64,000 nucleotides of DNA, taken from the NCBI RefSeq assembly GCF_030065545.1, contig NZ_JASJNC010000010.1, positions 1-64,000 on the forward strand, given 5' to 3'. Each line of letters opens with the position of its first letter. Within the stretch, counting starts at the first letter, position 1. This document shows, in pieces, positions 1 through 64,000 of this stretch. The translations under genes were made by a program, and so were the position numbers. The notes beneath the pieces are model-generated. The model ran no database searches. It had not been told where the DNA came from and worked only from the letters and a program-made list of their open reading frames with translations. This DNA is from Marinicella marina. GTDB taxonomy: Bacteria > Pseudomonadota > Gammaproteobacteria > Xanthomonadales > Marinicellaceae.

Positions 1-2370
1 CCAATGGTTGGTGCGGTGTTATCAAGCGTGAACGCTGCGGTTGATGTGTCGGTGTTGCCTGCGGCATCGGTGGTGGTTGCTAAAGCATCACCACTGACTT
101 GGCCTGGGCCAGTGCCAGCAGTTGCGGTACAAACCACTTCATTGCCCGACTCAGCACCACAGGTATAACCTGGGATACTCACAGTGGCGCCGGTTTCAAC
201 GCCAGTACAAGTAGCACTCAGGGCGGTACCATCATTGGCTGGGTTTGGTGTTACGGTACACACAGCAGGCGTTGGTGAGGTGTTATCTAAAGTGAATGGT
301 ACAGCTGTGGTAGCGGTGTTACCGGCTGCATCGGTGGCAGTAGCCACTTCATCACCATCGACACCATTCTGGCCAGCGGTTGCAGTACAAACCACTTCAT
401 TACCGGCCTCAGCAGCACAAACGTAACCTGGAATGGTTACGGTAGCCCCGGTTTCAACGCCAGTACAAGTAGCCGTTAAAGGCGTACCATCATTGGCAGG
501 ATCGGGTGAAACAGTACAAGCACCAATGGTCGGTGCAGTGTTATCCAAGGTAAAGAAGGCATCGGCATTACTGGTATTGCCAGCAGCGTCAGTAACGGTA
601 GCTACTTCATCGCCATCAACACCATTCTGGCCAGCAGTTGCGGTACAAACCACTTCGTTACCCGATTCAGTACCACAGGTATAGCCTGGAATAGATACTG
701 TTGCCCCGGTTTCAACGCCAGTACAAGTAGCCGTTAAAGGCGTACCATCATTGGCAGGATCGGGTGAAACAGTACAAGCACCAATGGTTGGTGCGGTGTT
801 ATCAAGCGTGAACGCTGCGGTTGATGTGTCGGTGTTGCCTGCGGCATCGGTGGTGGTTGCTAAAGCATCACCACTGACTTGGCCTGGGCCAGTGCCAGCA
901 GTTGCGGTACAAACCACTTCGTTACCCGACTCAGCACCACAGCTATAGCCTGGAATAGATACTGTTGCGCCGGTTTCAACACCAGTACAAGTAGCACTCA
1001 GGGCGGTACCATCATTGGCTGGGTTTGGTGTTACGGTACACACAGCAGGCGTTGGAGCGGTGTTATCTAAAGTGAATGGTACAGCTGTGGTAGCGGTGTT
1101 ACCGGCTGCATCGGTGGCCGTGGCCACTTCATCACCATCGACACCGTTTTGGCCAGCGGTTGCGGTACAGACCACTTCGTTACCGGCCTCAGCAGCACAA
1201 ACGTAACCAGGAATGGTGACCACAGCACCCGTCTCAACGCCAGTACAAGTAGCCGTTAAAGGCGTACCATCATTGGCTGGATCGGGTGAGACAGTACAAG
1301 CACCAATGGTCGGTGCGATGTTATCAAGGGTGAAAGCAGCGGTAGATGTAGCTGAGTTGCCGGCGGCATCGGTGGTGGTTGCTAAAGCATCACCACTGAC
1401 TTGGCCTGGGCCAGTGCCAGCGGTTGCGGTACAGACCACTTCGTTACCCGACTCAGCACCACAGCTATAGCCTGGAATAGATACTGTTGCGCCGGTTTCA
1501 ACACCAGTACAAGTGGCGGTGAGGGCGGTGCCATCATTGGCTGGATCGGGAGTTACAGTACACACAGCAGCCGTTGGTGCAGTGTTGTCTAAGGTAAAGA
1601 AAGCATCGGCATTGCTGAAGTTTCCGGCCGCATCAGTAACGGTAGCCACTTCATCACCATCGACGCCATTTTGGCCGGCGGTTGCGGTACAAACTACTTC
1701 GTTACCCGATTCAGTACCACAGGTATAGCCTGGAATAGATACTGTTGCCCCGGTTTCAACGCCAGTACAAGTAGCCGTTAAAGGCGTGCCATCATTGGCT
1801 GGATCGGGTGAGACAGTACAAGCACCAATGGTCGGTGCGGTGTTATCAAGGGTGAAAGCAGCGGTAGATGTAGCTGAGTTGCCGGCGGCATCGGTGGTGG
1901 TTGCTAAAGCATCACCACTGACTTGACCTGGACCAGTACCAGCAGTGGCGGTACAAACCACTTCGTTACCCGACTCAGCACCACAGCTATAGCCTGGAAT
2001 AGATACTGTTGCGCCGGTTTCAACACCAGTACAAGTAGCACTCAGGGCAGTGCCATCGTTGGCTGGGTTTGGTGTAACGGTACACACAGCAGCCGTTGGA
2101 GCGGTGTTATCTAAAGTGAATGGTGCAGGTGTGGTTGCTGTGTTGCCGGCTGCATCGGTGGCCGTGGCCACTTCATCACCATCGACACCGTTTTGGCCAG
2201 CGGTTGCGGTACAGACCACTTCGTTACCGGCCTCAGCAGCACAAACGTAACCAGGAATGGTGACCACAGCACCCGTCTCAACGCCAGTACAAGTAGCCGT
2301 TAAAGGCGTACCATCATTGGCTGGATCGGGTGAGACAGTACAAGCACCAATGGTTGGTGGGGTTACATCT
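1..2370. repeat. Nine tandem ~260-bp coding repeats with a 780-bp higher-order period
   Basis: Equivalent points of successive units fall at 7, 271, 529, 787, 1051, 1309, 1573, 1831, 2095 and 2353, so spacings alternate between 258 and 264 bp (86 or 88 codons). The 264-bp version carries a GPGQVSGD-type loop and the 258-bp version a GQNGVDGD loop. Bases 1-120 are identical to 781-900, which shows a three-unit (780-bp) superperiod. The repeats lie inside the minus-strand gene and probably continue beyond base 1. They are coding repeats, not CRISPR or transposon copies. Confidence 0.95.
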
Positions 2371-3884
2371 GTTAAAGTAATTGTTTCAGTATCATTGAAA
2401 ACAAATTCGGTGGTTGGTAATTGGAATGAGTTGGCAGTTATGGTTACGGTGTTGATAATGTCACCCGTGGGTGCATTTGCATCAATGACAGCGTCAAAAC
2501 TGACAACGACTTGCTCACCAGGTGCAATTGTTCCACCATTGGTACCATTCGCTCCATCGCCTACGCGAATAACTACCTGATTATTTACGCCATCATATTC
2601 TCCAGCATCATTGCCACTGGTATCAGATAATGGGCCAGTTGGACCAGCGTCAGAACTGACGATTTCTAAACTGCCTGGTACGTATGTCATGTTGTTGGGA
2701 ATAGGATCAGTAACCACAGTATTGGTTGAGCTGTCCTGACCGTCATTGGTAAAAGTGATATTGTATGAGATTACATCACTGCGCCCTATGTCTCCACCAT
2801 TAACATCAACAGCGGTTTTATTCAAAGAAGAACTGTAATCAGGAACGTTTAAATCAGTAACAAAAGCCAGATAATGTGGGTAATAAGAGTCACCGTTGGT
2901 TACAAACTCTACTGTTGCTTCAGTTTCACCATTGCCCCAATTTGAGGTTAGTGTGCTGACATCTACAAAATCGATGTCCATACCCAGTTGGTTAACATAA
3001 TCAGGTGTTTTTGAAGTAATACGCGCGTTGTTCTTTGTTATAGAGCTGTTCCAAAAATTATTTTGTGGGTTCAGTGGTGGAAAATCGACGTTGCTGCCTT
3101 CAAAAATAAATTGGTCCCCTGAAATATTTTGATCGCCTTCCCAAACCAATGCGCCTATGCCGGTGTAATAAGTCCCGCTTAATGGAGTCAGAAGTCCTGA
3201 AACTGTGATTGGTATGTTGGTGGTGTCTGTTACTCTGGCAGCACCATCGAATAATGTTAACCGCCTGAACGGCAAAGAACTGTTTTCATAGATTACAGCA
3301 ATTGACCAACCGCCATAGAAACCCAATCCATCGGCTCCGTTATTAGCAACCAATCCGGCAACCGTATACGTACCTGATCCACCTGCCGCAACAATTGAAG
3401 TGATTTCAACAGTTGCTTGGTAAGGGCGATTGTTGTTGCTGCCTTGGTTAGAAAAGACATCAGTTTGGTTGTTTGGGGCAGTGACTGCCTGGTAACTTGC
3501 AGAACCAGGCCTTCTGATTTGAATTGTTCTGCGATCATTGCCGTTGCCACTTCTACCGGCCCAATATAATCCCGCGTACAACACATTTGAGTTGGCAGGT
3601 AATGTTAAAGTTGCTGATGATGAATTATTGAAACCAGCAGTTGGGTCAACATTTACATACCTTGTTTGAATGTTATTATTGCTTGCTACTGTGCCATTCT
3701 GCCGATCAGCACAGTCAGCAGTTGTTGCTTCGTCACAAGTAATTAAAACGTTACCTATGATTTCAATGGCGCCATTGGTGTCGGTATTGAAGCGATTAGT
3801 AAAGTTCCTGTCAACCTGAGATTGAGCTACAGAACTGAATAATAAGGGAAGAACCACTAAGGCACAGAAAAATATCTTATTCAT
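1..3884 (-). CDS. Large secreted Cys-rich tandem-repeat protein, 3' end outside window
   Basis: This reading frame is open without a stop from the ATG at 3884 down to base 1, about 1294 codons, so the C-terminus is missing. Residues 1-22 form a signal peptide (MNKIFFCALVVLPLLFSSVA). An N-terminal globular region follows, with LYAGLYWAGRSGNGND at about residues 102-117. A DUF11-like conserved-repeat domain lies at about 350-470 (DVISYNITFTNDGQDS, then TDPIPNNMTYVPGSLE). From about residue 505 the protein is tandem repeats of 86 or 88 residues, each with four cysteines: GACTVSPDPAND, TATCTGVETGA, GYTCGTESGNEVVCTATAG and a closing TDAAGN. The frame was checked at several repeats and stays constant. 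It is probably an extracellular stalk or adhesin-like protein with disulfide-stabilised Ig-like modules. The function is not recognised, and any C-terminal anchor or sorting signal lies outside the window. Confidence 0.85.
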   Translation of the reverse strand, partial: MNKIFFCALVVLPLLFSSVAQSQVDRNFTNRFNTDTNGAIEIIGNVLITCDEATTADCADRQNGTVASNNNIQTRYVNVDPTAGFNNSSSATLTLPANSNVLYAGLYWAGRSGNGNDRRTIQIRRPGSASYQAVTAPNNQTDVFSNQGSNNNRPYQATVEITSIVAAGGSGTYTVAGLVANNGADGLGFYGGWSIAVIYENSSLPFRRLTLFDGAARVTDTTNIPITVSGLLTPLSGTYYTGIGALVWEGDQNISGDQFIFEGSNVDFPPLNPQNNFWNSSITKNNARITSKTPDYVNQLGMDIDFVDVSTLTSNWGNGETEATVEFVTNGDSYYPHYLAFVTDLNVPDYSSSLNKTAVDVNGGDIGRSDVISYNITFTNDGQDSSTNTVVTDPIPNNMTYVPGSLEIVSSDAGPTGPLSDTSGNDAGEYDGVNNQVVIRVGDGANGTNGGTIAPGEQVVVSFDAVIDANAPTGDIINTVTITANSFQLPTTEFVFNDTETITLTDVTPPTIGACTVSPDPANDGTPLTATCTGVETGAVVTIPGYVCAAEAGNEVVCTATAGQNGVDGDEVATATDAAGNTATTPAPFTLDNTAPTAAVCTVTPNPANDGTALSATCTGVETGATVSIPGYSCGAESGNEVVCTATAGTGPGQVSGDALATTTDAAGNSATSTAAFTLDNTAPTIGACTVSPDPANDGTPLTATCTGVETGATVSIPGYTCGTESGNEVVCTATAGQNGVDGDEVATVTDAAGNFSNADAFFTLDNTAPTAAVCTVTPDPANDGTALTATCTGVETGATVSIPGYSCGAESGNEVVCTATAGTGPGQVSGDALATTTDAAGNSATSTAAFTLDNIAPTIGACTVSPDPANDGTPLTATCTGVETGAVVTIPGYVCAAEAGNEVVCTATAGQNGVDGDEVATATDAAGNTATTAVPFTLDNTAPTPAVCTVTPNPANDGTALSATCTGVETGATVSIPGYSCGAESGNEVVCTATAGTGPGQVSGDALATTTDAAGNTDTSTAAFTLDNTAPTIGACTVSPDPANDGTPLTATCTGVETGATVSIPGYTCGTESGNEVVCTATAGQNGVDGDEVATVTDAAGNTSNADAFFTLDNTAPTIGACTVSPDPANDGTPLTATCTGVETGATVTIPGYVCAAEAGNEVVCTATAGQNGVDGDEVATATDAAGNTATTAVPFTLDNTSPTPAVCTVTPNPANDGTALSATCTGVETGATVSIPGYTCGAESGNEVVCTATAGTGPGQVSGDALATTTDAAGNTDTSTAAFTLDNTAPTI

Positions 3885-4083
3885 AAAACACACACTAGTT
3901 TAATAATATGCGATTTATACCATATAATGTAGTGTTGTAAATGCCGTATACTTCAAAAAGATTGAAATTTTACTATTTGTGACATTATTCACAGTTTTGT
4001 TTGTCTGGATTGTTTTTGTAAATTTCTAAAAGGCAGGTAATGACAAAATATGTCACTACTCAAATTTCAACACAATCAAACAA

Positions 4084-4626
4084 TTACGGTTTTTTGTTAG
4101 CCTCTTGTGGCACCAATTGAATCGCATTCCGGTCATAGCCTTCATCCACAGCAATTTGAATCAATCGTTCCAATTCTCTTTGATCAATCTGTGGTTTTCG
4201 AGCCATAATCCAAACGTAATCTCGCTTGGTTCTACCAATGATGGTGTATTCATAGGCTGGATCGACATAAACAATGATGTATTCGGATTTAAAGGGCCAC
4301 AGGAATTGCATTTTCCACTCAGCATTCGACGGGTCGTCTTGCACAAAACCGGTGGGGTTATACTCTTTCTTAGGACCAGTAAAGCTATCTTTATTGAAGG
4401 AGAATGTGGTATTGATGACGTTTTCATCCTCGCGCTCATAGGTCTCAATGGCATTATGAGCCCCCTTTTCAATAAAGGTAGGAATATTGGCTATAACGAA
4501 CCAATCTCCCATAAATAAATCCAGATTGACTTTTTCTGCCATTCTGATGGGTGGGCCTTGGCGACAAGATTGAAAAGCAAAAAGAGATACCACAATAACA
4601 ATTCCTAAGCTGATTATTTTTTTCAT
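4084..4626 (-). CDS. Lipocalin family lipoprotein (Blc-like)
   Basis: This 180-residue protein has a hydrophobic N-terminus and a lipobox-like cysteine (SLFAFQSC, Cys at about 20), so it is probably a lipoprotein. The lipocalin G-x-W signature is present as FMGDWFVIANIP at about residues 39-50. The later strand motif YTIIGRTKRDYVWIMARKP matches the bacterial lipocalin Blc pattern. Length is normal for Blc (about 175-180 residues). Blc proteins bind fatty acids or lysophospholipids and are linked to envelope stress. The gene stands alone between the repeat protein and the thioredoxin-like gene. The -2 residue of the lipobox (Gln) is unusual, so lipidation is inferred. Confidence 0.85.
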   Translation of the reverse strand: MKKIISLGIVIVVSLFAFQSCRQGPPIRMAEKVNLDLFMGDWFVIANIPTFIEKGAHNAIETYEREDENVINTTFSFNKDSFTGPKKEYNPTGFVQDDPSNAEWKMQFLWPFKSEYIIVYVDPAYEYTIIGRTKRDYVWIMARKPQIDQRELERLIQIAVDEGYDRNAIQLVPQEANKKP

Positions 4627-4824
4627 GTTGAATTTTTAAAACTAATGCGGCTAGTTTAGGCTCAAAGGTGTGAATATCAGGTCAAGTATTTTTCAGACCT
4701 ATAATTCCTAGCATGATGGGTTTTATAATAGAGCTGATTAGCAGTCCTTCAATATTAGCCAGACTTTATGCATGATTTAAATCTTTATTGAGGTCTTATT
4801 TCATGATTGATAAATTATTTAGGT

Positions 4825-5349
4825 ATGTTAAAAAAAATTAAAAGCTTAAGGAAAAACAAATACAACGCCATATTGATGGATGCGGTGTTGATTTTTTTGC
4901 TTTTGCTGGCCTTTTCATGGTGGCAAAACCGAGGCTCTCTGGCTGCAGCTGGACAAACAGCGCCTGATTTTCGGTTGATTGCGTTGGATGGTACATCACA
5001 CCAATTGAGCGACTATCAAGGTAGAGCGGTTTTGGTTTATTTTTTCGCACCTTGGTGTACCGTCTGTCGACTTTCAGCTGACAACCTCAACGACCTGCGA
5101 GCGACAAGAACAGAAGATGAATTAATCGTATTGATGGTGGCTTTGTCTTATGAGAATCGTGCTGAGGTAGAAACTTTTGTGGCTGATTTAGATTTAACTG
5201 TACCAGTTTTACTTGGCAATGAAGCACAAATGCAAGCGTATAGAATTGTCGGTTTTCCAACTTATTACGTGATTGATGAGGCTGGCAAGCTGGCATCTAA
5301 ATCGATGGGCTACAGCACAGAGTTAGGTATGCGTGTTCGGACTTGGTAG
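4825..5349 (+). CDS. Membrane-anchored thioredoxin-like disulfide oxidoreductase (TlpA/ScsD-like)
   Basis: The protein is about 174 residues from ATG 4825. One N-terminal membrane segment (AVLIFLLLLAFSWW) is followed by a periplasmic thioredoxin fold. The redoxin opening GQTAPDFRLIALDG leads to the active site APWCTVCR (CxxC), and the cis-proline motif is GFPTYYVID. The ending GYSTELGMRVRTW is typical of ScsD-type protein disulfide oxidoreductases. The start is uncertain. The frame is open back to a TTG at 4807. The best Shine-Dalgarno (GAGG, 4790-4793) is better placed for an out-of-frame ATG at 4803, which ends after 12 codons just past an A8 run. The role is probably reduction or formation of disulfides in envelope proteins. 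Confidence 0.8.
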   Translation: MLKKIKSLRKNKYNAILMDAVLIFLLLLAFSWWQNRGSLAAAGQTAPDFRLIALDGTSHQLSDYQGRAVLVYFFAPWCTVCRLSADNLNDLRATRTEDELIVLMVALSYENRAEVETFVADLDLTVPVLLGNEAQMQAYRIVGFPTYYVIDEAGKLASKSMGYSTELGMRVRTW

Positions 5350-5465
5350 GTAATGACCAGCTGCTGATGTAACAGGTGAATCACCGCTTTACCCACAACG
5401 CTTGAAACCTTATAATTTCCGCTTTGAAACACTTTAATTGTACCGCTGCAATAATTGGAAATTGA

Positions 5466-7907
5466 ATGACAACATATAACCCGCAAGAAGTTGAACAACA
5501 GGCCCAAGCACTTTGGGATGAGCACAAATCATTTGAAGTCAAACCTGACGATAACAAAGAAAAATACTATTGTCTCAGCATGTTTCCTTACCCCAGTGGC
5601 AAGTTGCACATGGGACACGTGCGAAACTACACGTTGAGCGAGGTGATTGCCAGGTACCAAAAAATGCAAGGTAAAAATGTCTTACAGCCGATAGGATATG
5701 ATGCTTTTGGCTTACCTGCAGAGAATGCCGCAATCAAGCACAACAAAGAACCGGCTGAATGGACTTACGCCAACATGAAGGAAATGACGGGACAATTCAA
5801 ACGCCTTGGTTTTGCTTTTGATTGGTCACGTGAATTGGCCACCTGCCAACCAGATTATTACCGTTGGGAACAGTGGATGTTCGTCAAATTGTATGAGCAA
5901 GGCTTGGTTTATCGCAAAGATGCTGTGGTTAATTGGGATCCTGTGGATCAGACCGTATTGGCCAATGAACAAGTGGTGGATGGCAAAGGCTGGCGTTCAG
6001 GTGCTGAGGTGATCAGGAAATCCATTCCTCAATGGTTCTTAAAAATCACTGATTATGCTGAAGAACTGTTGGCGTCATTGGATCACATGCCTGGATGGCC
6101 TGATTCGGTTAAAACCATGCAGCGCAATTGGATTGGTAAATCCAAAGGTCTGGAGCTGGACTTTCAGGTCGATGGCTTTGGTGAGGTCAGCATTTATACC
6201 ACCAGACCTGACACTTTATATGGTGTTTCATACATGGCGGTGGCGCCAGAACACCCGCTGGCATTGCAAGCTGCGGCAGAAAATACAGATTTAGCTGCTT
6301 TTTTGAAACAGTGCGCCAAAGAACAAAGCAATGAAGCGGCCATGGCCACCATGGAAAAGAAAGGCATGTACACCGGTTTGGATGCCACCCACCCATTAAC
6401 GGGTGACAAAGTCCAGGTTTGGGTCGCTAACTTTGTGCTGATGACTTATGGAACAGGTGCGGTGATGGCAGTTCCAGGCCACGACCAACGCGATTACGAA
6501 TTTGCCCAGAAATATGACCTGCCGATTGTTCAAGTGATTGATGCTGAAGGTGATTTGAGTCAGGCTGCAATCACCGAAAAAGGTGTGCTGATGAATTCCG
6601 CCGAATACGATGGCATGGATTTTAAAACCGCATTTGACGCGATGGCAACACACTTCAAAGCCAATGACAGCGGCCGGGTACAAATCAATTACCGTTTGCG
6701 TGACTGGGGTGTCTCTCGTCAGCGTTATTGGGGCTGCCCAATCCCAATTATTTATTGTGATGATTGTGGCGCGGTGGCGGTACCTGAAGATCAACTTCCG
6801 GTTGAATTACCGGAAAATGTGGTGTTTGATGAGACCGGTGGATCACCGATTAAGAAGATGCCAGAATTCTATGAAACCACCTGCCCCATATGCAACAAGC
6901 CAGCTACCCGTGAAACAGATACTTTTGATACTTTCATGGAGTCCTCTTGGTACTATGCCCGCTATACCTGTCCTCAGTACAGTGGTGGCATGCTGAGTGA
7001 CGAAGCTGACCATTGGTTGCCAGTAGATCAATACATTGGTGGCATCGAGCATGCCATCTTGCACCTGCTATATGCGCGTTTTTATCACAAAGTATTGCGT
7101 GATCAGGGACTGGTGAATTCAGATGAGCCTTTCACCAATTTATTGACCCAGGGCATGGTGTTGAAAGACGGTGCCAAGATGTCAAAGTCCAAAGGCAATA
7201 CCGTGGATCCACAAGATTTAATCGATCGTTATGGTGCTGATACAGTGCGTTTGTTTTCTATGTTCGCAGCGCCTCCTGAACAATCGCTTGAATGGTCTGA
7301 TGAAGGCGTTGAAGGTGCCGCACGTTACCTCAATCGGGTGTGGTTTCAAGTCACTCAGTTCATTGAGGCCGCTGCTGGTCAAACGCACAGCATGGGTAAT
7401 GACCTGAACAAAACGCAAAAAGCAATGCGTTTCAAAACTCACCAAACCATTGCCAAGGTGACAGAAGATGTGGGTGACCGCCAAACCTTCAACACCGCTA
7501 TTGCTGCCATGATGGAACTCACCAATGCACTCTCTAAGTTCAATGACGACAGTCCCACTGGCATGGCGATTCGTCATGAGGGCTGGTACAGTCTGATGAA
7601 AATGCTCAGTCCATTTGCGCCGCACATGACGCAAGCTTTGTGGCAAATGATGGGCGAGGAAGCTTTACTTTGTGATGCCGATTGGCCAGTGGTAGATAAA
7701 ACGGCCTTGGTTCAAGATGAAATTGAAATGGTGGTGCAAGTCAACGGTAAATTAAGAGCGAAATTGGCTGTGCCAGCTGACATGGATAAAGAGGGTATTG
7801 AAGCTTTGGCTTTGGCGGAAGAGAATGTGCAAAAATTCATTGCTGATAAGACCGTCCGTAAAATCATTGTGGTACCGAAACGATTGGTCAATGTGGTGGT
7901 TTCATGA
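5466..7907 (+). CDS. leuS: Leucyl-tRNA synthetase
   Basis: This 813-residue class I synthetase charges tRNA-Leu. The HIGH signature is present as HMGH ([18 protein letters not shown], about residues 44-61) and the KMSKS loop as [11 protein letters not shown] at about 570. Between them lie the CP1 editing domain ([19 protein letters not shown]) and a Cys-rich insert with two CxxC pairs (CDDC, CPIC). The anticodon-binding domain and a C-terminal domain follow. Length is slightly shorter than the E. coli enzyme (860). The gene overlaps lptE by 4 bases (ATGA), the usual leuS-lptE-holA order in gammaproteobacteria. Confidence 0.98.
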
Positions 7908-8389
7908 GACTTATTTCATGCCTGTTTGTGTCTTTGTTGCTTTTCGGTTGTGGTTACCAACTCAAAACTGCAGTTGAATTAGACAATGCCTATAACAAGA
8001 CTCACATCAAGCACAGCATCACCTCACCTTTGTATCGACCATTGGCAGTGGCCTTATCTAATCAAGGCGTTAATTTGGTGGAGGATGCCACAAGCGCTTC
8101 GGCTCAAATTATCATCAGCAAGGACAGCTTGACGAAGCAGGTTCAGTCAATTGGTGCCAACAACCGGGTACAAGAGTATAGGTTGGATTATGAAGTGGTT
8201 TTTTCGGTTCAATTCTTGGAAAAAATTGCGGTGCCCGAACAGACTTTGAATTTGTCTCGAGATTATGCTTTTGATATTGGTCAAATAGCTGGTGCTCAAG
8301 GCGAAGAACAAGTGTTGCGACAACAAATGTACGAGGACATGGCACAAAGCATCATTCGAGCCATTGCCAACCAATCCTCAATCCAGTAA
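7904..8389 (+). CDS. lptE: LPS-assembly lipoprotein LptE
   Basis: This 161-residue outer membrane lipoprotein has a clear lipobox, [11 protein letters not shown] (Cys 16). LptE plugs the LptD beta-barrel and helps insert LPS into the outer leaflet. Sequence conservation in this family is low. The call rests on the GCGYQL start of the mature protein, the length, and the position directly between leuS and holA. The start codon overlaps the leuS stop, so translation is probably coupled. Confidence 0.92.
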
Positions 8390-8397
8390 AGCGACTG

Positions 8398-9402
8398 ATG
8401 AAGTTATACAGCAACCAATTGGCCGCACAACTGAAACAGCAGTTGCTGCCAGTTTATTTATTGGTTGGTGATGAGCCTTTGCAGTTGCAAGAAGCCGGTG
8501 ATGCTATTAAAGCAGCCGCGGCAGCGCAAGGTTTTTCTGAAAGAGAAAGCCATTTGGTAGACAAATCATTTCAATGGCATGAATTGCAGAACAGTGCAGG
8601 TAACATGTCACTGTTTGCGACACAGCGTATTATTGAGCTGCATATGCCCAGTGGCAAGCCAGGTACCAAAGGTTCTGCCAGCATCGTGTCGTTTGTGGAA
8701 CAAATGCCAACTGATGTGATGCTAATCATTCGTTGTGATGAATGGAACGTCGGTAATGAAAAAACCAAATGGGTTAAAACCATCATTGATAAAGGTGCGT
8801 ATTTGAGGGTTTATCAGCCCAAAGCCACTGAATTACCTAATTGGATCAGGCAACGCTGTCAATCAATTGGACTACAAGTGGATCAAGATGCCATTGGGCT
8901 GTTAAGTATGCGCTTGGAAGGCAATTTGTTGGCCGCTGCCCAAGAGCTGGAAAAGCTTAAAATGCGTTATGCTGAGCAGATGGTTACTGGCCGTGATGTC
9001 GCCGGTTTGGTGGCAGATAACGCACGCTTTGATGTGTTCAGGCTCACCGATTCATTGTTGGACAAACAAGCCAGCAGGGCCATCAGAATTCTTCGTTCGT
9101 TAGAAAAAAATGATGTGGCTGCAGTGGTGGTGCATTGGGCGTTGGAGAGAGAAACCAGGACATTGTGTGAACTGGCTTTTATTCGCAGCCAACAACGCAA
9201 CGTCAGCGCCGCTGATTATCGAAGGATGGGTATTTGGCAAAGCCGACAACCCATCATTCAAAAGGTCCTTAACAGTGCGCCCTTGGCCCACTGGGAATCC
9301 TCATTGAAGGCGCTCAGCGACATCGATCGAATGATTAAAGGCCGCTTACCCGGCAATGCCTGGTTGGCGATGGAGAAGTGGATGGTGCACTTCACGCAAT
9401 AA
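8398..9402 (+). CDS. holA: DNA polymerase III subunit delta
   Basis: This 334-residue clamp-loader subunit opens the beta clamp during DNA replication. The N-terminal AAA-like domain starts with LLPVYLLVGDEPLQLQEA. The family pattern SLFATQRIIELHMPSGKPG, the internal LLSMRLEGNLLAAAQELEKL and the C-terminal collar region (WLAMEKWMVHF near the end) support the call. Length matches HolA (about 340). It follows lptE by 8 bases in the same operon. Confidence 0.95.
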   Translation: MKLYSNQLAAQLKQQLLPVYLLVGDEPLQLQEAGDAIKAAAAAQGFSERESHLVDKSFQWHELQNSAGNMSLFATQRIIELHMPSGKPGTKGSASIVSFVEQMPTDVMLIIRCDEWNVGNEKTKWVKTIIDKGAYLRVYQPKATELPNWIRQRCQSIGLQVDQDAIGLLSMRLEGNLLAAAQELEKLKMRYAEQMVTGRDVAGLVADNARFDVFRLTDSLLDKQASRAIRILRSLEKNDVAAVVVHWALERETRTLCELAFIRSQQRNVSAADYRRMGIWQSRQPIIQKVLNSAPLAHWESSLKALSDIDRMIKGRLPGNAWLAMEKWMVHFTQ

Positions 9403-9404
9403 AT

Positions 9405-9623
9405 CTACTCATCATCAGAGCTGAATTGGTATGCTAATAAATCACCTGGCTGACAATCCAAAGCTTCACATATTGACTCAAGTGTACTGAATCTGATGGC
9501 TTTGGCTTTACCTGTTTTGAGGATGGATAAATTAGATAAACTGATGCCAACTGCTGCAGAAAGCTGATTCAAAGACATCTTTCTTTTGGCCATCATGACA
9601 TCTAGGTTAATAATAATAGCCAT
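9405..9623 (-). CDS. Small XRE-family (YozG-like) HTH regulator
   Basis: The 72-residue protein is almost entirely one helix-turn-helix domain: MSLNQLSAAVGISLSNLSILKTGKAKAIRF, then STLESICEALDCQPGDLLAY. This is the Cro/CI-type small regulator commonly paired with DUF2975 membrane proteins. It lies 2 bases after the DUF2975 gene in the same transcript. It probably regulates its own two-gene operon, but the target is unknown. Confidence 0.88.
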   Translation of the reverse strand: MAIIINLDVMMAKRKMSLNQLSAAVGISLSNLSILKTGKAKAIRFSTLESICEALDCQPGDLLAYQFSSDDE

Positions 9624-9625
9624 GG

Positions 9626-10141
9626 TTATATGGTGAAGTCATTTTCGTTTTGTATTTCAATGCCACGCTTGAATACCTGGGCCATAACATAAACCATCGC
9701 TGCCCATAATAAGTACGCATCATCGCTGCCATTGGCACCCACACCAACCACCTGCTCCAGAGCCTTGATGTGTCCATTGTGCAACACTGTGAGGAAGGCA
9801 ATAAACAGGATAGAAAAACAAATGCGTTCCATCAAGTGAACCACAGTTTGGCTGAATGGGTTTTTCAAATTAAAATCTTTCAATAATTCTGTCACCAGGA
9901 AAGCCACATAGGCTTGGGCACTGAACAACAATACCTTAGTCAGTGCAAGGATGCTGTAATGCATCAAGCTGTGTGATAAGTACATCGACAGGTCCATATC
10001 AAAGTACAAGTGCTTGGCCGCATCGCTGTTGAATAAGCTGATGGTATAGGTAGTTACAACAGCACCGGTTTTGATCAATAAGGCGATAAAGACAAACCAG
10101 GCAAGGAAGAACATGATATTCAATATGGTTTGGGTTTTCAT
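9626..10141 (-). CDS. DUF2975 family membrane protein
   Basis: The 171-residue protein has four probable membrane segments, roughly residues 6-28, 60-85, 105-125 and 140-158. The family-like stretch DFNLKNPFSQTVVHLMERI sits in the middle. DUF2975 proteins have no established function and usually occur next to a small YozG-like XRE regulator, as here. No catalytic residues are apparent. Confidence 0.82.
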   Translation of the reverse strand: MKTQTILNIMFFLAWFVFIALLIKTGAVVTTYTISLFNSDAAKHLYFDMDLSMYLSHSLMHYSILALTKVLLFSAQAYVAFLVTELLKDFNLKNPFSQTVVHLMERICFSILFIAFLTVLHNGHIKALEQVVGVGANGSDDAYLLWAAMVYVMAQVFKRGIEIQNENDFTI

Positions 10142-10240
10142 AGACAGTTACCGAGTTAATAATATTTTGATTATAGCTATAAATTTATTGATAAACAATA
10201 AATATATAGTGAAGTTAGTAAAACTATTACTTGTGGCACA

Positions 10241-10271
10241 AAAAAAGCCAACCACGATGGTTGGCTTTTTG
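10241..10271. terminator. Rho-independent terminator downstream of nhaA
   Basis: A perfect stem AGCCAACCA / TGGTTGGCT with a 3-base loop (CGA) is flanked by an A-run on the left and a T-run on the right. It can therefore work in both directions. It lies just after the nhaA stop on the minus strand and upstream of the DUF2975 gene. Confidence 0.9.
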
Positions 10272-10289
10272 ATCGGTCGTTATCTAGAA

Positions 10290-11504
10290 TTATGACTTGG
10301 ATTCGATTTCAGCAGCATTTTTACCGTACTGAGTTTTCAGTACAAAGAAGCCAATGGTTGCTGATATCATGGAACCAACAATGATGCCCAATCGCTCATC
10401 AAAAACCATGTCAAACTGTGTTTCTTCATAGGCCAGTGAGCCAATGAACAAACTCATGGTAAAGCCAATTCCACACAAGGCGGATACACCGTAAATGGCG
10501 ACCCAATTACTGCGGTCTGGCATCGCAGCCCAGCCTAACTTGATGGCTATCCAACACAGCGAGAATATGCCCACTTGCTTACCGACCACCAAGCCCAATG
10601 CAATACCTAATGGTACTGGATGTAACATTTGTTCCAGACCAACACCTGATAAATTCAGACCTGAATTGGCAAATGCGAAAATGGGCAGAATGATATAAGC
10701 GACCGCTGAGTGAAGGTTATGCTCCAAGGACTTCAATGGTGAATATTCAGGGTTTTCCTTAGACTTCATGGGTATGAACATGGCTAAAATAACCCCTGTC
10801 AATGTGGCATGAACACCTGATTTCAGCATCGCTACCCACATGATTACGCCTATCAAGATGTAAGTACTGGTCGCTTCGACACCTTTCTTGTTGATGGCAT
10901 AAAGCACGGGTACGCATGCTGCTACCACCCACAAGGCAGTGGTTGAAATTTGCGAAGTGTAGAAAAATGCAATTACCAGAATCGCGCCGATGTCATCAAA
11001 AATTGCCAGAGAGGTTAAGAAAATTTTCAAACTGACCGGAACTCTGGGCCCAAGCAGTTTTAATACAGCCAGTGCAAACGCAATATCGGTCGCTGCGGGA
11101 ATGGCCCAGCCTTGTAGCGCTTGTGGGTCATCTTTATTAAACCAGAAAAAGACCAAAGCGGGAAACAGCATGCCGCCGATGGCGCCTAAACCTGGTAAAA
11201 CAATGTTTTTCTTATCTGACAATTCCCCATCAATCAGTTCGCGTTTTAATTCCAAGCCCACCAGAAAGAAAAACACAGCCATCAGGCCGTCATTAATCCA
11301 TAACAACAAAGGTTTATTGATATCAAGGGCGCCTATCTGTATGGCAACAGGGGTGTCCAATAAGAGGTTGTAGTAGCCAGCAAGGCCTGAATTGGCGATG
11401 ATCATGGCCAGTACGGCAGACAGGAACAACAGTATTCCCGCCGAAGATTCCATTTTGAAAAAATTTCTAATAAACGAAGCAGCAGCTTTTGGCATAGTTT
11501 TCAC
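10290..11504 (-). CDS. nhaA: Na+/H+ antiporter NhaA
   Basis: This 404-residue inner-membrane antiporter exports Na+ (or Li+) in exchange for protons. The paired aspartates of the transport site are in FDDIGAILVIAFFYT. The assembly-helix region PAATDIAFALAVLKLLG is present, as is the early motif NDGLMAVFFFLVGLELKREL. About 12 hydrophobic segments are evident. Length is normal (E. coli 388). The gene is monocistronic, with a strong terminator after it. No NhaR-like regulator is adjacent. It fits a salt-exposed habitat together with the Mrp-like cluster downstream. Confidence 0.97.
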   Translation of the reverse strand: MKTMPKAAASFIRNFFKMESSAGILLFLSAVLAMIIANSGLAGYYNLLLDTPVAIQIGALDINKPLLLWINDGLMAVFFFLVGLELKRELIDGELSDKKNIVLPGLGAIGGMLFPALVFFWFNKDDPQALQGWAIPAATDIAFALAVLKLLGPRVPVSLKIFLTSLAIFDDIGAILVIAFFYTSQISTTALWVVAACVPVLYAINKKGVEATSTYILIGVIMWVAMLKSGVHATLTGVILAMFIPMKSKENPEYSPLKSLEHNLHSAVAYIILPIFAFANSGLNLSGVGLEQMLHPVPLGIALGLVVGKQVGIFSLCWIAIKLGWAAMPDRSNWVAIYGVSALCGIGFTMSLFIGSLAYEETQFDMVFDERLGIIVGSMISATIGFFVLKTQYGKNAAEIESKS

Positions 11505-11593
11505 TTAAATTTGATTGCGTATTGATATAGTTATAATCATCTTATTTTCAAGCAGAAAAACATGAATATAACACCTGATTTGAGGCTACCACT

Positions 11594-12988
11594 GTGAACT
11601 TGGTTTGGTTTCGAAACGACCTCAGACTGGCTGATCACCCCGCGCTAACACATGCCACCAAAAACAACGAAAATGTGTTGGCATTGTATATATTTAACCC
11701 AAAACAACACCAAGTACATGGCGAGTCGCCGCAAAAGTATGAATTTATCAAATCTCATGTGAAAGATTTGAGAAAAAGGTTAAAAAAAATCAACATTGAA
11801 TTGTTGGTAAAATCTGTACCCACATTCAATGATGTACCTGCTGTTCTTGCCACAGTGGTTGAACAGTTTGATATTAATGCAGTTTATTTTAATCGCTCCT
11901 ATTGGTTGAATGAAATCCAACGTGATAAGGCGGTCATCAAGCAACTTCAAAACAGTGAAATTGAGGTCCGTCAGTACCATGCCAATTACCTCTTGCCTCC
12001 AGGCACAGTAACCAAAGACAATGGCGAAATGTACCATGTCTTCACACCATACAAAAACAAATACATCGAGCGTGTCAAAGCAGATTATGAATTACCATTG
12101 AGTATTCCTGGTGAGTTAACTGATAACAAGGATTTATCGGCTCAGGTTGAGTCAGAATCAATTTTACTTGAAGCAATCAACCTGGATGATCATTTGTCTC
12201 AGCTGTGGCCCATTGGTGAGGCAGCAGCTAATGAACGCCTGAAAGCGTTTGTTGCTGATAATGATTATGATGATGAAAGAGATTATCCTGCCATCTCTGG
12301 AACCAGTGGTTTATCGCCTTATTTTGCCTTGGGTGTGCTCAGCGCCAAACAAGGCTTGGCCCATGCATTAAAACAACATAATGAAAAAGCCTTCAGCAGC
12401 ACTTGGGTTTCTGAGCTTGTTTGGCGAGATTTTTATAATGACTTACTGACCACATATCCCCAGTTGGCCAAACACCAAACTTTCAAGAGTGACGCGGTTG
12501 ATGAATGGCGGGATGATGATGAATTGTTTGAACAATGGCAGCAAGGGAAAACCGGTTTTCCGATAGTTGATGCTGGTATGCGTCAGTTAAAACAAGAAGG
12601 CTGGATGCATAATCGAGTGCGCATGATTGTGGCTTCATTCCTGACTAAGTTATGTTTGATTGATTGGCGCAAAGGTGAAGCGCATTTCATGGCGCATTTA
12701 TTGGATGGTGATTTGGCATCCAACAATGGTGGTTGGCAATGGTCTTCAGCCACAGGCTGTGATGCGGCACCGTATTTCAGGATTTTTAACCCAACAACTC
12801 AATCAAAAAAGTTTGATCCCGATGGTACTTACATCAAAACCTACGTCAAGGAATTGGTCGATGTTGATGTAAAGAAAATTCACGATCCAGATAAATCCAC
12901 CAGGGATGAGTGCGGCTACCCTCAACCTGCCATCGATTACAAACAAGCCAGAACAAATGCACTGGACTGGTTCAAAGCACGCAAATAA
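11594..12988 (+). CDS. phrB: Deoxyribodipyrimidine photolyase (CPD class I / cryptochrome family)
   Basis: The 464-residue flavoprotein repairs UV-induced cyclobutane pyrimidine dimers with blue light. The N-terminal antenna domain begins NLVWFRNDLRLADHPAL. The C-terminal FAD domain has the signatures TGFPIVDAGMRQL, WMHNRVRMIVASF and LASNNGGWQWSSATGCDAAP, then PYFRIFNP. All are intact. Length is typical (450-480). The gene is divergent from nhaA and convergent with the Mrp-like operon. Confidence 0.95.
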   Translation: MNLVWFRNDLRLADHPALTHATKNNENVLALYIFNPKQHQVHGESPQKYEFIKSHVKDLRKRLKKINIELLVKSVPTFNDVPAVLATVVEQFDINAVYFNRSYWLNEIQRDKAVIKQLQNSEIEVRQYHANYLLPPGTVTKDNGEMYHVFTPYKNKYIERVKADYELPLSIPGELTDNKDLSAQVESESILLEAINLDDHLSQLWPIGEAAANERLKAFVADNDYDDERDYPAISGTSGLSPYFALGVLSAKQGLAHALKQHNEKAFSSTWVSELVWRDFYNDLLTTYPQLAKHQTFKSDAVDEWRDDDELFEQWQQGKTGFPIVDAGMRQLKQEGWMHNRVRMIVASFLTKLCLIDWRKGEAHFMAHLLDGDLASNNGGWQWSSATGCDAAPYFRIFNPTTQSKKFDPDGTYIKTYVKELVDVDVKKIHDPDKSTRDECGYPQPAIDYKQARTNALDWFKARK

Positions 12989-13045
12989 CATCCAAACCCA
13001 TATGCCAAAGGAATTCGTGTGCCCAAACGCATGATCCCACGTTAA

Positions 13046-13069
13046 GGGAGAACTGTTAAAAGTTCTCCC
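13046..13069. terminator. Hairpin between convergent photolyase and Mrp-like operon
   Basis: A perfect 9-bp stem GGGAGAACT / AGTTCTCCC with a 6-base loop sits in the 109-base gap between the two convergent transcripts. The T-tract is weak on both strands, so termination is probable but not certain. Confidence 0.6.
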
Positions 13070-13097
13070 AATTTAATTGAATGATTCGTGTAGGTTT

Positions 13098-14807
13098 TTA
13101 CTTAAAGAATGTCAACAACAAGTAAGCTGCCAATATGACCACCACCCACAGCACCATACTGCCAGCTGGGTGATTACTTGATATCATGCCATTGAGTTTA
13201 CTGTTTTTCTCAGACAAGAAATTGATACCCCAATTGATTCCACCCGAAATGAATCCGGCTGCTGCCGCATATACACGACTGATCATGACGATGGTTGGTT
13301 TAATGATGGCAGGCATCAAACGTCGGTAAGTCCAATCAACATCAAGGTTGGTTGATGGCAATTCTGGTGGGTATAAATTTTTCAAGTTTAACCAAACAAA
13401 GGCCAAGGCAGAAAAGAACAATAATTGGGTTTGTGCCAATATGTGCGTGGCATCGTATGGGTTGTAGCCAGTGTCATATGGCAACAATGAATACAAGGCC
13501 GCAGGGTATACACCAATACCGACACACAATGCTGCGGCTATTGACATAGCAATAATCATATTGGTTGGTGGATCTGAAGCACGCAACCCTGAATCATGCG
13601 CAAAGAAGGCGAAGTAAGGGATTTTGATGCCCGCATGGTGAAACACCCCGGCAGAGGCAAACAGCAACATCAACCAAATCCAATCAAAACCGTTTTCCAA
13701 GGCCGCTGTCATCACCATCGATTTACTGACGAAGCCACTAAATAATGGAAAGGCCGAAATAGATGCCGCACCCACAATACAAAGCACTGTGGTTTTGGGC
13801 ATGGTTTTATATAATCCACCCAAGTCAGAACCATTGATGCGACCAGTCATCTTTAACACGGCACCCATGGACATAAACAACAGGCCTTTAAAGATGACAT
13901 CATTGAAGGCGTGAGAAACTGCACCATTGATGGCCAGCGCGGTACCAATACCTACACCAACAACCATAAAACCCACTTGGTTGATCAAACTGTAAGCAAG
14001 TACGCGTCGTAAGTCATTTTCTATCACTGCAAAAAATATTGGGAAACAGGCCATGGCTGCGCCGATGTAAACCAGCAGTTCAGTTCCAGGATAGCCGCGA
14101 GCAAGGGTGTAAACAGCCACTTTGGTGGTGAATGCACTGAGGAAAACCGTACCGGTTACCGTGGCTTCAGGGTAGGCATCAGTAAGCCAGTTATGGGCCA
14201 CTGGAAAGGCGCATTTGATTCCAAATGCAATGAATATCAGCCAACCAGCGATGCCATTTAGACCGATGAACTCAAAGGCCAATGTGCCATGTTCGGCTTG
14301 GTAAAACAAAGTCCCAACCAATAAAATCACACCTGAAAGTACCTGTACTATCAGGTAACGCATACCCGCTTTGTAAGCGCGTTCAGTGCGACGGGCCCAG
14401 ATCAAGAAAACTGAAGTGAATGCCAGTAATTCCCAAAACACAAACAGGGTCAATAAATCACCAGAAAAGACCGCTCCCAAACCGCTACCAGCATACATCA
14501 TGGCAGCCACTTGTTGTACGGTATCTTTCACATGTAAGGCGTAAATGATGGCCAAAAAGGCCGCAATATGAAACACATAGCCAAACATCACACTCAGTTT
14601 ATCCAATCGATATGGCGTCAGTTCATAGCCTAAGAAATTGAACTGCAGATGTATGCCCTCAGGCACCATCCACAAATGAATGGCACTCAGTACAGGTATC
14701 AAGACCATGATGGCGCCACGCAATGGACCACGAGTCACTGCTGCCAAAACAGCACCGATGAAGAAAGGTACGAACGGCGGTATCTCAAGCATCCACATTA
14801 TGATCAC
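13098..14807 (-). CDS. Mrp-type antiporter subunit D-like protein (third NuoL/M/N paralogue, D'')
   Basis: This 569-residue polytopic protein belongs to the proton-conducting NuoL/M/N (Proton_antipo_M) family. Typical signatures are LLTLFVFWELLAFTSVFLIW (conserved helix-5 Glu) and FGIKCAFPVAHNWLTDAYPEA (conserved Lys). It is the longest and most divergent of three D-like subunits here and the last gene of the operon. It overlaps the small membrane protein by 23 bases. An in-frame ATG at 14798 is an alternative start. It probably carries one of the proton channels of an Mrp-like complex, and specific ion selectivity cannot be read from sequence. Confidence 0.85.
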   Translation of the reverse strand: MIIMWMLEIPPFVPFFIGAVLAAVTRGPLRGAIMVLIPVLSAIHLWMVPEGIHLQFNFLGYELTPYRLDKLSVMFGYVFHIAAFLAIIYALHVKDTVQQVAAMMYAGSGLGAVFSGDLLTLFVFWELLAFTSVFLIWARRTERAYKAGMRYLIVQVLSGVILLVGTLFYQAEHGTLAFEFIGLNGIAGWLIFIAFGIKCAFPVAHNWLTDAYPEATVTGTVFLSAFTTKVAVYTLARGYPGTELLVYIGAAMACFPIFFAVIENDLRRVLAYSLINQVGFMVVGVGIGTALAINGAVSHAFNDVIFKGLLFMSMGAVLKMTGRINGSDLGGLYKTMPKTTVLCIVGAASISAFPLFSGFVSKSMVMTAALENGFDWIWLMLLFASAGVFHHAGIKIPYFAFFAHDSGLRASDPPTNMIIAMSIAAALCVGIGVYPAALYSLLPYDTGYNPYDATHILAQTQLLFFSALAFVWLNLKNLYPPELPSTNLDVDWTYRRLMPAIIKPTIVMISRVYAAAAGFISGGINWGINFLSEKNSKLNGMISSNHPAGSMVLWVVVILAAYLLLTFFK

Positions 14808-15096
14808 CTTTGGTTACTTGGTTGTCGGGTTTGATGTCAGGATTTTCTAATTTGTCATAATAGTCCTCGTCACGCATGAGAAAAGTGCGCATCCATTTGG
14901 CGACAAAAACCAAAACGACACAGCCAACGAAACCATACAAGGGGTAAAAGCCCCAGAGCTCCTCCCAGCTGTGGTAAGTGTGGCGATGAATCACAAAGTC
15001 AAGCAACAACAAAACAATGCAACAGACATAAAAACCATTCAATAAGCGTTTGACGTTTTTGGGGTCATCAAACAGGTATTTTTTATTATTTTCCAT
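14785..15096 (-). CDS. Small two-helix membrane protein of the Mrp-like operon
   Basis: The 103-residue protein has two hydrophobic segments (LNGFYVCCIVLLLLDFVIH and YPLYGFVGCVVLVFVAKWM) joined by a short loop containing HRHTYHSWEELWGF. Both tails are charged and acidic residues dominate the end. I do not recognise a named family. It is embedded between two NuoL/M/N-like genes with overlaps on both sides (11 and 23 bases). An accessory subunit of the antiporter complex is therefore a reasonable inference. Confidence 0.75.
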   Translation of the reverse strand: MENNKKYLFDDPKNVKRLLNGFYVCCIVLLLLDFVIHRHTYHSWEELWGFYPLYGFVGCVVLVFVAKWMRTFLMRDEDYYDKLENPDIKPDNQVTKGDHNVDA

Positions 15097-16576
15097 AAGC
15101 TGCCTCTGCAGTTGAAAAGACTGAAGTTACTAATTCGTAGAGTGGTTGTGGGTAGACAAACAAAACCAAACATATCAAGGCGGTCAATGACAAAGCCAGT
15201 AAAGAAGGCAAAGGCGCTTCTTTGATTTGAATGCCTTCACGTGACATTTTCTCTTTTGGTACAAAAGCCCGGAAAGGAATCGGCAGCAGGTAAGCGATGT
15301 TCAACAAAGAACTGATCATCAATGCCGCCATCAAAAAGTATTGAGCACTGTCTAGTGTGCCCACCAAAAGGAACCATTTACTCCAAGTGCCGCCGGTGGG
15401 AGGCACGCCAATGATACTCAAACTACCAATGAAGAAGGCCGTCATGGTGATAGGCATTTGCCATCCTAAGCCGTGCATTTCGCTGATTTTAGACTTATGT
15501 GCTGCCACCAAAATGGCGCCGGCACAAAAGAATAGGGTGATTTTGCCAAAGGCATGCATGGCAATGTGCATCGAGCTACCAATGATGCCAGCTGAAGTGG
15601 CCAGTAAGGCACCCATGGTGATGTAACCCAATTGACTCACCGTGGAATAGGCCAAACGTGCTTTGAGGTTGTCTTGGCGCATGGCTATCAAAGATGATAA
15701 CAAAACAGTGATGCCTGCCAAATAGAGTAAAAATTGGGTACTGGGTAAAATCGCCAATAAGTCTAAGCCAAAAATAAACAAGCAAACTTTGATAATGGTG
15801 AATACACCGGCTTTCACCACAGCCACAGCATGTAACAGGGCACTGACAGGAGTCGGTGCCACCATGGCAGCTGGTAACCAACGGTGGAAGGGCATGATGG
15901 CTGCTTTACCGATGCCAAAAATAAACAGCACCAAGATGGCGCCTGCGATAACAGGATTGACATCAGCAGCAAAGACACCGCCTGCGGTGAAAGTCAAAGT
16001 GCCAGCCACAAACCATGTGCTGATGATGGCAAACAGGAAGAACACAATAGAAGTGCTGAGTAAGATGCCTAAATAAACCCGACCACCGGCTTTGGCTTTA
16101 TCGGTGCCTGCATGGGTCACCAAGGGGTAAGTTGATAGGGTCAAGACCTCGTAAAATATGAATAAAGTGAACAAATCTGCGGCAAAGGCCACACCCATAA
16201 CGCCACTTATAGCAAAAGCAAAAAAGCAGAAGAAGCGGGTTTGGTTTTGTTCGTTGTGATCGCGCATGTAACCAATGGCATAAACAGTTGTCACCAACCA
16301 CAAGAAACTGGCAATCAAAGCAAACAGCATGCCGAGGGGTTCAATCGAAAAATTGATGCCCAAGCCAGGCACCAATTCAACCCATTGGGCGCTGATGACT
16401 TCGCCTTGGGTAACGCCGTGGTAAAGGTTGATTACCAAATAAAATAAGATCAAGCCAATACCAATTGAACATGCTTCGCGCAAATTGGGCTTGTTCCTGG
16501 TAATCAATATCAACGGAATGGCCAACAAAGGCATGACCACGGCAAGTTGTAACATGGTCTGGTAAGAGAGCATCAT
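15086..16576 (-). CDS. Mrp-type antiporter subunit D-like protein (second paralogue, D')
   Basis: The 496-residue protein has about 14 predicted membrane helices and belongs to the NuoL/M/N proton-pumping family. Key motifs are DLFTLFIFYEVLTLSTYPLV (conserved Glu) and GIGKAAIMPFHRWLPAAMVA with PTPVSALLHAVAVVKAGVF, which is the Lys-containing broken-helix signature. It overlaps the preceding D gene by 4 bases and the following small gene by 11. It is probably a proton-translocating subunit. Confidence 0.88.
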   Translation of the reverse strand: MMLSYQTMLQLAVVMPLLAIPLILITRNKPNLREACSIGIGLILFYLVINLYHGVTQGEVISAQWVELVPGLGINFSIEPLGMLFALIASFLWLVTTVYAIGYMRDHNEQNQTRFFCFFAFAISGVMGVAFAADLFTLFIFYEVLTLSTYPLVTHAGTDKAKAGGRVYLGILLSTSIVFFLFAIISTWFVAGTLTFTAGGVFAADVNPVIAGAILVLFIFGIGKAAIMPFHRWLPAAMVAPTPVSALLHAVAVVKAGVFTIIKVCLFIFGLDLLAILPSTQFLLYLAGITVLLSSLIAMRQDNLKARLAYSTVSQLGYITMGALLATSAGIIGSSMHIAMHAFGKITLFFCAGAILVAAHKSKISEMHGLGWQMPITMTAFFIGSLSIIGVPPTGGTWSKWFLLVGTLDSAQYFLMAALMISSLLNIAYLLPIPFRAFVPKEKMSREGIQIKEAPLPSLLALSLTALICLVLFVYPQPLYELVTSVFSTAEAAYGK

Positions 16577-18054
16577 GGGGCAACTCCAAATAAACTTTGC
16601 GCTGCAGACTGCGCCACTTCGACACTTAAACGCGTGTCAATCCCAAAATATAAGTTGGCAAAAATCAATACCCAAACCGGGATAAGGATGGAATAGGGGG
16701 CTTCTTTGATCGTGCCAGCCTCGTGTACAGGCGGTTTAAAGTAGGCGGCTTCAACGATTTTCCATAGGTAGATGATGGCTAATAGTGAACCAAGCAGGAT
16801 TAATAAGGCCACATGCCACCAACCATTTTCAATCACTGCCAACACCAGATACCATTTACTGACAAAACCAACTGTCAGCGGCACGCCGACCAAGCTTAAT
16901 CCACCAACTACAATAGCAGCCATGGTCAGAGGCATTTGTCGGCCTAACCCATGGAACTGATTGAGCTGTACACTGCCGATGCGGTACATCACAGCAGCCA
17001 AGGCCAAGAACAAGGCACTTTTCATCAAAGCATGGTTGAATAAGTGAATCAAGGTAGCGGTCAAACCCAAAGCACTACCGACACTGAGTCCAACAATCAT
17101 ATAACCCACTTGAGCGACACTGGAATAAGCAAATATGTGTTTGACGTTATTCTGATAAATGGCGGTCATTGAAGCAATGAAGACACCCAATAATCCCAGC
17201 AACAGGAATAATGTTTGCAGTGGTAGAGTGGTGAATGAGAAGGACAGCCCAAAGATTGAGAAGGTAAAGCGAATTAACAGGTATATCGCTACCTTAGTGG
17301 CAGTGGCAGCAAAAAACGCGGTGACGATTGATGGTGCATAGGCATAAGCATTGGGCAGCCATAAGTGCAATGGAAATAAGGCTAACTTCAAACAAATGCC
17401 GACCACGGTAAAGGCAAAAGCAACAAATACCGTCCGAGTTTCAGCCACCTCAGGTAGACGTTGGGCCAAATCATTCATGTTCAGCGTACCAGTCATTTGA
17501 TACATCAGACCAATACCAATCAGAATAAATGTCGCACCAACCGTGCCCATAATCAAATACTGGTAAGAGGCCCACAATGCACGTCGATCTTTACCCAATG
17601 CAATCAAGGCGTAAGCCGATAATGATGAAATTTCCAAAAACACAAACACATTGAATGCATCAGCTGTGGCCACAATGCCGAGCATGCCCGCCAATGATAA
17701 CAAATAGAGCATGTAAAAGTAGCTTTGGCGGTAAGACTCAAGTTCTTTTTCAATGCTGGTCTGAGCGGCCACCAATACGATGGTGCTGATAGCGCTTATG
17801 ATTAACAGCAAATAGGCATTCAACTGATCAATGCGATACTCAATGCCCCAAGGTGGCTGCCAACCCCCTAATTCATAAATAATGGTGCCGGAGGTCAGTA
17901 CTTGCTGTAATAACAAGGCACTGATCAGCAAGGTTAATGCGGAAGCAAGCAAAGAAAACAACCACACCGCTTTGGGGTATTGTTTTAAGAACATGCACAA
18001 AGGTGCCGCGATCAGTGGCACAATTACTTGTAAAATCGGTAAATGTAAAGTCAC
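16573..18054 (-). CDS. mrpD: Na+/H+ antiporter subunit D (MrpD)
   Basis: The 493-residue NuoL/M/N-family subunit has FNVFVFLEISSLSAYALIA (conserved Glu) and LKLALFPLHLWLPNAYAYAP (conserved Lys), followed by SIVTAFFAATATKVAIYLL. Of the three paralogues this one sits in the canonical position, directly after MrpC with an ATGA overlap. It is therefore called MrpD. It acts in the inner membrane as part of a multi-subunit cation/proton antiporter. Confidence 0.92.
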   Translation of the reverse strand: MTLHLPILQVIVPLIAAPLCMFLKQYPKAVWLFSLLASALTLLISALLLQQVLTSGTIIYELGGWQPPWGIEYRIDQLNAYLLLIISAISTIVLVAAQTSIEKELESYRQSYFYMLYLLSLAGMLGIVATADAFNVFVFLEISSLSAYALIALGKDRRALWASYQYLIMGTVGATFILIGIGLMYQMTGTLNMNDLAQRLPEVAETRTVFVAFAFTVVGICLKLALFPLHLWLPNAYAYAPSIVTAFFAATATKVAIYLLIRFTFSIFGLSFSFTTLPLQTLFLLLGLLGVFIASMTAIYQNNVKHIFAYSSVAQVGYMIVGLSVGSALGLTATLIHLFNHALMKSALFLALAAVMYRIGSVQLNQFHGLGRQMPLTMAAIVVGGLSLVGVPLTVGFVSKWYLVLAVIENGWWHVALLILLGSLLAIIYLWKIVEAAYFKPPVHEAGTIKEAPYSILIPVWVLIFANLYFGIDTRLSVEVAQSAAQSLFGVAP

Positions 18055-18401
18055 GATTGATTGTCTTGTTTTTGAATGATTTCTTCTTCAATGCTGCCAT
18101 ACGCTTCATTGATGCGCATGGTCAAAGCAAGGCCCAATGCTGTGGTAGCAATACCCACCACGATGGCGGTTAGAATCAGAACATGAGGTAAAGGATTGGA
18201 GTAAACCGAAGTGTCAGCCGCTAAAATTGGCGCGCTACCACCTTCGACTTTAGCCACACTGATGTAAAAAATAAACACTGAAGTTTGGAAGATACTTAAA
18301 CCAACCAATTTTTTGATTAAATTGCCATGAGCAATGATGATGAAGAAGCCCAACATCATTAATGCCACAACAATCCAATAGTTGTATAGACCTATTAACA
18401 C
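18051..18401 (-). CDS. mrpC: Na+/H+ antiporter subunit C (MrpC, NuoK-like)
   Basis: The 116-residue protein has three membrane helices, like MrpC/NuoK. Signatures are IKKLVGLSIFQTSVFIFYIS and the ending PLPHVLILTAIVVGIATTAL with GLALTMRI. The frame is open further upstream. I place the start at the GTG at 18401 because AAGGAG lies 6 bases before it and the MrpB stop codon ends one base away. The protein then begins MLIGLYNYW, as usual for the family. Confidence 0.9.
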   Translation of the reverse strand: MLIGLYNYWIVVALMMLGFFIIIAHGNLIKKLVGLSIFQTSVFIFYISVAKVEGGSAPILAADTSVYSNPLPHVLILTAIVVGIATTALGLALTMRINEAYGSIEEEIIQKQDNQS

Positions 18402-18402
18402 G

Positions 18403-19419
18403 TTATGCTCCTTGGTTGTTATCAGTTTTTTTGACCGGCACTTGGCGACCGGCAAAATTAAAGAAAATGATGGTCATCACCGCAGTCACAGTCAAGCCCA
18501 CCCCCAACTCAATCAGAATGATGCCCAGGTGTTGGCCAGCTATGGGGTCTTCCATCAAGACGTTATAATCCAGGAAGGTGCCGCCATTGAGGAACGAGAC
18601 CATGCCGACACTGCCATACAATAAAACACCAATAGCAGCAATCAACCGCACCCAAGCTTGGTTGATGACTTGACGTGCCGTGTCCAAGCCAAACAGCATG
18701 GAATATAAGATAATGGCAGCAGCAAATATCACACCCGCTTGAAAGCCACCTCCAGGCCCATAATCACCATGAAATTGCACGTACAAAGCAAAAATAAGAA
18801 TAAAAGGGATTAAAATTTTGGCGACGATACGCAAAACCATGTGTTCTTTGTGCATGGTTTCATTGATGGCATCAATGTCCGCATCTTCCTCGCGCCTGGC
18901 TGGTCCTGATAGCAAAGCCAAGATGCCAATGCCAGCAGTAAAAATCACCACCACTTCACCAAAAGTATCAAAGGCCCTATAACTGGCTAATACCGATGTC
19001 ACGATATTAGGTATGCCGATTTCCTCGAAAGAGTCATCAATATAGTGTGCCGTGGTTTCATTCAACTGTGCAGGCGCTTGGGCTGAACCAAAATAAGGCA
19101 TATCAAAGGTGCCATAAATCAGCAATCCGCCAGTGACCAAAACCACCACCAAAGCCAGCCATGGCTTGTGTCTGACAGGGCGTTCATAGCGTCCAGTTTT
19201 GGCAATCACCACCAACATCAGTAAGGTGGAAATGCCTGCACCCACTGAGGCTTCAGTGAAGGCCACATCCACCGCATCCATGGCGACAAAAAAACTTGCA
19301 GTTAACAAACCGTAAATACCTGCGAGCATGGCGACAGTAAATAAATCCTTCATCCACACAATGGCAATGACCACAGCAACCAGAAAAGACAGTAGAACAA
19401 CGTCGATAATTGCTTCCAT
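18403..19419 (-). CDS. MrpB-like subunit fused to the C-terminal part of MrpA (DUF4040/MbhD-MbhE-MnhB)
   Basis: The 338-residue membrane protein combines three pieces. An N-terminal MbhD/DUF4040-like helical bundle (residues 1-75, AFTEASVGAGISTLLMLVVI) is followed by an MbhE-like segment (about 85-175, FDTFGEVVVIFTAGIGILAL). A C-terminal MnhB domain (about 195-330) contains YGPGGGFQAGVIFAAAII. In classical Mrp operons the first two pieces are the tail of MrpA. Here they are separate from any NuoL-like MrpA body. It overlaps MrpG by one base (TAATG). Confidence 0.88.
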   Translation of the reverse strand: MEAIIDVVLLSFLVAVVIAIVWMKDLFTVAMLAGIYGLLTASFFVAMDAVDVAFTEASVGAGISTLLMLVVIAKTGRYERPVRHKPWLALVVVLVTGGLLIYGTFDMPYFGSAQAPAQLNETTAHYIDDSFEEIGIPNIVTSVLASYRAFDTFGEVVVIFTAGIGILALLSGPARREEDADIDAINETMHKEHMVLRIVAKILIPFILIFALYVQFHGDYGPGGGFQAGVIFAAAIILYSMLFGLDTARQVINQAWVRLIAAIGVLLYGSVGMVSFLNGGTFLDYNVLMEDPIAGQHLGIILIELGVGLTVTAVMTIIFFNFAGRQVPVKKTDNNQGA

Positions 19420-19748
19420 TATTTTATCTCCTCTTCATCTTTAAGTTCTTTAACCAGTGGCTTGAGCCCGCTGCGTATGGCTGCTTTTGCCAGTGCGTGA
19501 CTGGCGGTTGGGCCGATCAACAAAATCAATAGCAAGATGGCGACCAACTTGAACACCACCAGGGCTCCGGGGTTCAATAACATCAGACCAACCAATATCA
19601 ATGTGGTGGCCAGTGTGTCAGTGATGCCCGCTGCATGCATGCGGGTGAAGAAGTCTGGGAAGCGTATCAGGCCTATACCACCTGTAAGAATCAAAAAACT
19701 GCCTAAAAGTAAACAAATGCCACTGGCTATAGCTAAAAACATATCCAT
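19419..19748 (-). CDS. mrpG: Na+/H+ antiporter subunit G (MrpG)
   Basis: The 109-residue protein has three membrane helices. The MrpG signature is GGIGLIRFPDFFTRMHAAGITDTLATTL (residues about 24-51), ending near LIGPTASHALAKAA. It is a small structural subunit of Mrp complexes. Start and stop share bases with the flanking genes (TAATG overlaps), so translation is probably coupled. Confidence 0.93.
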   Translation of the reverse strand: MDMFLAIASGICLLLGSFLILTGGIGLIRFPDFFTRMHAAGITDTLATTLILVGLMLLNPGALVVFKLVAILLLILLIGPTASHALAKAAIRSGLKPLVKELKDEEEIK

Positions 19749-20032
19749 TATCGACGCTCCTCAGGGTGATTTTCAGGTTCTTGAAAGCCAATGGATTTAG
19801 AAAACCTCAATACCGCAATCACACTGATGAAATTAATCAAAGCGTATACCAATGCGATGTCTAAAAATTCCGGTCGACCCATGGCAAAACCCAGTAAAGC
19901 AATCATCAAAACCGTTTTGGTACCAAACATGTTAACGGCTAAAATGCGGTCATAAAAAGTGGGGCCGGCAATGGCACGTATGATAGACAATACCATTACT
20001 ACGAAGATGGCGATGATGGCTGCAGTAATCAT
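19748..20032 (-). CDS. mrpF: Na+/H+ antiporter subunit F (MrpF)
   Basis: The protein is about 94 residues with three helices. The family pattern AIAGPTFYDRILAVNMFGTK is followed by FLDIALVYALINFISVIAVL. The frame extends to an ATG at 20050. I prefer the ATG at 20032 because GGAG precedes it at normal distance and it overlaps the MrpE stop as ATGA, matching the rest of the operon. Confidence 0.9.
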   Translation of the reverse strand: MITAAIIAIFVVMVLSIIRAIAGPTFYDRILAVNMFGTKTVLMIALLGFAMGRPEFLDIALVYALINFISVIAVLRFSKSIGFQEPENHPEERR

Positions 20033-20505
20033 GACTTCTCCAAACGACATATTCGTCGATCCATCTCACCTTCATCGAGCGCTTCGATGTCTTCTTGCAT
20101 CAAAGCATGAACTAAAATTTCATCATCATTCAGGTCAATCGCCACTGTGCCGGGTGTCAGGGTTATTGAATTGGCATAGATGACCCGACCGACATCAGTG
20201 GTTTGATTACTTTTGATGGTTTTTAGGGCCGGTTTGATGGTTTCTTGGCCCAGCCAAACGTGTTTGACCACTTTGATGTTTGACAGGATAATTTCTTTGA
20301 TTAACCACGTGTAATATGAGGGTAGTTTGGTGGTTAGTTGCATCAAAGGTTGCGTTTCGTGGTCAAGTACATCCATGCGGTAGGCCAGGTAAACCACAAA
20401 AATGACTGACAACGCGCCCAAGGAAAGCAACAAGGCATTGTAGTGACCAGAATTTGCCAGCCAGAACAATGCCAATGTAATTGATAAACTTATAGTTTGT
20501 CGCAT
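20029..20505 (-). CDS. mrpE: Na+/H+ antiporter subunit E (MrpE)
   Basis: The protein is about 158 residues. Two N-terminal membrane helices (TISLSITLALFWLANSGH, ALLLSLGALSVIFVVYLAY) are followed by a cytoplasmic domain with the MrpE signature ANSITLTPGTVAIDLNDDEI. The open frame extends to 20559. ATG 20505 is preferred because GGAG lies five to six bases upstream and the upstream extension is not MrpE-like. It is the first gene of the nine-gene operon. Confidence 0.92.
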   Translation of the reverse strand: MRQTISLSITLALFWLANSGHYNALLLSLGALSVIFVVYLAYRMDVLDHETQPLMQLTTKLPSYYTWLIKEIILSNIKVVKHVWLGQETIKPALKTIKSNQTTDVGRVIYANSITLTPGTVAIDLNDDEILVHALMQEDIEALDEGEMDRRICRLEKS

Positions 20506-20867
20506 CAATACTCCGAATGTTGTTATTTTCAACCCCGTCATCATTGGATTCAGGGGCAATCAGTTTCACTTTGTTGGCAGCAGTTGTGCCGTGTAAGTGC
20601 GTTGATTGATTTAAGAAATTTTTCAACTTCAAGTGGTCATTATTGGTTTGTTTTTTTGATTCAAACAACCACTTCGTTATGAAAATAGTTCGGCGTATTT
20701 TACTCACTTTGGTGGTGATAGTAAATTGTCTCTGAACAATTGCTGAGCAAAAACAACTTATCACAGCAAATTAGTCTGACGATGTGTTAGCCAGTGAGCA
20801 TTAACTTGGCATCCCAAGCGGCTATTTTTTAAGTTACAATGAGCGCACATAATACGGAAAAACATCG
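20506..20867. other. Intergenic region between divergent mrpE and outer membrane protein gene
   Basis: These 362 bases must contain both divergent promoters. I see no convincing gene. A TACAAT at 20835-20840 could be a -10 element for the outer membrane protein, but no well-spaced -35 accompanies it. A partly paired element (AAGTGGT near 20631, ACCACTT near 20668) surrounds GGTTTG / CAAAC. No other structure stands out. Confidence 0.4.
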
Positions 20868-21599
20868 ATGAATTTTAAAAAAACCATATGGATATTGTTA
20901 TCATTTTCAGCAGCCCAGTTCGCAGCGGCGGAGGTGATTGGTTTTGAAGTGGGGGTCAACCATTGGAACTTTGATACCAGCGGCAGCATCAGCGACCCGC
21001 TAGATACTGCAGCCCAAGCCAAAATCAATTTTGAAGACAACAATGAACTCAGCGTTTTCGTAACTTTAGAGCATCCCGTACCGTTTTTGCCAAACATCAA
21101 AGTACAACAAAACCCATTGACAGCAAGAGGCGCAGTGCCCTTGTCATCGCCTGATTTTCTGGGTGGCGAGGTGGTGATGGCCAGAGGGGCCATTGATTTA
21201 TCACACAGTGATTTGATTTTATACTATGAACTATTAGACAACTGGATCAATTTGGATTTGGGTTTAAGCGCCAAATACTTTGATGGTTACAGTCGCATTC
21301 AGTACGAAGATTTGATTGATGATGAGGCCAATTTCAAAGAATGGATTCCGATGCTTTATGGTAAAGCACAATTTGAATTACCATTCAGTGGCTTTTCGGC
21401 AGCAGCCTCATTGGAGGCTTTGACATTGGATGACAGTGAAGTGATTGATTTAGATCTGGCGCTGAAGTACAGACATAAACTAGGCTTAGGCGCAGAGGTG
21501 GGTTATCGCATGCTTGATGTGGACATACAAAACAGCAGTTCATTTCGGGGTGATGTGAAAGCCGATGGTGTGTATTTGGGTGTGCATTTAGATTTCTAA
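20868..21599 (+). CDS. TIGR04219-type outer membrane beta-barrel protein
   Basis: The 243-residue protein has a signal peptide (MNFKKTIWILLSFSAAQFAAA) and a mature start EVIGFEVGVNHWNFDTSG. Alternating beta-strand patterns follow, and the ending GVYLGVHLDF has the C-terminal Phe typical of outer membrane barrels. The arrangement matches the TIGR04219 family (small barrels of unknown function in gammaproteobacteria). The gene is monocistronic and divergent from the Mrp-like operon. Confidence 0.8.
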   Translation: MNFKKTIWILLSFSAAQFAAAEVIGFEVGVNHWNFDTSGSISDPLDTAAQAKINFEDNNELSVFVTLEHPVPFLPNIKVQQNPLTARGAVPLSSPDFLGGEVVMARGAIDLSHSDLILYYELLDNWINLDLGLSAKYFDGYSRIQYEDLIDDEANFKEWIPMLYGKAQFELPFSGFSAAASLEALTLDDSEVIDLDLALKYRHKLGLGAEVGYRMLDVDIQNSSSFRGDVKADGVYLGVHLDF

Positions 21600-21604
21600 A
21601 AAGC

Positions 21605-21633
21605 GGCTTGAGGATATAATTGTGACCTCAGCC
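21605..21633 (+). terminator. Possible terminator hairpin after the outer membrane protein gene
   Basis: GGCTTGAGG (21605-21613) pairs with CCTCAGCC (21626-21633) with one bulge. It lies 6 bases after the stop codon and is followed by AATAAAA rather than a T-run. Its position suggests a 3' stabiliser or weak terminator. Confidence 0.4.
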
Positions 21634-21702
21634 AATAAAAGCAACTGATCAAAGGTGCTTTGTGGTTACAATAAATGTCTATGTAAGACACAATAAAGCA
21701 GC

Positions 21703-23850
21703 ATGAACAACGAACTTTTTAAACCAACCATCGACCTGATCCACCAACGTTTAGGTAATCACTGGGTGTTGGGTACACCTTTGGGTATCGGGAAACCCAA
21801 TCCATTGATTAACGCAATTTATCAACATGCGGTGGAAAATCCGGCTTTGAACTTAGAAATTTTCACTGCTTTATCTTTGGAAATTCCACACGGTAATTCA
21901 CTGCTGGAACGTCGCTTTTTGCAATCATTCTCACAGCGCTTTTTTGGTGACTATCCAGAACTCAATTACATCGATGCTGTAAAACACAACCGTTTGGCTG
22001 CCAATATTTCGGTTCGTGAATTTTATATGCAATCAGGCAAAATGTTGCGTTCAAGAACAGCACAGCAGAACTATGTCAGTAGCAATTACACCCATGTTGC
22101 CCGGGACATGGTTGATCAAAAAGTTAACTTGATTCTGCAAATGGTGGCAGTCAAACGTGATGAAGCCGGCGTGCGGTACAGTCTCAGTTGTAACCCAGAT
22201 TTGACCTTGGACATCACTCGAATAGCTGAGGAAAAACAACAGCCAAGACCACTCATCGTAGCGATGGTAAATGAATCATTGCCTTTCTTGGGTGGACAAG
22301 CTGAGTTAGATGCCAGTTATTTCGATGTCATCATTGATGAACCGGCACATTATTTTGAGCCTTTTGCTATGCCAGCCCAGCCAATCAATGCCACTGACTA
22401 TGCCATTGGCTTATTGGCCAGCACCTTGCTCAAAGACGGTGGTACGTTACAGATAGGCATAGGTTCATTATCTGATGCATTGGTTTACAGCACACAACTG
22501 CGTCACCAGAATAACTCAACTTATCAAGATTTGCTGACCCGATCAGGTATCACCACCAAGCATGCATCATTGATTGAAACAGTGGGAGAAACAGGCCTTT
22601 TTGAGCAGGGTTTGTATGCTGCCAGTGAAATGTTTGTAGAAGGTTTTGCGCACTTGTTCGATGCCGGCATTCTGACTCGAAAAGTGTACCCTGATGCTGA
22701 GATTCAAGACCTCGTTAATCAGAAAGTGTTGGATGAAAAGGTCAATGCCGGGGTGTTAAAGCTTTTGTTGCAACGAGGCATTATTGATGCACGTATGACA
22801 CAGCGACAATTCAGTAGATTACAGAAAATAGGTATTTTCAAAGCCGAATTAAGTTTTGATAAGGGTATCATCAAAGCCCCAAATGGCGTTCAATTCCATG
22901 CGGATTTACATGATGATGCCCAGATTAGTGATATCGAACAGACATGTTTGGATCAAAAGTTAAAAGCAGGTGCTGTTTTGCACGCTGCCTTCTTTATGGG
23001 CTCTAAACGCTTTTATGCTTGGCTCAGAAACCTTGATACCGAACAGCAAAAATTATTTCAAATGACGCCAGTGAGTCAAATCAATGAACTTTATGGTGGC
23101 GAAGCATTGGACCGAGTACAGCGCATCAAAGCCCGTTTTGTAAATACTTGCATGAAAGTAGATTTGTTGGGCGCTGCTGCATCTGACACCCTAGATAATC
23201 ATCAGGTGGTCAGTGGAGTGGGTGGCCAATATAATTTCGTGGCAATGGCCCATGCATTGGCAGACAGTCGCTCAATTTTGATGTTGCGCAGTGTACACAA
23301 TGGGCGCAATACGGTCGAATCTAACATCGTTTGGAAATATACCTATTGCACCATCCCAAGGCACTTGCGTGACATCGTTATCACTGAATATGGCATCGCA
23401 GATTTGCGTGGGCAATCTGATGAAACCTGTATCAAGCGAATGATTTGTATCGCTGACAGCCGTTTTCAAGAGTCTTTACGGGCCCAAGCAGTGGCACAGC
23501 ATAAGCTCAGTGCATCATGGCAAGTGCCAGATGCATTCAGACATAACAACCCTGAACGCATCAAAATACAATTTGAACAATTCCAACAACAAGGCTATTT
23601 TCCCGCTTATCCATTCGGTGAGGACTTTACCGCCGATGAAAAGACCATTATTTCAGCGCTTAAATGGCTGAAGGTCAATACCCGCAATAAGTATGCGACT
23701 TTGAAAACCATCAGCAAAGCATTGTTTGCCAAAGCCAGTGCTGCTGAACGGCCTTACTTGGCCATGATGGGTTTGTCAGACGGGGCCGATTTTAAAGAAA
23801 AACTGTCAGCGAAACTATTGGTGTATGCGCTCAAACACACCCGTACTTAA
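21703..23850 (+). CDS. Acetyl-CoA hydrolase/transferase family protein
   Basis: The 715-residue protein belongs to the class I CoA-transferase / acetyl-CoA hydrolase group. The N-terminal half contains GGTLQIGIGSLSDALVY and ASEMFVEGFAHLFDAGIL, where the Glu corresponds to the usual CoA-binding glutamate. The C-terminal AcetylCoA_hyd_C domain has VVSGVGGQYNFVAMAHAL and ITEYGIADLRGQS. It is longer than the common ~430-residue members because of an extra region in the middle and a C-terminal helical extension. The substrate cannot be read from sequence. The stop overlaps the next gene by 26 bases. Confidence 0.85.
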   Translation: MNNELFKPTIDLIHQRLGNHWVLGTPLGIGKPNPLINAIYQHAVENPALNLEIFTALSLEIPHGNSLLERRFLQSFSQRFFGDYPELNYIDAVKHNRLAANISVREFYMQSGKMLRSRTAQQNYVSSNYTHVARDMVDQKVNLILQMVAVKRDEAGVRYSLSCNPDLTLDITRIAEEKQQPRPLIVAMVNESLPFLGGQAELDASYFDVIIDEPAHYFEPFAMPAQPINATDYAIGLLASTLLKDGGTLQIGIGSLSDALVYSTQLRHQNNSTYQDLLTRSGITTKHASLIETVGETGLFEQGLYAASEMFVEGFAHLFDAGILTRKVYPDAEIQDLVNQKVLDEKVNAGVLKLLLQRGIIDARMTQRQFSRLQKIGIFKAELSFDKGIIKAPNGVQFHADLHDDAQISDIEQTCLDQKLKAGAVLHAAFFMGSKRFYAWLRNLDTEQQKLFQMTPVSQINELYGGEALDRVQRIKARFVNTCMKVDLLGAAASDTLDNHQVVSGVGGQYNFVAMAHALADSRSILMLRSVHNGRNTVESNIVWKYTYCTIPRHLRDIVITEYGIADLRGQSDETCIKRMICIADSRFQESLRAQAVAQHKLSASWQVPDAFRHNNPERIKIQFEQFQQQGYFPAYPFGEDFTADEKTIISALKWLKVNTRNKYATLKTISKALFAKASAAERPYLAMMGLSDGADFKEKLSAKLLVYALKHTRT

Positions 23851-24586
23851 GCTGTTTTGGGTATTGCTTTTCATCATGACTGATGCCAGCAAAGCCGAAC
23901 CGCTGATGATTGCCCATGCTGGTGGAGGCTTTCAAGGTGTCGCCTACAGCAACTCCATTGAGGCACTTGATAACAGTTACCGTCAAGGTTTTAGGTACAT
24001 TGAGATGGATTTTTCTTGGACCAACGATGGACAGTTGGTTTGTTTGCATGATTGGGATAAAACCTATAAAAAACTTTTCAAACAAAAAACCAAAGCGCCT
24101 TTGAGCCGCAAAAAATTTGAGCAAATGGTTGCCCAACACCCGACTTTTCGTTCATGTACTTTGGTAACTTTGGTTGACTGGTTGGCAGATAAGCCGCAGG
24201 TAAGAATCATCACTGACATCAAAGACGACAACCTCATAGGCATTACACATATCATTGCTCAATACCCTGAAATAAAGGACCAGCTGATTCCTCAGTTTTA
24301 CCAGCCAGAGGAATACAATGTTTTGAAAAAAAAGGGGTTTGAAGATTTAATCTGGATTTTGTATCAATACAAAGGCAGCAAACAATCGGTGCTTGATGAA
24401 GCTGAAAATATGGATTTATTTGCGGTGTCAATGCGTTCTCGACAAGCCAAAAGTCGCACTTTGCAAAAACTGCGCCAAGGTCACCGTATTTTTGTTTATA
24501 CCATTAACAAAAAAAGCAGTATAAAGCGCTTGTCTGATAAATACGGTGTATCTGGTTTTTACACGGATTTTTTAGTCGCTGAATAA
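23825..24586 (+). CDS. Secreted GDPD-like phosphodiesterase
   Basis: The 253-residue protein has a hydrophobic leader (LFWVLLFIMTDASKAE), then the TIM-barrel start PLMIAHAGGGFQGVAYSNSI and YIEMDFSWTNDGQLVCLHDWD. The latter matches glycerophosphodiester phosphodiesterases (metal-binding E-x-D and the HDW motif). The canonical AHRG is AHAG here, as in a divergent GDPD-like subgroup, so activity on glycerophosphodiesters is inferred. Its last 46 codons resemble a fragment at 26021-26155. It overlaps the CoA-transferase gene by 26 bases. Confidence 0.8.
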   Translation: MRSNTPVLKLFWVLLFIMTDASKAEPLMIAHAGGGFQGVAYSNSIEALDNSYRQGFRYIEMDFSWTNDGQLVCLHDWDKTYKKLFKQKTKAPLSRKKFEQMVAQHPTFRSCTLVTLVDWLADKPQVRIITDIKDDNLIGITHIIAQYPEIKDQLIPQFYQPEEYNVLKKKGFEDLIWILYQYKGSKQSVLDEAENMDLFAVSMRSRQAKSRTLQKLRQGHRIFVYTINKKSSIKRLSDKYGVSGFYTDFLVAE

Positions 24587-24654
24587 GAGCTTATCTGCTA
24601 CAAACCATGCCCGCAGTACTTGCTTCACTTTATCGGCACCAAACAGGCTGAAAA

Positions 24655-25809
24655 TCAAAGAATATAAATTACCAAAAAGCCCAAATAAGTGCCCAAAGCG
24701 TTACCCAATGTGCCTACTAAAATAGCAGGAAGTACCAGTTCTTGACGTTTGAAAGTCTCTGCCAAGGCGATGGCAGTGGTGCCGCCACCGATGTTGGCTT
24801 GGCTGACTATTGCAATCATTTGCCAATCACGATACAACAACCCACCCAGTAAGGTAATCACCACACCATGCAGTAGCACCGCCAGTGCGGTAAAAGCCAA
24901 TAAGGTAAGCCCCAAATCTTTCAGCGCCACTACCGCAGAAAGTTCACAATGTGCACCTATCACCGCCAAGAAAATAAACACCAAATACAAGCCCAAGTTA
25001 TGACTGCCTTTGAGCTTCGAGACAAATTGGGTTTGTGCCAACAGGATACCCATGGTTGATAAGGTCAGGATTGAAGGCACCTGTGGCACCATCATTTTGA
25101 ACAATTCGGCCAAGAAAAAACTGCCAAGGCCTAAAAATAGCAGCCACATCAAAGACTCTAAATCAATACTTTCATCACCAGGGTGTGCAGTTGATGAGGC
25201 AGCAGTGACAGCCTTGTTGTGGTCATTTTTTTTACCTGGCCAAATGGCATTCAATAGCACGGGCATGGCCAAAGTGACCATGATCCAGAGTGTAGTTACC
25301 ACATTATCAACCGCGATTACACCCGCGTACAGCGCGCCTTTCTCTTGAAAGCCAAACTCCAATGCCACCGCATTAAAATTAACACTGCCACCGGTGTAAG
25401 TGCCGGTGAGCATACCAGCAATGATTTCACCGTCAGCTCCAAAAACGCCACCTGGGCTCAGTAATGTCCAAGCCAACAAAATACCCAAAGTGGTGGCCAT
25501 GGATCCGAGTAAAAACAAACCAATCATCGGTAATCCAGCTTGTTTGATTGAGCGGATATTGACATTGAGTAACAAGTAGAAGATGGCAATGGGTGCTACG
25601 TATTTGAATATGCCCGAATACAGTGGAATGCCATTGGATGCTGATGGAATGATTTTCAAATTGGCCAGGATGGCAGCAATGAGAATCACCAACAATGCGG
25701 CCCCGACCTTTTTGCCCCAAACAGTCTTACCACCATAAACCGCCAGAATCACTGTGAAACAAATGACGGTTAAAACATATATGGGGTTGTTGGTAAATGC
25801 CATGGTCAA
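24655..25809 (-). CDS. DUF819 family membrane transporter-like protein
   Basis: The 384-residue protein has about ten to twelve membrane segments. The central stretch AGMLTGTYTGGSVNFNAVAL is characteristic of DUF819 (YjcL-like) proteins. So is the later part with SQANIGGGTTAIALAETFKR, where a symmetrical glycine-rich loop recurs. The family is related to sodium-dependent transporters, but the substrate is unknown. The gene is monocistronic and convergent with the GDPD-like gene. A Lys/Asp-rich loop with HPGDESIDLES divides the two halves. Confidence 0.85.
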   Translation of the reverse strand: MTMAFTNNPIYVLTVICFTVILAVYGGKTVWGKKVGAALLVILIAAILANLKIIPSASNGIPLYSGIFKYVAPIAIFYLLLNVNIRSIKQAGLPMIGLFLLGSMATTLGILLAWTLLSPGGVFGADGEIIAGMLTGTYTGGSVNFNAVALEFGFQEKGALYAGVIAVDNVVTTLWIMVTLAMPVLLNAIWPGKKNDHNKAVTAASSTAHPGDESIDLESLMWLLFLGLGSFFLAELFKMMVPQVPSILTLSTMGILLAQTQFVSKLKGSHNLGLYLVFIFLAVIGAHCELSAVVALKDLGLTLLAFTALAVLLHGVVITLLGGLLYRDWQMIAIVSQANIGGGTTAIALAETFKRQELVLPAILVGTLGNALGTYLGFLVIYIL

Positions 25810-25987
25810 TCGCTAAGCCTTTAAAATTACAGTTATATAGATCGATTCTTTCTATTTATAAACTTTGATGTAAAAAAAGAATTAATCGAATTAAATTAAC
25901 TGTTATATCAAACTAAACGGTTTGACACAGCAATTATTTAAGCACCGAACTTAATTGTAAGTACTTTAATCCCTAGATAAGATTCCT
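25810..25987. other. AT-rich intergenic DNA upstream of the DUF819 gene
   Basis: It probably holds the DUF819 promoter. It contains a small perfect inverted repeat TCAAAC-N6-GTTTGA near 25909-25926. A looser pair, ATCGATTCTTT near 25840 and AAAGAATTAATCGA near 25878, is also visible. No gene is seen. Confidence 0.35.
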
Positions 25988-26155
25988 ATGAGTTTCCAAG
26001 CTGGAACTTGTGAACCAGTAAAAAATCGCACTTTGCAAAAACTGCGACAGGGGCATCGTATTTTTGAATATACCATCAACAGAGAATCTGCTTTGCTAAA
26101 GCTGCAGAATAAATATGGGGTTTCAGGGTTCTATACAGATTTCTTGAAGTTATAA
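25988..26155 (+). pseudogene. C-terminal remnant of a GDPD-like gene
   Basis: A 55-codon frame (ATG 25988, TAA 26153-26155) encodes NRTLQKLRQGHRIF, YTIN and NKYGVSGFYTDFLKL. These match the last 46 codons of the GDPD-like gene at 24449-24586, with roughly 32 of 44 residues the same. The first dozen codons are unrelated and nothing of the catalytic barrel is present. It therefore looks like the surviving tail of a diverged paralogue or a rearrangement scar. The intervening DUF819 gene is on the opposite strand. Whether it is expressed is unknown. Confidence 0.75.
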
Positions 26156-26197
26156 CTTGTCCTATTTATATTGAGTTGATGGTTGAAGCAACAGCAC

Positions 26198-29053
26198 TTA
26201 ATTTTCAGTTACTAGTTTAGCCTTGAGCTCTTGCAAAGACTCATTGAGCGATTGTTCTTCAATGTTCTGCTGAGCAATTTGTTGCTCAATGGCTTGAACC
26301 ATATCAAGGGCACTTTCAGTTTTATTGTTTTTTGCTAAAACGATTGCCAAATACAGTTTAGATCGGACCGTGCTGACAGCTTCTTCGCCAAACATATTGA
26401 GGTGTAAATTGAGGGACATCCTGGCGTACTGTTCTGCTTGGTCTAGCTGACCCAATAAAACATACTCTTTTGCCACAACCCGAGTAAAGACTGGTTTGCG
26501 TTGGTCATTTTCTGAAAATATTTCTCTTTCTTCAAATATTAAAAATGTTTCGATTGCTTTATCATGTTGGCCAGCAGTGCTGTACGCACGGCCCAGCGAA
26601 AAAAGTGCGTTGGCAGTTTCTGGGTGCTGTTCACCCAATTCGATTAAAGCGTTATCAACGGCTGACTTTATGAGCGCAATGCCTTGTTCGAAATTGCCTC
26701 GTTCTACTTGCATTGGACCCAATATGGAAGCACTGTAAATCAGAGAACGATGCTCTGGTTCCAGAATCTTAGATTGTTTGTCGTACACCCATTGTAATAA
26801 CTCGAATGCGTCATCAGGCTGTCCTTCTATTTTCATCAGGTTCGCCACATCAACCATGATTTCCAAGTAGAGCGGATCATCTTCACCGCGCCGGTTTTTA
26901 TAAATCTCGGCTGATTTTTGGAGGTTTGTTAATGCAACGTCATAATTGCCTTGTGCGGCATCCAGAATCCCCTGTACTTGTAACACTTTTGAGGTGGTTA
27001 GATGATTTTCTCCATATTCATCAACCACATACTCAAGCGCTTGAGAAGCCAGTTGTTTTGCCTGATCAATTTCTCCCAATGATTGAAGTACACTCACTTT
27101 CACTAACATGGAGTTCAGGTATGAGGGGTGTGATTGACCAAGAATAGCAGCCTGATCTGCCATCAGGCCATCTAATAAGTCCAGCGATTTTTGTTTAGCG
27201 CCGGTTTGTTGATACAGGTCACTTAACTCATATTTCAGGTTCATCATTGCAGAACTGGTACTGCGCAATTGGCTTTTGTTTTGTTCAATGGTCTTCTCCA
27301 GCAGGTCGATGGCCTCATCAAATTCTGATTGATCAAAAAGCACACCGGATTCGATGACAATGTTAGCCATTTGGCCTTCTGGACTTATTGCTTCCAATGA
27401 TTTGAGTTGAATGAGTGTTTGATCTGACTCTGTGAATTTAGCTTGCTTTGATTGAAGTGTTGCTTGAACGCGCAGTGCACGAGCAAAATCTTCTTGATTT
27501 TGTCTCATGTATTTCATGTTGTTTGCCAATGTATTCTCAGCCTCTGACCAGTCAGTTGCTAACATTTGGAAATGCGCCAGGTAGGATGCATTGCTGCTGT
27601 TTGCTGACAATTGATTGGCTTGTTTGAGTAGTTCTACAGCTTCAGAATAGGCGCCAAGTTGTCCGTATGCCACGCCAAGGGCCTCAATCATCTCAACTCG
27701 AATTTCTGTTTCTAATTGCTGATCGTTAATGACTAGACTTTTGGCGTTTTTCAATAAGTCTTTGGCTGATAAATCCAAGCCTTGATGAAAGTCAGGGTCA
27801 GCTACAGAATAGGTCTGTAGCATAAAATCCTTAACTTGCCTGGTTTTTTCAGATTCTTGCAGGGTTTGGTTAAACTGCCATATCAGCGCCATAACCCCAG
27901 CTGTTACGGTGATGAATAATGTTGCCAAAGACACGGATAAAGCGGTGTTCCTCAAACAGAATTTTTTAAGCCGGTACCACCAAGAATCAGCCGTGGCTTT
28001 AACTGGTTTGTTCTTAAGCCAGTAAGATAAATCCTCAGCCATCCCATTCATCGATTGATAACGCCTCTTCGGATCGGATTGAAGCGCTTTATTTATGATG
28101 TTTTTCAGGTCCTGGTTGATGCTGAGTTGGCTTAATTGTTTTTTGATTGCCTTTTCATCTTCAGCACACTGCTTTATGAGTCGATCAGGTTCAAATGGCT
28201 GGCGCTTGGTGAGTAAAGAAAGCAGTACAGCGCCTAGTGAGAACACATCCGATTGAAAACTGATGTGGTTATGTGCTATTTGTTCAGGCGCAGCAAAGTC
28301 TGGAGTAAGGGCGAAAGTAGTGGTTGATTTTGGGTCAATGCTGTCTGCTTTGAGCAATCGAGAAATACCAAAATCAACGATATTAATGGTCTTGTTTTCA
28401 TCGATTAAAATATTATTCGGTTTCAAGTCGCGATGGACCACCAAATGGCTGTGGGCATAGGCGATTGCATCGGCAACCTGTTTAATTAACTCAACAATGA
28501 GGCGAATTGATGGTTGCTCGTGCTGAATGTATTGGTCGATGGTTTGAAAGCCTGACACATAATCCATGACCATATAAGGTACGCCCTCACTGGTGGTGCC
28601 ACTGTGTTGCATTGAAATGATGTTTGGATGATTTAACCGCGCCAATATTTCTTGTTCGTTATTGAAACCATCCATCAGTTTTGGCGACAATTGATGGTGA
28701 TTAAATATTTTTATTGCGACTTTTTTTTGTACGGTTGAATTAACCCTTTCGGCTTTAAAAACAATCGCCATTCCTCCTTGGCCTATTTGCTCAATCAACA
28801 GATAATCATCAATAACCATACCTGATTTGAAGCTGTTGTTTAGGGGATAAGTTTCTTGCCAAGCTGAGCCAACCAGATTTTCCAGTTCAGCACCATTTGT
28901 TTTGGACCAGCCGATTAACTTTTTGACAATTTGATCAGTTGGTTGATCTAATTTCATTTGTGCTAATTCAACATCCCAGTGCGCTTCAGGTTTTTCTTGA
29001 AGTTGGGCAAAGGCTTCGCTGGCATTTATCCATACTTGTGTTGCTTGTTTCAC
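26198..29053 (-). CDS. Transmembrane Ser/Thr protein kinase with TPR domain (module 1)
   Basis: The 951-residue protein has a Hanks-type kinase domain at about residues 80-345: IGQGGMAIVFKAE (glycine loop), VAIKIF (ATP lysine), HRDLKPNNIL (catalytic loop) and DFGISR, then PDFAAPEQI. All catalytic residues are present. A single membrane helix (VSLATLFITVTAGVMALIW, about 373-392) separates it from about 550 residues of TPR-like helical repeats, which should be periplasmic. It overlaps the sigma factor gene by 4 bases (ATGA). The pairing suggests the kinase modulates, or is co-regulated with, the sigma factor, although no phosphorylation target is visible. Confidence 0.92.
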   Translation of the reverse strand: MKQATQVWINASEAFAQLQEKPEAHWDVELAQMKLDQPTDQIVKKLIGWSKTNGAELENLVGSAWQETYPLNNSFKSGMVIDDYLLIEQIGQGGMAIVFKAERVNSTVQKKVAIKIFNHHQLSPKLMDGFNNEQEILARLNHPNIISMQHSGTTSEGVPYMVMDYVSGFQTIDQYIQHEQPSIRLIVELIKQVADAIAYAHSHLVVHRDLKPNNILIDENKTINIVDFGISRLLKADSIDPKSTTTFALTPDFAAPEQIAHNHISFQSDVFSLGAVLLSLLTKRQPFEPDRLIKQCAEDEKAIKKQLSQLSINQDLKNIINKALQSDPKRRYQSMNGMAEDLSYWLKNKPVKATADSWWYRLKKFCLRNTALSVSLATLFITVTAGVMALIWQFNQTLQESEKTRQVKDFMLQTYSVADPDFHQGLDLSAKDLLKNAKSLVINDQQLETEIRVEMIEALGVAYGQLGAYSEAVELLKQANQLSANSSNASYLAHFQMLATDWSEAENTLANNMKYMRQNQEDFARALRVQATLQSKQAKFTESDQTLIQLKSLEAISPEGQMANIVIESGVLFDQSEFDEAIDLLEKTIEQNKSQLRSTSSAMMNLKYELSDLYQQTGAKQKSLDLLDGLMADQAAILGQSHPSYLNSMLVKVSVLQSLGEIDQAKQLASQALEYVVDEYGENHLTTSKVLQVQGILDAAQGNYDVALTNLQKSAEIYKNRRGEDDPLYLEIMVDVANLMKIEGQPDDAFELLQWVYDKQSKILEPEHRSLIYSASILGPMQVERGNFEQGIALIKSAVDNALIELGEQHPETANALFSLGRAYSTAGQHDKAIETFLIFEEREIFSENDQRKPVFTRVVAKEYVLLGQLDQAEQYARMSLNLHLNMFGEEAVSTVRSKLYLAIVLAKNNKTESALDMVQAIEQQIAQQNIEEQSLNESLQELKAKLVTEN

Positions 29054-29619
29054 TTTTTAATCACCTCCATTTCTTCTAACAGCGCATAAATTAATGATTT
29101 AACCTGACTCCATTTTCTCATCAATGTTCGCCTAGGCATATTCAATGCTTCGACCAATTGATCAACTGTTAACCCTGCAAATAATTTCAAATCCACCAAC
29201 TCGGCATATTCAGGATTGATTTTTTCAATGTGAATCATGACCTTGTTTAAATCCATCAGTTCGATGTTTATGTCTTGTTCGCCAATAACAGAAGTGATGC
29301 CATTGTCAACATGTTCACCTTTGCGTTTGTTGGTGTTCTTTGAGCGGTGATAGTCAATCAAGAATTGGCGCATGCACTTACCCCAAATACACATGATATG
29401 ACGTTTATTTTGCAAATCTAACTGTTGCGTTTTTTCCAGTTTTAAAAAACATTCATGCACCAACACGGTGGGGCTGATGGTGCTGTTAGGTGGTAATTTA
29501 TTGATGTGACTGTGGGCTAATCTTTTGATGTCTGAATAGAGCAGTTCACATACCTTGTTCAATGTTTCATTATCTGCTGTTTTTGGCAGCTTCAATAGCT
29601 GAGTAACTGACTGTTGCAT
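29050..29619 (-). CDS. ECF-like RNA polymerase sigma factor (TIGR02999 type, module 1)
   Basis: The 189-residue sigma-70 family protein has a region 2 with NSTISPTVLVHECFLKLEK and KRHIMCIWGKCMRQFLIDYH. Its region 4 has LKLFAGLTVDQLVEALNMPRRTLMRKW. The pattern matches the TIGR02999 ECF-like group, which commonly sits beside Ser/Thr kinases rather than anti-sigma factors. It is the first gene of a two-gene operon with the kinase. It is divergent from the secreted-protein genes at 29818 and 30094, which are plausible targets by position. Confidence 0.92.
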   Translation of the reverse strand: MQQSVTQLLKLPKTADNETLNKVCELLYSDIKRLAHSHINKLPPNSTISPTVLVHECFLKLEKTQQLDLQNKRHIMCIWGKCMRQFLIDYHRSKNTNKRKGEHVDNGITSVIGEQDINIELMDLNKVMIHIEKINPEYAELVDLKLFAGLTVDQLVEALNMPRRTLMRKWSQVKSLIYALLEEMEVIKK

Positions 29620-29817
29620 GGTTGACGCTTCTATTTATTTTTAGGGGTAGGAATTCAATGTTTTTACATCCTACAACAATCGCCTATCTATGTAAAACAT
29701 GGTTGGCGCAAATCAATCACTTCTTCAAATGGGAATTAATTTTATATTTTTTGGCACTGTCGCATTTTTTTTTCGTATCTATAAGTAAGCCAATTTAAAA
29801 AAAGGAAAGTATATGCA

Positions 29818-30078
29818 ATGTTAAATGTAAATGACAAACGTAAGAAAGTAATGATATTGATTTTAGGTATGACTTTTAGTTCTGCTTTTGCTCAATATGA
29901 AATAACCAAAAACACCATCAACAGTGGCGGGGGAACCTTAGAAAACGGTGCTTACCAATTGAATGGGAGCATTGCCCAGGTTGATGCCACGGTGCAGATG
30001 ACCGAGGATGAATATGCACTCAATGGTGGTTTTTGGCAACAAAATAACGATTTAATTTTTAGGAGTGGGTTTGAATAA
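29818..30078 (+). CDS. Small secreted protein with IFxxGFE tail
   Basis: The 86-residue protein has a signal peptide (VMILILGMTFSSAFAQ), then the pattern ITKNTINSGGGTLENGAYQLNG, GSIAQVDATVQM and YALNGGFWQ. This beta-rich pattern recurs in many secreted bacterial proteins of unknown role. It ends NDLIFRSGFE, a tail shared with two larger secreted proteins in this window. The SD sequence AAGGAAAG precedes the ATG at 29818. The gene lies 15 bases before the next one and is probably cotranscribed with it. Confidence 0.8.
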   Translation: MLNVNDKRKKVMILILGMTFSSAFAQYEITKNTINSGGGTLENGAYQLNGSIAQVDATVQMTEDEYALNGGFWQQNNDLIFRSGFE

Positions 30079-30093
30079 ACCCTGGAGAACAAG

Positions 30094-31359
30094 ATGAGAA
30101 AATACCTTAATTTATTTTTATTAACTGGTTTAATGAGCTTAGTTACGACTGCAGCACTTGCTCAGGTGGATAGTTCTTTTACTTACCAAGGTGAACTGCA
30201 AGAAAATGGCACCCCTGCCAACGGCATGTATGATTTTCGTTTTACCTTGAGGGATGGTAATGGTCAGCCTTTTGGTAACATTTCTGAACACCTTGATAGA
30301 GAGGTGATTGATGGCTTGTTTAGGTTAAATGTGGACTTTGATATCGACGCTTTTGATGGATTTGAAGATGTCGCTATTGACGTTGAGGTTCGTTCATCAT
30401 CAGGTGGTGCTTATACTTTGATGGGGTCACAAACCATTCAATCTGTGCCTTTGGCCACCAACTTAACCAACGGTGATGCCATGACTGGTGAAGTCTTAAC
30501 TTTTAATGGCTTTCAATGGGTGCCTATGGCGCCAGCTGGTGGCACCAGTTCACCTTGGACAATCTCAGGTTCCACGATTTCATACAGTGGAGATGTTGGT
30601 ATTGGGACAACCAGCCCCACAGCATCATTACATATAGATACGGATGATTCATTGGCAACTGTTTTCGATGGTGGCAATAACATGTATGTTGGATTCAGGG
30701 AAAATGGAGCTGTTCGTGGTTATGTAGGTTCTTTTGTCAGCGGTGCTGGTGTCAATGATGAAGACTTTGAAATAGGTACCAATGGTGGTAATGCTGTTGG
30801 AAATTTACTTTTCACGATACAAAATGATCCCAAAATGGCGGTAACAAACTCCGGTCTCGTGGGAATTGGCACGACTTCACCTGCGGCTGACTTAATGATT
30901 GAAGGTACTGATGACGGTGATGTTTTTCGTGTTCGTGTTAATTCATCATCCAAATTGACAGTGGATGCCAATGGCGGCACAGCAGTCGGTGGATTTGTTA
31001 CACCTCCTACCAATGGTTTACATGTCACTGGTGATGTCAAACAATCAGCGACCGGTAACGGCATGGTGAAATACATGCTCAGGGCCAACTGCACTTCAAC
31101 TGGTCCCAGTATTGCTCAGTCATACAACGGCATCAACAATGCTGCCATCACCATCTCAGCAGGCGGTTCCCCTGGTGAGTGTTTGATTGATTTTCCGACC
31201 AGCATCAGTGATCGCTTTTGGCAATTCAGCGTTTTGGGTACAGGTGAGCGGGGTGTTAATTGCACCCAGGGATCCAGTTCTGATGTGCTGCGCTGTACCC
31301 GTTATAACACCACCACTGGTTCAGAGATTGGCGGTGCGATTATGTTAACGATTTACTGA
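30094..31359 (+). CDS. Secreted fibre-like protein with GIGTTSP repeats
   Basis: The 421-residue protein has a signal peptide (LFLLTGLMSLVTTAALAQ). An N-terminal beta domain, SSFTYQGELQENGTPANGMY with DFRFTLRD, is common in large bacterial surface proteins. Two copies of a tail-fibre-like motif follow (DVGIGTTSPTASLHI at about 168-182, LVGIGTTSPAADLMIEG near 255). This resembles phage tail-fibre and trimeric surface fibre stalks, but the usual S74 chaperone domain is absent and the C-terminus is a different Cys-containing beta domain. It lacks the IFxxGFE tail. Function is unknown, with a surface or extracellular location inferred. Confidence 0.75.
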   Translation: MRKYLNLFLLTGLMSLVTTAALAQVDSSFTYQGELQENGTPANGMYDFRFTLRDGNGQPFGNISEHLDREVIDGLFRLNVDFDIDAFDGFEDVAIDVEVRSSSGGAYTLMGSQTIQSVPLATNLTNGDAMTGEVLTFNGFQWVPMAPAGGTSSPWTISGSTISYSGDVGIGTTSPTASLHIDTDDSLATVFDGGNNMYVGFRENGAVRGYVGSFVSGAGVNDEDFEIGTNGGNAVGNLLFTIQNDPKMAVTNSGLVGIGTTSPAADLMIEGTDDGDVFRVRVNSSSKLTVDANGGTAVGGFVTPPTNGLHVTGDVKQSATGNGMVKYMLRANCTSTGPSIAQSYNGINNAAITISAGGSPGECLIDFPTSISDRFWQFSVLGTGERGVNCTQGSSSDVLRCTRYNTTTGSEIGGAIMLTIY

Positions 31360-31370
31360 TTCACCCCTAT

Positions 31371-31404
31371 AAAAAACCAGTCCCGTTTGGGACTGGTTTT
31401 TTTT
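31371..31404 (+). terminator. Rho-independent terminator after the fibre-like gene
   Basis: A perfect stem ACCAGTCCC / GGGACTGGT with a 4-base loop (GTTT) is flanked by an A6 run and a T8 run. It closes the two-gene secreted-protein operon and can also act on the convergent transcript from the right. Confidence 0.95.
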
Positions 31405-31442
31405 CGCAGGTAACAACCTAATTACAGCATGGTTGTTTACAG

Positions 31443-32429
31443 TCATTTATCTCGGTCATGAGGTAAATCAAAATCTAATTCAGGGCCGTGTGGCACCAGA
31501 GCTGTAGGATTGATGGTTTCATGACTCATATAATAGTGTTTCTTGATGTGCCTGATATTGACGGTTTCAGCCACCCCTTTAATTTGATACAGCTCACGCA
31601 TGTAGCCGCTGATATTGGGGTAGTCTGCGATGCGCTTGAGGTTACATTTAAAATGTCCCACATAAACTGCATCAAAACGCACCAAAGTGGTAAATAAACG
31701 CCAATCCGCTTCAGTGATTTGATCACCGGTTAAATACCGCTTGTGCTTCAGCAAACCCTCGACCCAATCCAAAGCGATGAACAGGCTGACCACATTCTCT
31801 TGATAAACTTGTTGTTTGGTGGCAAAGCCTGCTTTGTAAACACCATTATTGATGTCGTTATAAACCCGTTCATTGATGGCATCAATATCAGCATGGAGTG
31901 CCTCTGGATAATAATCGTCATGATTGTCTGTGAGGTCATTAAAAGCACTGTTGAACATGCGAATGATGTCGGCAGACTCATTACTGACTATGGTTTGTTG
32001 CTGTTTGTCCCACAAAACAGGCACCGTCACACGACCGGTGTATGTGTCATTGGCTGTGGTGTAAACTTGGTGCATCAAATCACGCTGGTTGAGCTTGTCA
32101 CCAATCAAATCCTCATCCTCGGCATCACTGACCTGAAAAGTCCAACCGTTCTCCTGCATCAAGTAATCAACCACTGACACATCAATCAAATCTTCAAGAC
32201 CTTTCAGTTTTCTGAAAATCAAAGTGCGGTGGGCCCAAGGACATGCCAGCGATACATACAAATGATAGCGACCGGCTGCAGCCTTGAAACCGGCATCACC
32301 GGTGGGGCCGGCACTGCCATCAGCAGTCACAAAATGTCTAAATTTCGATGTTTCTCTTTTGAATTTGCCGCCATTGGCATCGGTGTCATACCATTGGTCT
32401 TGCCACTTTCCATCGACTAATAATCCCAT
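31443..32429 (-). CDS. yqjG: Glutathionyl-hydroquinone reductase (YqjG/ECM4 family)
   Basis: The 328-residue xi-class glutathione transferase has the catalytic cysteine in YHLYVSLACPWAHRTLIFRK (the CPWA motif). Further family blocks are TVPVLWDKQQQTIVSNESAD and FNDLTDNHDDYYPEALHADI, with VYKAGFATKQQVY. These enzymes reduce glutathionyl-hydroquinones. Length is normal (about 320-330). It is the last gene of a DoxX-pirin-reductase operon divergent from a LysR regulator, a quinone/electrophile stress set. Confidence 0.94.
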   Translation of the reverse strand: MGLLVDGKWQDQWYDTDANGGKFKRETSKFRHFVTADGSAGPTGDAGFKAAAGRYHLYVSLACPWAHRTLIFRKLKGLEDLIDVSVVDYLMQENGWTFQVSDAEDEDLIGDKLNQRDLMHQVYTTANDTYTGRVTVPVLWDKQQQTIVSNESADIIRMFNSAFNDLTDNHDDYYPEALHADIDAINERVYNDINNGVYKAGFATKQQVYQENVVSLFIALDWVEGLLKHKRYLTGDQITEADWRLFTTLVRFDAVYVGHFKCNLKRIADYPNISGYMRELYQIKGVAETVNIRHIKKHYYMSHETINPTALVPHGPELDFDLPHDRDK

Positions 32430-32458
32430 TTTATACTCCTAAATTAAAATCATTGAAT

Positions 32459-33298
32459 TCATGCGAAATTACCCGCTTGGTAATCGGCGTAGGCTTGCTG
32501 CAATTGCTCTCTGGTGTTCATCACAAACGGTCCAGCGCGCTCAACCGGTTCATCCAAGGGGTGGCCGGAAACCACAATAAAACTGGCATCGTCTGTGGCT
32601 TGTATCATCAGCTCATCACCGGGAGTCAAAATAGCCAAATAGCCGGCATTCAGTTCCTGCTGGTCAGCCAACTGAATCTGTCCTTCATAAACATAAACAA
32701 AGGCATTGTGTGCGGCATCGATGTGTTCATTGAGCTGTGCTTCAGCCGGCATACTGACATCCCAATAATTTGGGTACACGTAATTGTTTTCGATGATACC
32801 GGTGGTACCTTGTTTGGTTTTGCCGGCTATCACTTTTATTGTTGTGCCATTGTCATGCGCTTCTACGGGTATCTCTGCCGCGGTATTTTCTTGGTATTTC
32901 GGTGCAGTCATTTTGGCTTCCTTAGGCAGATTAACCCACAGTTGAAAGCCAGAGAGTATGCCTTTGGTTTGCTCTGGCATTTCTGAGTGAATGATGCCTT
33001 TACCTGCGGTCATCCATTGGATGCCACCATCCTCAATCACTCCGTTATTCCCGACACTGTCTTGGTGCCTCATTTTACCTTTGAGCATGTATGTCACGGT
33101 CTCAAATCCCCGGTGCGGATGAGCTGGAAACCCAGCAATGTAATCATCAGCTTGGTCAGAGCCAAAATGATCCAGTAATAAAAAAGGATCTAAATCAGGT
33201 AATTGATGGTTGCCTATGATGCGAGTGAGTTTTACGCCCGCCCCATCAGAGGCCGGCAGGCCTCGATGGATTTTTTTGATTTGGTTGTAGGTAGTCAT
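32459..33298 (-). CDS. Pirin family protein
   Basis: The 279-residue bicupin has the pirin metal site: FPAHPHRGFETVTYML (two His) and AGKGIIHSEMPE (His and Glu). Some bacterial pirins act as quercetinases or redox-sensitive regulators. The C-terminal cupin and the DEPVERAGPFVMNTREQ block are intact. It overlaps the DoxX gene by 4 bases (ATGA) and precedes yqjG by 29 bases. Confidence 0.95.
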   Translation of the reverse strand: MTTYNQIKKIHRGLPASDGAGVKLTRIIGNHQLPDLDPFLLLDHFGSDQADDYIAGFPAHPHRGFETVTYMLKGKMRHQDSVGNNGVIEDGGIQWMTAGKGIIHSEMPEQTKGILSGFQLWVNLPKEAKMTAPKYQENTAAEIPVEAHDNGTTIKVIAGKTKQGTTGIIENNYVYPNYWDVSMPAEAQLNEHIDAAHNAFVYVYEGQIQLADQQELNAGYLAILTPGDELMIQATDDASFIVVSGHPLDEPVERAGPFVMNTREQLQQAYADYQAGNFA

Positions 33299-33681
33299 TG
33301 TTTACTCCTGTTGTCTATGGCCATTGCACCAGGTCCAAAAGCGACCAGAAAAAGAAAGCCGCCCGCTATGGCTATGTTCTTCATAAAACTGATTGACTGC
33401 ATTTGGTCATTGAAATCAAAGTGAAAGAATATGGCTGATAAAACGCTGAAACCAGCCATCAAAAATGCCACTGTTCTGGTTTTGAAACCCAATATGATAG
33501 CTATCGCACCGGCAATTTCCGTGAAAATAACCAGCGGTAATAATATACTGGGAACGCCCATGGCTTGCATGTAGCCTGCAGTACCTTCATAGGCAGTGAT
33601 CTTATTGATGCCTGCCATTAAGAAAATGATACTGATAAAAATTCGACCCACCAAAGGGCTTAACTGTTGTAATTGATTCAT
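33295..33681 (-). CDS. DoxX family membrane protein
   Basis: The 128-residue protein has four membrane helices and the DoxX pattern LVGRIFISIIFLMAGINKI, then GYMQAMGVP and FTEIAGAIAIILGFKTR. The frame extends to 33714. ATG 33681 is chosen because AGGA lies just upstream and the protein then starts MNQLQQLSPLVGR like its relatives. It is the first gene of the operon with pirin and glutathionyl-hydroquinone reductase. DoxX proteins of this type accompany oxidative or quinone stress genes. Confidence 0.9.
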   Translation of the reverse strand: MNQLQQLSPLVGRIFISIIFLMAGINKITAYEGTAGYMQAMGVPSILLPLVIFTEIAGAIAIILGFKTRTVAFLMAGFSVLSAIFFHFDFNDQMQSISFMKNIAIAGGFLFLVAFGPGAMAIDNRSKQ

Positions 33682-33758
33682 GGTTTTTCCTATTAAAAAA
33701 AATGATATGGCCATTGTATGGTTTATGTTTTAATTTAAAAACAGTCGTTCTCAAAACA

Positions 33759-33783
33759 CATTGTTCAGTAAATAAGAACAATG
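33759..33783. promoter_or_regulatory. Probable LysR-type operator (T-N11-A inverted repeat)
   Basis: CATTGTTC (33759-33766) and GAACAATG (33776-33783) form a perfect 8-bp inverted repeat with a 9-base spacer. T33765 and A33777 give the T-N11-A core of LysR boxes. It lies between the divergent doxX operon and the lysR-type gene, 13 bases before the regulator's start. It is probably the regulator's binding and autoregulatory site. Confidence 0.7.
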
Positions 33784-33796
33784 TTATGATGCAGTT

Positions 33797-34696
33797 ATGC
33801 AAAATATCGAAGATTTGAATACATTTATCAGGATTGTAGAGGCAGGCAGTATTTCCGCAGCAGCAGAACAACTTAATACAGTAAAATCAGCTGTCAGTCA
33901 GAGGCTAAGCCGTTTAGAGAGCAGGTTAGGTGTGCAATTAATCCAACGCACTACACGCACACAATCGCTCACCGATGCAGGCCATCAGTATTATCACTCC
34001 GCCATCGAAATAGTAGAAAAAATGGCGGCAGCCGAGGCAGGTGTAAAGAATCAAAACCAAGCGCTGGCAGGAAGAATCAAATTGGCGGTGCCGCAGTCAT
34101 TTGGTTTGATGCATATGAGCCAGCCATTGAGGTTTTTCAATCAGCAACATCCTGAGGTGGTACTGAATGTTGACTTCAATGACCGTCAGGTGGATTTATT
34201 GCATGAAGGTTTTGATTTGGCAGTGCGGGTGTCGCAATTGGTCGACTCAAACCTGGTGGCGAAGAAAATTGCACAAACTCACATGATTTTGTGTGCCAGT
34301 GAAAAATACTTGCAACGCCATGGCAGACCAAAAACACCCAATGACTTAAGGCAAGGACATTACAAGCTCAAATACGCCCAGGCCAAAAATAACTGGGAGT
34401 TCAAAGACCAGCAAGGTAAAACCCACTTAATTAACTTACCCACTGCCATGATTGCAAATAACGGTGAGTTCATGTGTGATGCAGCAATAGATGGACAAGG
34501 TTTGGTGCTGTTGCCTGATTTTATTTGTAGTGCTGCGATTCATCGCGGTCAATTGGTTCGATTGTTGCCTGATTACATTTGTCAAAATCCACTCAACATA
34601 TATGCCATTTACCCGCCCAACAAGCACCTTCCCCGAAGAGTCAGATTGCTGATTGAGTTTTTGGCAAATTATTTTGCTGGTTATGAATTTTTATAA
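33797..34696 (+). CDS. LysR-family transcriptional regulator
   Basis: The 299-residue protein has an N-terminal winged HTH (LNTFIRIVEAGSISAAAEQL, then VKSAVSQRLSRLESRLGVQL and QRTTRTQSLTDAG) and a C-terminal LysR substrate domain starting LAGRIKLAVPQSFGLMHM. Length and architecture are complete. It is divergent from DoxX-pirin-yqjG, with a T-N11-A palindrome between. It probably controls that operon in response to a quinone-like or electrophilic signal. The effector is inferred. Confidence 0.95.
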   Translation: MQNIEDLNTFIRIVEAGSISAAAEQLNTVKSAVSQRLSRLESRLGVQLIQRTTRTQSLTDAGHQYYHSAIEIVEKMAAAEAGVKNQNQALAGRIKLAVPQSFGLMHMSQPLRFFNQQHPEVVLNVDFNDRQVDLLHEGFDLAVRVSQLVDSNLVAKKIAQTHMILCASEKYLQRHGRPKTPNDLRQGHYKLKYAQAKNNWEFKDQQGKTHLINLPTAMIANNGEFMCDAAIDGQGLVLLPDFICSAAIHRGQLVRLLPDYICQNPLNIYAIYPPNKHLPRRVRLLIEFLANYFAGYEFL

Positions 34697-35007
34697 TGAA
34701 ATGAGTTATGAGATAGGCAAGTAAATATCAGTGACTAGTTGATTTTCTTGGACTTGGGGAAATAAGTTTCTGTAATGAAAGAAACAGGGGAAGTCACGCA
34801 ATTCAATAATGCCACAGCAGTTTGTAATAACACAAAAATAAATATATTTTTACTGAGTGCTTTTTATTGATCAAAACCATGGGTTTAAATTTTTGATTAT
34901 GTTGTTCAAATAGACCGTTTGTCGCTTATTCAGAATCAGTGCTAAGCGGGCTTGTACATAAAATTGAATCTAGTTAAACTGGCTGTTCAAAATTCAATCG
35001 AGCCATC
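34697..35007. other. AT-rich intergenic region before the rhomboid gene
   Basis: These 311 bases hold no recognisable gene. A nested stem (GACTT ... AAGTC around GTTTCT-N8-AGAAAC, about 34752-34797) is visible but short and without a T-run. The remainder presumably contains the rhomboid promoter, but no confident -10/-35 pair was found. Confidence 0.35.
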
Positions 35008-35619
35008 ATGGAAATTAATCAGACCATCATCATTATTATTGTCACATGCGTGATTTCTTACATGGCATGGCAAAACCGCCAGATTATGGAACGCTTGATA
35101 TTCTGGTCACCCGCGATCAAAGAAGGACAGGTTGAACGCTTTGTCACCCATGGGTTTATCCATGCTGATGGCATGCATTTGTTGTTCAACATGTTTACTT
35201 TTTACTTTTTTGGTGGTTATTTAGAAGGCTTTTACCGGCAGTATTTTGGTGGTGCTGGATTTGTGATTTTTTATTTGGGCGCCATTGTGGTGGCCATGTT
35301 ACCGTCTTATTTTCAGCATAAAAATGACCGCAACTACATGAGCTTGGGGGCATCGGGTGCGGTTTCTGCGGTGTTGTTTGCTTTTATTCTTTTCGCGCCG
35401 TGGGAATTGCTGTATTTATTTGCCGCCATACCGATTCCGGCGATTGTCTTCGCTGTGGCTTATGTTTGGTACAGCATTTGGGCCGGTAAACAAAATAACG
35501 ATAACATCAACCACTCGGCGCATTTATATGGTGCCTTGTATGGTGTCATAGTGACTTTAATATTAGAGCCCAGATTGATCCAAGTGTTTTTCAGCCAGCT
35601 GTTTAATCCGACATTTTGA
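35008..35619 (+). CDS. Rhomboid-family intramembrane serine protease
   Basis: The 203-residue protein has six membrane segments. Rhomboid landmarks are HGFIHADGMHLLFNMFTFY (the H-xxx-H-xx-N-type L2/H2 motif), SLGASGAVSAVLFAFIL (catalytic GxSG serine) and NHSAHLYGALYG (catalytic His). All catalytic residues are intact. It cleaves membrane-anchored substrates within the bilayer, and substrates are unknown. It is monocistronic and convergent with deoB. No obvious GlyGly-CTERM substrate is seen in the window. Confidence 0.92.
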   Translation: MEINQTIIIIIVTCVISYMAWQNRQIMERLIFWSPAIKEGQVERFVTHGFIHADGMHLLFNMFTFYFFGGYLEGFYRQYFGGAGFVIFYLGAIVVAMLPSYFQHKNDRNYMSLGASGAVSAVLFAFILFAPWELLYLFAAIPIPAIVFAVAYVWYSIWAGKQNNDNINHSAHLYGALYGVIVTLILEPRLIQVFFSQLFNPTF

Positions 35620-35637
35620 AACACAAGAAGAGAAAAC

Positions 35638-36861
35638 TTAATTGATTTTGATGGCTTGACCATGTTTAAGGGCTGCAAGGCCGAAATGACTGGCTAAAGT
35701 TTGTCCCATATCAGCAAAGGACTGCCTGGCTCCCACCAGTTGTGCTTTGACGCTGGGGCCAAAAAATAGCACCGGTACATGCTCACGGGTGTGGTCAGAA
35801 CCTGGAAAAGTCGGGTCACAGCCATGATCAGCAGTAATCAAGGCGACATCATCGCCTTGCATCATTTGTTCTAACTCGGGCAGTCTGGCATCAAAAGCTT
35901 CCAGCGCTTTGGCATAACCAATCACATCACGGCGGTGACCAAAATGACTGTCAAAATCGACAAAGTTAACGAACACCAGCGTGTTATCTTCTGCAGTTTT
36001 TAAACAGTCCAACATGGCATCGAACAATGCCATGTTGTCATTGCCTTTGACACATTGGGTGATGCCTCTACCAGCGAAAATATCAGCAATCTTACCGACC
36101 GATACCACTTCACCACCGGCTGCTTTTAAAGCATCCAACAAAGTGGTATCTATGGGAGGTGTGGTCAGGTCTTTGCGATTCGACGTGCGTTGAAATGTGG
36201 TTGCAGTCTCGCCAACGAATGGTCTGGCAATGACTCGTGTGATGTTCAGTTCATTAACCAATTCTTTGGCAATGGCAGAGATTTCTAACAAACGCTGCAG
36301 TCCAAAATGTCTTTCATGTGCAGCAATTTGAAACACCGAATCGGCAGAGGTGTAACAAATGGGTTTACCAGTTTTGATGTGTTCCTCGCCGAGGCTTTTT
36401 ATGATTTCAGTACCTGATGCGTGACAATTACCCAAAATACCGGGTAAATCAGCTTGTTCTATAAACTGGGCAATTAATTCAGCGGGAAAACAAGGCTGAG
36501 TTTTCGGGAAAGTGCCCCATTTAAATGGCACCGGTACTCCAGCCATTTCCCAATGGCCGCTGGGTGTGTCTTTGTCTTTAGATTGTTCGATGGCAAAACC
36601 GTAACTGGCCTTTATCAGCTGTGGTTCATTAACGCCTTGCAATGCTTCACCTGAACTGGCTGTTTGTGCAGCGCCAAGCCCTAAACGCATCAGATTGGGG
36701 ATTTTTAACGGGCCTTGCCTGTCCACATTATCAGCCAAACCGGCTGCACACTGAGTCGCAATACTGCCTAAGGTGTTGGCTGCCTCATCACCATACATGT
36801 GTGCATCTTCACTGGCTCCAATACCCAATGAGTCCATGACTAAAATAATCGCTCTTTTCAT
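35638..36861 (-). CDS. deoB: Phosphopentomutase
   Basis: The 407-residue metalloenzyme interconverts ribose/deoxyribose 1-phosphate and 5-phosphate in nucleoside catabolism. Family signatures are ILVMDSLGIGASEDAHMYGD (first metal Asp), KDTPSGHWEM (phosphorylated Thr region) and FVNFVDFDSHFGHRRDV, with ALITADHGCDPTFPGSDHTR. All metal ligands are visible and length is normal. No deoA, deoC or deoD is adjacent. The upstream EEP-family gene ends 3 bases before its start, so the two are probably cotranscribed. Confidence 0.96.
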   Translation of the reverse strand: MKRAIILVMDSLGIGASEDAHMYGDEAANTLGSIATQCAAGLADNVDRQGPLKIPNLMRLGLGAAQTASSGEALQGVNEPQLIKASYGFAIEQSKDKDTPSGHWEMAGVPVPFKWGTFPKTQPCFPAELIAQFIEQADLPGILGNCHASGTEIIKSLGEEHIKTGKPICYTSADSVFQIAAHERHFGLQRLLEISAIAKELVNELNITRVIARPFVGETATTFQRTSNRKDLTTPPIDTTLLDALKAAGGEVVSVGKIADIFAGRGITQCVKGNDNMALFDAMLDCLKTAEDNTLVFVNFVDFDSHFGHRRDVIGYAKALEAFDARLPELEQMMQGDDVALITADHGCDPTFPGSDHTREHVPVLFFGPSVKAQLVGARQSFADMGQTLASHFGLAALKHGQAIKIN

Positions 36862-36864
36862 GTT

Positions 36865-37623
36865 TTATACATCCACCTCAAAACGGGCGAATACCGGTAA
36901 ATGATCGCTGGCTACTTTAGCAATTCGCATTTTGGTGCTGCCCACGTCCGTGCATTGCAATCTACCGCGGTAGTAAATGCGGTCAAGGCCGCCCCTTGGG
37001 GCAAAAGAGGGGTAGGTCTTCAGTGCAATCTCAGCGCCCCTGAATGAGGTTCTGTCGGTGGCACATTGAAAATCCTTACCGATGATGAACAGCGCCCTCA
37101 ACATGGAGCGCCAATCATTGAAATCGCCACCAACAATACAGTTATGTTTGTTTTTGATGGCTGCAAATTCAACTGATTTAAACAGAATGCCAGCTTGTTT
37201 CTCACGTTCTCGAGCAGACAGACCAAGGTGCAAATTGAACAGCTCTAATTCATTTTTCTTGCCGCATTCATGGTTCAGTTTTATGGTGGTGTGTTGGCAG
37301 CCCCTTTTCTTTTTATCGGCAACAGTCAAATCGATGTTGTTCTGTCTGATGATGGGTAATCGACTGAGGGTGGCATTACCGTATCGTCCTTTTTTTAGGG
37401 TTACATTGTGACTTAAGGCAAAATAAGGGTAACCACATGATTCTGCCAATACTTTAGCTAAATTCAATTCATTAGAGCGCGGCACCCCCTCATCAACTTC
37501 TTGTAAAAGCACAATGTCAGCATCAAAGTTATTCAGAATGTCGATGATGCGCTCTGGGGCAAATTTCCGATCGATGCCGATGGCGCGGTGAATGTTGTAG
37601 GTGACTACCTTGATCTGCTGCAA
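36865..37623 (-). CDS. Endonuclease/exonuclease/phosphatase family hydrolase
   Basis: The 252-residue protein has the EEP fold. Motifs are KVVTYNIHRAIGIDRKF, IVLLQEVDEG (metal-binding Glu), FNLHLGLSAREREKQ, NCIVGGDFNDWRS (D-x-N) and the final ASDHLPVFARFEV (SDH). This is the subgroup close to YbhP-like hydrolases. The substrate could be a nucleic acid or a phospholipid headgroup and cannot be decided here. No signal peptide is seen. Confidence 0.88.
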   Translation of the reverse strand: MQQIKVVTYNIHRAIGIDRKFAPERIIDILNNFDADIVLLQEVDEGVPRSNELNLAKVLAESCGYPYFALSHNVTLKKGRYGNATLSRLPIIRQNNIDLTVADKKKRGCQHTTIKLNHECGKKNELELFNLHLGLSAREREKQAGILFKSVEFAAIKNKHNCIVGGDFNDWRSMLRALFIIGKDFQCATDRTSFRGAEIALKTYPSFAPRGGLDRIYYRGRLQCTDVGSTKMRIAKVASDHLPVFARFEVDV

Positions 37624-37743
37624 AAGTAAGCGATAAGTTCTAAAGTTACAATTTTACCTCAAATCAGGCAATCATGTTGTTGACTTAGCTGAATTTTATA
37701 TCAATCCAAGAATCAATCATTCACAAGCCGGCTGGTAACAGTA

Positions 37744-38184
37744 TTATTCTTTTAAACGCACAACCAAAACATCGCAGCCACAGCCATGAATAACGCCACT
37801 GGCAGTGGAGCCAAGCAATAAGCCAAGACCATGACGACCGTGCGAACCAATAATGATGGCATCACAACTGTTCTCCTCAGCATGGTCTTTGATGGCGGTT
37901 GCGGTACTGCCGCTGAGAATCTTAAATGCATCGGCTTGTAAATCATGTTTCTCAGTCAAAGCTTTGAGGTGGTTGATGGCTGATTGTTTAACTTGGGATT
38001 CTATTTGGCTGGTGTCTAACACCACTGGCGCATAGGGTGCGGTGGGAAGAGCACACATAATCTCCATCACATGGACCAAGGTAATGTTATTTTTATCGAC
38101 GGTTATGGCAATGGCTTTTTCAATCAAATCACTGGATTCAACACAAGGGTCAATGGCAACGATGGTTTTTTGGTAGAGCGACAT
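37744..38184 (-). CDS. Universal stress protein (UspA family)
   Basis: The 146-residue single Usp domain begins YQKTIVAIDPCVESSDLIEKA. It ends with the ATP-binding motif IIGSHGRHGLGLLLGSTASG, in the form G-x2-G-x9-G-S. This suggests an ATP-binding Usp. It is monocistronic, divergent from dgt. Confidence 0.93.
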   Translation of the reverse strand: MSLYQKTIVAIDPCVESSDLIEKAIAITVDKNNITLVHVMEIMCALPTAPYAPVVLDTSQIESQVKQSAINHLKALTEKHDLQADAFKILSGSTATAIKDHAEENSCDAIIIGSHGRHGLGLLLGSTASGVIHGCGCDVLVVRLKE

Positions 38185-38318
38185 AATTGTTCCAAATATC
38201 AGTTATGTACATTCTAGCATCTGCTGCTGTTGTTATTTTTGATTGAAGTCAATCTTATGCCCGATGAGGGCCAACAAAAGTTGCCTTAGATGGTTGGTGG
38301 ATGTATTAAAATAAACAC

Positions 38319-39815
38319 ATGAGTAACCACAATTCAGATCAACCTATCAATTTCAGGCTTAAACTCAATGTTCAACGGCCTTTTAATTCGAAAAAAACAA
38401 GTGCAAGCACCATAAGTCAAATTGAATCGGCTCTGGAGTCAGACAGAGGACGCATAATCAATTCACCTTCAGTGCGCCGCTTACAACAAAAAACTCAAGT
38501 ATTTCCTCTGGAACGCAATGCAGCTGTGCGCTCGCGGTTGACCCATTCACTGGAAGTACAACAAAACGGCCGCTACATTGTTAAAACACTGTATAAAAAA
38601 CTCGGTGATCAAGCGGCGCTGTATGGTTTAGAGGGATTGCAGCCGGCGGTTGAATCGTTGGTGGAAATGGCTTGTTTAATGCATGACATTGGTAACCCGC
38701 CATTTGGCCATTTCGGTGAGGCCGCCATTGCGCAATGGTTTGTTGAAAATTTGGATGGGCATTCATCGTTTGACACAGCCAAAGATCAACAACTGGCGCA
38801 AAAGTTGATGGCTGATTTAAAACACTTTGAGGGCAATGCACAGGCCATCAGACTGACATTTTCGTTACAACAAATGAATCTGACCTATGCCCAATCAGCC
38901 AGTATTTTGAAATACACCCGTGCCGCATTCGAACCCAAGCCGAAAAACACTGAAGACTTAAGCTACTTGAAGAAAAAGCCCGGGTTTTATCTGTCTGAGC
39001 AAGCATTTATTGGTGATATGTTGACCGCGCTTAGGATTGAGGATGGGCATCGACATCCTTTCACTTATGTCATGGAAGCGGCAGATGACATTGCTTATTG
39101 TTTGGCTGATTTAGAAGATGCGGTAGAAAAGGGCATTTTGAGCCTGGATGAATTGACCAGGCTTTTAGCCAAAGTGTTTATCCAGCAGGGTGGTGACCCC
39201 ACAAATAAAAATATTTTGTCTTTCATGGGTAACCACAATAGTTTCGATGCGGTGTTGTCGATGGCCAGTGCTGCAGGCCAGAAAGACACCATCAATCACA
39301 ACCACGAATATTTTGTTAAATTAAGGGTCAACCTGATTCATCATTTGGTTGATCATGCGGCCCAGCGTTTTATTGAGCACATTGATGGTGTCTATACTGG
39401 CAACTTGAATCAAGCATTGTTGGAAGATGGCAGTGTCGCTGAAAAAATCGTTAAAACCTTCAAAGAAGTTGGATTTCGGTATGTCTTTAATCACCAGGAA
39501 GTACAGGATTTGGAGTTGCAAGGCCACCGCATCATCACAGGTTTACTGGATATTTATGGTGGTTTGTTGAAGGCGCCGGCTGAGAATTTTCAGGCTTTAG
39601 CCAGTGGTAAAAGCGAGGGCATGAGCTATCAGACTTTGTTGCTCAATCGGATTGATAAAAAAATCATCAAAGCTTATTTAAAAAGCACAGAAGCAATGCC
39701 TGGTGATGCCATGAGGGAATTTTACTACCGCTGTCGATTGCTGCAAGATCACATCAGTGCAATGACTGATCACAGTGCCTTGGACGAATACCAGCTGTTA
39801 ACCGCTGCACGTTAA
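38319..39815 (+). CDS. dgt: Deoxyguanosinetriphosphate triphosphohydrolase (dGTPase)
   Basis: The 498-residue HD-domain enzyme hydrolyses dGTP to deoxyguanosine and tripolyphosphate. Diagnostic parts are SPSVRRLQQKTQVFPLE, RSRLTHSLEVQQNGR, ACLMHDIGNPPFGHFGEAAI (HD metal site) and the later YVMEAADDIAYCLADLEDAV. Length matches E. coli Dgt (505) rather than the shorter dGTPase-like proteins. It has its own terminator. Confidence 0.95.
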   Translation: MSNHNSDQPINFRLKLNVQRPFNSKKTSASTISQIESALESDRGRIINSPSVRRLQQKTQVFPLERNAAVRSRLTHSLEVQQNGRYIVKTLYKKLGDQAALYGLEGLQPAVESLVEMACLMHDIGNPPFGHFGEAAIAQWFVENLDGHSSFDTAKDQQLAQKLMADLKHFEGNAQAIRLTFSLQQMNLTYAQSASILKYTRAAFEPKPKNTEDLSYLKKKPGFYLSEQAFIGDMLTALRIEDGHRHPFTYVMEAADDIAYCLADLEDAVEKGILSLDELTRLLAKVFIQQGGDPTNKNILSFMGNHNSFDAVLSMASAAGQKDTINHNHEYFVKLRVNLIHHLVDHAAQRFIEHIDGVYTGNLNQALLEDGSVAEKIVKTFKEVGFRYVFNHQEVQDLELQGHRIITGLLDIYGGLLKAPAENFQALASGKSEGMSYQTLLLNRIDKKIIKAYLKSTEAMPGDAMREFYYRCRLLQDHISAMTDHSALDEYQLLTAAR

Positions 39816-39831
39816 TAATCATGAAATTGAT

Positions 39832-39864
39832 AAAAAAAGGCCGGATATACCGGCCTTAGTTTTT
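39832..39864. terminator. Terminator after dgt
   Basis: AAGGCCGG / CCGGCCTT (8 bp, loop ATATA) is preceded by an A-run and followed by AGTTTTTA. It lies in the gap between convergent dgt and the secreted nuclease gene and probably serves both. Confidence 0.88.
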
Positions 39865-39878
39865 ATATTACTTAAGTT

Positions 39879-42035
39879 TTATTCAAAACCATCTGCAAAG
39901 ATCAAATCGTTGTCACCAGTGGCACATTGTCCACCAACCACAAAAATACATTCAACCCACTCAGGGTGGTCAATGAACGGATTGCGGTTGAGTTGTTTGG
40001 TGAAAATGAAGTCATTGCGGTTTCTTTCAACATCATCAACTGGATCAGCTTGGTGCCATTCTAATAACACCGACAACAAACCCATGAATGGAGCACCGGT
40101 TTGAATCAACGAAGCATTATCAGTCAACTGCAAATCAACTTCACCTGAAACGTCGCCAGCATAGCGCACGTCCATGTAAAACATGGCCCGGGCAATGTCG
40201 CCTTTGCGGAAGTCCCAAACCTCAAATGAGTTGCCGTCAAACAAATTAACATCATTGGCTCCGCCACCTATGGTATCCATTTGTGGGGTGTTGGGGTTTT
40301 CATGCGCGTCAGTCGTTCGACTGGTACAACCGCTGATGCAGTCATCAAAATACAAATTACCACGGTCACTGTTGTAACCGACATCAGACAGCATCAAGTG
40401 ATGGGTGTCTGTTCGTGCTGCGTTGTCATCGCCCAAAGCACCTGAACTGAAACCGTATGACTGAGGCCAGGTGTGTTCGCGGTTGTATGCTTGTTGACCG
40501 CCACCTTGCCAAGTGTAATTATTGTTTCTGTAAATCATCCACACTTGTCCTGGAACCTGTGGGTCTTCATCAGCGATGGATAAGATGTCCCAAGTGTCTT
40601 CAGCACCTGAAGAATATGGAAACACCACATGGTCATCAATGATGTTATGCAGTGAATCTCTTAAAGTTTGTGCATTGGTGTTATCAGCCGTGGCGTAATA
40701 ATCATCAAAGGTCACACAGTCGGCATTTTCAGCACCTGGTGATGGGGTGAAGGCTTTGAATGAATTGGTGTTCAATTGACCACCTGAACCATTGGTGCAT
40801 CGAATCAATGATTCAGTTGATGCGTTGCCGTTGGCGTTTTCATTGACCTGTGGTTGACCAGGGTTTAATAATGTCAAAAGCTCAGCATCATCGGCTTGGC
40901 CGGTGTCATAAACGATGGCATCCATGAGGTCGGTGGCAGTGATTGGATCACCCACCATGAAGTTCATGGCATCAGAAATATACAGGGCCACAGCATCTGC
41001 ACCTGAGTCCAATTCTTGATTGACCAACAAATAACCATTGGCATCCGTATTCAAACCATCCAAACTGATCACGGCCGATACCTCATCAGTCATGCCATCA
41101 TATAAAACCAGGGTGTAACCGTCCGTATTGGTGTTGGCATTGCCTAATAACTCAATGAAATCATTGCCTTGTGAAAGCGAGTCTATCTCATTGATAACAA
41201 ATTGTGCCACAGGCGGTGTGATGTTGGTTGCCGCGTTGGGAGTAGGGACGTCCTCACCAAATGTGAAGTCAAGGTTTTCAGAGGTTTCATCATGACCAGT
41301 GATGCCGTTGCCGCCGGTTTGAGCCTCCGCACCCTCGGTCAAGTCGATGCGCTGCCAACTTTGTCCACCATTGTGTGAGTTGGTACTGATGACGGCTTGA
41401 TCAGCCACAGAAGTTTCGTTTTCATAAATCGAAACATTGGCATCAACATCTGGGCCATCAATTGCTTGTGCTGATTTATCTACAGCTTCATTTTTATCCC
41501 CCCAAACCACATAGTCCATATCTTGAACCAAATCAGAAACACCATCCCAATAGAACAAGACAGCCACCTCGCCACCACTCAAGCCGCCTTGGTTGTTGAT
41601 GGATTCAAAAGTGGCTTCCAGCATATCGGGGATGGCATCGGCTGAAGCGTCATCTTCATACAATTCATAGGTGGGTTGAACACCGTAAGTACTGTTGAAG
41701 TTGGTTGAACCATTCAGCGCAATGGTTTGGTATTCGCCACCGGCAATGGTGGCACCGTCTGGAAAGCGGGCAAAAAAATCAGCAAACCCGCCACCACCGC
41801 CGCCGCCTTCAACGATTTTGTAATAAAACTGATCATTCGGTGCGAAAGTGGCATCGGTCAAGTATACGTCGGTTAAACTGACCGCAACTTGGCCTGCATT
41901 GTGTATCTCGATGAACTCACCTGCCGTTGGTGTAACGGCCACTTCAGAAATCAAAACATTGGCTAGTTCCGAAGTGCCACCGGCGTTGGCTTGATGGATT
42001 GAAAGCGCCATTATCAGGCAAAATACATACTTCAT
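39879..42035 (-). CDS. Secreted endonuclease I-type nuclease with lamin-tail domain and IFxxGFE tail
   Basis: The 718-residue protein has a signal peptide (YVFCLIMALSIHQANA), then a lamin-tail-like domain at about 25-190 (VLISEVAVTPTAGEFIEIHN). A second LTD-like unit lies near 280-380 (FVINEIDSLSQGNDFIELLG). The C-terminal half is an endonuclease I domain with AYNREHTWPQSYGFSS (His of the beta-beta-alpha metal site) and TDTHHLMLSDVGYNSDRGN. It ends DNDLIFADGFE. It probably degrades extracellular DNA for nutrient or phosphate supply. It is transcribed downstream of the 1300-residue NHL protein but separated from it by a terminator. Confidence 0.9.
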   Translation of the reverse strand: MKYVFCLIMALSIHQANAGGTSELANVLISEVAVTPTAGEFIEIHNAGQVAVSLTDVYLTDATFAPNDQFYYKIVEGGGGGGGFADFFARFPDGATIAGGEYQTIALNGSTNFNSTYGVQPTYELYEDDASADAIPDMLEATFESINNQGGLSGGEVAVLFYWDGVSDLVQDMDYVVWGDKNEAVDKSAQAIDGPDVDANVSIYENETSVADQAVISTNSHNGGQSWQRIDLTEGAEAQTGGNGITGHDETSENLDFTFGEDVPTPNAATNITPPVAQFVINEIDSLSQGNDFIELLGNANTNTDGYTLVLYDGMTDEVSAVISLDGLNTDANGYLLVNQELDSGADAVALYISDAMNFMVGDPITATDLMDAIVYDTGQADDAELLTLLNPGQPQVNENANGNASTESLIRCTNGSGGQLNTNSFKAFTPSPGAENADCVTFDDYYATADNTNAQTLRDSLHNIIDDHVVFPYSSGAEDTWDILSIADEDPQVPGQVWMIYRNNNYTWQGGGQQAYNREHTWPQSYGFSSGALGDDNAARTDTHHLMLSDVGYNSDRGNLYFDDCISGCTSRTTDAHENPNTPQMDTIGGGANDVNLFDGNSFEVWDFRKGDIARAMFYMDVRYAGDVSGEVDLQLTDNASLIQTGAPFMGLLSVLLEWHQADPVDDVERNRNDFIFTKQLNRNPFIDHPEWVECIFVVGGQCATGDNDLIFADGFE

Positions 42036-42134
42036 ACAGTCTCTCTTTTTAATAACTGGCGCGCATTTTACATGTATTTCTCGATTGAATTGTGACGAAA
42101 TGATTATTCTGTTAAGAAATTTATAGTGTGCGCA

Positions 42135-42164
42135 TAAAAAAAGCTGCCAAAGCAGCTTTTTTTA
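42135..42164. terminator. Terminator between the NHL protein and nuclease genes
   Basis: AAAAAAAGCTGC-CAAA-GCAGCTTTTTTT is a perfect 12-13-bp stem including the A/T flanks. It lies 18 bases after the stop of the 1300-residue protein on the minus strand. Confidence 0.93.
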
Positions 42165-42181
42165 TGAATTACCGGAGCGAT

Positions 42182-45100
42182 TTAATCAAATCCATTGATG
42201 AAAATTTCATCATCAAACTTAATCGGTATTTGAATCACTTTTAAATTATTTTTTGAGGCATCTGGTTCATTACTGCTGGCATTAATGACATAACCAGCAT
42301 CGAAAGGATTAAACCGCGGATCAGGTTGCATGGTAACCACAATTTCTACCAGTTCATCTGAGGCCAGATTGCCTATTTGGCAGGTGCTTATTTGATCTTT
42401 TGAGAGACAACTACCTTGTGAAGTGGTGATGCCGAGTAACGTTACATCCTCTGGCAGTTCACCAGAAAACATCACATTGGTCGCACTCAACCCAACGACG
42501 GGTTCAGCAGGCGCTACATTTCTTAATTCAATGGTGACAGAGGTGGTGGCACCAGGTTCAGGATAATCCTCTGGGTCAACCGTCTCTTCTGTCAAGGTTA
42601 AATCGACCATTGGAATCACATTGATTTCAGCTGTTGCGACAGCTGAGTCAGCGGCGTTGTCATCAAATACCTGCAGACTGATGGTTTTGTTTCCTGGTGT
42701 TAGATAAGTGTGGTCAGTAAAGATCTGTCCTACAGCATTGAAGGTGTTGGTCATTAATGGCCCTTCAGGTGGATTCTCAGGATCAGTGACAGTTGTTGTG
42801 GTGCTGCCACTATCGGTATTCCCATCACCCCAGTTAATTTGCAAAAAGTGATTTTGGTTGGCATCAGGGTCGACATACTCTGCAATCAGTGGTAGCGGAT
42901 AGCCCAAACCTGCTTGGATGTCATTGCCAGCCACTTTTCCGGCCAATAGAGGCCATAGTTTTGTCGGCAGTATGCGTGAATTTTCATCAGTGAAACTCAC
43001 CTCAGGCACATCATTCACTTCATTGACTGTTATTGTAACAACAGCTGTCTCTGAATCAAACACACCATCATCAACCTTAAACGTGAATGTATCAGTACCG
43101 CTGTAATTTTCATCAGGGGTATACACTCTGTTCAGACCTGACCCAGTCAGAGAGCCATAAATGGGGGGATCTATTATGCTGTAATTGAGTGTGTCAAGGC
43201 CATTGAAGTCTATACCTAATATACCATCAGGATCAGTGGCTGAGAGGGCAAGATTGAGAGCTGTATCCTCATCTAATGTCCATGCACTGTCAATGGCTTC
43301 TGGAGGCCTGAAATTTCGTGATATATTCAAAGTGGCTGAACCTTGATTGCTGTCGATGAGGCCATCATTAGCGATAAAAGAAAAGGTGTCAACTCCTTGA
43401 AAGTCATTATTTGATGCATAAGTGACTACCACACTGTTTTCTGTGATTTCTTTGAAGGGAGCCGTTTCAAAAACGTGCATCAATTCACGGTCATTATCTA
43501 ACACATAAAATTGGCTGGAGTTGACACTGATATCTAAAGGTCGGCCCATGTCACCAAGAACAAAACAAGATCCATCACAACTGGATGCCGCTTCACCAGC
43601 AAAGTCACCCAGGGGGGTGAAACGTTGAACCCTGGAGTTTTCATAATCAGTAACATAGAGGATGTCGCTGGGGTCCAAGGTCATACCAATTGGTGTATCG
43701 AATTGACCATGGCCGTTGCCATTGGTACAAGCACCAGCAATTTGACCACCGCAGTTGTTACCGTCAGCAATTAAGTCATCACATGGTGTATTGGCGCTGC
43801 AACTGTAGCCAATGCTGCGTTGATTTTCATCATCACAACCTGGTCCACTTTCACAGCGTCCCAACCAGCCAATATGCTCACCAATATTGATGGTTACACC
43901 GTCGTAACTGGTTGGATTGAATTTGTGAATTCTATTGGCGCCAGAGTCAACAATGTATAAGTTTCCAACAGAATCAATCTCAATATAAAAACCTCGACTG
44001 CTGCTGCCAGCAACCGAGGGTTCTCCTGATAAAAAGTTCTCAGCATTTTTTAAGGTGCCCAAAAATGCGGGGACAAACTGACCATCAGCACCATCAAAGA
44101 TATAAACACGGCGTTTATCTGTTGCAAAAATAAGCCCCGTATCACTGTCATAAGTCGCACCAAGTAATCTCGGGTTACCTAAACTGGCAGGAATGCTGTC
44201 AAGTTTCCAGCTGTCTATGCCATTTAAATCCGCGTCTAGTTTATTTAAAAATAAAGCATCTGAATTGGTGCCTGGTGTTACCGCATAAAGGAAACCATCT
44301 GCATCCATGGTGATGCGTTTAACTGATGAGTTGATATCAATTTGATGACTCAGTGAACCATCTTCTGCCCATTTAGAAAGTCTCGGTGAGGTGGTCGGTA
44401 AACCATTGCCACAACGCCAATACCGATCAAGAACATAAGATGTACCAGAATCATCAACGTGAACAAATTCTGATTGATAAACAAAGTTCACTGGTATGTC
44501 TTGGTTGTTATCACAAAACGCCACATCTAATTCAGCGGCAGGGTTGGGTGAATTGTTCAGAATGTCACCTACGGTGCTTCCTGGTCTTACCCGATAATCT
44601 TCAATAAAATAGGGCACCAGAGGGGCCACAAAAAATCCATTCTCTGGTTCATTGATGATGGTGAATTTCAGTGGATCAAATCGGCCTGACAGAAAATCAT
44701 TGTCTGAACCATTGAGGGTCAAGTCGATGGGTTCAGATGTCAAACCACTGGCCGCAATATTTTCAACACTGGGAGCGGTATTGGTGCCCGGTGTTTTGAC
44801 TGTAATCCATTGTGATTTTGATGCGCTGTTGCCTGAACTGTCTGTGGCAGTCCAAACCACCTCTGTTCTGGTATCTGTCTCAAAACCACTGCCAATGGTG
44901 TTACTGATGACAGGGTTAGGGTCGGCGACATCAAAAACCACTGCATTGCCGACATCGAAATCGTCGGTGCTCGCTGCTGTATTGGATTCAATAACACGAC
45001 TGGGTGGTGCCAATATAATTGGTGCACGTGTGTCCTCTACGGTTATGAATTGAGAAACTGTAGCAACTCCTGGATTCCCGCCACCCAATGGTCCAGTGTC

Positions 45101-46084
45101 AAAGACTTGCCAAGTGACTTCTGTGGTACCTAAGGGTAATTTGAATGGCGCATCATTACCGACCAGTATCATTTGGCTGCATGGGTCAGATGCATCAATG
45201 GTTTGACGAAATACGTCTTTATGAACCGACCACAACTCCCCACCAAAACTGTTCGCCTCCAAAGGATCTGGATTGGCGTCTGTGGTGCTTATCTCTGGTG
45301 GATTGATGTCATAAACAGTGAAACTTCTGTTTTGAGTGTGTGCTGCTGAGTCAAAGGGCAGGTTGCTGTCAACTTGCCCGGCAGCTAACAACCCCAATTC
45401 AATGCCCGCATTGATTAAAAATAAACCGCCAATTTCAGCCGCCCTGGCAGCGGTTCTGGGATCTGTTTGCAGTGAAAAAAAAGAATCAAGGTACTTAATC
45501 TCATTGGAAGCAATAAAAATAGCTATAGGTAGCGTAACATCTATCAATGGATCGATTTGGGTATAGGCCCCCCACTGGATGCGGTGATCGCCTGATGGAA
45601 ACACAACAATTTTGTCTGATTCAGTCCATTCATTCAGGTATTCATGCGCAACCCTGACCTCAACTTGTGCATTGGCATGCTCAACCACAGGAGGTTGTTG
45701 GTTACTGAAAGCCCCCCAGTTCTGGCTCAAAGGCGTGATATCAGCGAGACCAAAAAGGTTTTCATAAGTGGATGTTTTCTGCGGCAAACTGAAGTCGTAA
45801 TGACAGCCATCAGGACTGTTGGGGGCGACCGCATTGGGTGTCGGGGCTATGAAATACGCTGGTAAAGTTTTGATCCTCACATCAATTGGAATGGAAGCCA
45901 AGTCAGCCGCAGTACCTATCGGTCCAGGCAAAAAAGAAGTAGGAAGTAGTGCCACATGTGAGGCTGCCCAAGCCTGAAAAGCATTGCGGTATGCCTCGTT
46001 GTCTTCCAATTCACTCATACCAGTACTGGCATGAGTGAGTAAAATTGTTGATATTAAAATTTTCAATTTATGTGCTGTTTTCAT
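42182..46084 (-). CDS. Large secreted NHL / cadherin-like multidomain protein with IFxxGFD tail
   Basis: The 1300-residue protein has a signal peptide (KILISTILLTHASTGMSE). An N-terminal region is followed by two HYR-like Ig domains at about 260-440 (TEVTWQVFDTGPLGG, VVWTATDSSGNSASKSQWIT). An NHL-type beta-propeller spans about 600-870 (GQFDTPIGMTLDPSDILYVT, YENSRVQRFTPLGDF). Cadherin-like tandem-95 units follow at about 900-1030 (YTPDENYSGTDTFTFKVDDG), then a PKD-like unit and a final DUF11-like domain. It ends DDEIFINGFD, close to the tail of two other proteins here. It is probably an extracellular binding protein. It is divergent from the second sigma/kinase pair. Confidence 0.82.
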   Translation of the reverse strand: MKTAHKLKILISTILLTHASTGMSELEDNEAYRNAFQAWAASHVALLPTSFLPGPIGTAADLASIPIDVRIKTLPAYFIAPTPNAVAPNSPDGCHYDFSLPQKTSTYENLFGLADITPLSQNWGAFSNQQPPVVEHANAQVEVRVAHEYLNEWTESDKIVVFPSGDHRIQWGAYTQIDPLIDVTLPIAIFIASNEIKYLDSFFSLQTDPRTAARAAEIGGLFLINAGIELGLLAAGQVDSNLPFDSAAHTQNRSFTVYDINPPEISTTDANPDPLEANSFGGELWSVHKDVFRQTIDASDPCSQMILVGNDAPFKLPLGTTEVTWQVFDTGPLGGGNPGVATVSQFITVEDTRAPIILAPPSRVIESNTAASTDDFDVGNAVVFDVADPNPVISNTIGSGFETDTRTEVVWTATDSSGNSASKSQWITVKTPGTNTAPSVENIAASGLTSEPIDLTLNGSDNDFLSGRFDPLKFTIINEPENGFFVAPLVPYFIEDYRVRPGSTVGDILNNSPNPAAELDVAFCDNNQDIPVNFVYQSEFVHVDDSGTSYVLDRYWRCGNGLPTTSPRLSKWAEDGSLSHQIDINSSVKRITMDADGFLYAVTPGTNSDALFLNKLDADLNGIDSWKLDSIPASLGNPRLLGATYDSDTGLIFATDKRRVYIFDGADGQFVPAFLGTLKNAENFLSGEPSVAGSSSRGFYIEIDSVGNLYIVDSGANRIHKFNPTSYDGVTINIGEHIGWLGRCESGPGCDDENQRSIGYSCSANTPCDDLIADGNNCGGQIAGACTNGNGHGQFDTPIGMTLDPSDILYVTDYENSRVQRFTPLGDFAGEAASSCDGSCFVLGDMGRPLDISVNSSQFYVLDNDRELMHVFETAPFKEITENSVVVTYASNNDFQGVDTFSFIANDGLIDSNQGSATLNISRNFRPPEAIDSAWTLDEDTALNLALSATDPDGILGIDFNGLDTLNYSIIDPPIYGSLTGSGLNRVYTPDENYSGTDTFTFKVDDGVFDSETAVVTITVNEVNDVPEVSFTDENSRILPTKLWPLLAGKVAGNDIQAGLGYPLPLIAEYVDPDANQNHFLQINWGDGNTDSGSTTTTVTDPENPPEGPLMTNTFNAVGQIFTDHTYLTPGNKTISLQVFDDNAADSAVATAEINVIPMVDLTLTEETVDPEDYPEPGATTSVTIELRNVAPAEPVVGLSATNVMFSGELPEDVTLLGITTSQGSCLSKDQISTCQIGNLASDELVEIVVTMQPDPRFNPFDAGYVINASSNEPDASKNNLKVIQIPIKFDDEIFINGFD

Positions 46085-46237
46085 CTTTGTTTCTCCCAGT
46101 TGATGTTGCTCTCTCTGAGCTCAGTTTGGTCACTACCAAAGCCATAAAAAATTACGTGTTAGCTTAATAAGCAAGATTGCATCAAAAACCCCTCATTTTT
46201 TTTGAAAAAAATATAAAGTTCGTGATAACGTAAATAT

Positions 46238-46765
46238 ATGAACAGTGATTTGGGCAATGAAAAAGAGGGTTTGGATGAAGTTATTTATCTGCAATTAAAG
46301 CAGCTGGCGCGAAAGCTGATTGCCAAAGAAAGGACTGACCACACCTTATCAGCAACGGACCTGGTGCATGAAGCGTTTGCAAAGTTACTGCCGAGCCATT
46401 TATCTTTTAATGACCAGAAACATTATTACTACACCTTTGCCAGGCAAATGCGACGGGTATTATTGAATCACGCGACGCATAAAAACACCAAAAAAAACAA
46501 TGCAGATGTCATGGTATGGACAGAGTCTCTGGGTGTTTCCCAACAGTTGGTGGTGGAGTTTGATGTGTTTAATCAAGCGCTTGAATACCTTGAAAAACTG
46601 GAAACCCGCAGTGCCCAGGCCATTGAATTGGTTTACTTTACTGAACTAACTCAAGCGCAAGCCGCAGCCTGTTTGTCAATTTCCTTGGCAACCTTAGAGA
46701 GAGATTTGAAGTTTGGTCGGGTGGTCATTCATAAATATTTAGAGAATGCAGGAAGGTTAGATTAA
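46238..46765 (+). CDS. ECF-like RNA polymerase sigma factor (TIGR02999 type, module 2)
   Basis: The 175-residue sigma factor has the same layout as the one at 29050-29619. Region 2 has TLSATDLVHEAFAKLLPSHL and QKHYYYTFARQMRRVLLNHA. Region 4 has VYFTELTQAQAAACLSISLATLERDLKF. The signature fits the TIGR02999 ECF-like group. No good Shine-Dalgarno is visible before ATG 46238. It is cotranscribed with the kinase 2 bases downstream and divergent from the 1300-residue secreted protein. Confidence 0.92.
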   Translation: MNSDLGNEKEGLDEVIYLQLKQLARKLIAKERTDHTLSATDLVHEAFAKLLPSHLSFNDQKHYYYTFARQMRRVLLNHATHKNTKKNNADVMVWTESLGVSQQLVVEFDVFNQALEYLEKLETRSAQAIELVYFTELTQAQAAACLSISLATLERDLKFGRVVIHKYLENAGRLD

Positions 46766-46767
46766 TT

Positions 46768-49455
46768 ATGGCTGATGGCAAATCAATTAAAAGGCTGTTC
46801 AATGAATGTTTGGACCTGGCAGAGAATGATCGAGCAGCTCACATCCAAAACAGTAAATACAGTGAATCAGTCAAAGCCAAAGTAATTGAATTGCTGGGTT
46901 TTTCAGGTGATATTGACGAAGCCATTTCAAACAGTGTGCTCAATGAGCTGAAAAGTAGTTTAAACGTTGATGACATTCAAAAAGGACAGTTAATTGAGCA
47001 ATATAAATTACTCAAAAAGATTGGACAAGGAGGGCAGGGCGAAGTCTGGTTAGCTAATCGAGATGATGGTGAATTCGACCATCACGTGGCTGTGAAATTC
47101 ATCAAAGTGACTGCATCAGAAAAAGAGTTACAACGCTTTCAAGCAGAGCGAGAGGTCTTGGCAAGTCTGCAACATCCTAACATCGCTACTTTGCTTGGCG
47201 GAGGTCAAACCAACCGACGCTTGTATATGATTATGGAATGGATTGATGGTGTGCCGATGTTGGCTTATTTGAAAAAAAACAAAGCAAGCCTAGATGAAAA
47301 TTTGCGCTGTTTTTTACAAGTTTGTCAGGCAGTCAGTCATGCTCACTCTAAAGGTGTAATACACCGCGACATCAAGCCGTCCAATATTTTAATAACGGCT
47401 GACGGGGTGGTGAAATTACTTGATTTTGGTATTGCCAAGTTGGTTGATGATGACATCACCCAAACGCAAGGTGATGTGATGTTGACTTTCGCTTATTCAA
47501 CACCAGAACAGATTTCCGGAGAACATGTCACAACCGCCACAGACGTATATGCCTTGGGCTTATTGCTGTATGAAATATTGACTGATCACAAGGCTCAACA
47601 CAACACCGAATCCCCAGCCGCTTTTGTTAAGGAAATAACTGCTGAAACACCGCCAAAACCCAGTGAAGTAACTGCAACTGATAAATCGACTGGTTTTGCT
47701 GCAAAATTATTACAAGGAGACTTGGATAATTTGGTGATGAAGGCTATCAGAAAAGAACCGCAAAGACGCTATTCCAATGCCGATGATTTGATACTGGATG
47801 TTAATAACTACCTGCAGAATAAACCGTTAAAAGCCAGTGGTGATGGTCGGTGGTACCGATTGGGTAAATTATTCAAGCGCAACCCATTATCAAGCGGTTT
47901 GGTGTTGGCAGTGTTGACTTTTATGACGTTATTACCCATCCTCATGTACAAGAACAGTTTAAGGTTAGAAGCTGAGCGAGATTTTGCTAATCAACAGGCT
48001 CTGATTGCACAAAAAACCACAGAGTTCTTAACCACCTTGTTTGAGTCGGTTTCGCCATTGGGCCATGGCGGGAAAGACATCAGTTTAAATGATGTTTTAG
48101 AACAAGGTGAACGTCAATTAGCTGCAGGCGTGGCCAATCAGCCCAGTGTTGAAGCTGCATTGTCAGGTATCATGGCATCCATTCACCACCATCTACAAAA
48201 TACCCCTAAAGCCATTTCGTATTATAAACAAGCAGTAGATAACTACGAGAAGATCGGGGATGACATGAGTTTGTTGGCTGCCCAAGGACAGTTGGCATTG
48301 ATGTATTTTCGCAATGATGAAATACAAAAAAGTGAGGAGATATTTATTCAAGCGGATCAAACAGCAGCCAAATTGGTTGGTAGCAGAGAAGCAATCATAC
48401 ATTTGACCCGAAAAGCCACAGTGGCTACTGAACGTGGAGAGCGAGAGGAGTCAGCTAATATTCTATCAGCCGCCTTTTCGACCTTGACGGAAGAGCACTT
48501 GAATGACACTGAGCTGATGAGTCGATTTTATCATGTATGGGGTGAGGCGATTAAATACTCTGATAAGGAGCGAGCGCTGGCATTTGCTGAAAAGTCCAGG
48601 GACCTGACAGCCAAGTTGGTGGGCAAAGTACACCCCTTTTACCTCAAACGAGTCAACAGTCAAGCTGTTAGATTGATGCGTTTGGACCGGCATGATGAGG
48701 CCAGGATTGTATTGGATGAATTGTTAAAGATAAGCAAAACGCTTTATTCTGAAAACCACCCTGAATACGCTGCTAATTTATCAGCCCAAGGCGCTTTCCT
48801 GCATGACCGAGGTTACTTTTCAGATGCTGCTTCTATCTATTTAAAAATACTTGATGTATACACATCATTTTATGGGGGAAATAATTTTGAGACTGCTAGA
48901 ATGATAAATAACTTGGCCTATGTTTACGAAGATTTGGGTCAATTTCAAAAAGCTTCGGAACTTTATGAAAAGTCAATCGAGTTACGAATTCAGTTAGACC
49001 CAGAAAACCTGATTCGCGCTGCCACAGCAAAGGCCAATTTGTCTCGGGTTTTAGCCAAGCTGAATAAACATCAAGACTCTGCCCAGATACTGACAGAGGT
49101 CATGCCGGTTTTTAAAGCCCACAACAGAAGTAATTTATACAACCAAATAATCCATATAGCCAATGTTGCTGGGTCCGGTAACTCTGATGAAAGCTGTCAA
49201 AGTATCATTGCATTAATCAAAAGCATAGAAACAGATTTAGCAAAAGAGTCTGCCACCGGTTGGCGCCGTCTAGGTGCTGAAATCTGGATCAGTCAATTAT
49301 TAAAAACATGTGGCTTTGATGAGCTGGCATTCGAATGGTTATTGTCAGCTGCTGAAAAATCCAAACACATTTACATGTCTGATTCAGATGGACGTAGACA
49401 GATAAATGAAAACATCACAGCTTGGCGGGAGGAAACAAAAAAAGCCGCAAACTAA
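46768..49455 (+). CDS. Transmembrane Ser/Thr protein kinase with TPR domain (module 2)
   Basis: The 895-residue kinase is paralogous in layout to the one at 26198-29053. Its kinase domain (about 78-350) has IGQGGQGEVWLANR, VAVKFIK, VIHRDIKPSNILIT and LLDFGIAKLV, and the activation segment ends YSTPEQISG. All catalytic residues are intact. One membrane helix (LVLAVLTFMTLLPILMY, about 378-395) precedes about 490 residues of TPR-type repeats. It follows the sigma factor in the same operon, and the final codons form the left arm of its terminator. Confidence 0.92.
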   Translation: MADGKSIKRLFNECLDLAENDRAAHIQNSKYSESVKAKVIELLGFSGDIDEAISNSVLNELKSSLNVDDIQKGQLIEQYKLLKKIGQGGQGEVWLANRDDGEFDHHVAVKFIKVTASEKELQRFQAEREVLASLQHPNIATLLGGGQTNRRLYMIMEWIDGVPMLAYLKKNKASLDENLRCFLQVCQAVSHAHSKGVIHRDIKPSNILITADGVVKLLDFGIAKLVDDDITQTQGDVMLTFAYSTPEQISGEHVTTATDVYALGLLLYEILTDHKAQHNTESPAAFVKEITAETPPKPSEVTATDKSTGFAAKLLQGDLDNLVMKAIRKEPQRRYSNADDLILDVNNYLQNKPLKASGDGRWYRLGKLFKRNPLSSGLVLAVLTFMTLLPILMYKNSLRLEAERDFANQQALIAQKTTEFLTTLFESVSPLGHGGKDISLNDVLEQGERQLAAGVANQPSVEAALSGIMASIHHHLQNTPKAISYYKQAVDNYEKIGDDMSLLAAQGQLALMYFRNDEIQKSEEIFIQADQTAAKLVGSREAIIHLTRKATVATERGEREESANILSAAFSTLTEEHLNDTELMSRFYHVWGEAIKYSDKERALAFAEKSRDLTAKLVGKVHPFYLKRVNSQAVRLMRLDRHDEARIVLDELLKISKTLYSENHPEYAANLSAQGAFLHDRGYFSDAASIYLKILDVYTSFYGGNNFETARMINNLAYVYEDLGQFQKASELYEKSIELRIQLDPENLIRAATAKANLSRVLAKLNKHQDSAQILTEVMPVFKAHNRSNLYNQIIHIANVAGSGNSDESCQSIIALIKSIETDLAKESATGWRRLGAEIWISQLLKTCGFDELAFEWLLSAAEKSKHIYMSDSDGRRQINENITAWREETKKAAN

Positions 49456-49465
49456 CGGCTTTTTT
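49437..49465. terminator. Terminator overlapping the end of the module 2 kinase gene
   Basis: AAAAAAGCCG and CGGCTTTTTT pair around a loop that contains the kinase stop codon (49453-49455). The A- and T-runs make it bidirectional, so it also serves the convergent DoxX gene, whose stop is at 49485. Confidence 0.88.
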
Positions 49466-49484
49466 CATGTGCCATTGAAAATGA

Positions 49485-50150
49485 TTAGCCAGTTGGTGTA
49501 ATAAAGCGGTCTGCAATGATTAAAACCACCCCAACCACCAGCAGAGCGATGCCTATTGACTGCATCACGAAGAACAGCGGTAAACCCAGCACCACCAGAC
49601 CCAAGCCTTTAGAAACAAAGTCCGAGGTGATTGGGTGCTTGGCATCACCACCCAAAAAGTGAGTCAGAACATGATCTAGAGAGAACTTACCGCCGCCTGA
49701 GAAAATCAGTGGTAATAACAAGATGGCAAATAACAGCGGTAACTTAAAGTTGCCCGCACCTTTGTTGGTAATGGCATAGCCTTCCCACAATTGGCCCAAT
49801 GATGAGTAGCTTTCAGGCCAGTGTACAGCGGCTGTTGCAACGGCCGTAATTACCAATAATGAAACAGCTGCAAACCGGGTGAACAAACCCAACAACAACA
49901 AAATGGCAAAGAGGTATTCTCCCCAGGCTGCCATGAACCATGACACATCAGCAGGAATGTGGTTGAATGGAAAAGGGAAGCTGTCTTGAATGCCAGCAAA
50001 CCAGTTTTCACCATTGATTTTTTGCGTGCCGGCTTCATAAAACTCCCAAAATAGGATCACCCGAATTAACAGTGGTGGTACCCATTGTCCTACTGAATTA
50101 AGTCTGCTGGTTAGCTGAACCCATAGGTTCTGCAATGAATTTAATGCCAT
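49485..50150 (-). CDS. DoxX family membrane protein (HvfD-like)
   Basis: The 221-residue DoxX protein has the family start PLLIRVILFWEFYEAGTQKI and the block WFMAAWGEYLFAILLLLGLF, then FAAVSLLVITAVATAAVHWP. About five membrane helices are visible, with an extra C-terminal pair of helices. It is the last gene of the MNIO/HvfA operon, 15 bases after the DUF2063 gene. DoxX members often accompany HvfABC-type operons (HvfD). The role is probably membrane-associated and linked to copper or redox homeostasis, but the biochemical activity is unknown. Confidence 0.88.
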   Translation of the reverse strand: MALNSLQNLWVQLTSRLNSVGQWVPPLLIRVILFWEFYEAGTQKINGENWFAGIQDSFPFPFNHIPADVSWFMAAWGEYLFAILLLLGLFTRFAAVSLLVITAVATAAVHWPESYSSLGQLWEGYAITNKGAGNFKLPLLFAILLLPLIFSGGGKFSLDHVLTHFLGGDAKHPITSDFVSKGLGLVVLGLPLFFVMQSIGIALLVVGVVLIIADRFITPTG

Positions 50151-50165
50151 TGTTTGCTCCTTTTT

Positions 50166-50927
50166 TTATTTAATTGAAATGATGATGTCTTGCTGCAACC
50201 ATTGAGTGATTACTTGTTCACCAAAGTTGATAAATTGTTCGGGGTCAGGGTGTTGGTGTTGAATGGCCAGTTGTTGCAAAACCTGATGTCCGCTGTCGGA
50301 TTTATTATTCATTAATTTTTCAAGTAACAACGCTGAAAATGGCGTCATTTCTGAAAAATGGATTTGAAAGTTTTGGTCTCGCCATACAGTCAAATAAATA
50401 GGTGTTTCAGCAGCTTGTGTGGGTTGAAAAGATGCTTTGATTTTATGGACAGGAAAGGCATAACTGTTGAGTCTGGCCAAGGGCGAGATGACAGGGCTTT
50501 CATTCATCAGTTGATCTGCTGAAATCGGTTCTGCTGGTCTTTTCAATTCGATGCTGTGCTTTTCTAGATGCAGCTCAAGCCACTCGTAATGTGCCAATTC
50601 GTAAAGGAATGGTTTATTTGGGTCAGCTTCGGGGTTGGTCTGTAGAAATGTCACGAATTCACGCGGTATCTCAGGAAAATGTGGGGTTTTGTTGTGCTCT
50701 TTTTTAAAGTATTTTCTGACCAATAATTCCCAGCTGGCATCCGTATAAAGAGAACGGATAACAGGAAAAGAACCGGCCAATAAGCCACCGATGCTGCTGA
50801 TAAATAAATCACGATAGATTTTCATCCGCCGATCTTCTATGCTCGCAGGTTTTGGGTTGTTTTGCGGATCCCTGATGTGCGCCGCGAAATCAACTTGAGC
50901 TTGTTTAAATGATGGCTTGTTGCTCAT
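50166..50927 (-). CDS. DUF2063 (HvfC-like) partner protein of the MNIO enzyme
   Basis: The 253-residue protein has the N-terminal DUF2063 signature: FKQAQVDFAAHIRDP, RRMKIYRDLFISSIGGLLAG and SFPVIRSLYTDASWE, then FKKEHNKTPHFPEIPREFVT and ELAHYEWLELHLEK. The C-terminal half resembles the usual HvfC/BufC extension. In characterised systems this partner binds the precursor peptide and is needed by the DUF692 enzyme for modification. It overlaps the MNIO gene by 23 bases, so production is tightly coupled. Confidence 0.93.
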   Translation of the reverse strand: MSNKPSFKQAQVDFAAHIRDPQNNPKPASIEDRRMKIYRDLFISSIGGLLAGSFPVIRSLYTDASWELLVRKYFKKEHNKTPHFPEIPREFVTFLQTNPEADPNKPFLYELAHYEWLELHLEKHSIELKRPAEPISADQLMNESPVISPLARLNSYAFPVHKIKASFQPTQAAETPIYLTVWRDQNFQIHFSEMTPFSALLLEKLMNNKSDSGHQVLQQLAIQHQHPDPEQFINFGEQVITQWLQQDIIISIK

Positions 50928-51759
50928 TTTTTTGGCTGTAAGTTTGTTGTAACTGACTGATTCTCTCGACTTCAGCCAATAGTTCAGCTACTGGCGGGTA
51001 GTTGAAGTCACGCTCCAGTAGAGTCGGAAATACACCGTAGTTTTTGTAAGTGTATGCGAGGATTTGCCACACTTTTTCGATCACTGCTGCCCCATGCGTA
51101 TCAACAATTAAATCTTCTGCTTCATTGTAGTGACCCGCTACATGTATGTAGGCGATTCGATCTGTGGGTAGCTGATCCAGGAAATCAAATGGGTCGTAGC
51201 GATGATTGACACTGTTGACATGGATGTTGTTAACATCTAAGTGCAACAAACAGTCAGCTTTTTTAATGACATGATTGATAAATTCAATTTCAGTCATTTC
51301 TGGGTTTGGTTGGGTCAGGTAATAGGAAACGTTTTCTAATGCCATCCTTTCACCCAGAATATCTTGCACCCGTATCACACGTTCGGCCACATAGTTGGCA
51401 GCCTCTTCAGTAAATGGGATTGGCATTAAATCATAAAGTTGACCACCATCGGTACAGTATGAAAGGTGTTCAGAGTAAATTGGGGCTTTGATGGATTCTT
51501 TGAATTTTTTCAATGACTTAACAAAAGCCACATTCAATTCATCCGGGCCACCAATTGATAAGGATAAGCCGTGCAAAATCATGGGGTATTTTTCTGCAAA
51601 AGCGAGAAAGTCATACTTGGCTTTACCGCCAACGGTCATCCAGTTTTCTGGTGCCACCTCCATGAACTGAACTGGATTGAGGTCACCATAAGCTTGAAAC
51701 GGGGACACCAGTCCCCGTCTCAATCCGATACCGGCACCTGAAATTTCTAAATTTTTCAT
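50905..51759 (-). CDS. MNIO (DUF692) multinuclear iron oxidase, HvfB-like
   Basis: The 284-residue TIM-barrel enzyme has the DUF692 signatures. These are GAGIGLRRGLVSPFQ, MILHGLSLSIGGPDELN, PIYSEHLSYCTDGGQLYDL and MALENVSYYLTQP, then CLLHLDVNNIHVNSVNH, AYIHVAGHYN and TLLERDFNYPP. The His, Glu, Asp and Asn iron ligands expected for this family are present. MNIOs oxidise cysteines of RiPP precursors; HvfB-type enzymes modify EGKC(G) cysteines into copper-binding heterocycles. It lies 16 bases downstream of a precursor with 18 such motifs. The exact product here is inferred. Confidence 0.95.
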   Translation of the reverse strand: MKNLEISGAGIGLRRGLVSPFQAYGDLNPVQFMEVAPENWMTVGGKAKYDFLAFAEKYPMILHGLSLSIGGPDELNVAFVKSLKKFKESIKAPIYSEHLSYCTDGGQLYDLMPIPFTEEAANYVAERVIRVQDILGERMALENVSYYLTQPNPEMTEIEFINHVIKKADCLLHLDVNNIHVNSVNHRYDPFDFLDQLPTDRIAYIHVAGHYNEAEDLIVDTHGAAVIEKVWQILAYTYKNYGVFPTLLERDFNYPPVAELLAEVERISQLQQTYSQKNEQQAII

Positions 51760-51775
51760 TTCAGATTACCTGCTT

Positions 51776-52357
51776 TTAGCCGCCGCACTTACCTTCGCCG
51801 CATTTGCCTTCGGTTTTTTCAGCTTTCTCGCCGCCGCATTTGCCTTCACCGCACTTGCCTTCGGCTTTTTTCTCGCCGCCGCACTTGCCTTCACCGCATT
51901 TGCCTTCGGCTTTTTTCTCGCCGCCGCACTTGCCTTCACCGCACTTGCCTTCGGCTTTTTTCTCTCCGCCGCACTTGCCTTCACCGCATTTGCCTTCGGC
52001 TTTTTTCTCGCCACCGCATTTGCCTTCACCGCATTTGCCTTCGGCTTTTTTCTCGCCACCGCATTTGCCTTCACCGCATTTGCCTTCGGCTTTTTTCTCG
52101 CCACCGCATTTGCCTTCACCACATTTGCCTTCGGCTTTCTTGCCTTCGGCCTTATCGCCGCCGCATTTGCCTTCGCCACATTTGCCTTCTCCAGACCCAT
52201 CGGCTTTGGCAATACGACCATCGGCGTTTTGGTAACCATCGCTCAGGTCAGTTTGACCAAATGGGTTATCAGAACCACTCATTAAAGCGCCAGCTCCAAC
52301 TACAGTTACAGCGGCAGCAATGGCTGCATTAACAGGTTTTATTTTAAAGTTTTTCAT
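51776..52357 (-). CDS. HvfA/bufferin-type RiPP precursor with 18 EGKCG motifs
   Basis: This 193-residue protein has an N-terminal leader and signal-like helix (NAAIAAAVTVVGAGALMSGS), a short linker to residue 56, and then nothing but repeats. Nine units of EGKCGEGKCGG are joined mostly by EKKA; six are perfect 15-residue copies. All 18 cysteines are in EGKCG motifs, the target motif of HvfB-type MNIO enzymes, and it ends at EGKCGG. Known precursors of this family are short, secreted and bind copper after modification. This one appears much expanded. A strong SD (GGAGG) precedes the ATG. It is the first gene of the operon with MNIO, DUF2063 and DoxX genes. Confidence 0.93.
   Translation of the reverse strand: MKNFKIKPVNAAIAAAVTVVGAGALMSGSDNPFGQTDLSDGYQNADGRIAKADGSGEGKCGEGKCGGDKAEGKKAEGKCGEGKCGGEKKAEGKCGEGKCGGEKKAEGKCGEGKCGGEKKAEGKCGEGKCGGEKKAEGKCGEGKCGGEKKAEGKCGEGKCGGEKKAEGKCGEGKCGGEKAEKTEGKCGEGKCGG
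51779..52189. repeat. Tandem 45-bp coding repeats of the RiPP precursor
   Basis: Nine units encode the EGKCG double motif. Six consecutive copies are 45 bp each and differ at only a few third-codon positions (for example CTCGCCGCC versus CTCGCCACC). Because the period is a multiple of three, other frames are also open across the array. The near-identity of copies suggests recent expansion or frequent homogenisation. Confidence 0.95.
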
Positions 52358-52456
52358 AAAAATCTCCTCCGAGGGAATGAATGTTTAATTTATTATTGAA
52401 ATGTATTCACATTTGAATCAATTGAACTTGACCATGCTGCAATCATTTCTGTGTTT

Positions 52457-52462
52457 ATTATA
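52457..52462 (-). promoter_or_regulatory. Possible -10 element of the RiPP operon
   Basis: On the minus strand the hexamer reads TATAAT, about 95-100 bases before the precursor start. The -35 region at normal spacing is poor, so an activator or an alternative start may be involved. This is a guess from one hexamer. Confidence 0.3.
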
Positions 52463-52500
52463 AGCACAGTAATATGACCATCGCCATTAAAAAATATTAC

Positions 52501-52537
52501 AAAAAAAAACGCCCAATTCAACGAAATGGACGTTTTT
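52501..52537. terminator. Terminator after the E2 gene
   Basis: An A-run plus AAAAACG pairs with CGTTTTT, with CCA/TGG inside and a one-base bulge. It lies 29 bases beyond the E2 stop on the minus strand and upstream of the RiPP operon, separating the two. Confidence 0.7.
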
Positions 52538-52565
52538 GATTTCAAATTAATGAAAAATTAATGAA

Positions 52566-53900
52566 TCATCGGCTCTTATTTAAGTCGTTGATCATGGCTG
52601 CCAAAAATCTGGCCGCCTCACCACCAGTGACTGCTCGGTGATCAAAAGTCAATGACAAGGGAATGATTCTGTGTGCTTCCATACCACCTAAAACAGGCAC
52701 CACATCATGGCGCAATTTACCAGCTGCCACAATAGAAACACAAGGTGGCGTGATAACAGGTGTGGCATAACGGCCCGCATAAACCCCAAAATTTGATAAC
52801 ATGATGGTGTAGTCTTTCATGTCTTCTGGCGGGATGCTGCGGGTTTTGACTTGTTCCTTGATGTTGTTCATGGCGTTGCGAACATCGCCAGCCGTCATCT
52901 GATCACAATTACGCATGGTCGGCACAAACAAACCGTCTTCGGTGTCAACAGCAATACCCACATCAACATGACTGATTAATCTTCTGGATAATTTGTCACC
53001 ATCAAACCAAGCATTCAAAGTGGGCTCAGCTTGTGCTGCAACCACCAATGAACGTATCAGTCGAGCAGTGATGTCTTCACCAGGTTGCCAATTGTTGATA
53101 TCGGCATCATCCATGATGGTGGTAGGTACAATATTGGCGTGCGAATTTTGCATCACTCTGGCCATGGTTCTGCGTGAACCTTTGACCTGTTGCCAATTAT
53201 CATCAACTATTGGTTTATTGACTGGTGCTGGTGGTTTTGCTGCTTGAGTGACCGCTGGTTTGTTAGGCGTTGCTTGAGTGGGTGCTGATTTAGCAGGCGC
53301 AGAGGCTGGCTTTTGGGCTGGTGGATTGGCGGCTGCTGCTTTCACATCAGAAGGGCGAATCACCCCGCCAGTGCCCGTGGCTTCAACTGTCGACAAATCA
53401 ACCCCTAACTTTTTGGCCAAAGCACGCACGGCAGGAGCGGCTTTTTTGCCGCCAAAATCAGTCATGCTGTCAACCACGGCATCAGATGATTCCATCTGGC
53501 CAACAACAGTACCAATGGCTTCTTCTTTCGCTGGCGCTTCAGGTGATGCCGTTTGTTTGGCGCTGTCATCATCCAAATCCATCAGCACTTGTTCGGCTTC
53601 AGCACGTAATTTTGCAGGCGAGTCGGCTTCACTCTCGGCTTCGCTGCTATCAGCTGTCGCTTCACCGTCTACTGAAAACTCTATCAAAGGCGCGCCAGTA
53701 TCAATCACATCACCGGGTTCGCCATAGAGTTTTTTGACCACGCCGGCCATTGGTACTGGCACATCGACAACTGCCTTGGCGGTTTCCATGGACACCATGG
53801 CTTGATCAACTTCGACTTGATCGCCAACTTTGACATGCCATTCAACAATCTCTGCATCAGGCAAGCCTTCACCTAAATCGGGTAAATTAAATATGCTCAT
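52566..53900 (-). CDS. 2-oxoacid dehydrogenase E2 (dihydrolipoamide acyltransferase)
   Basis: The 444-residue protein has a lipoyl domain at 1-80 (MVSMETAKAVVDVPVP, lipoylated Lys in ETAKAV), an Ala/Pro/Ser-rich linker and a peripheral subunit-binding domain (APAVRALAKKLGVDLSTVEA, about 155-190). A second linker precedes the catalytic domain from about 225. The catalytic end reads FDHRAVTGGEAARFLAAM. The usual DHRxxDG is DHRAVTG, so Thr replaces the common Asp. Single-lipoyl architecture fits branched-chain or pyruvate dehydrogenase. It is the third gene of the E1alpha-E1beta-E2 operon; E3 is absent here. Confidence 0.93.
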   Translation of the reverse strand: MSIFNLPDLGEGLPDAEIVEWHVKVGDQVEVDQAMVSMETAKAVVDVPVPMAGVVKKLYGEPGDVIDTGAPLIEFSVDGEATADSSEAESEADSPAKLRAEAEQVLMDLDDDSAKQTASPEAPAKEEAIGTVVGQMESSDAVVDSMTDFGGKKAAPAVRALAKKLGVDLSTVEATGTGGVIRPSDVKAAAANPPAQKPASAPAKSAPTQATPNKPAVTQAAKPPAPVNKPIVDDNWQQVKGSRRTMARVMQNSHANIVPTTIMDDADINNWQPGEDITARLIRSLVVAAQAEPTLNAWFDGDKLSRRLISHVDVGIAVDTEDGLFVPTMRNCDQMTAGDVRNAMNNIKEQVKTRSIPPEDMKDYTIMLSNFGVYAGRYATPVITPPCVSIVAAGKLRHDVVPVLGGMEAHRIIPLSLTFDHRAVTGGEAARFLAAMINDLNKSR

Positions 53901-54877
53901 GAAACCTCCAAAACTTGTTCTACTTTATCTAAAATTCTGTCTACTGATGGCATGTATTTTTTCTCTAATTTGAACAACGGCATGATGGTGTCATAACCCG
54001 TCACACGTTTAACTGGTGCGTTCAAATTGTACAAGCCTTGGTCAGCTAAATTGGCTGCAATCTCTGAGGAAACGGAACAGTGTTTCGCTGCCTCCTGAAT
54101 GATCACACATCGACCGGTCTTTGCCACCGACTCATGAATGGTATCCATGTCCAGCGGACTGACAGTTGCCACGTCGATGATTTCAGCCGAAATGCCACGC
54201 TCAGCCAAGATATTGGCGGCCTCAATGGTTTCTTTCATCATCGCACCCCAGGTAATCAGGGTCACATCATCACCTTCACGATCAACATAACACATATCTA
54301 ATGGGTATTCTTCACCGTCATCTTCAACTTCTTCCTTGTTGAGGTGGTATACACGCTTGGGCTCCAAGAACAACACTGGGTCTGGGTTGCGAATGGCAGC
54401 CAGTAACAAACCATAGGCTCTTGAAGGTGAAGATGGAATCACCACCCTGATACCAGGCATGTGAGCAAACATCGCTTCGGTACTCTCTGAATGGTGTTCG
54501 GGTGCATGGATACCGCCGCCATAAGGTGCTCTGATCACCAGCGGACAGGTTAATCTGCCTCTGGTGCGGTTACGCATTCTGGCTGCATGACAAATGATGT
54601 GTTCAACCATGGGATAAATAAAGCCCATAAATTGTGCTTCAGCAATTGGCTTCATGCCCTGTGTGGCCATACCAACCGTCATGCCTGCAATCATCGCCTC
54701 TGCCAAGGGGGTATCAATCACTCGGTCTTCACCAAAAGTTTGTGCCAAGCCATTGGTGGCTCTGAATACGCCGCCATTGATACCGACATCTTCACCCAAT
54801 ACAACCACATCTTTATCGTTTTTTAATTCGTGTGCCAAGGCCATTGTGACCGCTTCAACCATTGTAATCTTAGCCAT
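53897..54877 (-). CDS. 2-oxoacid dehydrogenase E1 component, beta subunit
   Basis: The protein is about 326 residues from ATG 54877. Features include TMVEAVTMALAHELKNDKDV, LGEDVGINGGVFRATNGL, VIDTPLAEAMIAGMTVGMA and a transketolase C-terminal domain (SAEIIDVATVSPLDMDTI, CVIIQEAAKH). The open frame runs up to 55018, but the extension lies in the E1alpha gene. ATG 54877 has a strong GGAGGAG upstream and the family start MAKITMVEAV. It pairs with E1alpha to decarboxylate a 2-oxoacid with thiamine diphosphate. Confidence 0.95.
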   Translation of the reverse strand: MAKITMVEAVTMALAHELKNDKDVVVLGEDVGINGGVFRATNGLAQTFGEDRVIDTPLAEAMIAGMTVGMATQGMKPIAEAQFMGFIYPMVEHIICHAARMRNRTRGRLTCPLVIRAPYGGGIHAPEHHSESTEAMFAHMPGIRVVIPSSPSRAYGLLLAAIRNPDPVLFLEPKRVYHLNKEEVEDDGEEYPLDMCYVDREGDDVTLITWGAMMKETIEAANILAERGISAEIIDVATVSPLDMDTIHESVAKTGRCVIIQEAAKHCSVSSEIAANLADQGLYNLNAPVKRVTGYDTIMPLFKLEKKYMPSVDRILDKVEQVLEVS

Positions 54878-55952
54878 TAGACTTCTCCTCCATAGCTTGG
54901 GCATAGGCTTTTTGTTCAGCCAAATCATGCGGTAATTCTTCATACATGTGATCAAACATGTCAGCCACTGATAAGTCAGAAGCGTTCTGGTATTCCTCAA
55001 CCGCAGCATCCACATCAACTTTACAAGTGTTGATCAGCTGATTTTCCAGTTGTTCATTCCACTGGCCTTGTGAGGTCAGGTATTTACGCATGCGTTTGAT
55101 TGGTTCAAATTGTTTGGCATTTTCCACTTCATCATCAGGACGGTAGCGTGAAGCATCATCGGCTGTGGTGTGGTCACTCAGTCGGTAAGTGATTGCCTCA
55201 ATAACAGAGGCGCCTTTGCCTTCATAAGCGCGCTTCAATGCGGCTTTGACCGCAGTGTAAACGGCGATGTAGTCGTTGCCATCTACTTGGATAGATGGCA
55301 AGCCACCGGCCAAGCCTTTTTGTGCCAAAGTACGTCCTTGGCTTTGTTTCTTACGGGGTACTGAAATCGCCCACTGGTTGTTAACAATCATCATCACCAT
55401 TGGTAATTGGAATGCACTGGCAGCATTGATGGCTTCTAAGAAATCGCCTTTGGAGCTACCGCCGTCACCAACCACTGAGACAGCAGCACGTTTCTCACCG
55501 CGCAATTTAAAGGCCAAAGCAGCACCAGCTGCATGGGTGCATTGTGTGGCGATAGGCACACACCATGGAAAATCATGTTGGGGACCTGAAAAATTACTGC
55601 CACGTTCATCGCCACCCCAGTAGAGTAGTACTTCTGACAGCTTCACGCCGCGATAAAATTGTGCGCCATATTCTCTGTACATGGGGGCAAAAACATCTGC
55701 TTCTTGCATGGCAGCGCCCATCGCAATGTGCACCGCTTCGTGACCTAAACTGGAAGCATAGGTGCCTAATTTACCTGTTCGCTGTAAGGCAACGGCTTTG
55801 GCGTCAAAAGTTCTGGTCAGTACCATCAACTCATAAATGGATTTGAGGTGTTCAAAGTCTGTGGCTACTTTGGGTTTCTTATCGCCAACTAAATCACCGT
55901 TGGGTGTCAGGTACTGCAAATAATCGATATTAAATGATGCGACTGTGGTCAA
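54870..55952 (-). CDS. 2-oxoacid dehydrogenase E1 component, alpha subunit
   Basis: The protein is about 360 residues. The ThDP-binding part is intact: VVGDGGSSKGDFLEAINAAS, then MMIVNNQWAISVPRKKQ, with VIEAITYRLSDHTTADDASR as the phosphorylation-loop region. The preferred start is TTG 55952, because GGAGAG lies upstream and the product then begins MTTVASFNIDYLQYL. The frame continues to 56021 without a better signal. With E1beta and E2 it forms a pyruvate or branched-chain 2-oxoacid dehydrogenase; the substrate is not decided by sequence alone. Confidence 0.92.
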   Translation of the reverse strand: MTTVASFNIDYLQYLTPNGDLVGDKKPKVATDFEHLKSIYELMVLTRTFDAKAVALQRTGKLGTYASSLGHEAVHIAMGAAMQEADVFAPMYREYGAQFYRGVKLSEVLLYWGGDERGSNFSGPQHDFPWCVPIATQCTHAAGAALAFKLRGEKRAAVSVVGDGGSSKGDFLEAINAASAFQLPMVMMIVNNQWAISVPRKKQSQGRTLAQKGLAGGLPSIQVDGNDYIAVYTAVKAALKRAYEGKGASVIEAITYRLSDHTTADDASRYRPDDEVENAKQFEPIKRMRKYLTSQGQWNEQLENQLINTCKVDVDAAVEEYQNASDLSVADMFDHMYEELPHDLAEQKAYAQAMEEKSNG

Positions 55953-56116
55953 TTTCACTCTCCGAAAATGTGGTCTACAGTGGTGGGTCACGCCATTCAA
56001 ACAGATAACCAAACCGGTCATGAATCAACCAGTTGCCTGTTTTATTCTGGATGTGTGCCCGTGGGATGGGAGGTTTTAAAGTCGGCTGTATTTGTGTCAA
56101 AGCCACTTCAATATGC

Positions 56117-56140
56117 AGCATTTATGTATGATTAAATGCT
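56117..56140. promoter_or_regulatory. Perfect inverted repeat in the E1alpha-kynA intergenic region
   Basis: AGCATTTA (56117-56124) and TAAATGCT (56133-56140) form 8-bp arms with an 8-base spacer. The whole 369-base gap (55953-56321) lies between two divergent genes and contains no other gene. The symmetry suggests a dimeric regulator site or a divergent operator. The regulator is not identified. Confidence 0.45.
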
Positions 56141-56321
56141 TAATTAACTCGCCATCTTCATTATAATGCGCTCAAACTGGTTTAGATTTACGCCAGCAAA
56201 GCGGGCTGTATTATATAGGAATGAAACCTTTTATTAAATGGCAAGGGCAACAAATCTAAGGAAAAAATAGACTGTTTACTCTATTATTGGGAGCAGTCAT
56301 TACAAATATGGGTTCGACTGA

Positions 56322-57170
56322 ATGAAAGAGAGAAAAAATATCCGTCCATTGGAGGACGGCATCAAATTAGATGTTTCAGAAAGAAAAAATTATGGCGGTT
56401 ACCTGTGTCTGGATACTTTGTTCTCTGCGCAGAAGCCACTGAGTGATCCCGAACACCATGATGAGATGTTGTTCATTATTCAGCACCAAACCTCTGAACT
56501 GTGGATGAAATTAATTGTTCACGAGTTAACTGAGGCCATCAGGTGTGTTCAGATAAAAAGACTCGGTCGGGCTTCAAAAATCTTGGCTCGGGTCAAACAA
56601 ATACAAAAACAATTATTCGAACAATGGGCGGTGTTAGAAACGCTAACCCCCAGTGAGTACACCCAATTCAGGCATGTGCTCGGCAATGCATCTGGCTTCC
56701 AATCGGTGCATTATCGGCAGGTAGAATTTTTGTTGGGCAATAAAAACAAAAACATGGTCAAGGTTTTTCCGGAGGATTCGGAATCCAGGGCGATTCTGCA
56801 GGATGTTCTGGCTGCCCCAAGTATTTATGATGTTTTTATAAAACACCTGTTCGATGAGGGGTATTCTGTGCCTGAGTCACTGGTTCAGCGTGACTTGCGC
56901 AAACCCCATGTGTTTAATCAGGATTTGATGGATGTGTTGGTGGTCATTTATAAACGCCCTGACCAACATTGGGCCATGTATGCGCTGTGTGAACAGTTGG
57001 TGGATGTCGAACAGTCCTTTCAATTGTGGCGTTTCAGGCACATGAAAACTGTAGAGCGGATCATTGGCTTTAAACAAGGCACTGGTGGATCATCTGGGGT
57101 GAGTTTTTTGAAAAAAGCCTTGGAGTTAACTTTTTTTCCAGAGTTGCTCAAGCTGCGCACTGAACTTTAG
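56322..57170 (+). CDS. kynA: Tryptophan 2,3-dioxygenase
   Basis: The 282-residue heme enzyme opens the indole ring of L-tryptophan to N-formylkynurenine. Residue numbering matches the Xanthomonas enzyme: His55 (IIQHQTSELW), Arg117 (EYTQFRHVLGNASG), heme ligand His240 (WRFRHMKTVERIIG) and Thr254 (GTGGSSG). All active-site residues are intact. It is alone, with no kynurenine formamidase or kynureninase nearby. Confidence 0.96.
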   Translation: MKERKNIRPLEDGIKLDVSERKNYGGYLCLDTLFSAQKPLSDPEHHDEMLFIIQHQTSELWMKLIVHELTEAIRCVQIKRLGRASKILARVKQIQKQLFEQWAVLETLTPSEYTQFRHVLGNASGFQSVHYRQVEFLLGNKNKNMVKVFPEDSESRAILQDVLAAPSIYDVFIKHLFDEGYSVPESLVQRDLRKPHVFNQDLMDVLVVIYKRPDQHWAMYALCEQLVDVEQSFQLWRFRHMKTVERIIGFKQGTGGSSGVSFLKKALELTFFPELLKLRTEL

Positions 57171-57246
57171 TTTTGACGGCAGCTTTTCTTGGTAATAATT
57201 GATTCTGTTATAGTTTATGAACGGGTCAGGCGAATCATTGTAGCCA

Positions 57247-58002
57247 CTATTCACTAGAATCAAATTGAAATTGTGAAAAACCGACGTTGGCGTAGGTGCC
57301 TTCAGGTACATTGGTTTCATGCTGTTGAATCAGTGCCTTCATTTCCTGTTGAAACGCGCGCATTTTTTTATCGATGATTTGATTGATTTCATCGTGTTTG
57401 CTGTGCGGAATCTTGCTGGAGAAGATCGAAGCCTGGTTAAGGTTTTGTTTCAGATCAGTGGCGAACATTTTCTTATAGAAAGTTTGAAACAGCCTTTTGG
57501 TGGTTATGTCCACTTCCTCTGCCAGTTCCGCTTGTTGCATCAACTGTTGATTGAGGCTGTCAGTGATGAGGTATTTATTTTCCGACTTGCTGATGATTTG
57601 ATTGCTGATTAATTCTGTGATCACGGCTTTGGCTCGGATGTGGTTACCGTAAATGTTGTCAATCAATGTGGTTAATTTGGCGTGCGTTAGGCGTTTATTC
57701 TTGGCTTTGGTTTGTTGTAGAGCCACAATGATCATGTCCATCTTGTTCAATACGTCATTGTTTTGGTTTTTGTTGTTATTGAATTCTGCAATCACCCTGC
57801 GGTCAATACCAGTCTTCACTGCAATGGCTTGAATGGTTGGTTTTATGTTTGCATCTTCTAGCAGTTCCTCGGCTGCTTTGATGTAGGCTTTCTGGCTGTT
57901 GGCCCTGAATTCGTGGTATTGCAAGCCAAATTTAATGACCATTTTACTCACTGGGATGAGGGCTTTTTGAAGTTGTACCAAATGTCTTTTGTCAGAACTC
58001 AT
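57247..58002 (-). CDS. DUF6502-type protein
   Basis: The 251-residue cytoplasmic protein opens with LIPVSKMVIKFGLQYHEFRA and NSQKAYIKAAEELL, then IKPTIQAIAVKTGIDRRVIA. The latter resembles a helix-turn-helix, and the arrangement fits DUF6502 proteins known from gammaproteobacteria. The rest is helical with a Lys/Gln-rich C-terminal coiled region (EINQIIDKKMRAFQQEMKAL). Function is unknown, with DNA binding possible. It is divergent from pdxJ. Confidence 0.7.
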   Translation of the reverse strand: MSSDKRHLVQLQKALIPVSKMVIKFGLQYHEFRANSQKAYIKAAEELLEDANIKPTIQAIAVKTGIDRRVIAEFNNNKNQNNDVLNKMDMIIVALQQTKAKNKRLTHAKLTTLIDNIYGNHIRAKAVITELISNQIISKSENKYLITDSLNQQLMQQAELAEEVDITTKRLFQTFYKKMFATDLKQNLNQASIFSSKIPHSKHDEINQIIDKKMRAFQQEMKALIQQHETNVPEGTYANVGFSQFQFDSSE

Positions 58003-58175
58003 AATATTTTGCGCGCATATTTGTACGCAATAATACCACCAGTGTCCTTTGATGTAAAATCATCTCCAACCTGTATGTTCTCACATCAGTTTTATCTCAT
58101 TTCGCAAAATGTGAAACGAACAGGGGGAGGTCAAATTTATCTCCAAATCGTGGGCTATTAATTTAACCTACACCA

Positions 58176-58229
58176 GCGAGGCAATACAGAGTTTTGTGGG
58201 TTGACGTTTTCTCTCTGTATTGTTCTCGC
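58176..58229. promoter_or_regulatory. Long imperfect inverted repeat upstream of pdxJ
   Basis: GCGAGGCAATACAGAG (58176-58191) pairs with CTCTGTATTGTTCTCGC (58213-58229) except for a small bulge. This gives about 15 paired bases around a 21-base loop. It lies in the 311-base divergent gap between the DUF6502 gene and pdxJ, 85 bases before the pdxJ start. There is no T-run. It could be a structured leader RNA, an operator, or a small repeat element. No gene is seen in the rest of the gap. Confidence 0.5.
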
Positions 58230-58313
58230 AACTTCCTTATTCAAACAGTCATCACTTCTAACCAAACTTTCATTCTCATTTCATGCCTGCATGGGTTAAA
58301 ATTTACGATTTGA

Positions 58314-59057
58314 ATGGCATTGTTGGATATGACAGCGCTCAGTGTAAATTTAAACAAAATAGCCTTACTCAGAAATTCACGAGGCAGAGATTACCCCAAT
58401 GTCCTGGCCTACGCTGAAAAGTTGATTGCTATGGGTGTTGATGGCATCACAGTTCATCCGCGCCAAGATGAAAGACACGCCACGCGGCAAGACACGCGAG
58501 ATTTGAGTGAGTTGTGCCGACAATACCCAGATGTTGAATTCAATGTTGAAGGCTATCCATCGGTCGAATTTATGGCTTTGGTGGCAGCAACAAAGCCAGA
58601 TCAGTGCACTTTGGTGCCCGACGCCCCTGACCAATTGACTTCAGACCACGGTTGGGATTTGGCCGAACATGCTGATTGGATAACTGCATTGGCTGCAGAA
58701 TTGAAATCGTTTGGGGTCAGGAGCTCCTTGTTCATCGACCCTGATGAGCAGCAAATCAAAGCAGCCAGTCAAACTGGCATTGATCGCATCGAATTATACA
58801 CAGAGTCCTACGCCAACGCTTATGCTGAGGGTGATTATCAAAGCACACTGATGCAATACAAGCAGTCCGCGGAACTGGCTCAAGCCTTGGGTTTAGGAGT
58901 CAATGCAGGTCATGATTTGGACTTGGATAATTTAACTCAGTTTCTGACCATTCCTGACATCTTGGAAGTTTCGATTGGCCATGCTTTGACCATTGAGTCC
59001 CTGGAGTTTGGGGTGGCTGATGTGATTCAGCGCTATCTGGCTATTTGCCGCTCTTGA
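58314..59057 (+). CDS. pdxJ: Pyridoxine 5'-phosphate synthase
   Basis: This 247-residue TIM-barrel enzyme makes pyridoxine 5'-phosphate in vitamin B6 synthesis. Motifs are VNLNKIALLRNSRGRDYPN, GVDGITVHPRQDERH (catalytic His), EFNVEGYPS (Glu) and LGVNAGHDLDLDNL (His). The LNK variant of the N-terminal IDH motif resembles Xanthomonadales PdxJ. An ATG at 58329 is an alternative start giving MTALSVNLNKI. It is not next to recO or acpS as in enterics. Confidence 0.95.
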   Translation: MALLDMTALSVNLNKIALLRNSRGRDYPNVLAYAEKLIAMGVDGITVHPRQDERHATRQDTRDLSELCRQYPDVEFNVEGYPSVEFMALVAATKPDQCTLVPDAPDQLTSDHGWDLAEHADWITALAAELKSFGVRSSLFIDPDEQQIKAASQTGIDRIELYTESYANAYAEGDYQSTLMQYKQSAELAQALGLGVNAGHDLDLDNLTQFLTIPDILEVSIGHALTIESLEFGVADVIQRYLAICRS

Positions 59058-59157
59058 TAGGTACTTTTTAACCCTTTGACATGCTATAATCTCGCTCTTT
59101 TTTGTGCGACTTGAATTTACGCCTCAGAACAAGACAACTGAAGGCTTGGAAATTGAC

Positions 59158-61065
59158 ATGATAACTGTAACTTTGGCTGATGGATCTCAGCGTAAATACG
59201 AACAATCACTTACCGTAGCCGCAGTGGCTGAAGACATTGGGCCAGGTTTAGCCAATGCAGCTTTGGCAGCGCGTGTTGATGGTGAGATGGTTGATCTGAC
59301 TCACTTGATTGATAAAGACATTGATTTGACCATAGTGACAGGTAACACGGATGATGGTCTAGAGGTGTTGCGTCATTCCGCAGCACATTTAATGGCGCAA
59401 GCTGTGCAACGTTTATTTCCTAAGGTTGAGGTTACCATTGGCCCGGTGATAGACAATGGCTTTTATTACGACTTTGCAACAAAAGACCCTTTTCATGAAG
59501 ATGACTTGGCAAAAATCACAGCTGAGATGAAAAAAATTGTCAAAGAAAAATTACCAGTTGAGCGTTTTGAGATGTCTCGAAACGAAGCGGTTGATTTTTT
59601 TGAAAAGAAGGGCGAGAAGTACAAAGCTGAAATCATCAGAGACATACCTGAGGATGAAGTGTTGTCATTATACAAGCAGGGCGAATTTGTTGATTTATGT
59701 CGTGGGCCACACGTACCCAATACCGGCAAGTTAAAAGTATTCAAGTTAATGAGTATCGCTGGCGCTTACTGGCGCGGTAACAGTGATAATGAAATGCTGC
59801 AAAGGGTCTATGGCACCGCTTGGCATGACAAGAAGGATTTGAAAACTTACCTACACATGCTGGAAGAGGCTGAAAAACGTGACCACAGAAAGCTAGGTAA
59901 ACAAATGGACCTGTTTCACTTCCAAGAAGAGGCGCCTGGCATGGTGTTTTGGCATGAGCGTGGTTGGTCTATCTATCAAGCCGTTCAACAATACATGAGA
60001 AAAAAACTCAACGCCAGGGATTACAAAGAGATTAACACCCCATCAGTGGTTGAATACACCTTATGGGAAAAGTCAGGTCATGCCGATAAATTTGGTGATG
60101 ACATGTTCAGCGTAGAATCAGAAAACCGCCAATTTGCAGTTAAACCAATGAATTGCCCATGTCATGTTCAAGTCTATAACCAAGGACTTAAATCATACCG
60201 TGATTTACCGATTCGTTTGGCTGAGTTTGGTTCGTGTCACCGCAATGAGCCGTCAGGGGCTTTGCATGGTTTAATGCGGGTACGTGGTTTTGTACAAGAT
60301 GATGCGCACATTTTCTGTCAAGAAGATCAAATTGGTGCTGAGGTTTCTGAGTTCATTGATTTTTTACATGAAGTTTATGCCGATTTTGGCTTTGATGAAA
60401 TCATCTATCGCATTTCAACCCGTCCAGAAAAACGTGTCGGCAGTGACGAAGTTTGGGATAAATCCGAAAAAGCTTTGGCTGATGCCTTGGACGATAAAGG
60501 CATAGCTTGGGAGGAGTTGCCAGGTGAAGGTGCTTTTTATGGACCCAAAATTGAATTTTCTTTGAAAGACTGTTTAGGTAGGGTGTGGCAATGTGGCACC
60601 ATTCAAGTGGATTTCTCCATGCCCAACAGATTGGAAGCCACTTATATTGACGAAAATGGCGACCGCGTCACACCAGTGATGTTGCATCGCGCTATACTGG
60701 GTTCATTTGAAAGGTTTATCGGTATTTTGCTAGAACAGCATGCCGGAAACATGCCGCTTTGGTTGGCGCCAACTCAAGTTGCCGTGCTCAATATCACGGG
60801 TCAACAGTCGGAATATGCACAAAAAGTGGGACAAACTTTGAAAAATCAGGGTTTTAGGGCGATTTATGACTTGAGAAACGAGAAGATCGGCTATAAAATT
60901 CGCCAGCACACATTAAACAAGGTAAATTATTTGGTTATTGTGGGTAACAACGAGCTTGAAAATGAAACCATCACGGTCAGATCACATGATGGTCAAGATT
61001 TAGGTTCTATGAAAGTTGATGAGTTGGCTCAGCTAATGAACTTACAAATCAACGAAAAGAAATAA
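59158..61065 (+). CDS. thrS: Threonyl-tRNA synthetase
   Basis: The 635-residue class II synthetase has a TGS domain ([15 protein letters not shown] onward), an editing domain ([16 protein letters not shown] with the HxxxH pattern) and a catalytic core with [10 protein letters not shown] (zinc Cys). Motif 2 is [16 protein letters not shown], motif 3 includes [17 protein letters not shown], and a C-terminal anticodon domain follows. The frame opens at 59104, but ATG 59158 gives the conserved start and usual length. It heads the thrS-infC-rpmI-rplT-pheST cluster. Confidence 0.97.
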
Positions 61066-61131
61066 AGCGTTTAAATGTTTTAGGATTGAGAGAATTCAAT
61101 CACATCATGCTTAAACAAATTTAAATACATT

Positions 61132-61147
61132 GGAGGATTGACTAATC
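61132..61147 (+). promoter_or_regulatory. RBS and non-canonical AUC start of infC
   Basis: GGAGG (61132-61136) lies 8 bases before ATC 61145-61147. An in-frame TGA at 61139-61141 rules out an earlier start. The next in-frame ATG is at 61328, inside the conserved core. The rare start codon allows IF3 to repress its own translation, as known for infC in other bacteria. Confidence 0.88.
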
Positions 61148-61669
61148 GCTAGAAATGACAAAGTACGCAGGAACAAACAAATAAGGGTTCCTGAAGTTAG
61201 GCTTATAGACCAACATGGAGAACAGGTTGGAATAATTACAACAGCTGAAGCCTTAGATAGGGCCAGAGGAGCCGGATTGGATTTGGTAGAAATATCTCCC
61301 AAAGCGGCACCACCAGTTTGTAAAATCATGGATTATGGCAAGTTCAAGTTTGAACAAGCCAAAAAGAACCAACAAGCCAAGAAAAAACAAAAGAAAGTTC
61401 AGTTAAAAGAGGTCAAGTTCAGGCCCAACACTGAAGAAGCGGATTACCAAGTCAAGCTCAGAAATTTAAGAAGATTTATTGGCCAAGGCAACAAGGTCAA
61501 AGTGACCATCATGTTCAGAGGACGTGAATTGGCACACAGAGACATCGGTTCTGATATGTTGGACCGGTTAGAGAAAGATTTAGTGGATGAAGTGGTTGTT
61601 GAACAACGACCAGCGAAAATGGAAGGTCGATTTATGATTATGTTGTTGGCGCCTAAGCCCAACAAATAA
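61145..61669 (+). CDS. infC: Translation initiation factor IF-3
   Basis: The 174-residue factor is read from an AUC start ([20 protein letters not shown]). It has the N-domain ([40 protein letters not shown]), a Lys/Gln-rich linker ([20 protein letters not shown]) and the C-domain ([20 protein letters not shown]). IF3 guards start-codon selection and keeps ribosomal subunits apart. Length matches E. coli (180). An annotation beginning at the TTG 61277 would lose 44 residues. Confidence 0.96.
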
Positions 61670-61782
61670 TTATAGGGGTTTAAATTCCCAAAAAAATAAT
61701 TAGCTGACCAGTGAGTCAAGTATGAAAAAAGTCGATTTATTGGCTACTTGCTGGAGTATATAAATGAAAACAGGAGGGCATT
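61670..61782 (+). promoter_or_regulatory. infC-rpmI leader, candidate L20 autoregulatory site
   Basis: The 113-base gap contains a stem CAAGTA (61717-61722) / TACTTG (61745-61750), extended by AG/CT with a bulge, ahead of the rpmI SD AGGAGG. In E. coli ribosomal protein L20 binds structures in this part of the operon to repress rpmI-rplT. This resemblance is positional and the fold was not computed. Confidence 0.4.
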
Positions 61783-61977
61783 ATGCCTAAAATGAAAACC
61801 AAAAAAGGTGCTGCGAAGCGCTTTAAAAAAACCGCCAATGGCTTCAAAAGAAAGCAAGCTTTCAGAAGTCATATTTTAACTAAGATGAGTACCAAGCGTA
61901 AACGCAATTTACGTGGTACTACCATGGTTCATGAAGCTGACGAAAGTTCAGTGAAAAGACTTTTACCTTACGCATAA
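61783..61977 (+). CDS. rpmI: 50S ribosomal protein L35 (bL35)
   Basis: The 64-residue basic protein has the L35 pattern [37 protein letters not shown] and the ending [11 protein letters not shown]. Length is exact for the family. It follows infC and precedes rplT with a clear AGGAGG ribosome-binding site. Confidence 0.98.
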
Positions 61978-61993
61978 TTAAAGGAGATATAAC

Positions 61994-62350
61994 ATGGCAA
62001 GAGTTAAAAGAGGCGTTCAAGCACGCAAAAGACATAAAAAAGTTCTTAAATTAGCCAAAGGCTATTACAACGCACGCCGTAAAATTTACCGCGTTGCTAA
62101 ACAAGCAGTCATCAAAGCGGGTCAGTACGCTTACCGTGACCGCAAAGCCAGAAAAAGAACTTTCAGAGCCTTATGGATCACCCGCATCAACGCCGGTGCC
62201 AGAAACAATGGCATGAGCTATTCACGATTTATCAACGGCTTGAAAAAAGCTGATATCTCTTTAGATCGTAAAGTTCTGGCTGACATGGCTGTGCACGACA
62301 AAGCAGGTTTCGCTGCTGTTGTTGAACAAGCCAAAGCCGCACTGGCTTAA
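61994..62350 (+). CDS. rplT: 50S ribosomal protein L20 (bL20)
   Basis: The 118-residue protein begins [20 protein letters not shown] and contains [20 protein letters not shown] and [20 protein letters not shown]. These are all canonical L20. It is a primary assembly protein of the 50S subunit and often represses its own operon. The SD AAGGAG is 16 bases after rpmI. Confidence 0.98.
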
Positions 62351-62353
62351 ACA

Positions 62354-62422
62354 GACCGTCCTTCGGGACAGTCAAAGAAAGATCAAAAAGAGGAATCAGT
62401 GGTATAACTGATTCCTTTTTTT
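62354..62422 (+). terminator. UUCG hairpin plus rho-independent terminator between rplT and pheS
   Basis: Two elements are seen. GTCC-TTCG-GGAC (62357-62368, with outer GAC/GTC) is a very stable UUCG tetraloop hairpin. GGAATCAG (62392-62399) pairs with CTGATTCC (62408-62415) and is followed by T7. In E. coli this site holds the pheM leader and attenuator. Here I see no Phe-rich leader peptide, so it may be a simple or partial terminator. Confidence 0.88.
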
Positions 62423-62468
62423 ATGCAGCAACATAAATCATAAATAACAACCATTACAGAGAAATAAA

Positions 62469-63467
62469 GTGAGTGATTTGCAACAAATCGTAACCGATGG
62501 CTTGGCTCAGATTGAGCAGGCCGATTCCGTTCAGGCATTGGATGATGTCAGGGTTCAATACTTGGGTCAAAAAGGCACAGTAACCTTACAGTTAAAACAG
62601 TTGGGGCAGTTGCCAGCTGAAGAGAGAAAAACAGCGGGGCAGGCCATTAATCAAGCCAAAGGCCAACTGTTTTCAGCGATCCAAGAGAAAAAGAATACCT
62701 TGATGGCAGCGGAATTGAATGCCAAGTTAATGGCGGAGTCTATTGATGTGACTTTGCCTGGACGCCAAAATGGCAAAGGCGGTATACATCCGGTTAGTAG
62801 AACCATGCAACGCATCATTGATTTGTTTTCGCAAGTTGGTTTCGATGTGGTCACTGGTCCTGAAATTGAAGATGACTTTCATAATTTCGAAGCCTTAAAC
62901 TTTCCAGCGCATCACCCAGCCAGGGCAATGCATGACACATTTTATTTTCCTGACGGACATTTACTAAGAACCCATACCTCACCGGTACAAATAAGGGCAA
63001 TGAAAACCATGGAGCCACCGATTAAAATCATTGCACCTGGAAAAGTCTACCGCAGTGATTCTGACCAAACCCATACGCCTATGTTCCATCAGGTTGAAGG
63101 TTTGGTGATTGGTGAGGATGTGACCTTTGCATCATTAAAAGGTGTGCTGAATCAATTTGTGAATGCTTTCTTTGAAGATGATTTACAAATCCGCTTGAGG
63201 CCTTCTTACTTTCCATTCACTGAGCCTTCAGCAGAAGTGGATGTGGAGTGGAAAAAAGATGATGGCAGCATTGACTGGTTGGAAGTATTGGGTTGTGGCA
63301 TGGTTCACCCCAATGTGTTGCGATCAGGCGGCATAGATCCTGAGAAATACACCGGTTTTGCTTTTGGTTTGGGCGTGGAGCGCTTCGCCATGTTGCGCTA
63401 TGGTGTACAAGATTTAAGAAACTTTTTTGAAAACGACATGGCCTTTTTACGCCAGTTTCAGTCATAG
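62469..63467 (+). CDS. pheS: Phenylalanyl-tRNA synthetase alpha subunit
   Basis: The 332-residue subunit starts at GTG 62469. It has an N-terminal coiled coil (residues 1-85) and the class II catalytic core with [60 protein letters not shown] and [18 protein letters not shown]. All motifs are intact. It is followed by pheT after 11 bases and forms the alpha2beta2 enzyme. Confidence 0.97.
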
Positions 63468-63478
63468 GATAAAGAACA

Positions 63479-64000
63479 ATGAAATTCAGTGAAAATTGGT
63501 TAAAACAATGGGTTAATTACAACCAATCCACCACCGAGGTGATGGAGCAATTAACCATGTTAGGCTTGGAAGTGGATGGTGTTGAACCCGCTGCTGGTGA
63601 TTTCAGTGGGGTGGTAGTGGCTGAGATTATGGCCTGTGAGAAACACCCAGATGCTGATAAATTAAAGGTATGTGAAGTCAATGCCGGTAATGAAACACTA
63701 CAAATCGTCTGTGGCGCGCCAAACGCCCGTGTAGGACTGAAGACAGCCCTGTCGAAAATTGGGGCCGTGTTGCCGGGTAATTTTAAAATCAAAAAATCTA
63801 AACTGCGTGGTGTTGAATCACAGGGTATGCTTTGTTCCGAGGTGGAACTGGGTATCAGTCAAGAGTCTGATGGCATCATCGAACTGCCAGCTGATGCACC
63901 GGTTGGCGAGGACGTCATTTCTTATATGGACCTGAATGACCAAGTCATTGATATTGACCTGACCCCCAATCGGGCTGATTGTTTTTGTATTCGTGGTGTG
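63479..64000 (+). CDS. pheT: Phenylalanyl-tRNA synthetase beta subunit (5' part only)
   Basis: The first 174 codons are present, starting at ATG 63479 ([17 protein letters not shown]) and running off the right edge. The tRNA-binding OB domain is visible ([40 protein letters not shown]). The start of the B3/B4 region follows ([27 protein letters not shown]). The subunit binds tRNA-Phe and edits mischarged Tyr. Confidence 0.97.

Follow-up and report, generated by a model that had tools for sequence, protein, structure and literature searches.

A long EGKCG repeat array in an oxazolin-type precursor of Marinicella marina and the variation of its length between species

The modification of cysteines in EGKCG motifs has been characterised in a small number of bacterial systems. 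Enzymes of the HvfBC type are reported to convert these cysteines into 5-thiooxazoles with the loss of 4 H, an assignment that has since replaced the oxazolone-thioamide structure (PMC13097082; PMC13419390), which the names of the NCBIfam models still retain. Haemophilus influenzae HvfA harbours three AEGKCGEGKCG motifs with six modified cysteines, and HvfBC prefers full-length HvfA, signal sequence included, as its substrate; in vitro, the six-site precursor receives five modifications on average, but less than one in the absence of the signal sequence (PMC13419390). Upon co-expression, every EGKCG motif of oxazolin is modified, and fontiphorin loses 4 H per repeat at seven sites and binds up to four copper ions, with copper inducing large particles and aggregation (PMC13097082). 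Equally, the bulbicupramide of Microbulbifer binds Cu(I), and the number of EGKCG cysteines varies from five to eight within this one genus; the same report describes the Microbulbifer proteins as undetected upon addition of copper and the protection of Escherichia coli as slight, which counts against a simple role in copper protection (PMC12538549). EGKCG/oxazolin precursors range in length from 31 to 506 residues and are made of a varying number of two-motif repeats, the longest of them containing 58 cysteines, and a beta-helix has been modelled with AlphaFold2 for a precursor of medium size (PMC12452194). The bufferins proper (Buf1 DUF2282, Buf2) have related MNIO maturases but belong to other precursor families.

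The window, that is the whole stretch of 64,000 nucleotides of Marinicella marina DNA analysed here, contains an operon with a precursor gene of this kind, the features of which are as follows.

52457..52479, minus strand: promoter-like element GGTC-N7-TGTGCTTATAAT upstream of hvfA, conserved across upstream regions of the genus
51776..52357, minus strand: hvfA-type precursor, an open reading frame of 193 aa with an ATG start, scored with NCBIfam NF050137 and NF050188
52268..52357, minus strand: signal-like N-terminus, residues 1-30, recognised by eye, with a helix at 8-21 in a low-confidence model
52232..52267, minus strand: conserved leader motif NPFGQTDLSDGY before the array, residues 31-42, from conservation in the genus and in named precursors
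51779..52189, minus strand: array, residues 57-193, nine EGKCGEGKCGG units with a 45-bp period, from TRF and the sequence
50905..51759, minus strand: hvfB, MNIO (DUF692), 284 aa, PF05114 338.5 bits, NF003818 406.5 against a cut-off of 360
50166..50927, minus strand: hvfC, DUF2063/RRE partner, 253 aa, NF050145 280.9 bits against 142
49485..50150, minus strand: hvfX, DoxX family, 221 aa, NF050144 135.5 bits against 80, and PF07681

The precursor gene heads an hvfABCX operon, in which the genes for HvfB, HvfC and HvfX, all scoring above their NCBIfam cut-offs, lie adjacent on the same strand and the start of hvfC overlaps the end of hvfB. The four-gene set and the AEGKCGEGKCG pairs are shared with the H. 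influenzae oxazolin system (HvfABC, HvfX), which possesses three pairs with six cysteines compared to nine pairs with 18 cysteines in the window (PMC13419390). The precursor is matched in 8 stretches by the model KCGExKCG_twice (NF050137; 150.1 bits, cut-off 19.5), but falls narrowly below the cut-off of the HvfA equivalog model NF050188 (91.2 against 95) so that we refrain from calling it an HvfA equivalog in the strict sense. As HvfB exceeds the cut-off of the HvfB model and does not reach that of the BufB maturase model NF050167 (262.3 against 310 bits), the precursor is set with the EGKCG/oxazolin branch and not with the bufferins proper. The initial annotation, which had proposed an HvfA or bufferin precursor modified by an HvfB-type MNIO, is thus supported by the NCBIfam matches with this narrower placement. 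Relatives in the PDB are 3bww for HvfB (E 1.2e-78) and 3dee for HvfC (E 6.2e-07). HvfB carries Arg14-Arg15 and Asp251-Phe252 in the motifs LRR and LLERDF, which were matched by motif, and not by alignment, with Arg15-Arg16 and Asp249-Phe250 of the FonB active site; judged from these residues, the enzyme appears to possess the active site by which MNIOs of the Lys-Cys type captophorins are recognised. Gene identity, operon structure and these motif-matched residues come directly from the present analysis. HvfB is the sole match of a PF05114 search of the genome, which found no second MNIO, and its nearest named relatives reside on four Marinicella contigs (82-89% identity). The locus is a genuine oxazolin/captophorin operon whose array is long, and represents one more member of a known family. 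Publications on the Marinicella array were not found in a search of titles, abstract starts and term counts, a coverage outside which most subscription journals lie.

HvfB relatives also occur on plasmids, where 352 records all show less than 60% identity and the precursor-like open reading frames in three inspected records have no EGKCG. The conjugative plasmid pEA15_1 of Escherichia albertii (L162, 1242-4654) encodes DUF692, DUF2063 and DoxX proteins together with a short precursor-like open reading frame that lacks EGKCG; these lie between genes for an MBL-fold hydrolase and a cytochrome bd subunit. Plasmid pAURM-2 of Acinetobacter ursingii (L163, 2070-4910) carries a precursor-like open reading frame with AKCG repeats and genes for an MNIO and a DUF2063 protein. 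The genes after these, with the annotations sigma factor and zf-HC2 protein, may form a sigma/anti-sigma pair.

The protein, with a computed average mass of 18,878 Da at full length, begins with the signal-like N-terminus, which a linker separates from the array. Residues 57-193 contain nine EGKCGEGKCGG units with 18 EGKCG motifs and 18 cysteines, every cysteine residing inside a motif, and the 15-mer EGKCGEGKCGGEKKA is present six times unchanged, so that the architecture initially described (193 residues, a leader, nine units, 18 EGKCG cysteines and six perfect 15-residue copies) is confirmed on the sequence. TRF finds a period of 45 bp with 7.9 copies and 93% matches. A degenerate codon pattern for EGKCG has 18 matches in the 3.46-Mb genome, 18 of 18 of them in the hvfA-type gene, and 0 with the reversed-pattern control, which excludes the array as a chance product. 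Other long open reading frames over the array (51766-52239, minus strand; 51804-52235, plus strand) were dismissed as by-products of the stop-free repeat. In the leader, N31, P32, F33, Q35, D37, L38, G41 and Y42 are invariant among 12 genus sequences; the form NPFxxx[DE]LxxGY stands directly before the array in 39 of 62 named precursors in its strict form, and a relaxed pattern, PF..L/M..GY, was found in 54 of 58. This motif is perhaps the part read by HvfC. A conserved leader and a number of EGKCG cysteines that varies within a genus are shared with the bulbicupramide precursors, which have five to eight cysteines compared to 8-18 EGKCG in the genus of the window (PMC12538549). Equally, the fontiphorin/captophorin class shares EGKCG repeats and an MNIO with a DUF2063 partner, with seven sites in FonA compared to 18 in the window (PMC13097082). 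The long Buf_EGKCG/oxazolin precursors, with their variable two-EGKCG repeats, have a length range that includes that of the window precursor, but are built of 17-residue and not 15-residue repeats (PMC12452194). Another repeat in the window, at positions 1-2363, consists of tandem 258-bp units (9.1 copies, 73% matches by TRF), extends past the window start and looks like a large repeat protein.

The longest exact self-repeat in the hvfA-type gene is 101 bp at an offset of 45, and a short-read assembly could thus have dropped or added a unit. An assembly error in the number of units, with a real array of fewer or more than nine, would fit this exact repeat and the contig breaks at other arrays of the genus, as in four of the 17 motif-bearing genomes (G003, G006, G008, G014) the array is broken between two contig ends and in G015 the single piece found lies at a contig start. 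On the other hand, units of the window differ by synonymous substitutions, only two adjacent full units being identical in DNA, and the contig continues through the array on both sides, which makes a wrong count distinctly improbable.

Array length was compared at the level of genus, family, class and named relatives. The motif occurs in 17 of 18 genus genomes and the domain in 27 of 33 family genomes. The 12 complete genus arrays contain 8, 8, 9, 10, 11, 12, 12, 14, 16, 16, 17 and 18 EGKCG, the window array being the longest and five of the 12 having 14 or more; five more genus genomes have incomplete arrays, among them G003, where two pieces at contig ends carry 10 and 8 motifs. Of 369 genomes sampled from the class, including that of the window, 80 have the paired motif, and two class genomes exceed the nine pairs of the window genome, one with 10 in two places and one with 11 over two contigs. 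Of the loci around the 80 nearest HvfB relatives with names, 62 gave complete precursors, counting L056 with a remnant of only 19 residues; a contig end truncates the precursor in 6, and in 12 the filter used revealed none. Six of the 62 (L031, L033, L034, L035, L039, L048), with identical HvfB, are also genomes of the genus set. The median EGKCG number of the 62 precursors is 7 and five of them have at least 15 KCG, and a Pseudoteredinibacter locus (L101) encodes 18 EGKCG in 193 residues just as the window does. Eighteen motifs is thus in the upper tail generally and not unusual in this genus; an unprecedented number is ruled out by the 58 cysteines in print (PMC12452194), by the five genus arrays with at least 14 and by L101. 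The term hyper-expanded and the accompanying statement that described relatives carry only a few motifs, both from the initial annotation, do not survive this motif-count survey of related precursors, and the claim to rarity falls by the criterion that the annotation itself had set. A different elaboration is found in an EGKCG precursor at L189 (minus strand, G076), in which EF-hand-like DTDGDGSVSKDEF and DKNGDGIISAEE are located between two EGKCG groups; in the published EF-hand type the domains are placed after the EGKCG part (PMC12452194).

Changes in copy number, which had been proposed from the near-identical DNA copies, are borne out between species. The loci L087, L101 and L104, with HvfB 98.9-99.3% identical and an almost identical leader, possess 16, 18 and 15 motifs, and the window has 18 motifs compared to 10 in its nearest relative G009 (L031), the HvfB of which is 90.9% identical in a comparison of 70 entries, six genus-set genomes being counted twice there, and 89% identical in the search for named relatives. 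The linkers read EKKA in the window, DKKA in G009, DDKKA in G002 and G012 and mostly DDKDA in G008. Furthermore, synonymous codon likeness between the window units is 0.827, compared to 0.792 in the best of 500 within-gene shuffles and 0.673 between species; this test is restricted to units with an Ala in front (7 of 9 in the window) and omits G001, G009, G015 and G017, each of which has three or fewer of these. Across the 13 arrays, the observed value was reached by no shuffle in four, by one shuffle in four and by 15-335 of 500 in five, the codon-homogeneity signal being strong in the window but not in all species. Linkers and codons together point to lineage-specific amplification and homogenisation. 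Homogenisation and the variation in array length are observed here directly, and we infer unequal recombination or slippage as the molecular route of unit turnover.

Upstream regions were aligned for 11 of the 17 genus genomes that carry the motif (all but G001, G004, G005, G007, G015 and G017), and TGTGCTTATAAT is kept in 9 of 11 between variable flanks; in the window, the element continues as the partly palindromic CTGTGCTTATAATAAACACAG, and together they are possibly an operator over the -10. A search of the genome for GGTC-N7-TGTGCTTATAAT gave one exact match, one with two mismatches and 28 with three, but as these 30 matches in all compare with 18 for a reversed-pattern control, no regulon is claimed. 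The upstream neighbour, which from its translation alone we take to encode the E2 component of a 2-oxoacid dehydrogenase complex, precedes hvfA with its 3' end in all 11 aligned regions, which fits vertical inheritance.

An EGKCG/oxazolin-type (captophorin) RiPP operon with cysteine conversion, Cu(I) binding and unit turnover probably provides the explanation that joins these observations, whereby cysteine modification, export and copper binding are predicted for the window HvfA from its characterised relatives. HvfA would be synthesised with its signal-like leader and recognised by HvfC together with HvfB, HvfB would oxidise each EGKCG cysteine to a 5-thiooxazole with the loss of 4 H over 18 sites, and the exported chain would bind Cu(I) so that copper is sequestered or buffered, with HvfX/DoxX as a presumed accessory. 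Whole units would be gained and lost by recombination or replication slippage, the array being re-homogenised in each lineage, and copper capacity would thus differ from species to species.

That all 18 cysteines are converted, giving a polymer with many copper ions, is plausible by analogy with the relatives. Partial modification, with the remaining array as free thiols engaged in metallothionein-like metal binding or disulfides, seems rather unlikely. In its favour, HvfBC achieves about five of six modifications in vitro on full-length HvfA with an effect of the leader (PMC13419390), and the genome encodes one MNIO when very long precursors may, according to the authors of PMC12452194, need more than one enzyme; however, six- and seven-site EGKCG precursors are fully modified on co-expression (PMC13097082; PMC12538549), and the retention of EGKCGEGKCGG in 9 of 9 units fits a constraint by the enzyme, although recent duplication explains it equally. 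Proteolysis at the Lys-rich linkers could turn a multi-copy precursor into small two-site peptides in place of a polymer, as Lys-containing linkers recur regularly between the pairs and PMC13097082 leaves cleavage of EGKCG products undecided; but the operon contains no protease gene, as is likewise described for the bulbicupramide operon (PMC12538549), and the linkers differ from species to species, so that such processing is considered unlikely.

AlphaFold2 on the 12-sequence alignment gave a mean pLDDT of 38.8 with helices at 8-21 and 37-43 and neither strands nor structure in the array. The beta-helix modelled for the mid-size Buf_EGKCG/oxazolin precursor (PMC12452194) thus has no counterpart with a confident fold in the window, but with so few aligned sequences and an unmodified chain as input, the model decides nothing on the beta-helix. 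A tentative and somewhat doubtful proposal is that the array acts as an intrinsically disordered, multivalent copper polymer, its length set by fast unit turnover and copper-driven networks of chains being its working state. If so, copper capacity would evolve as entire units are added or removed, with leader and enzymes nearly fixed, and aggregation of the fontiphorin type would be function and not artefact.

The locus adds a case of array-length turnover to a copper-binding RiPP family, the long members of which raise the questions whether all sites are reached by one enzyme and whether maturation yields a single long chain or fragments. With 15, 16 and 18 motifs next to near-identical HvfB, L104, L087 and L101 constitute a natural series in which the number of sites can be related to copper capacity.
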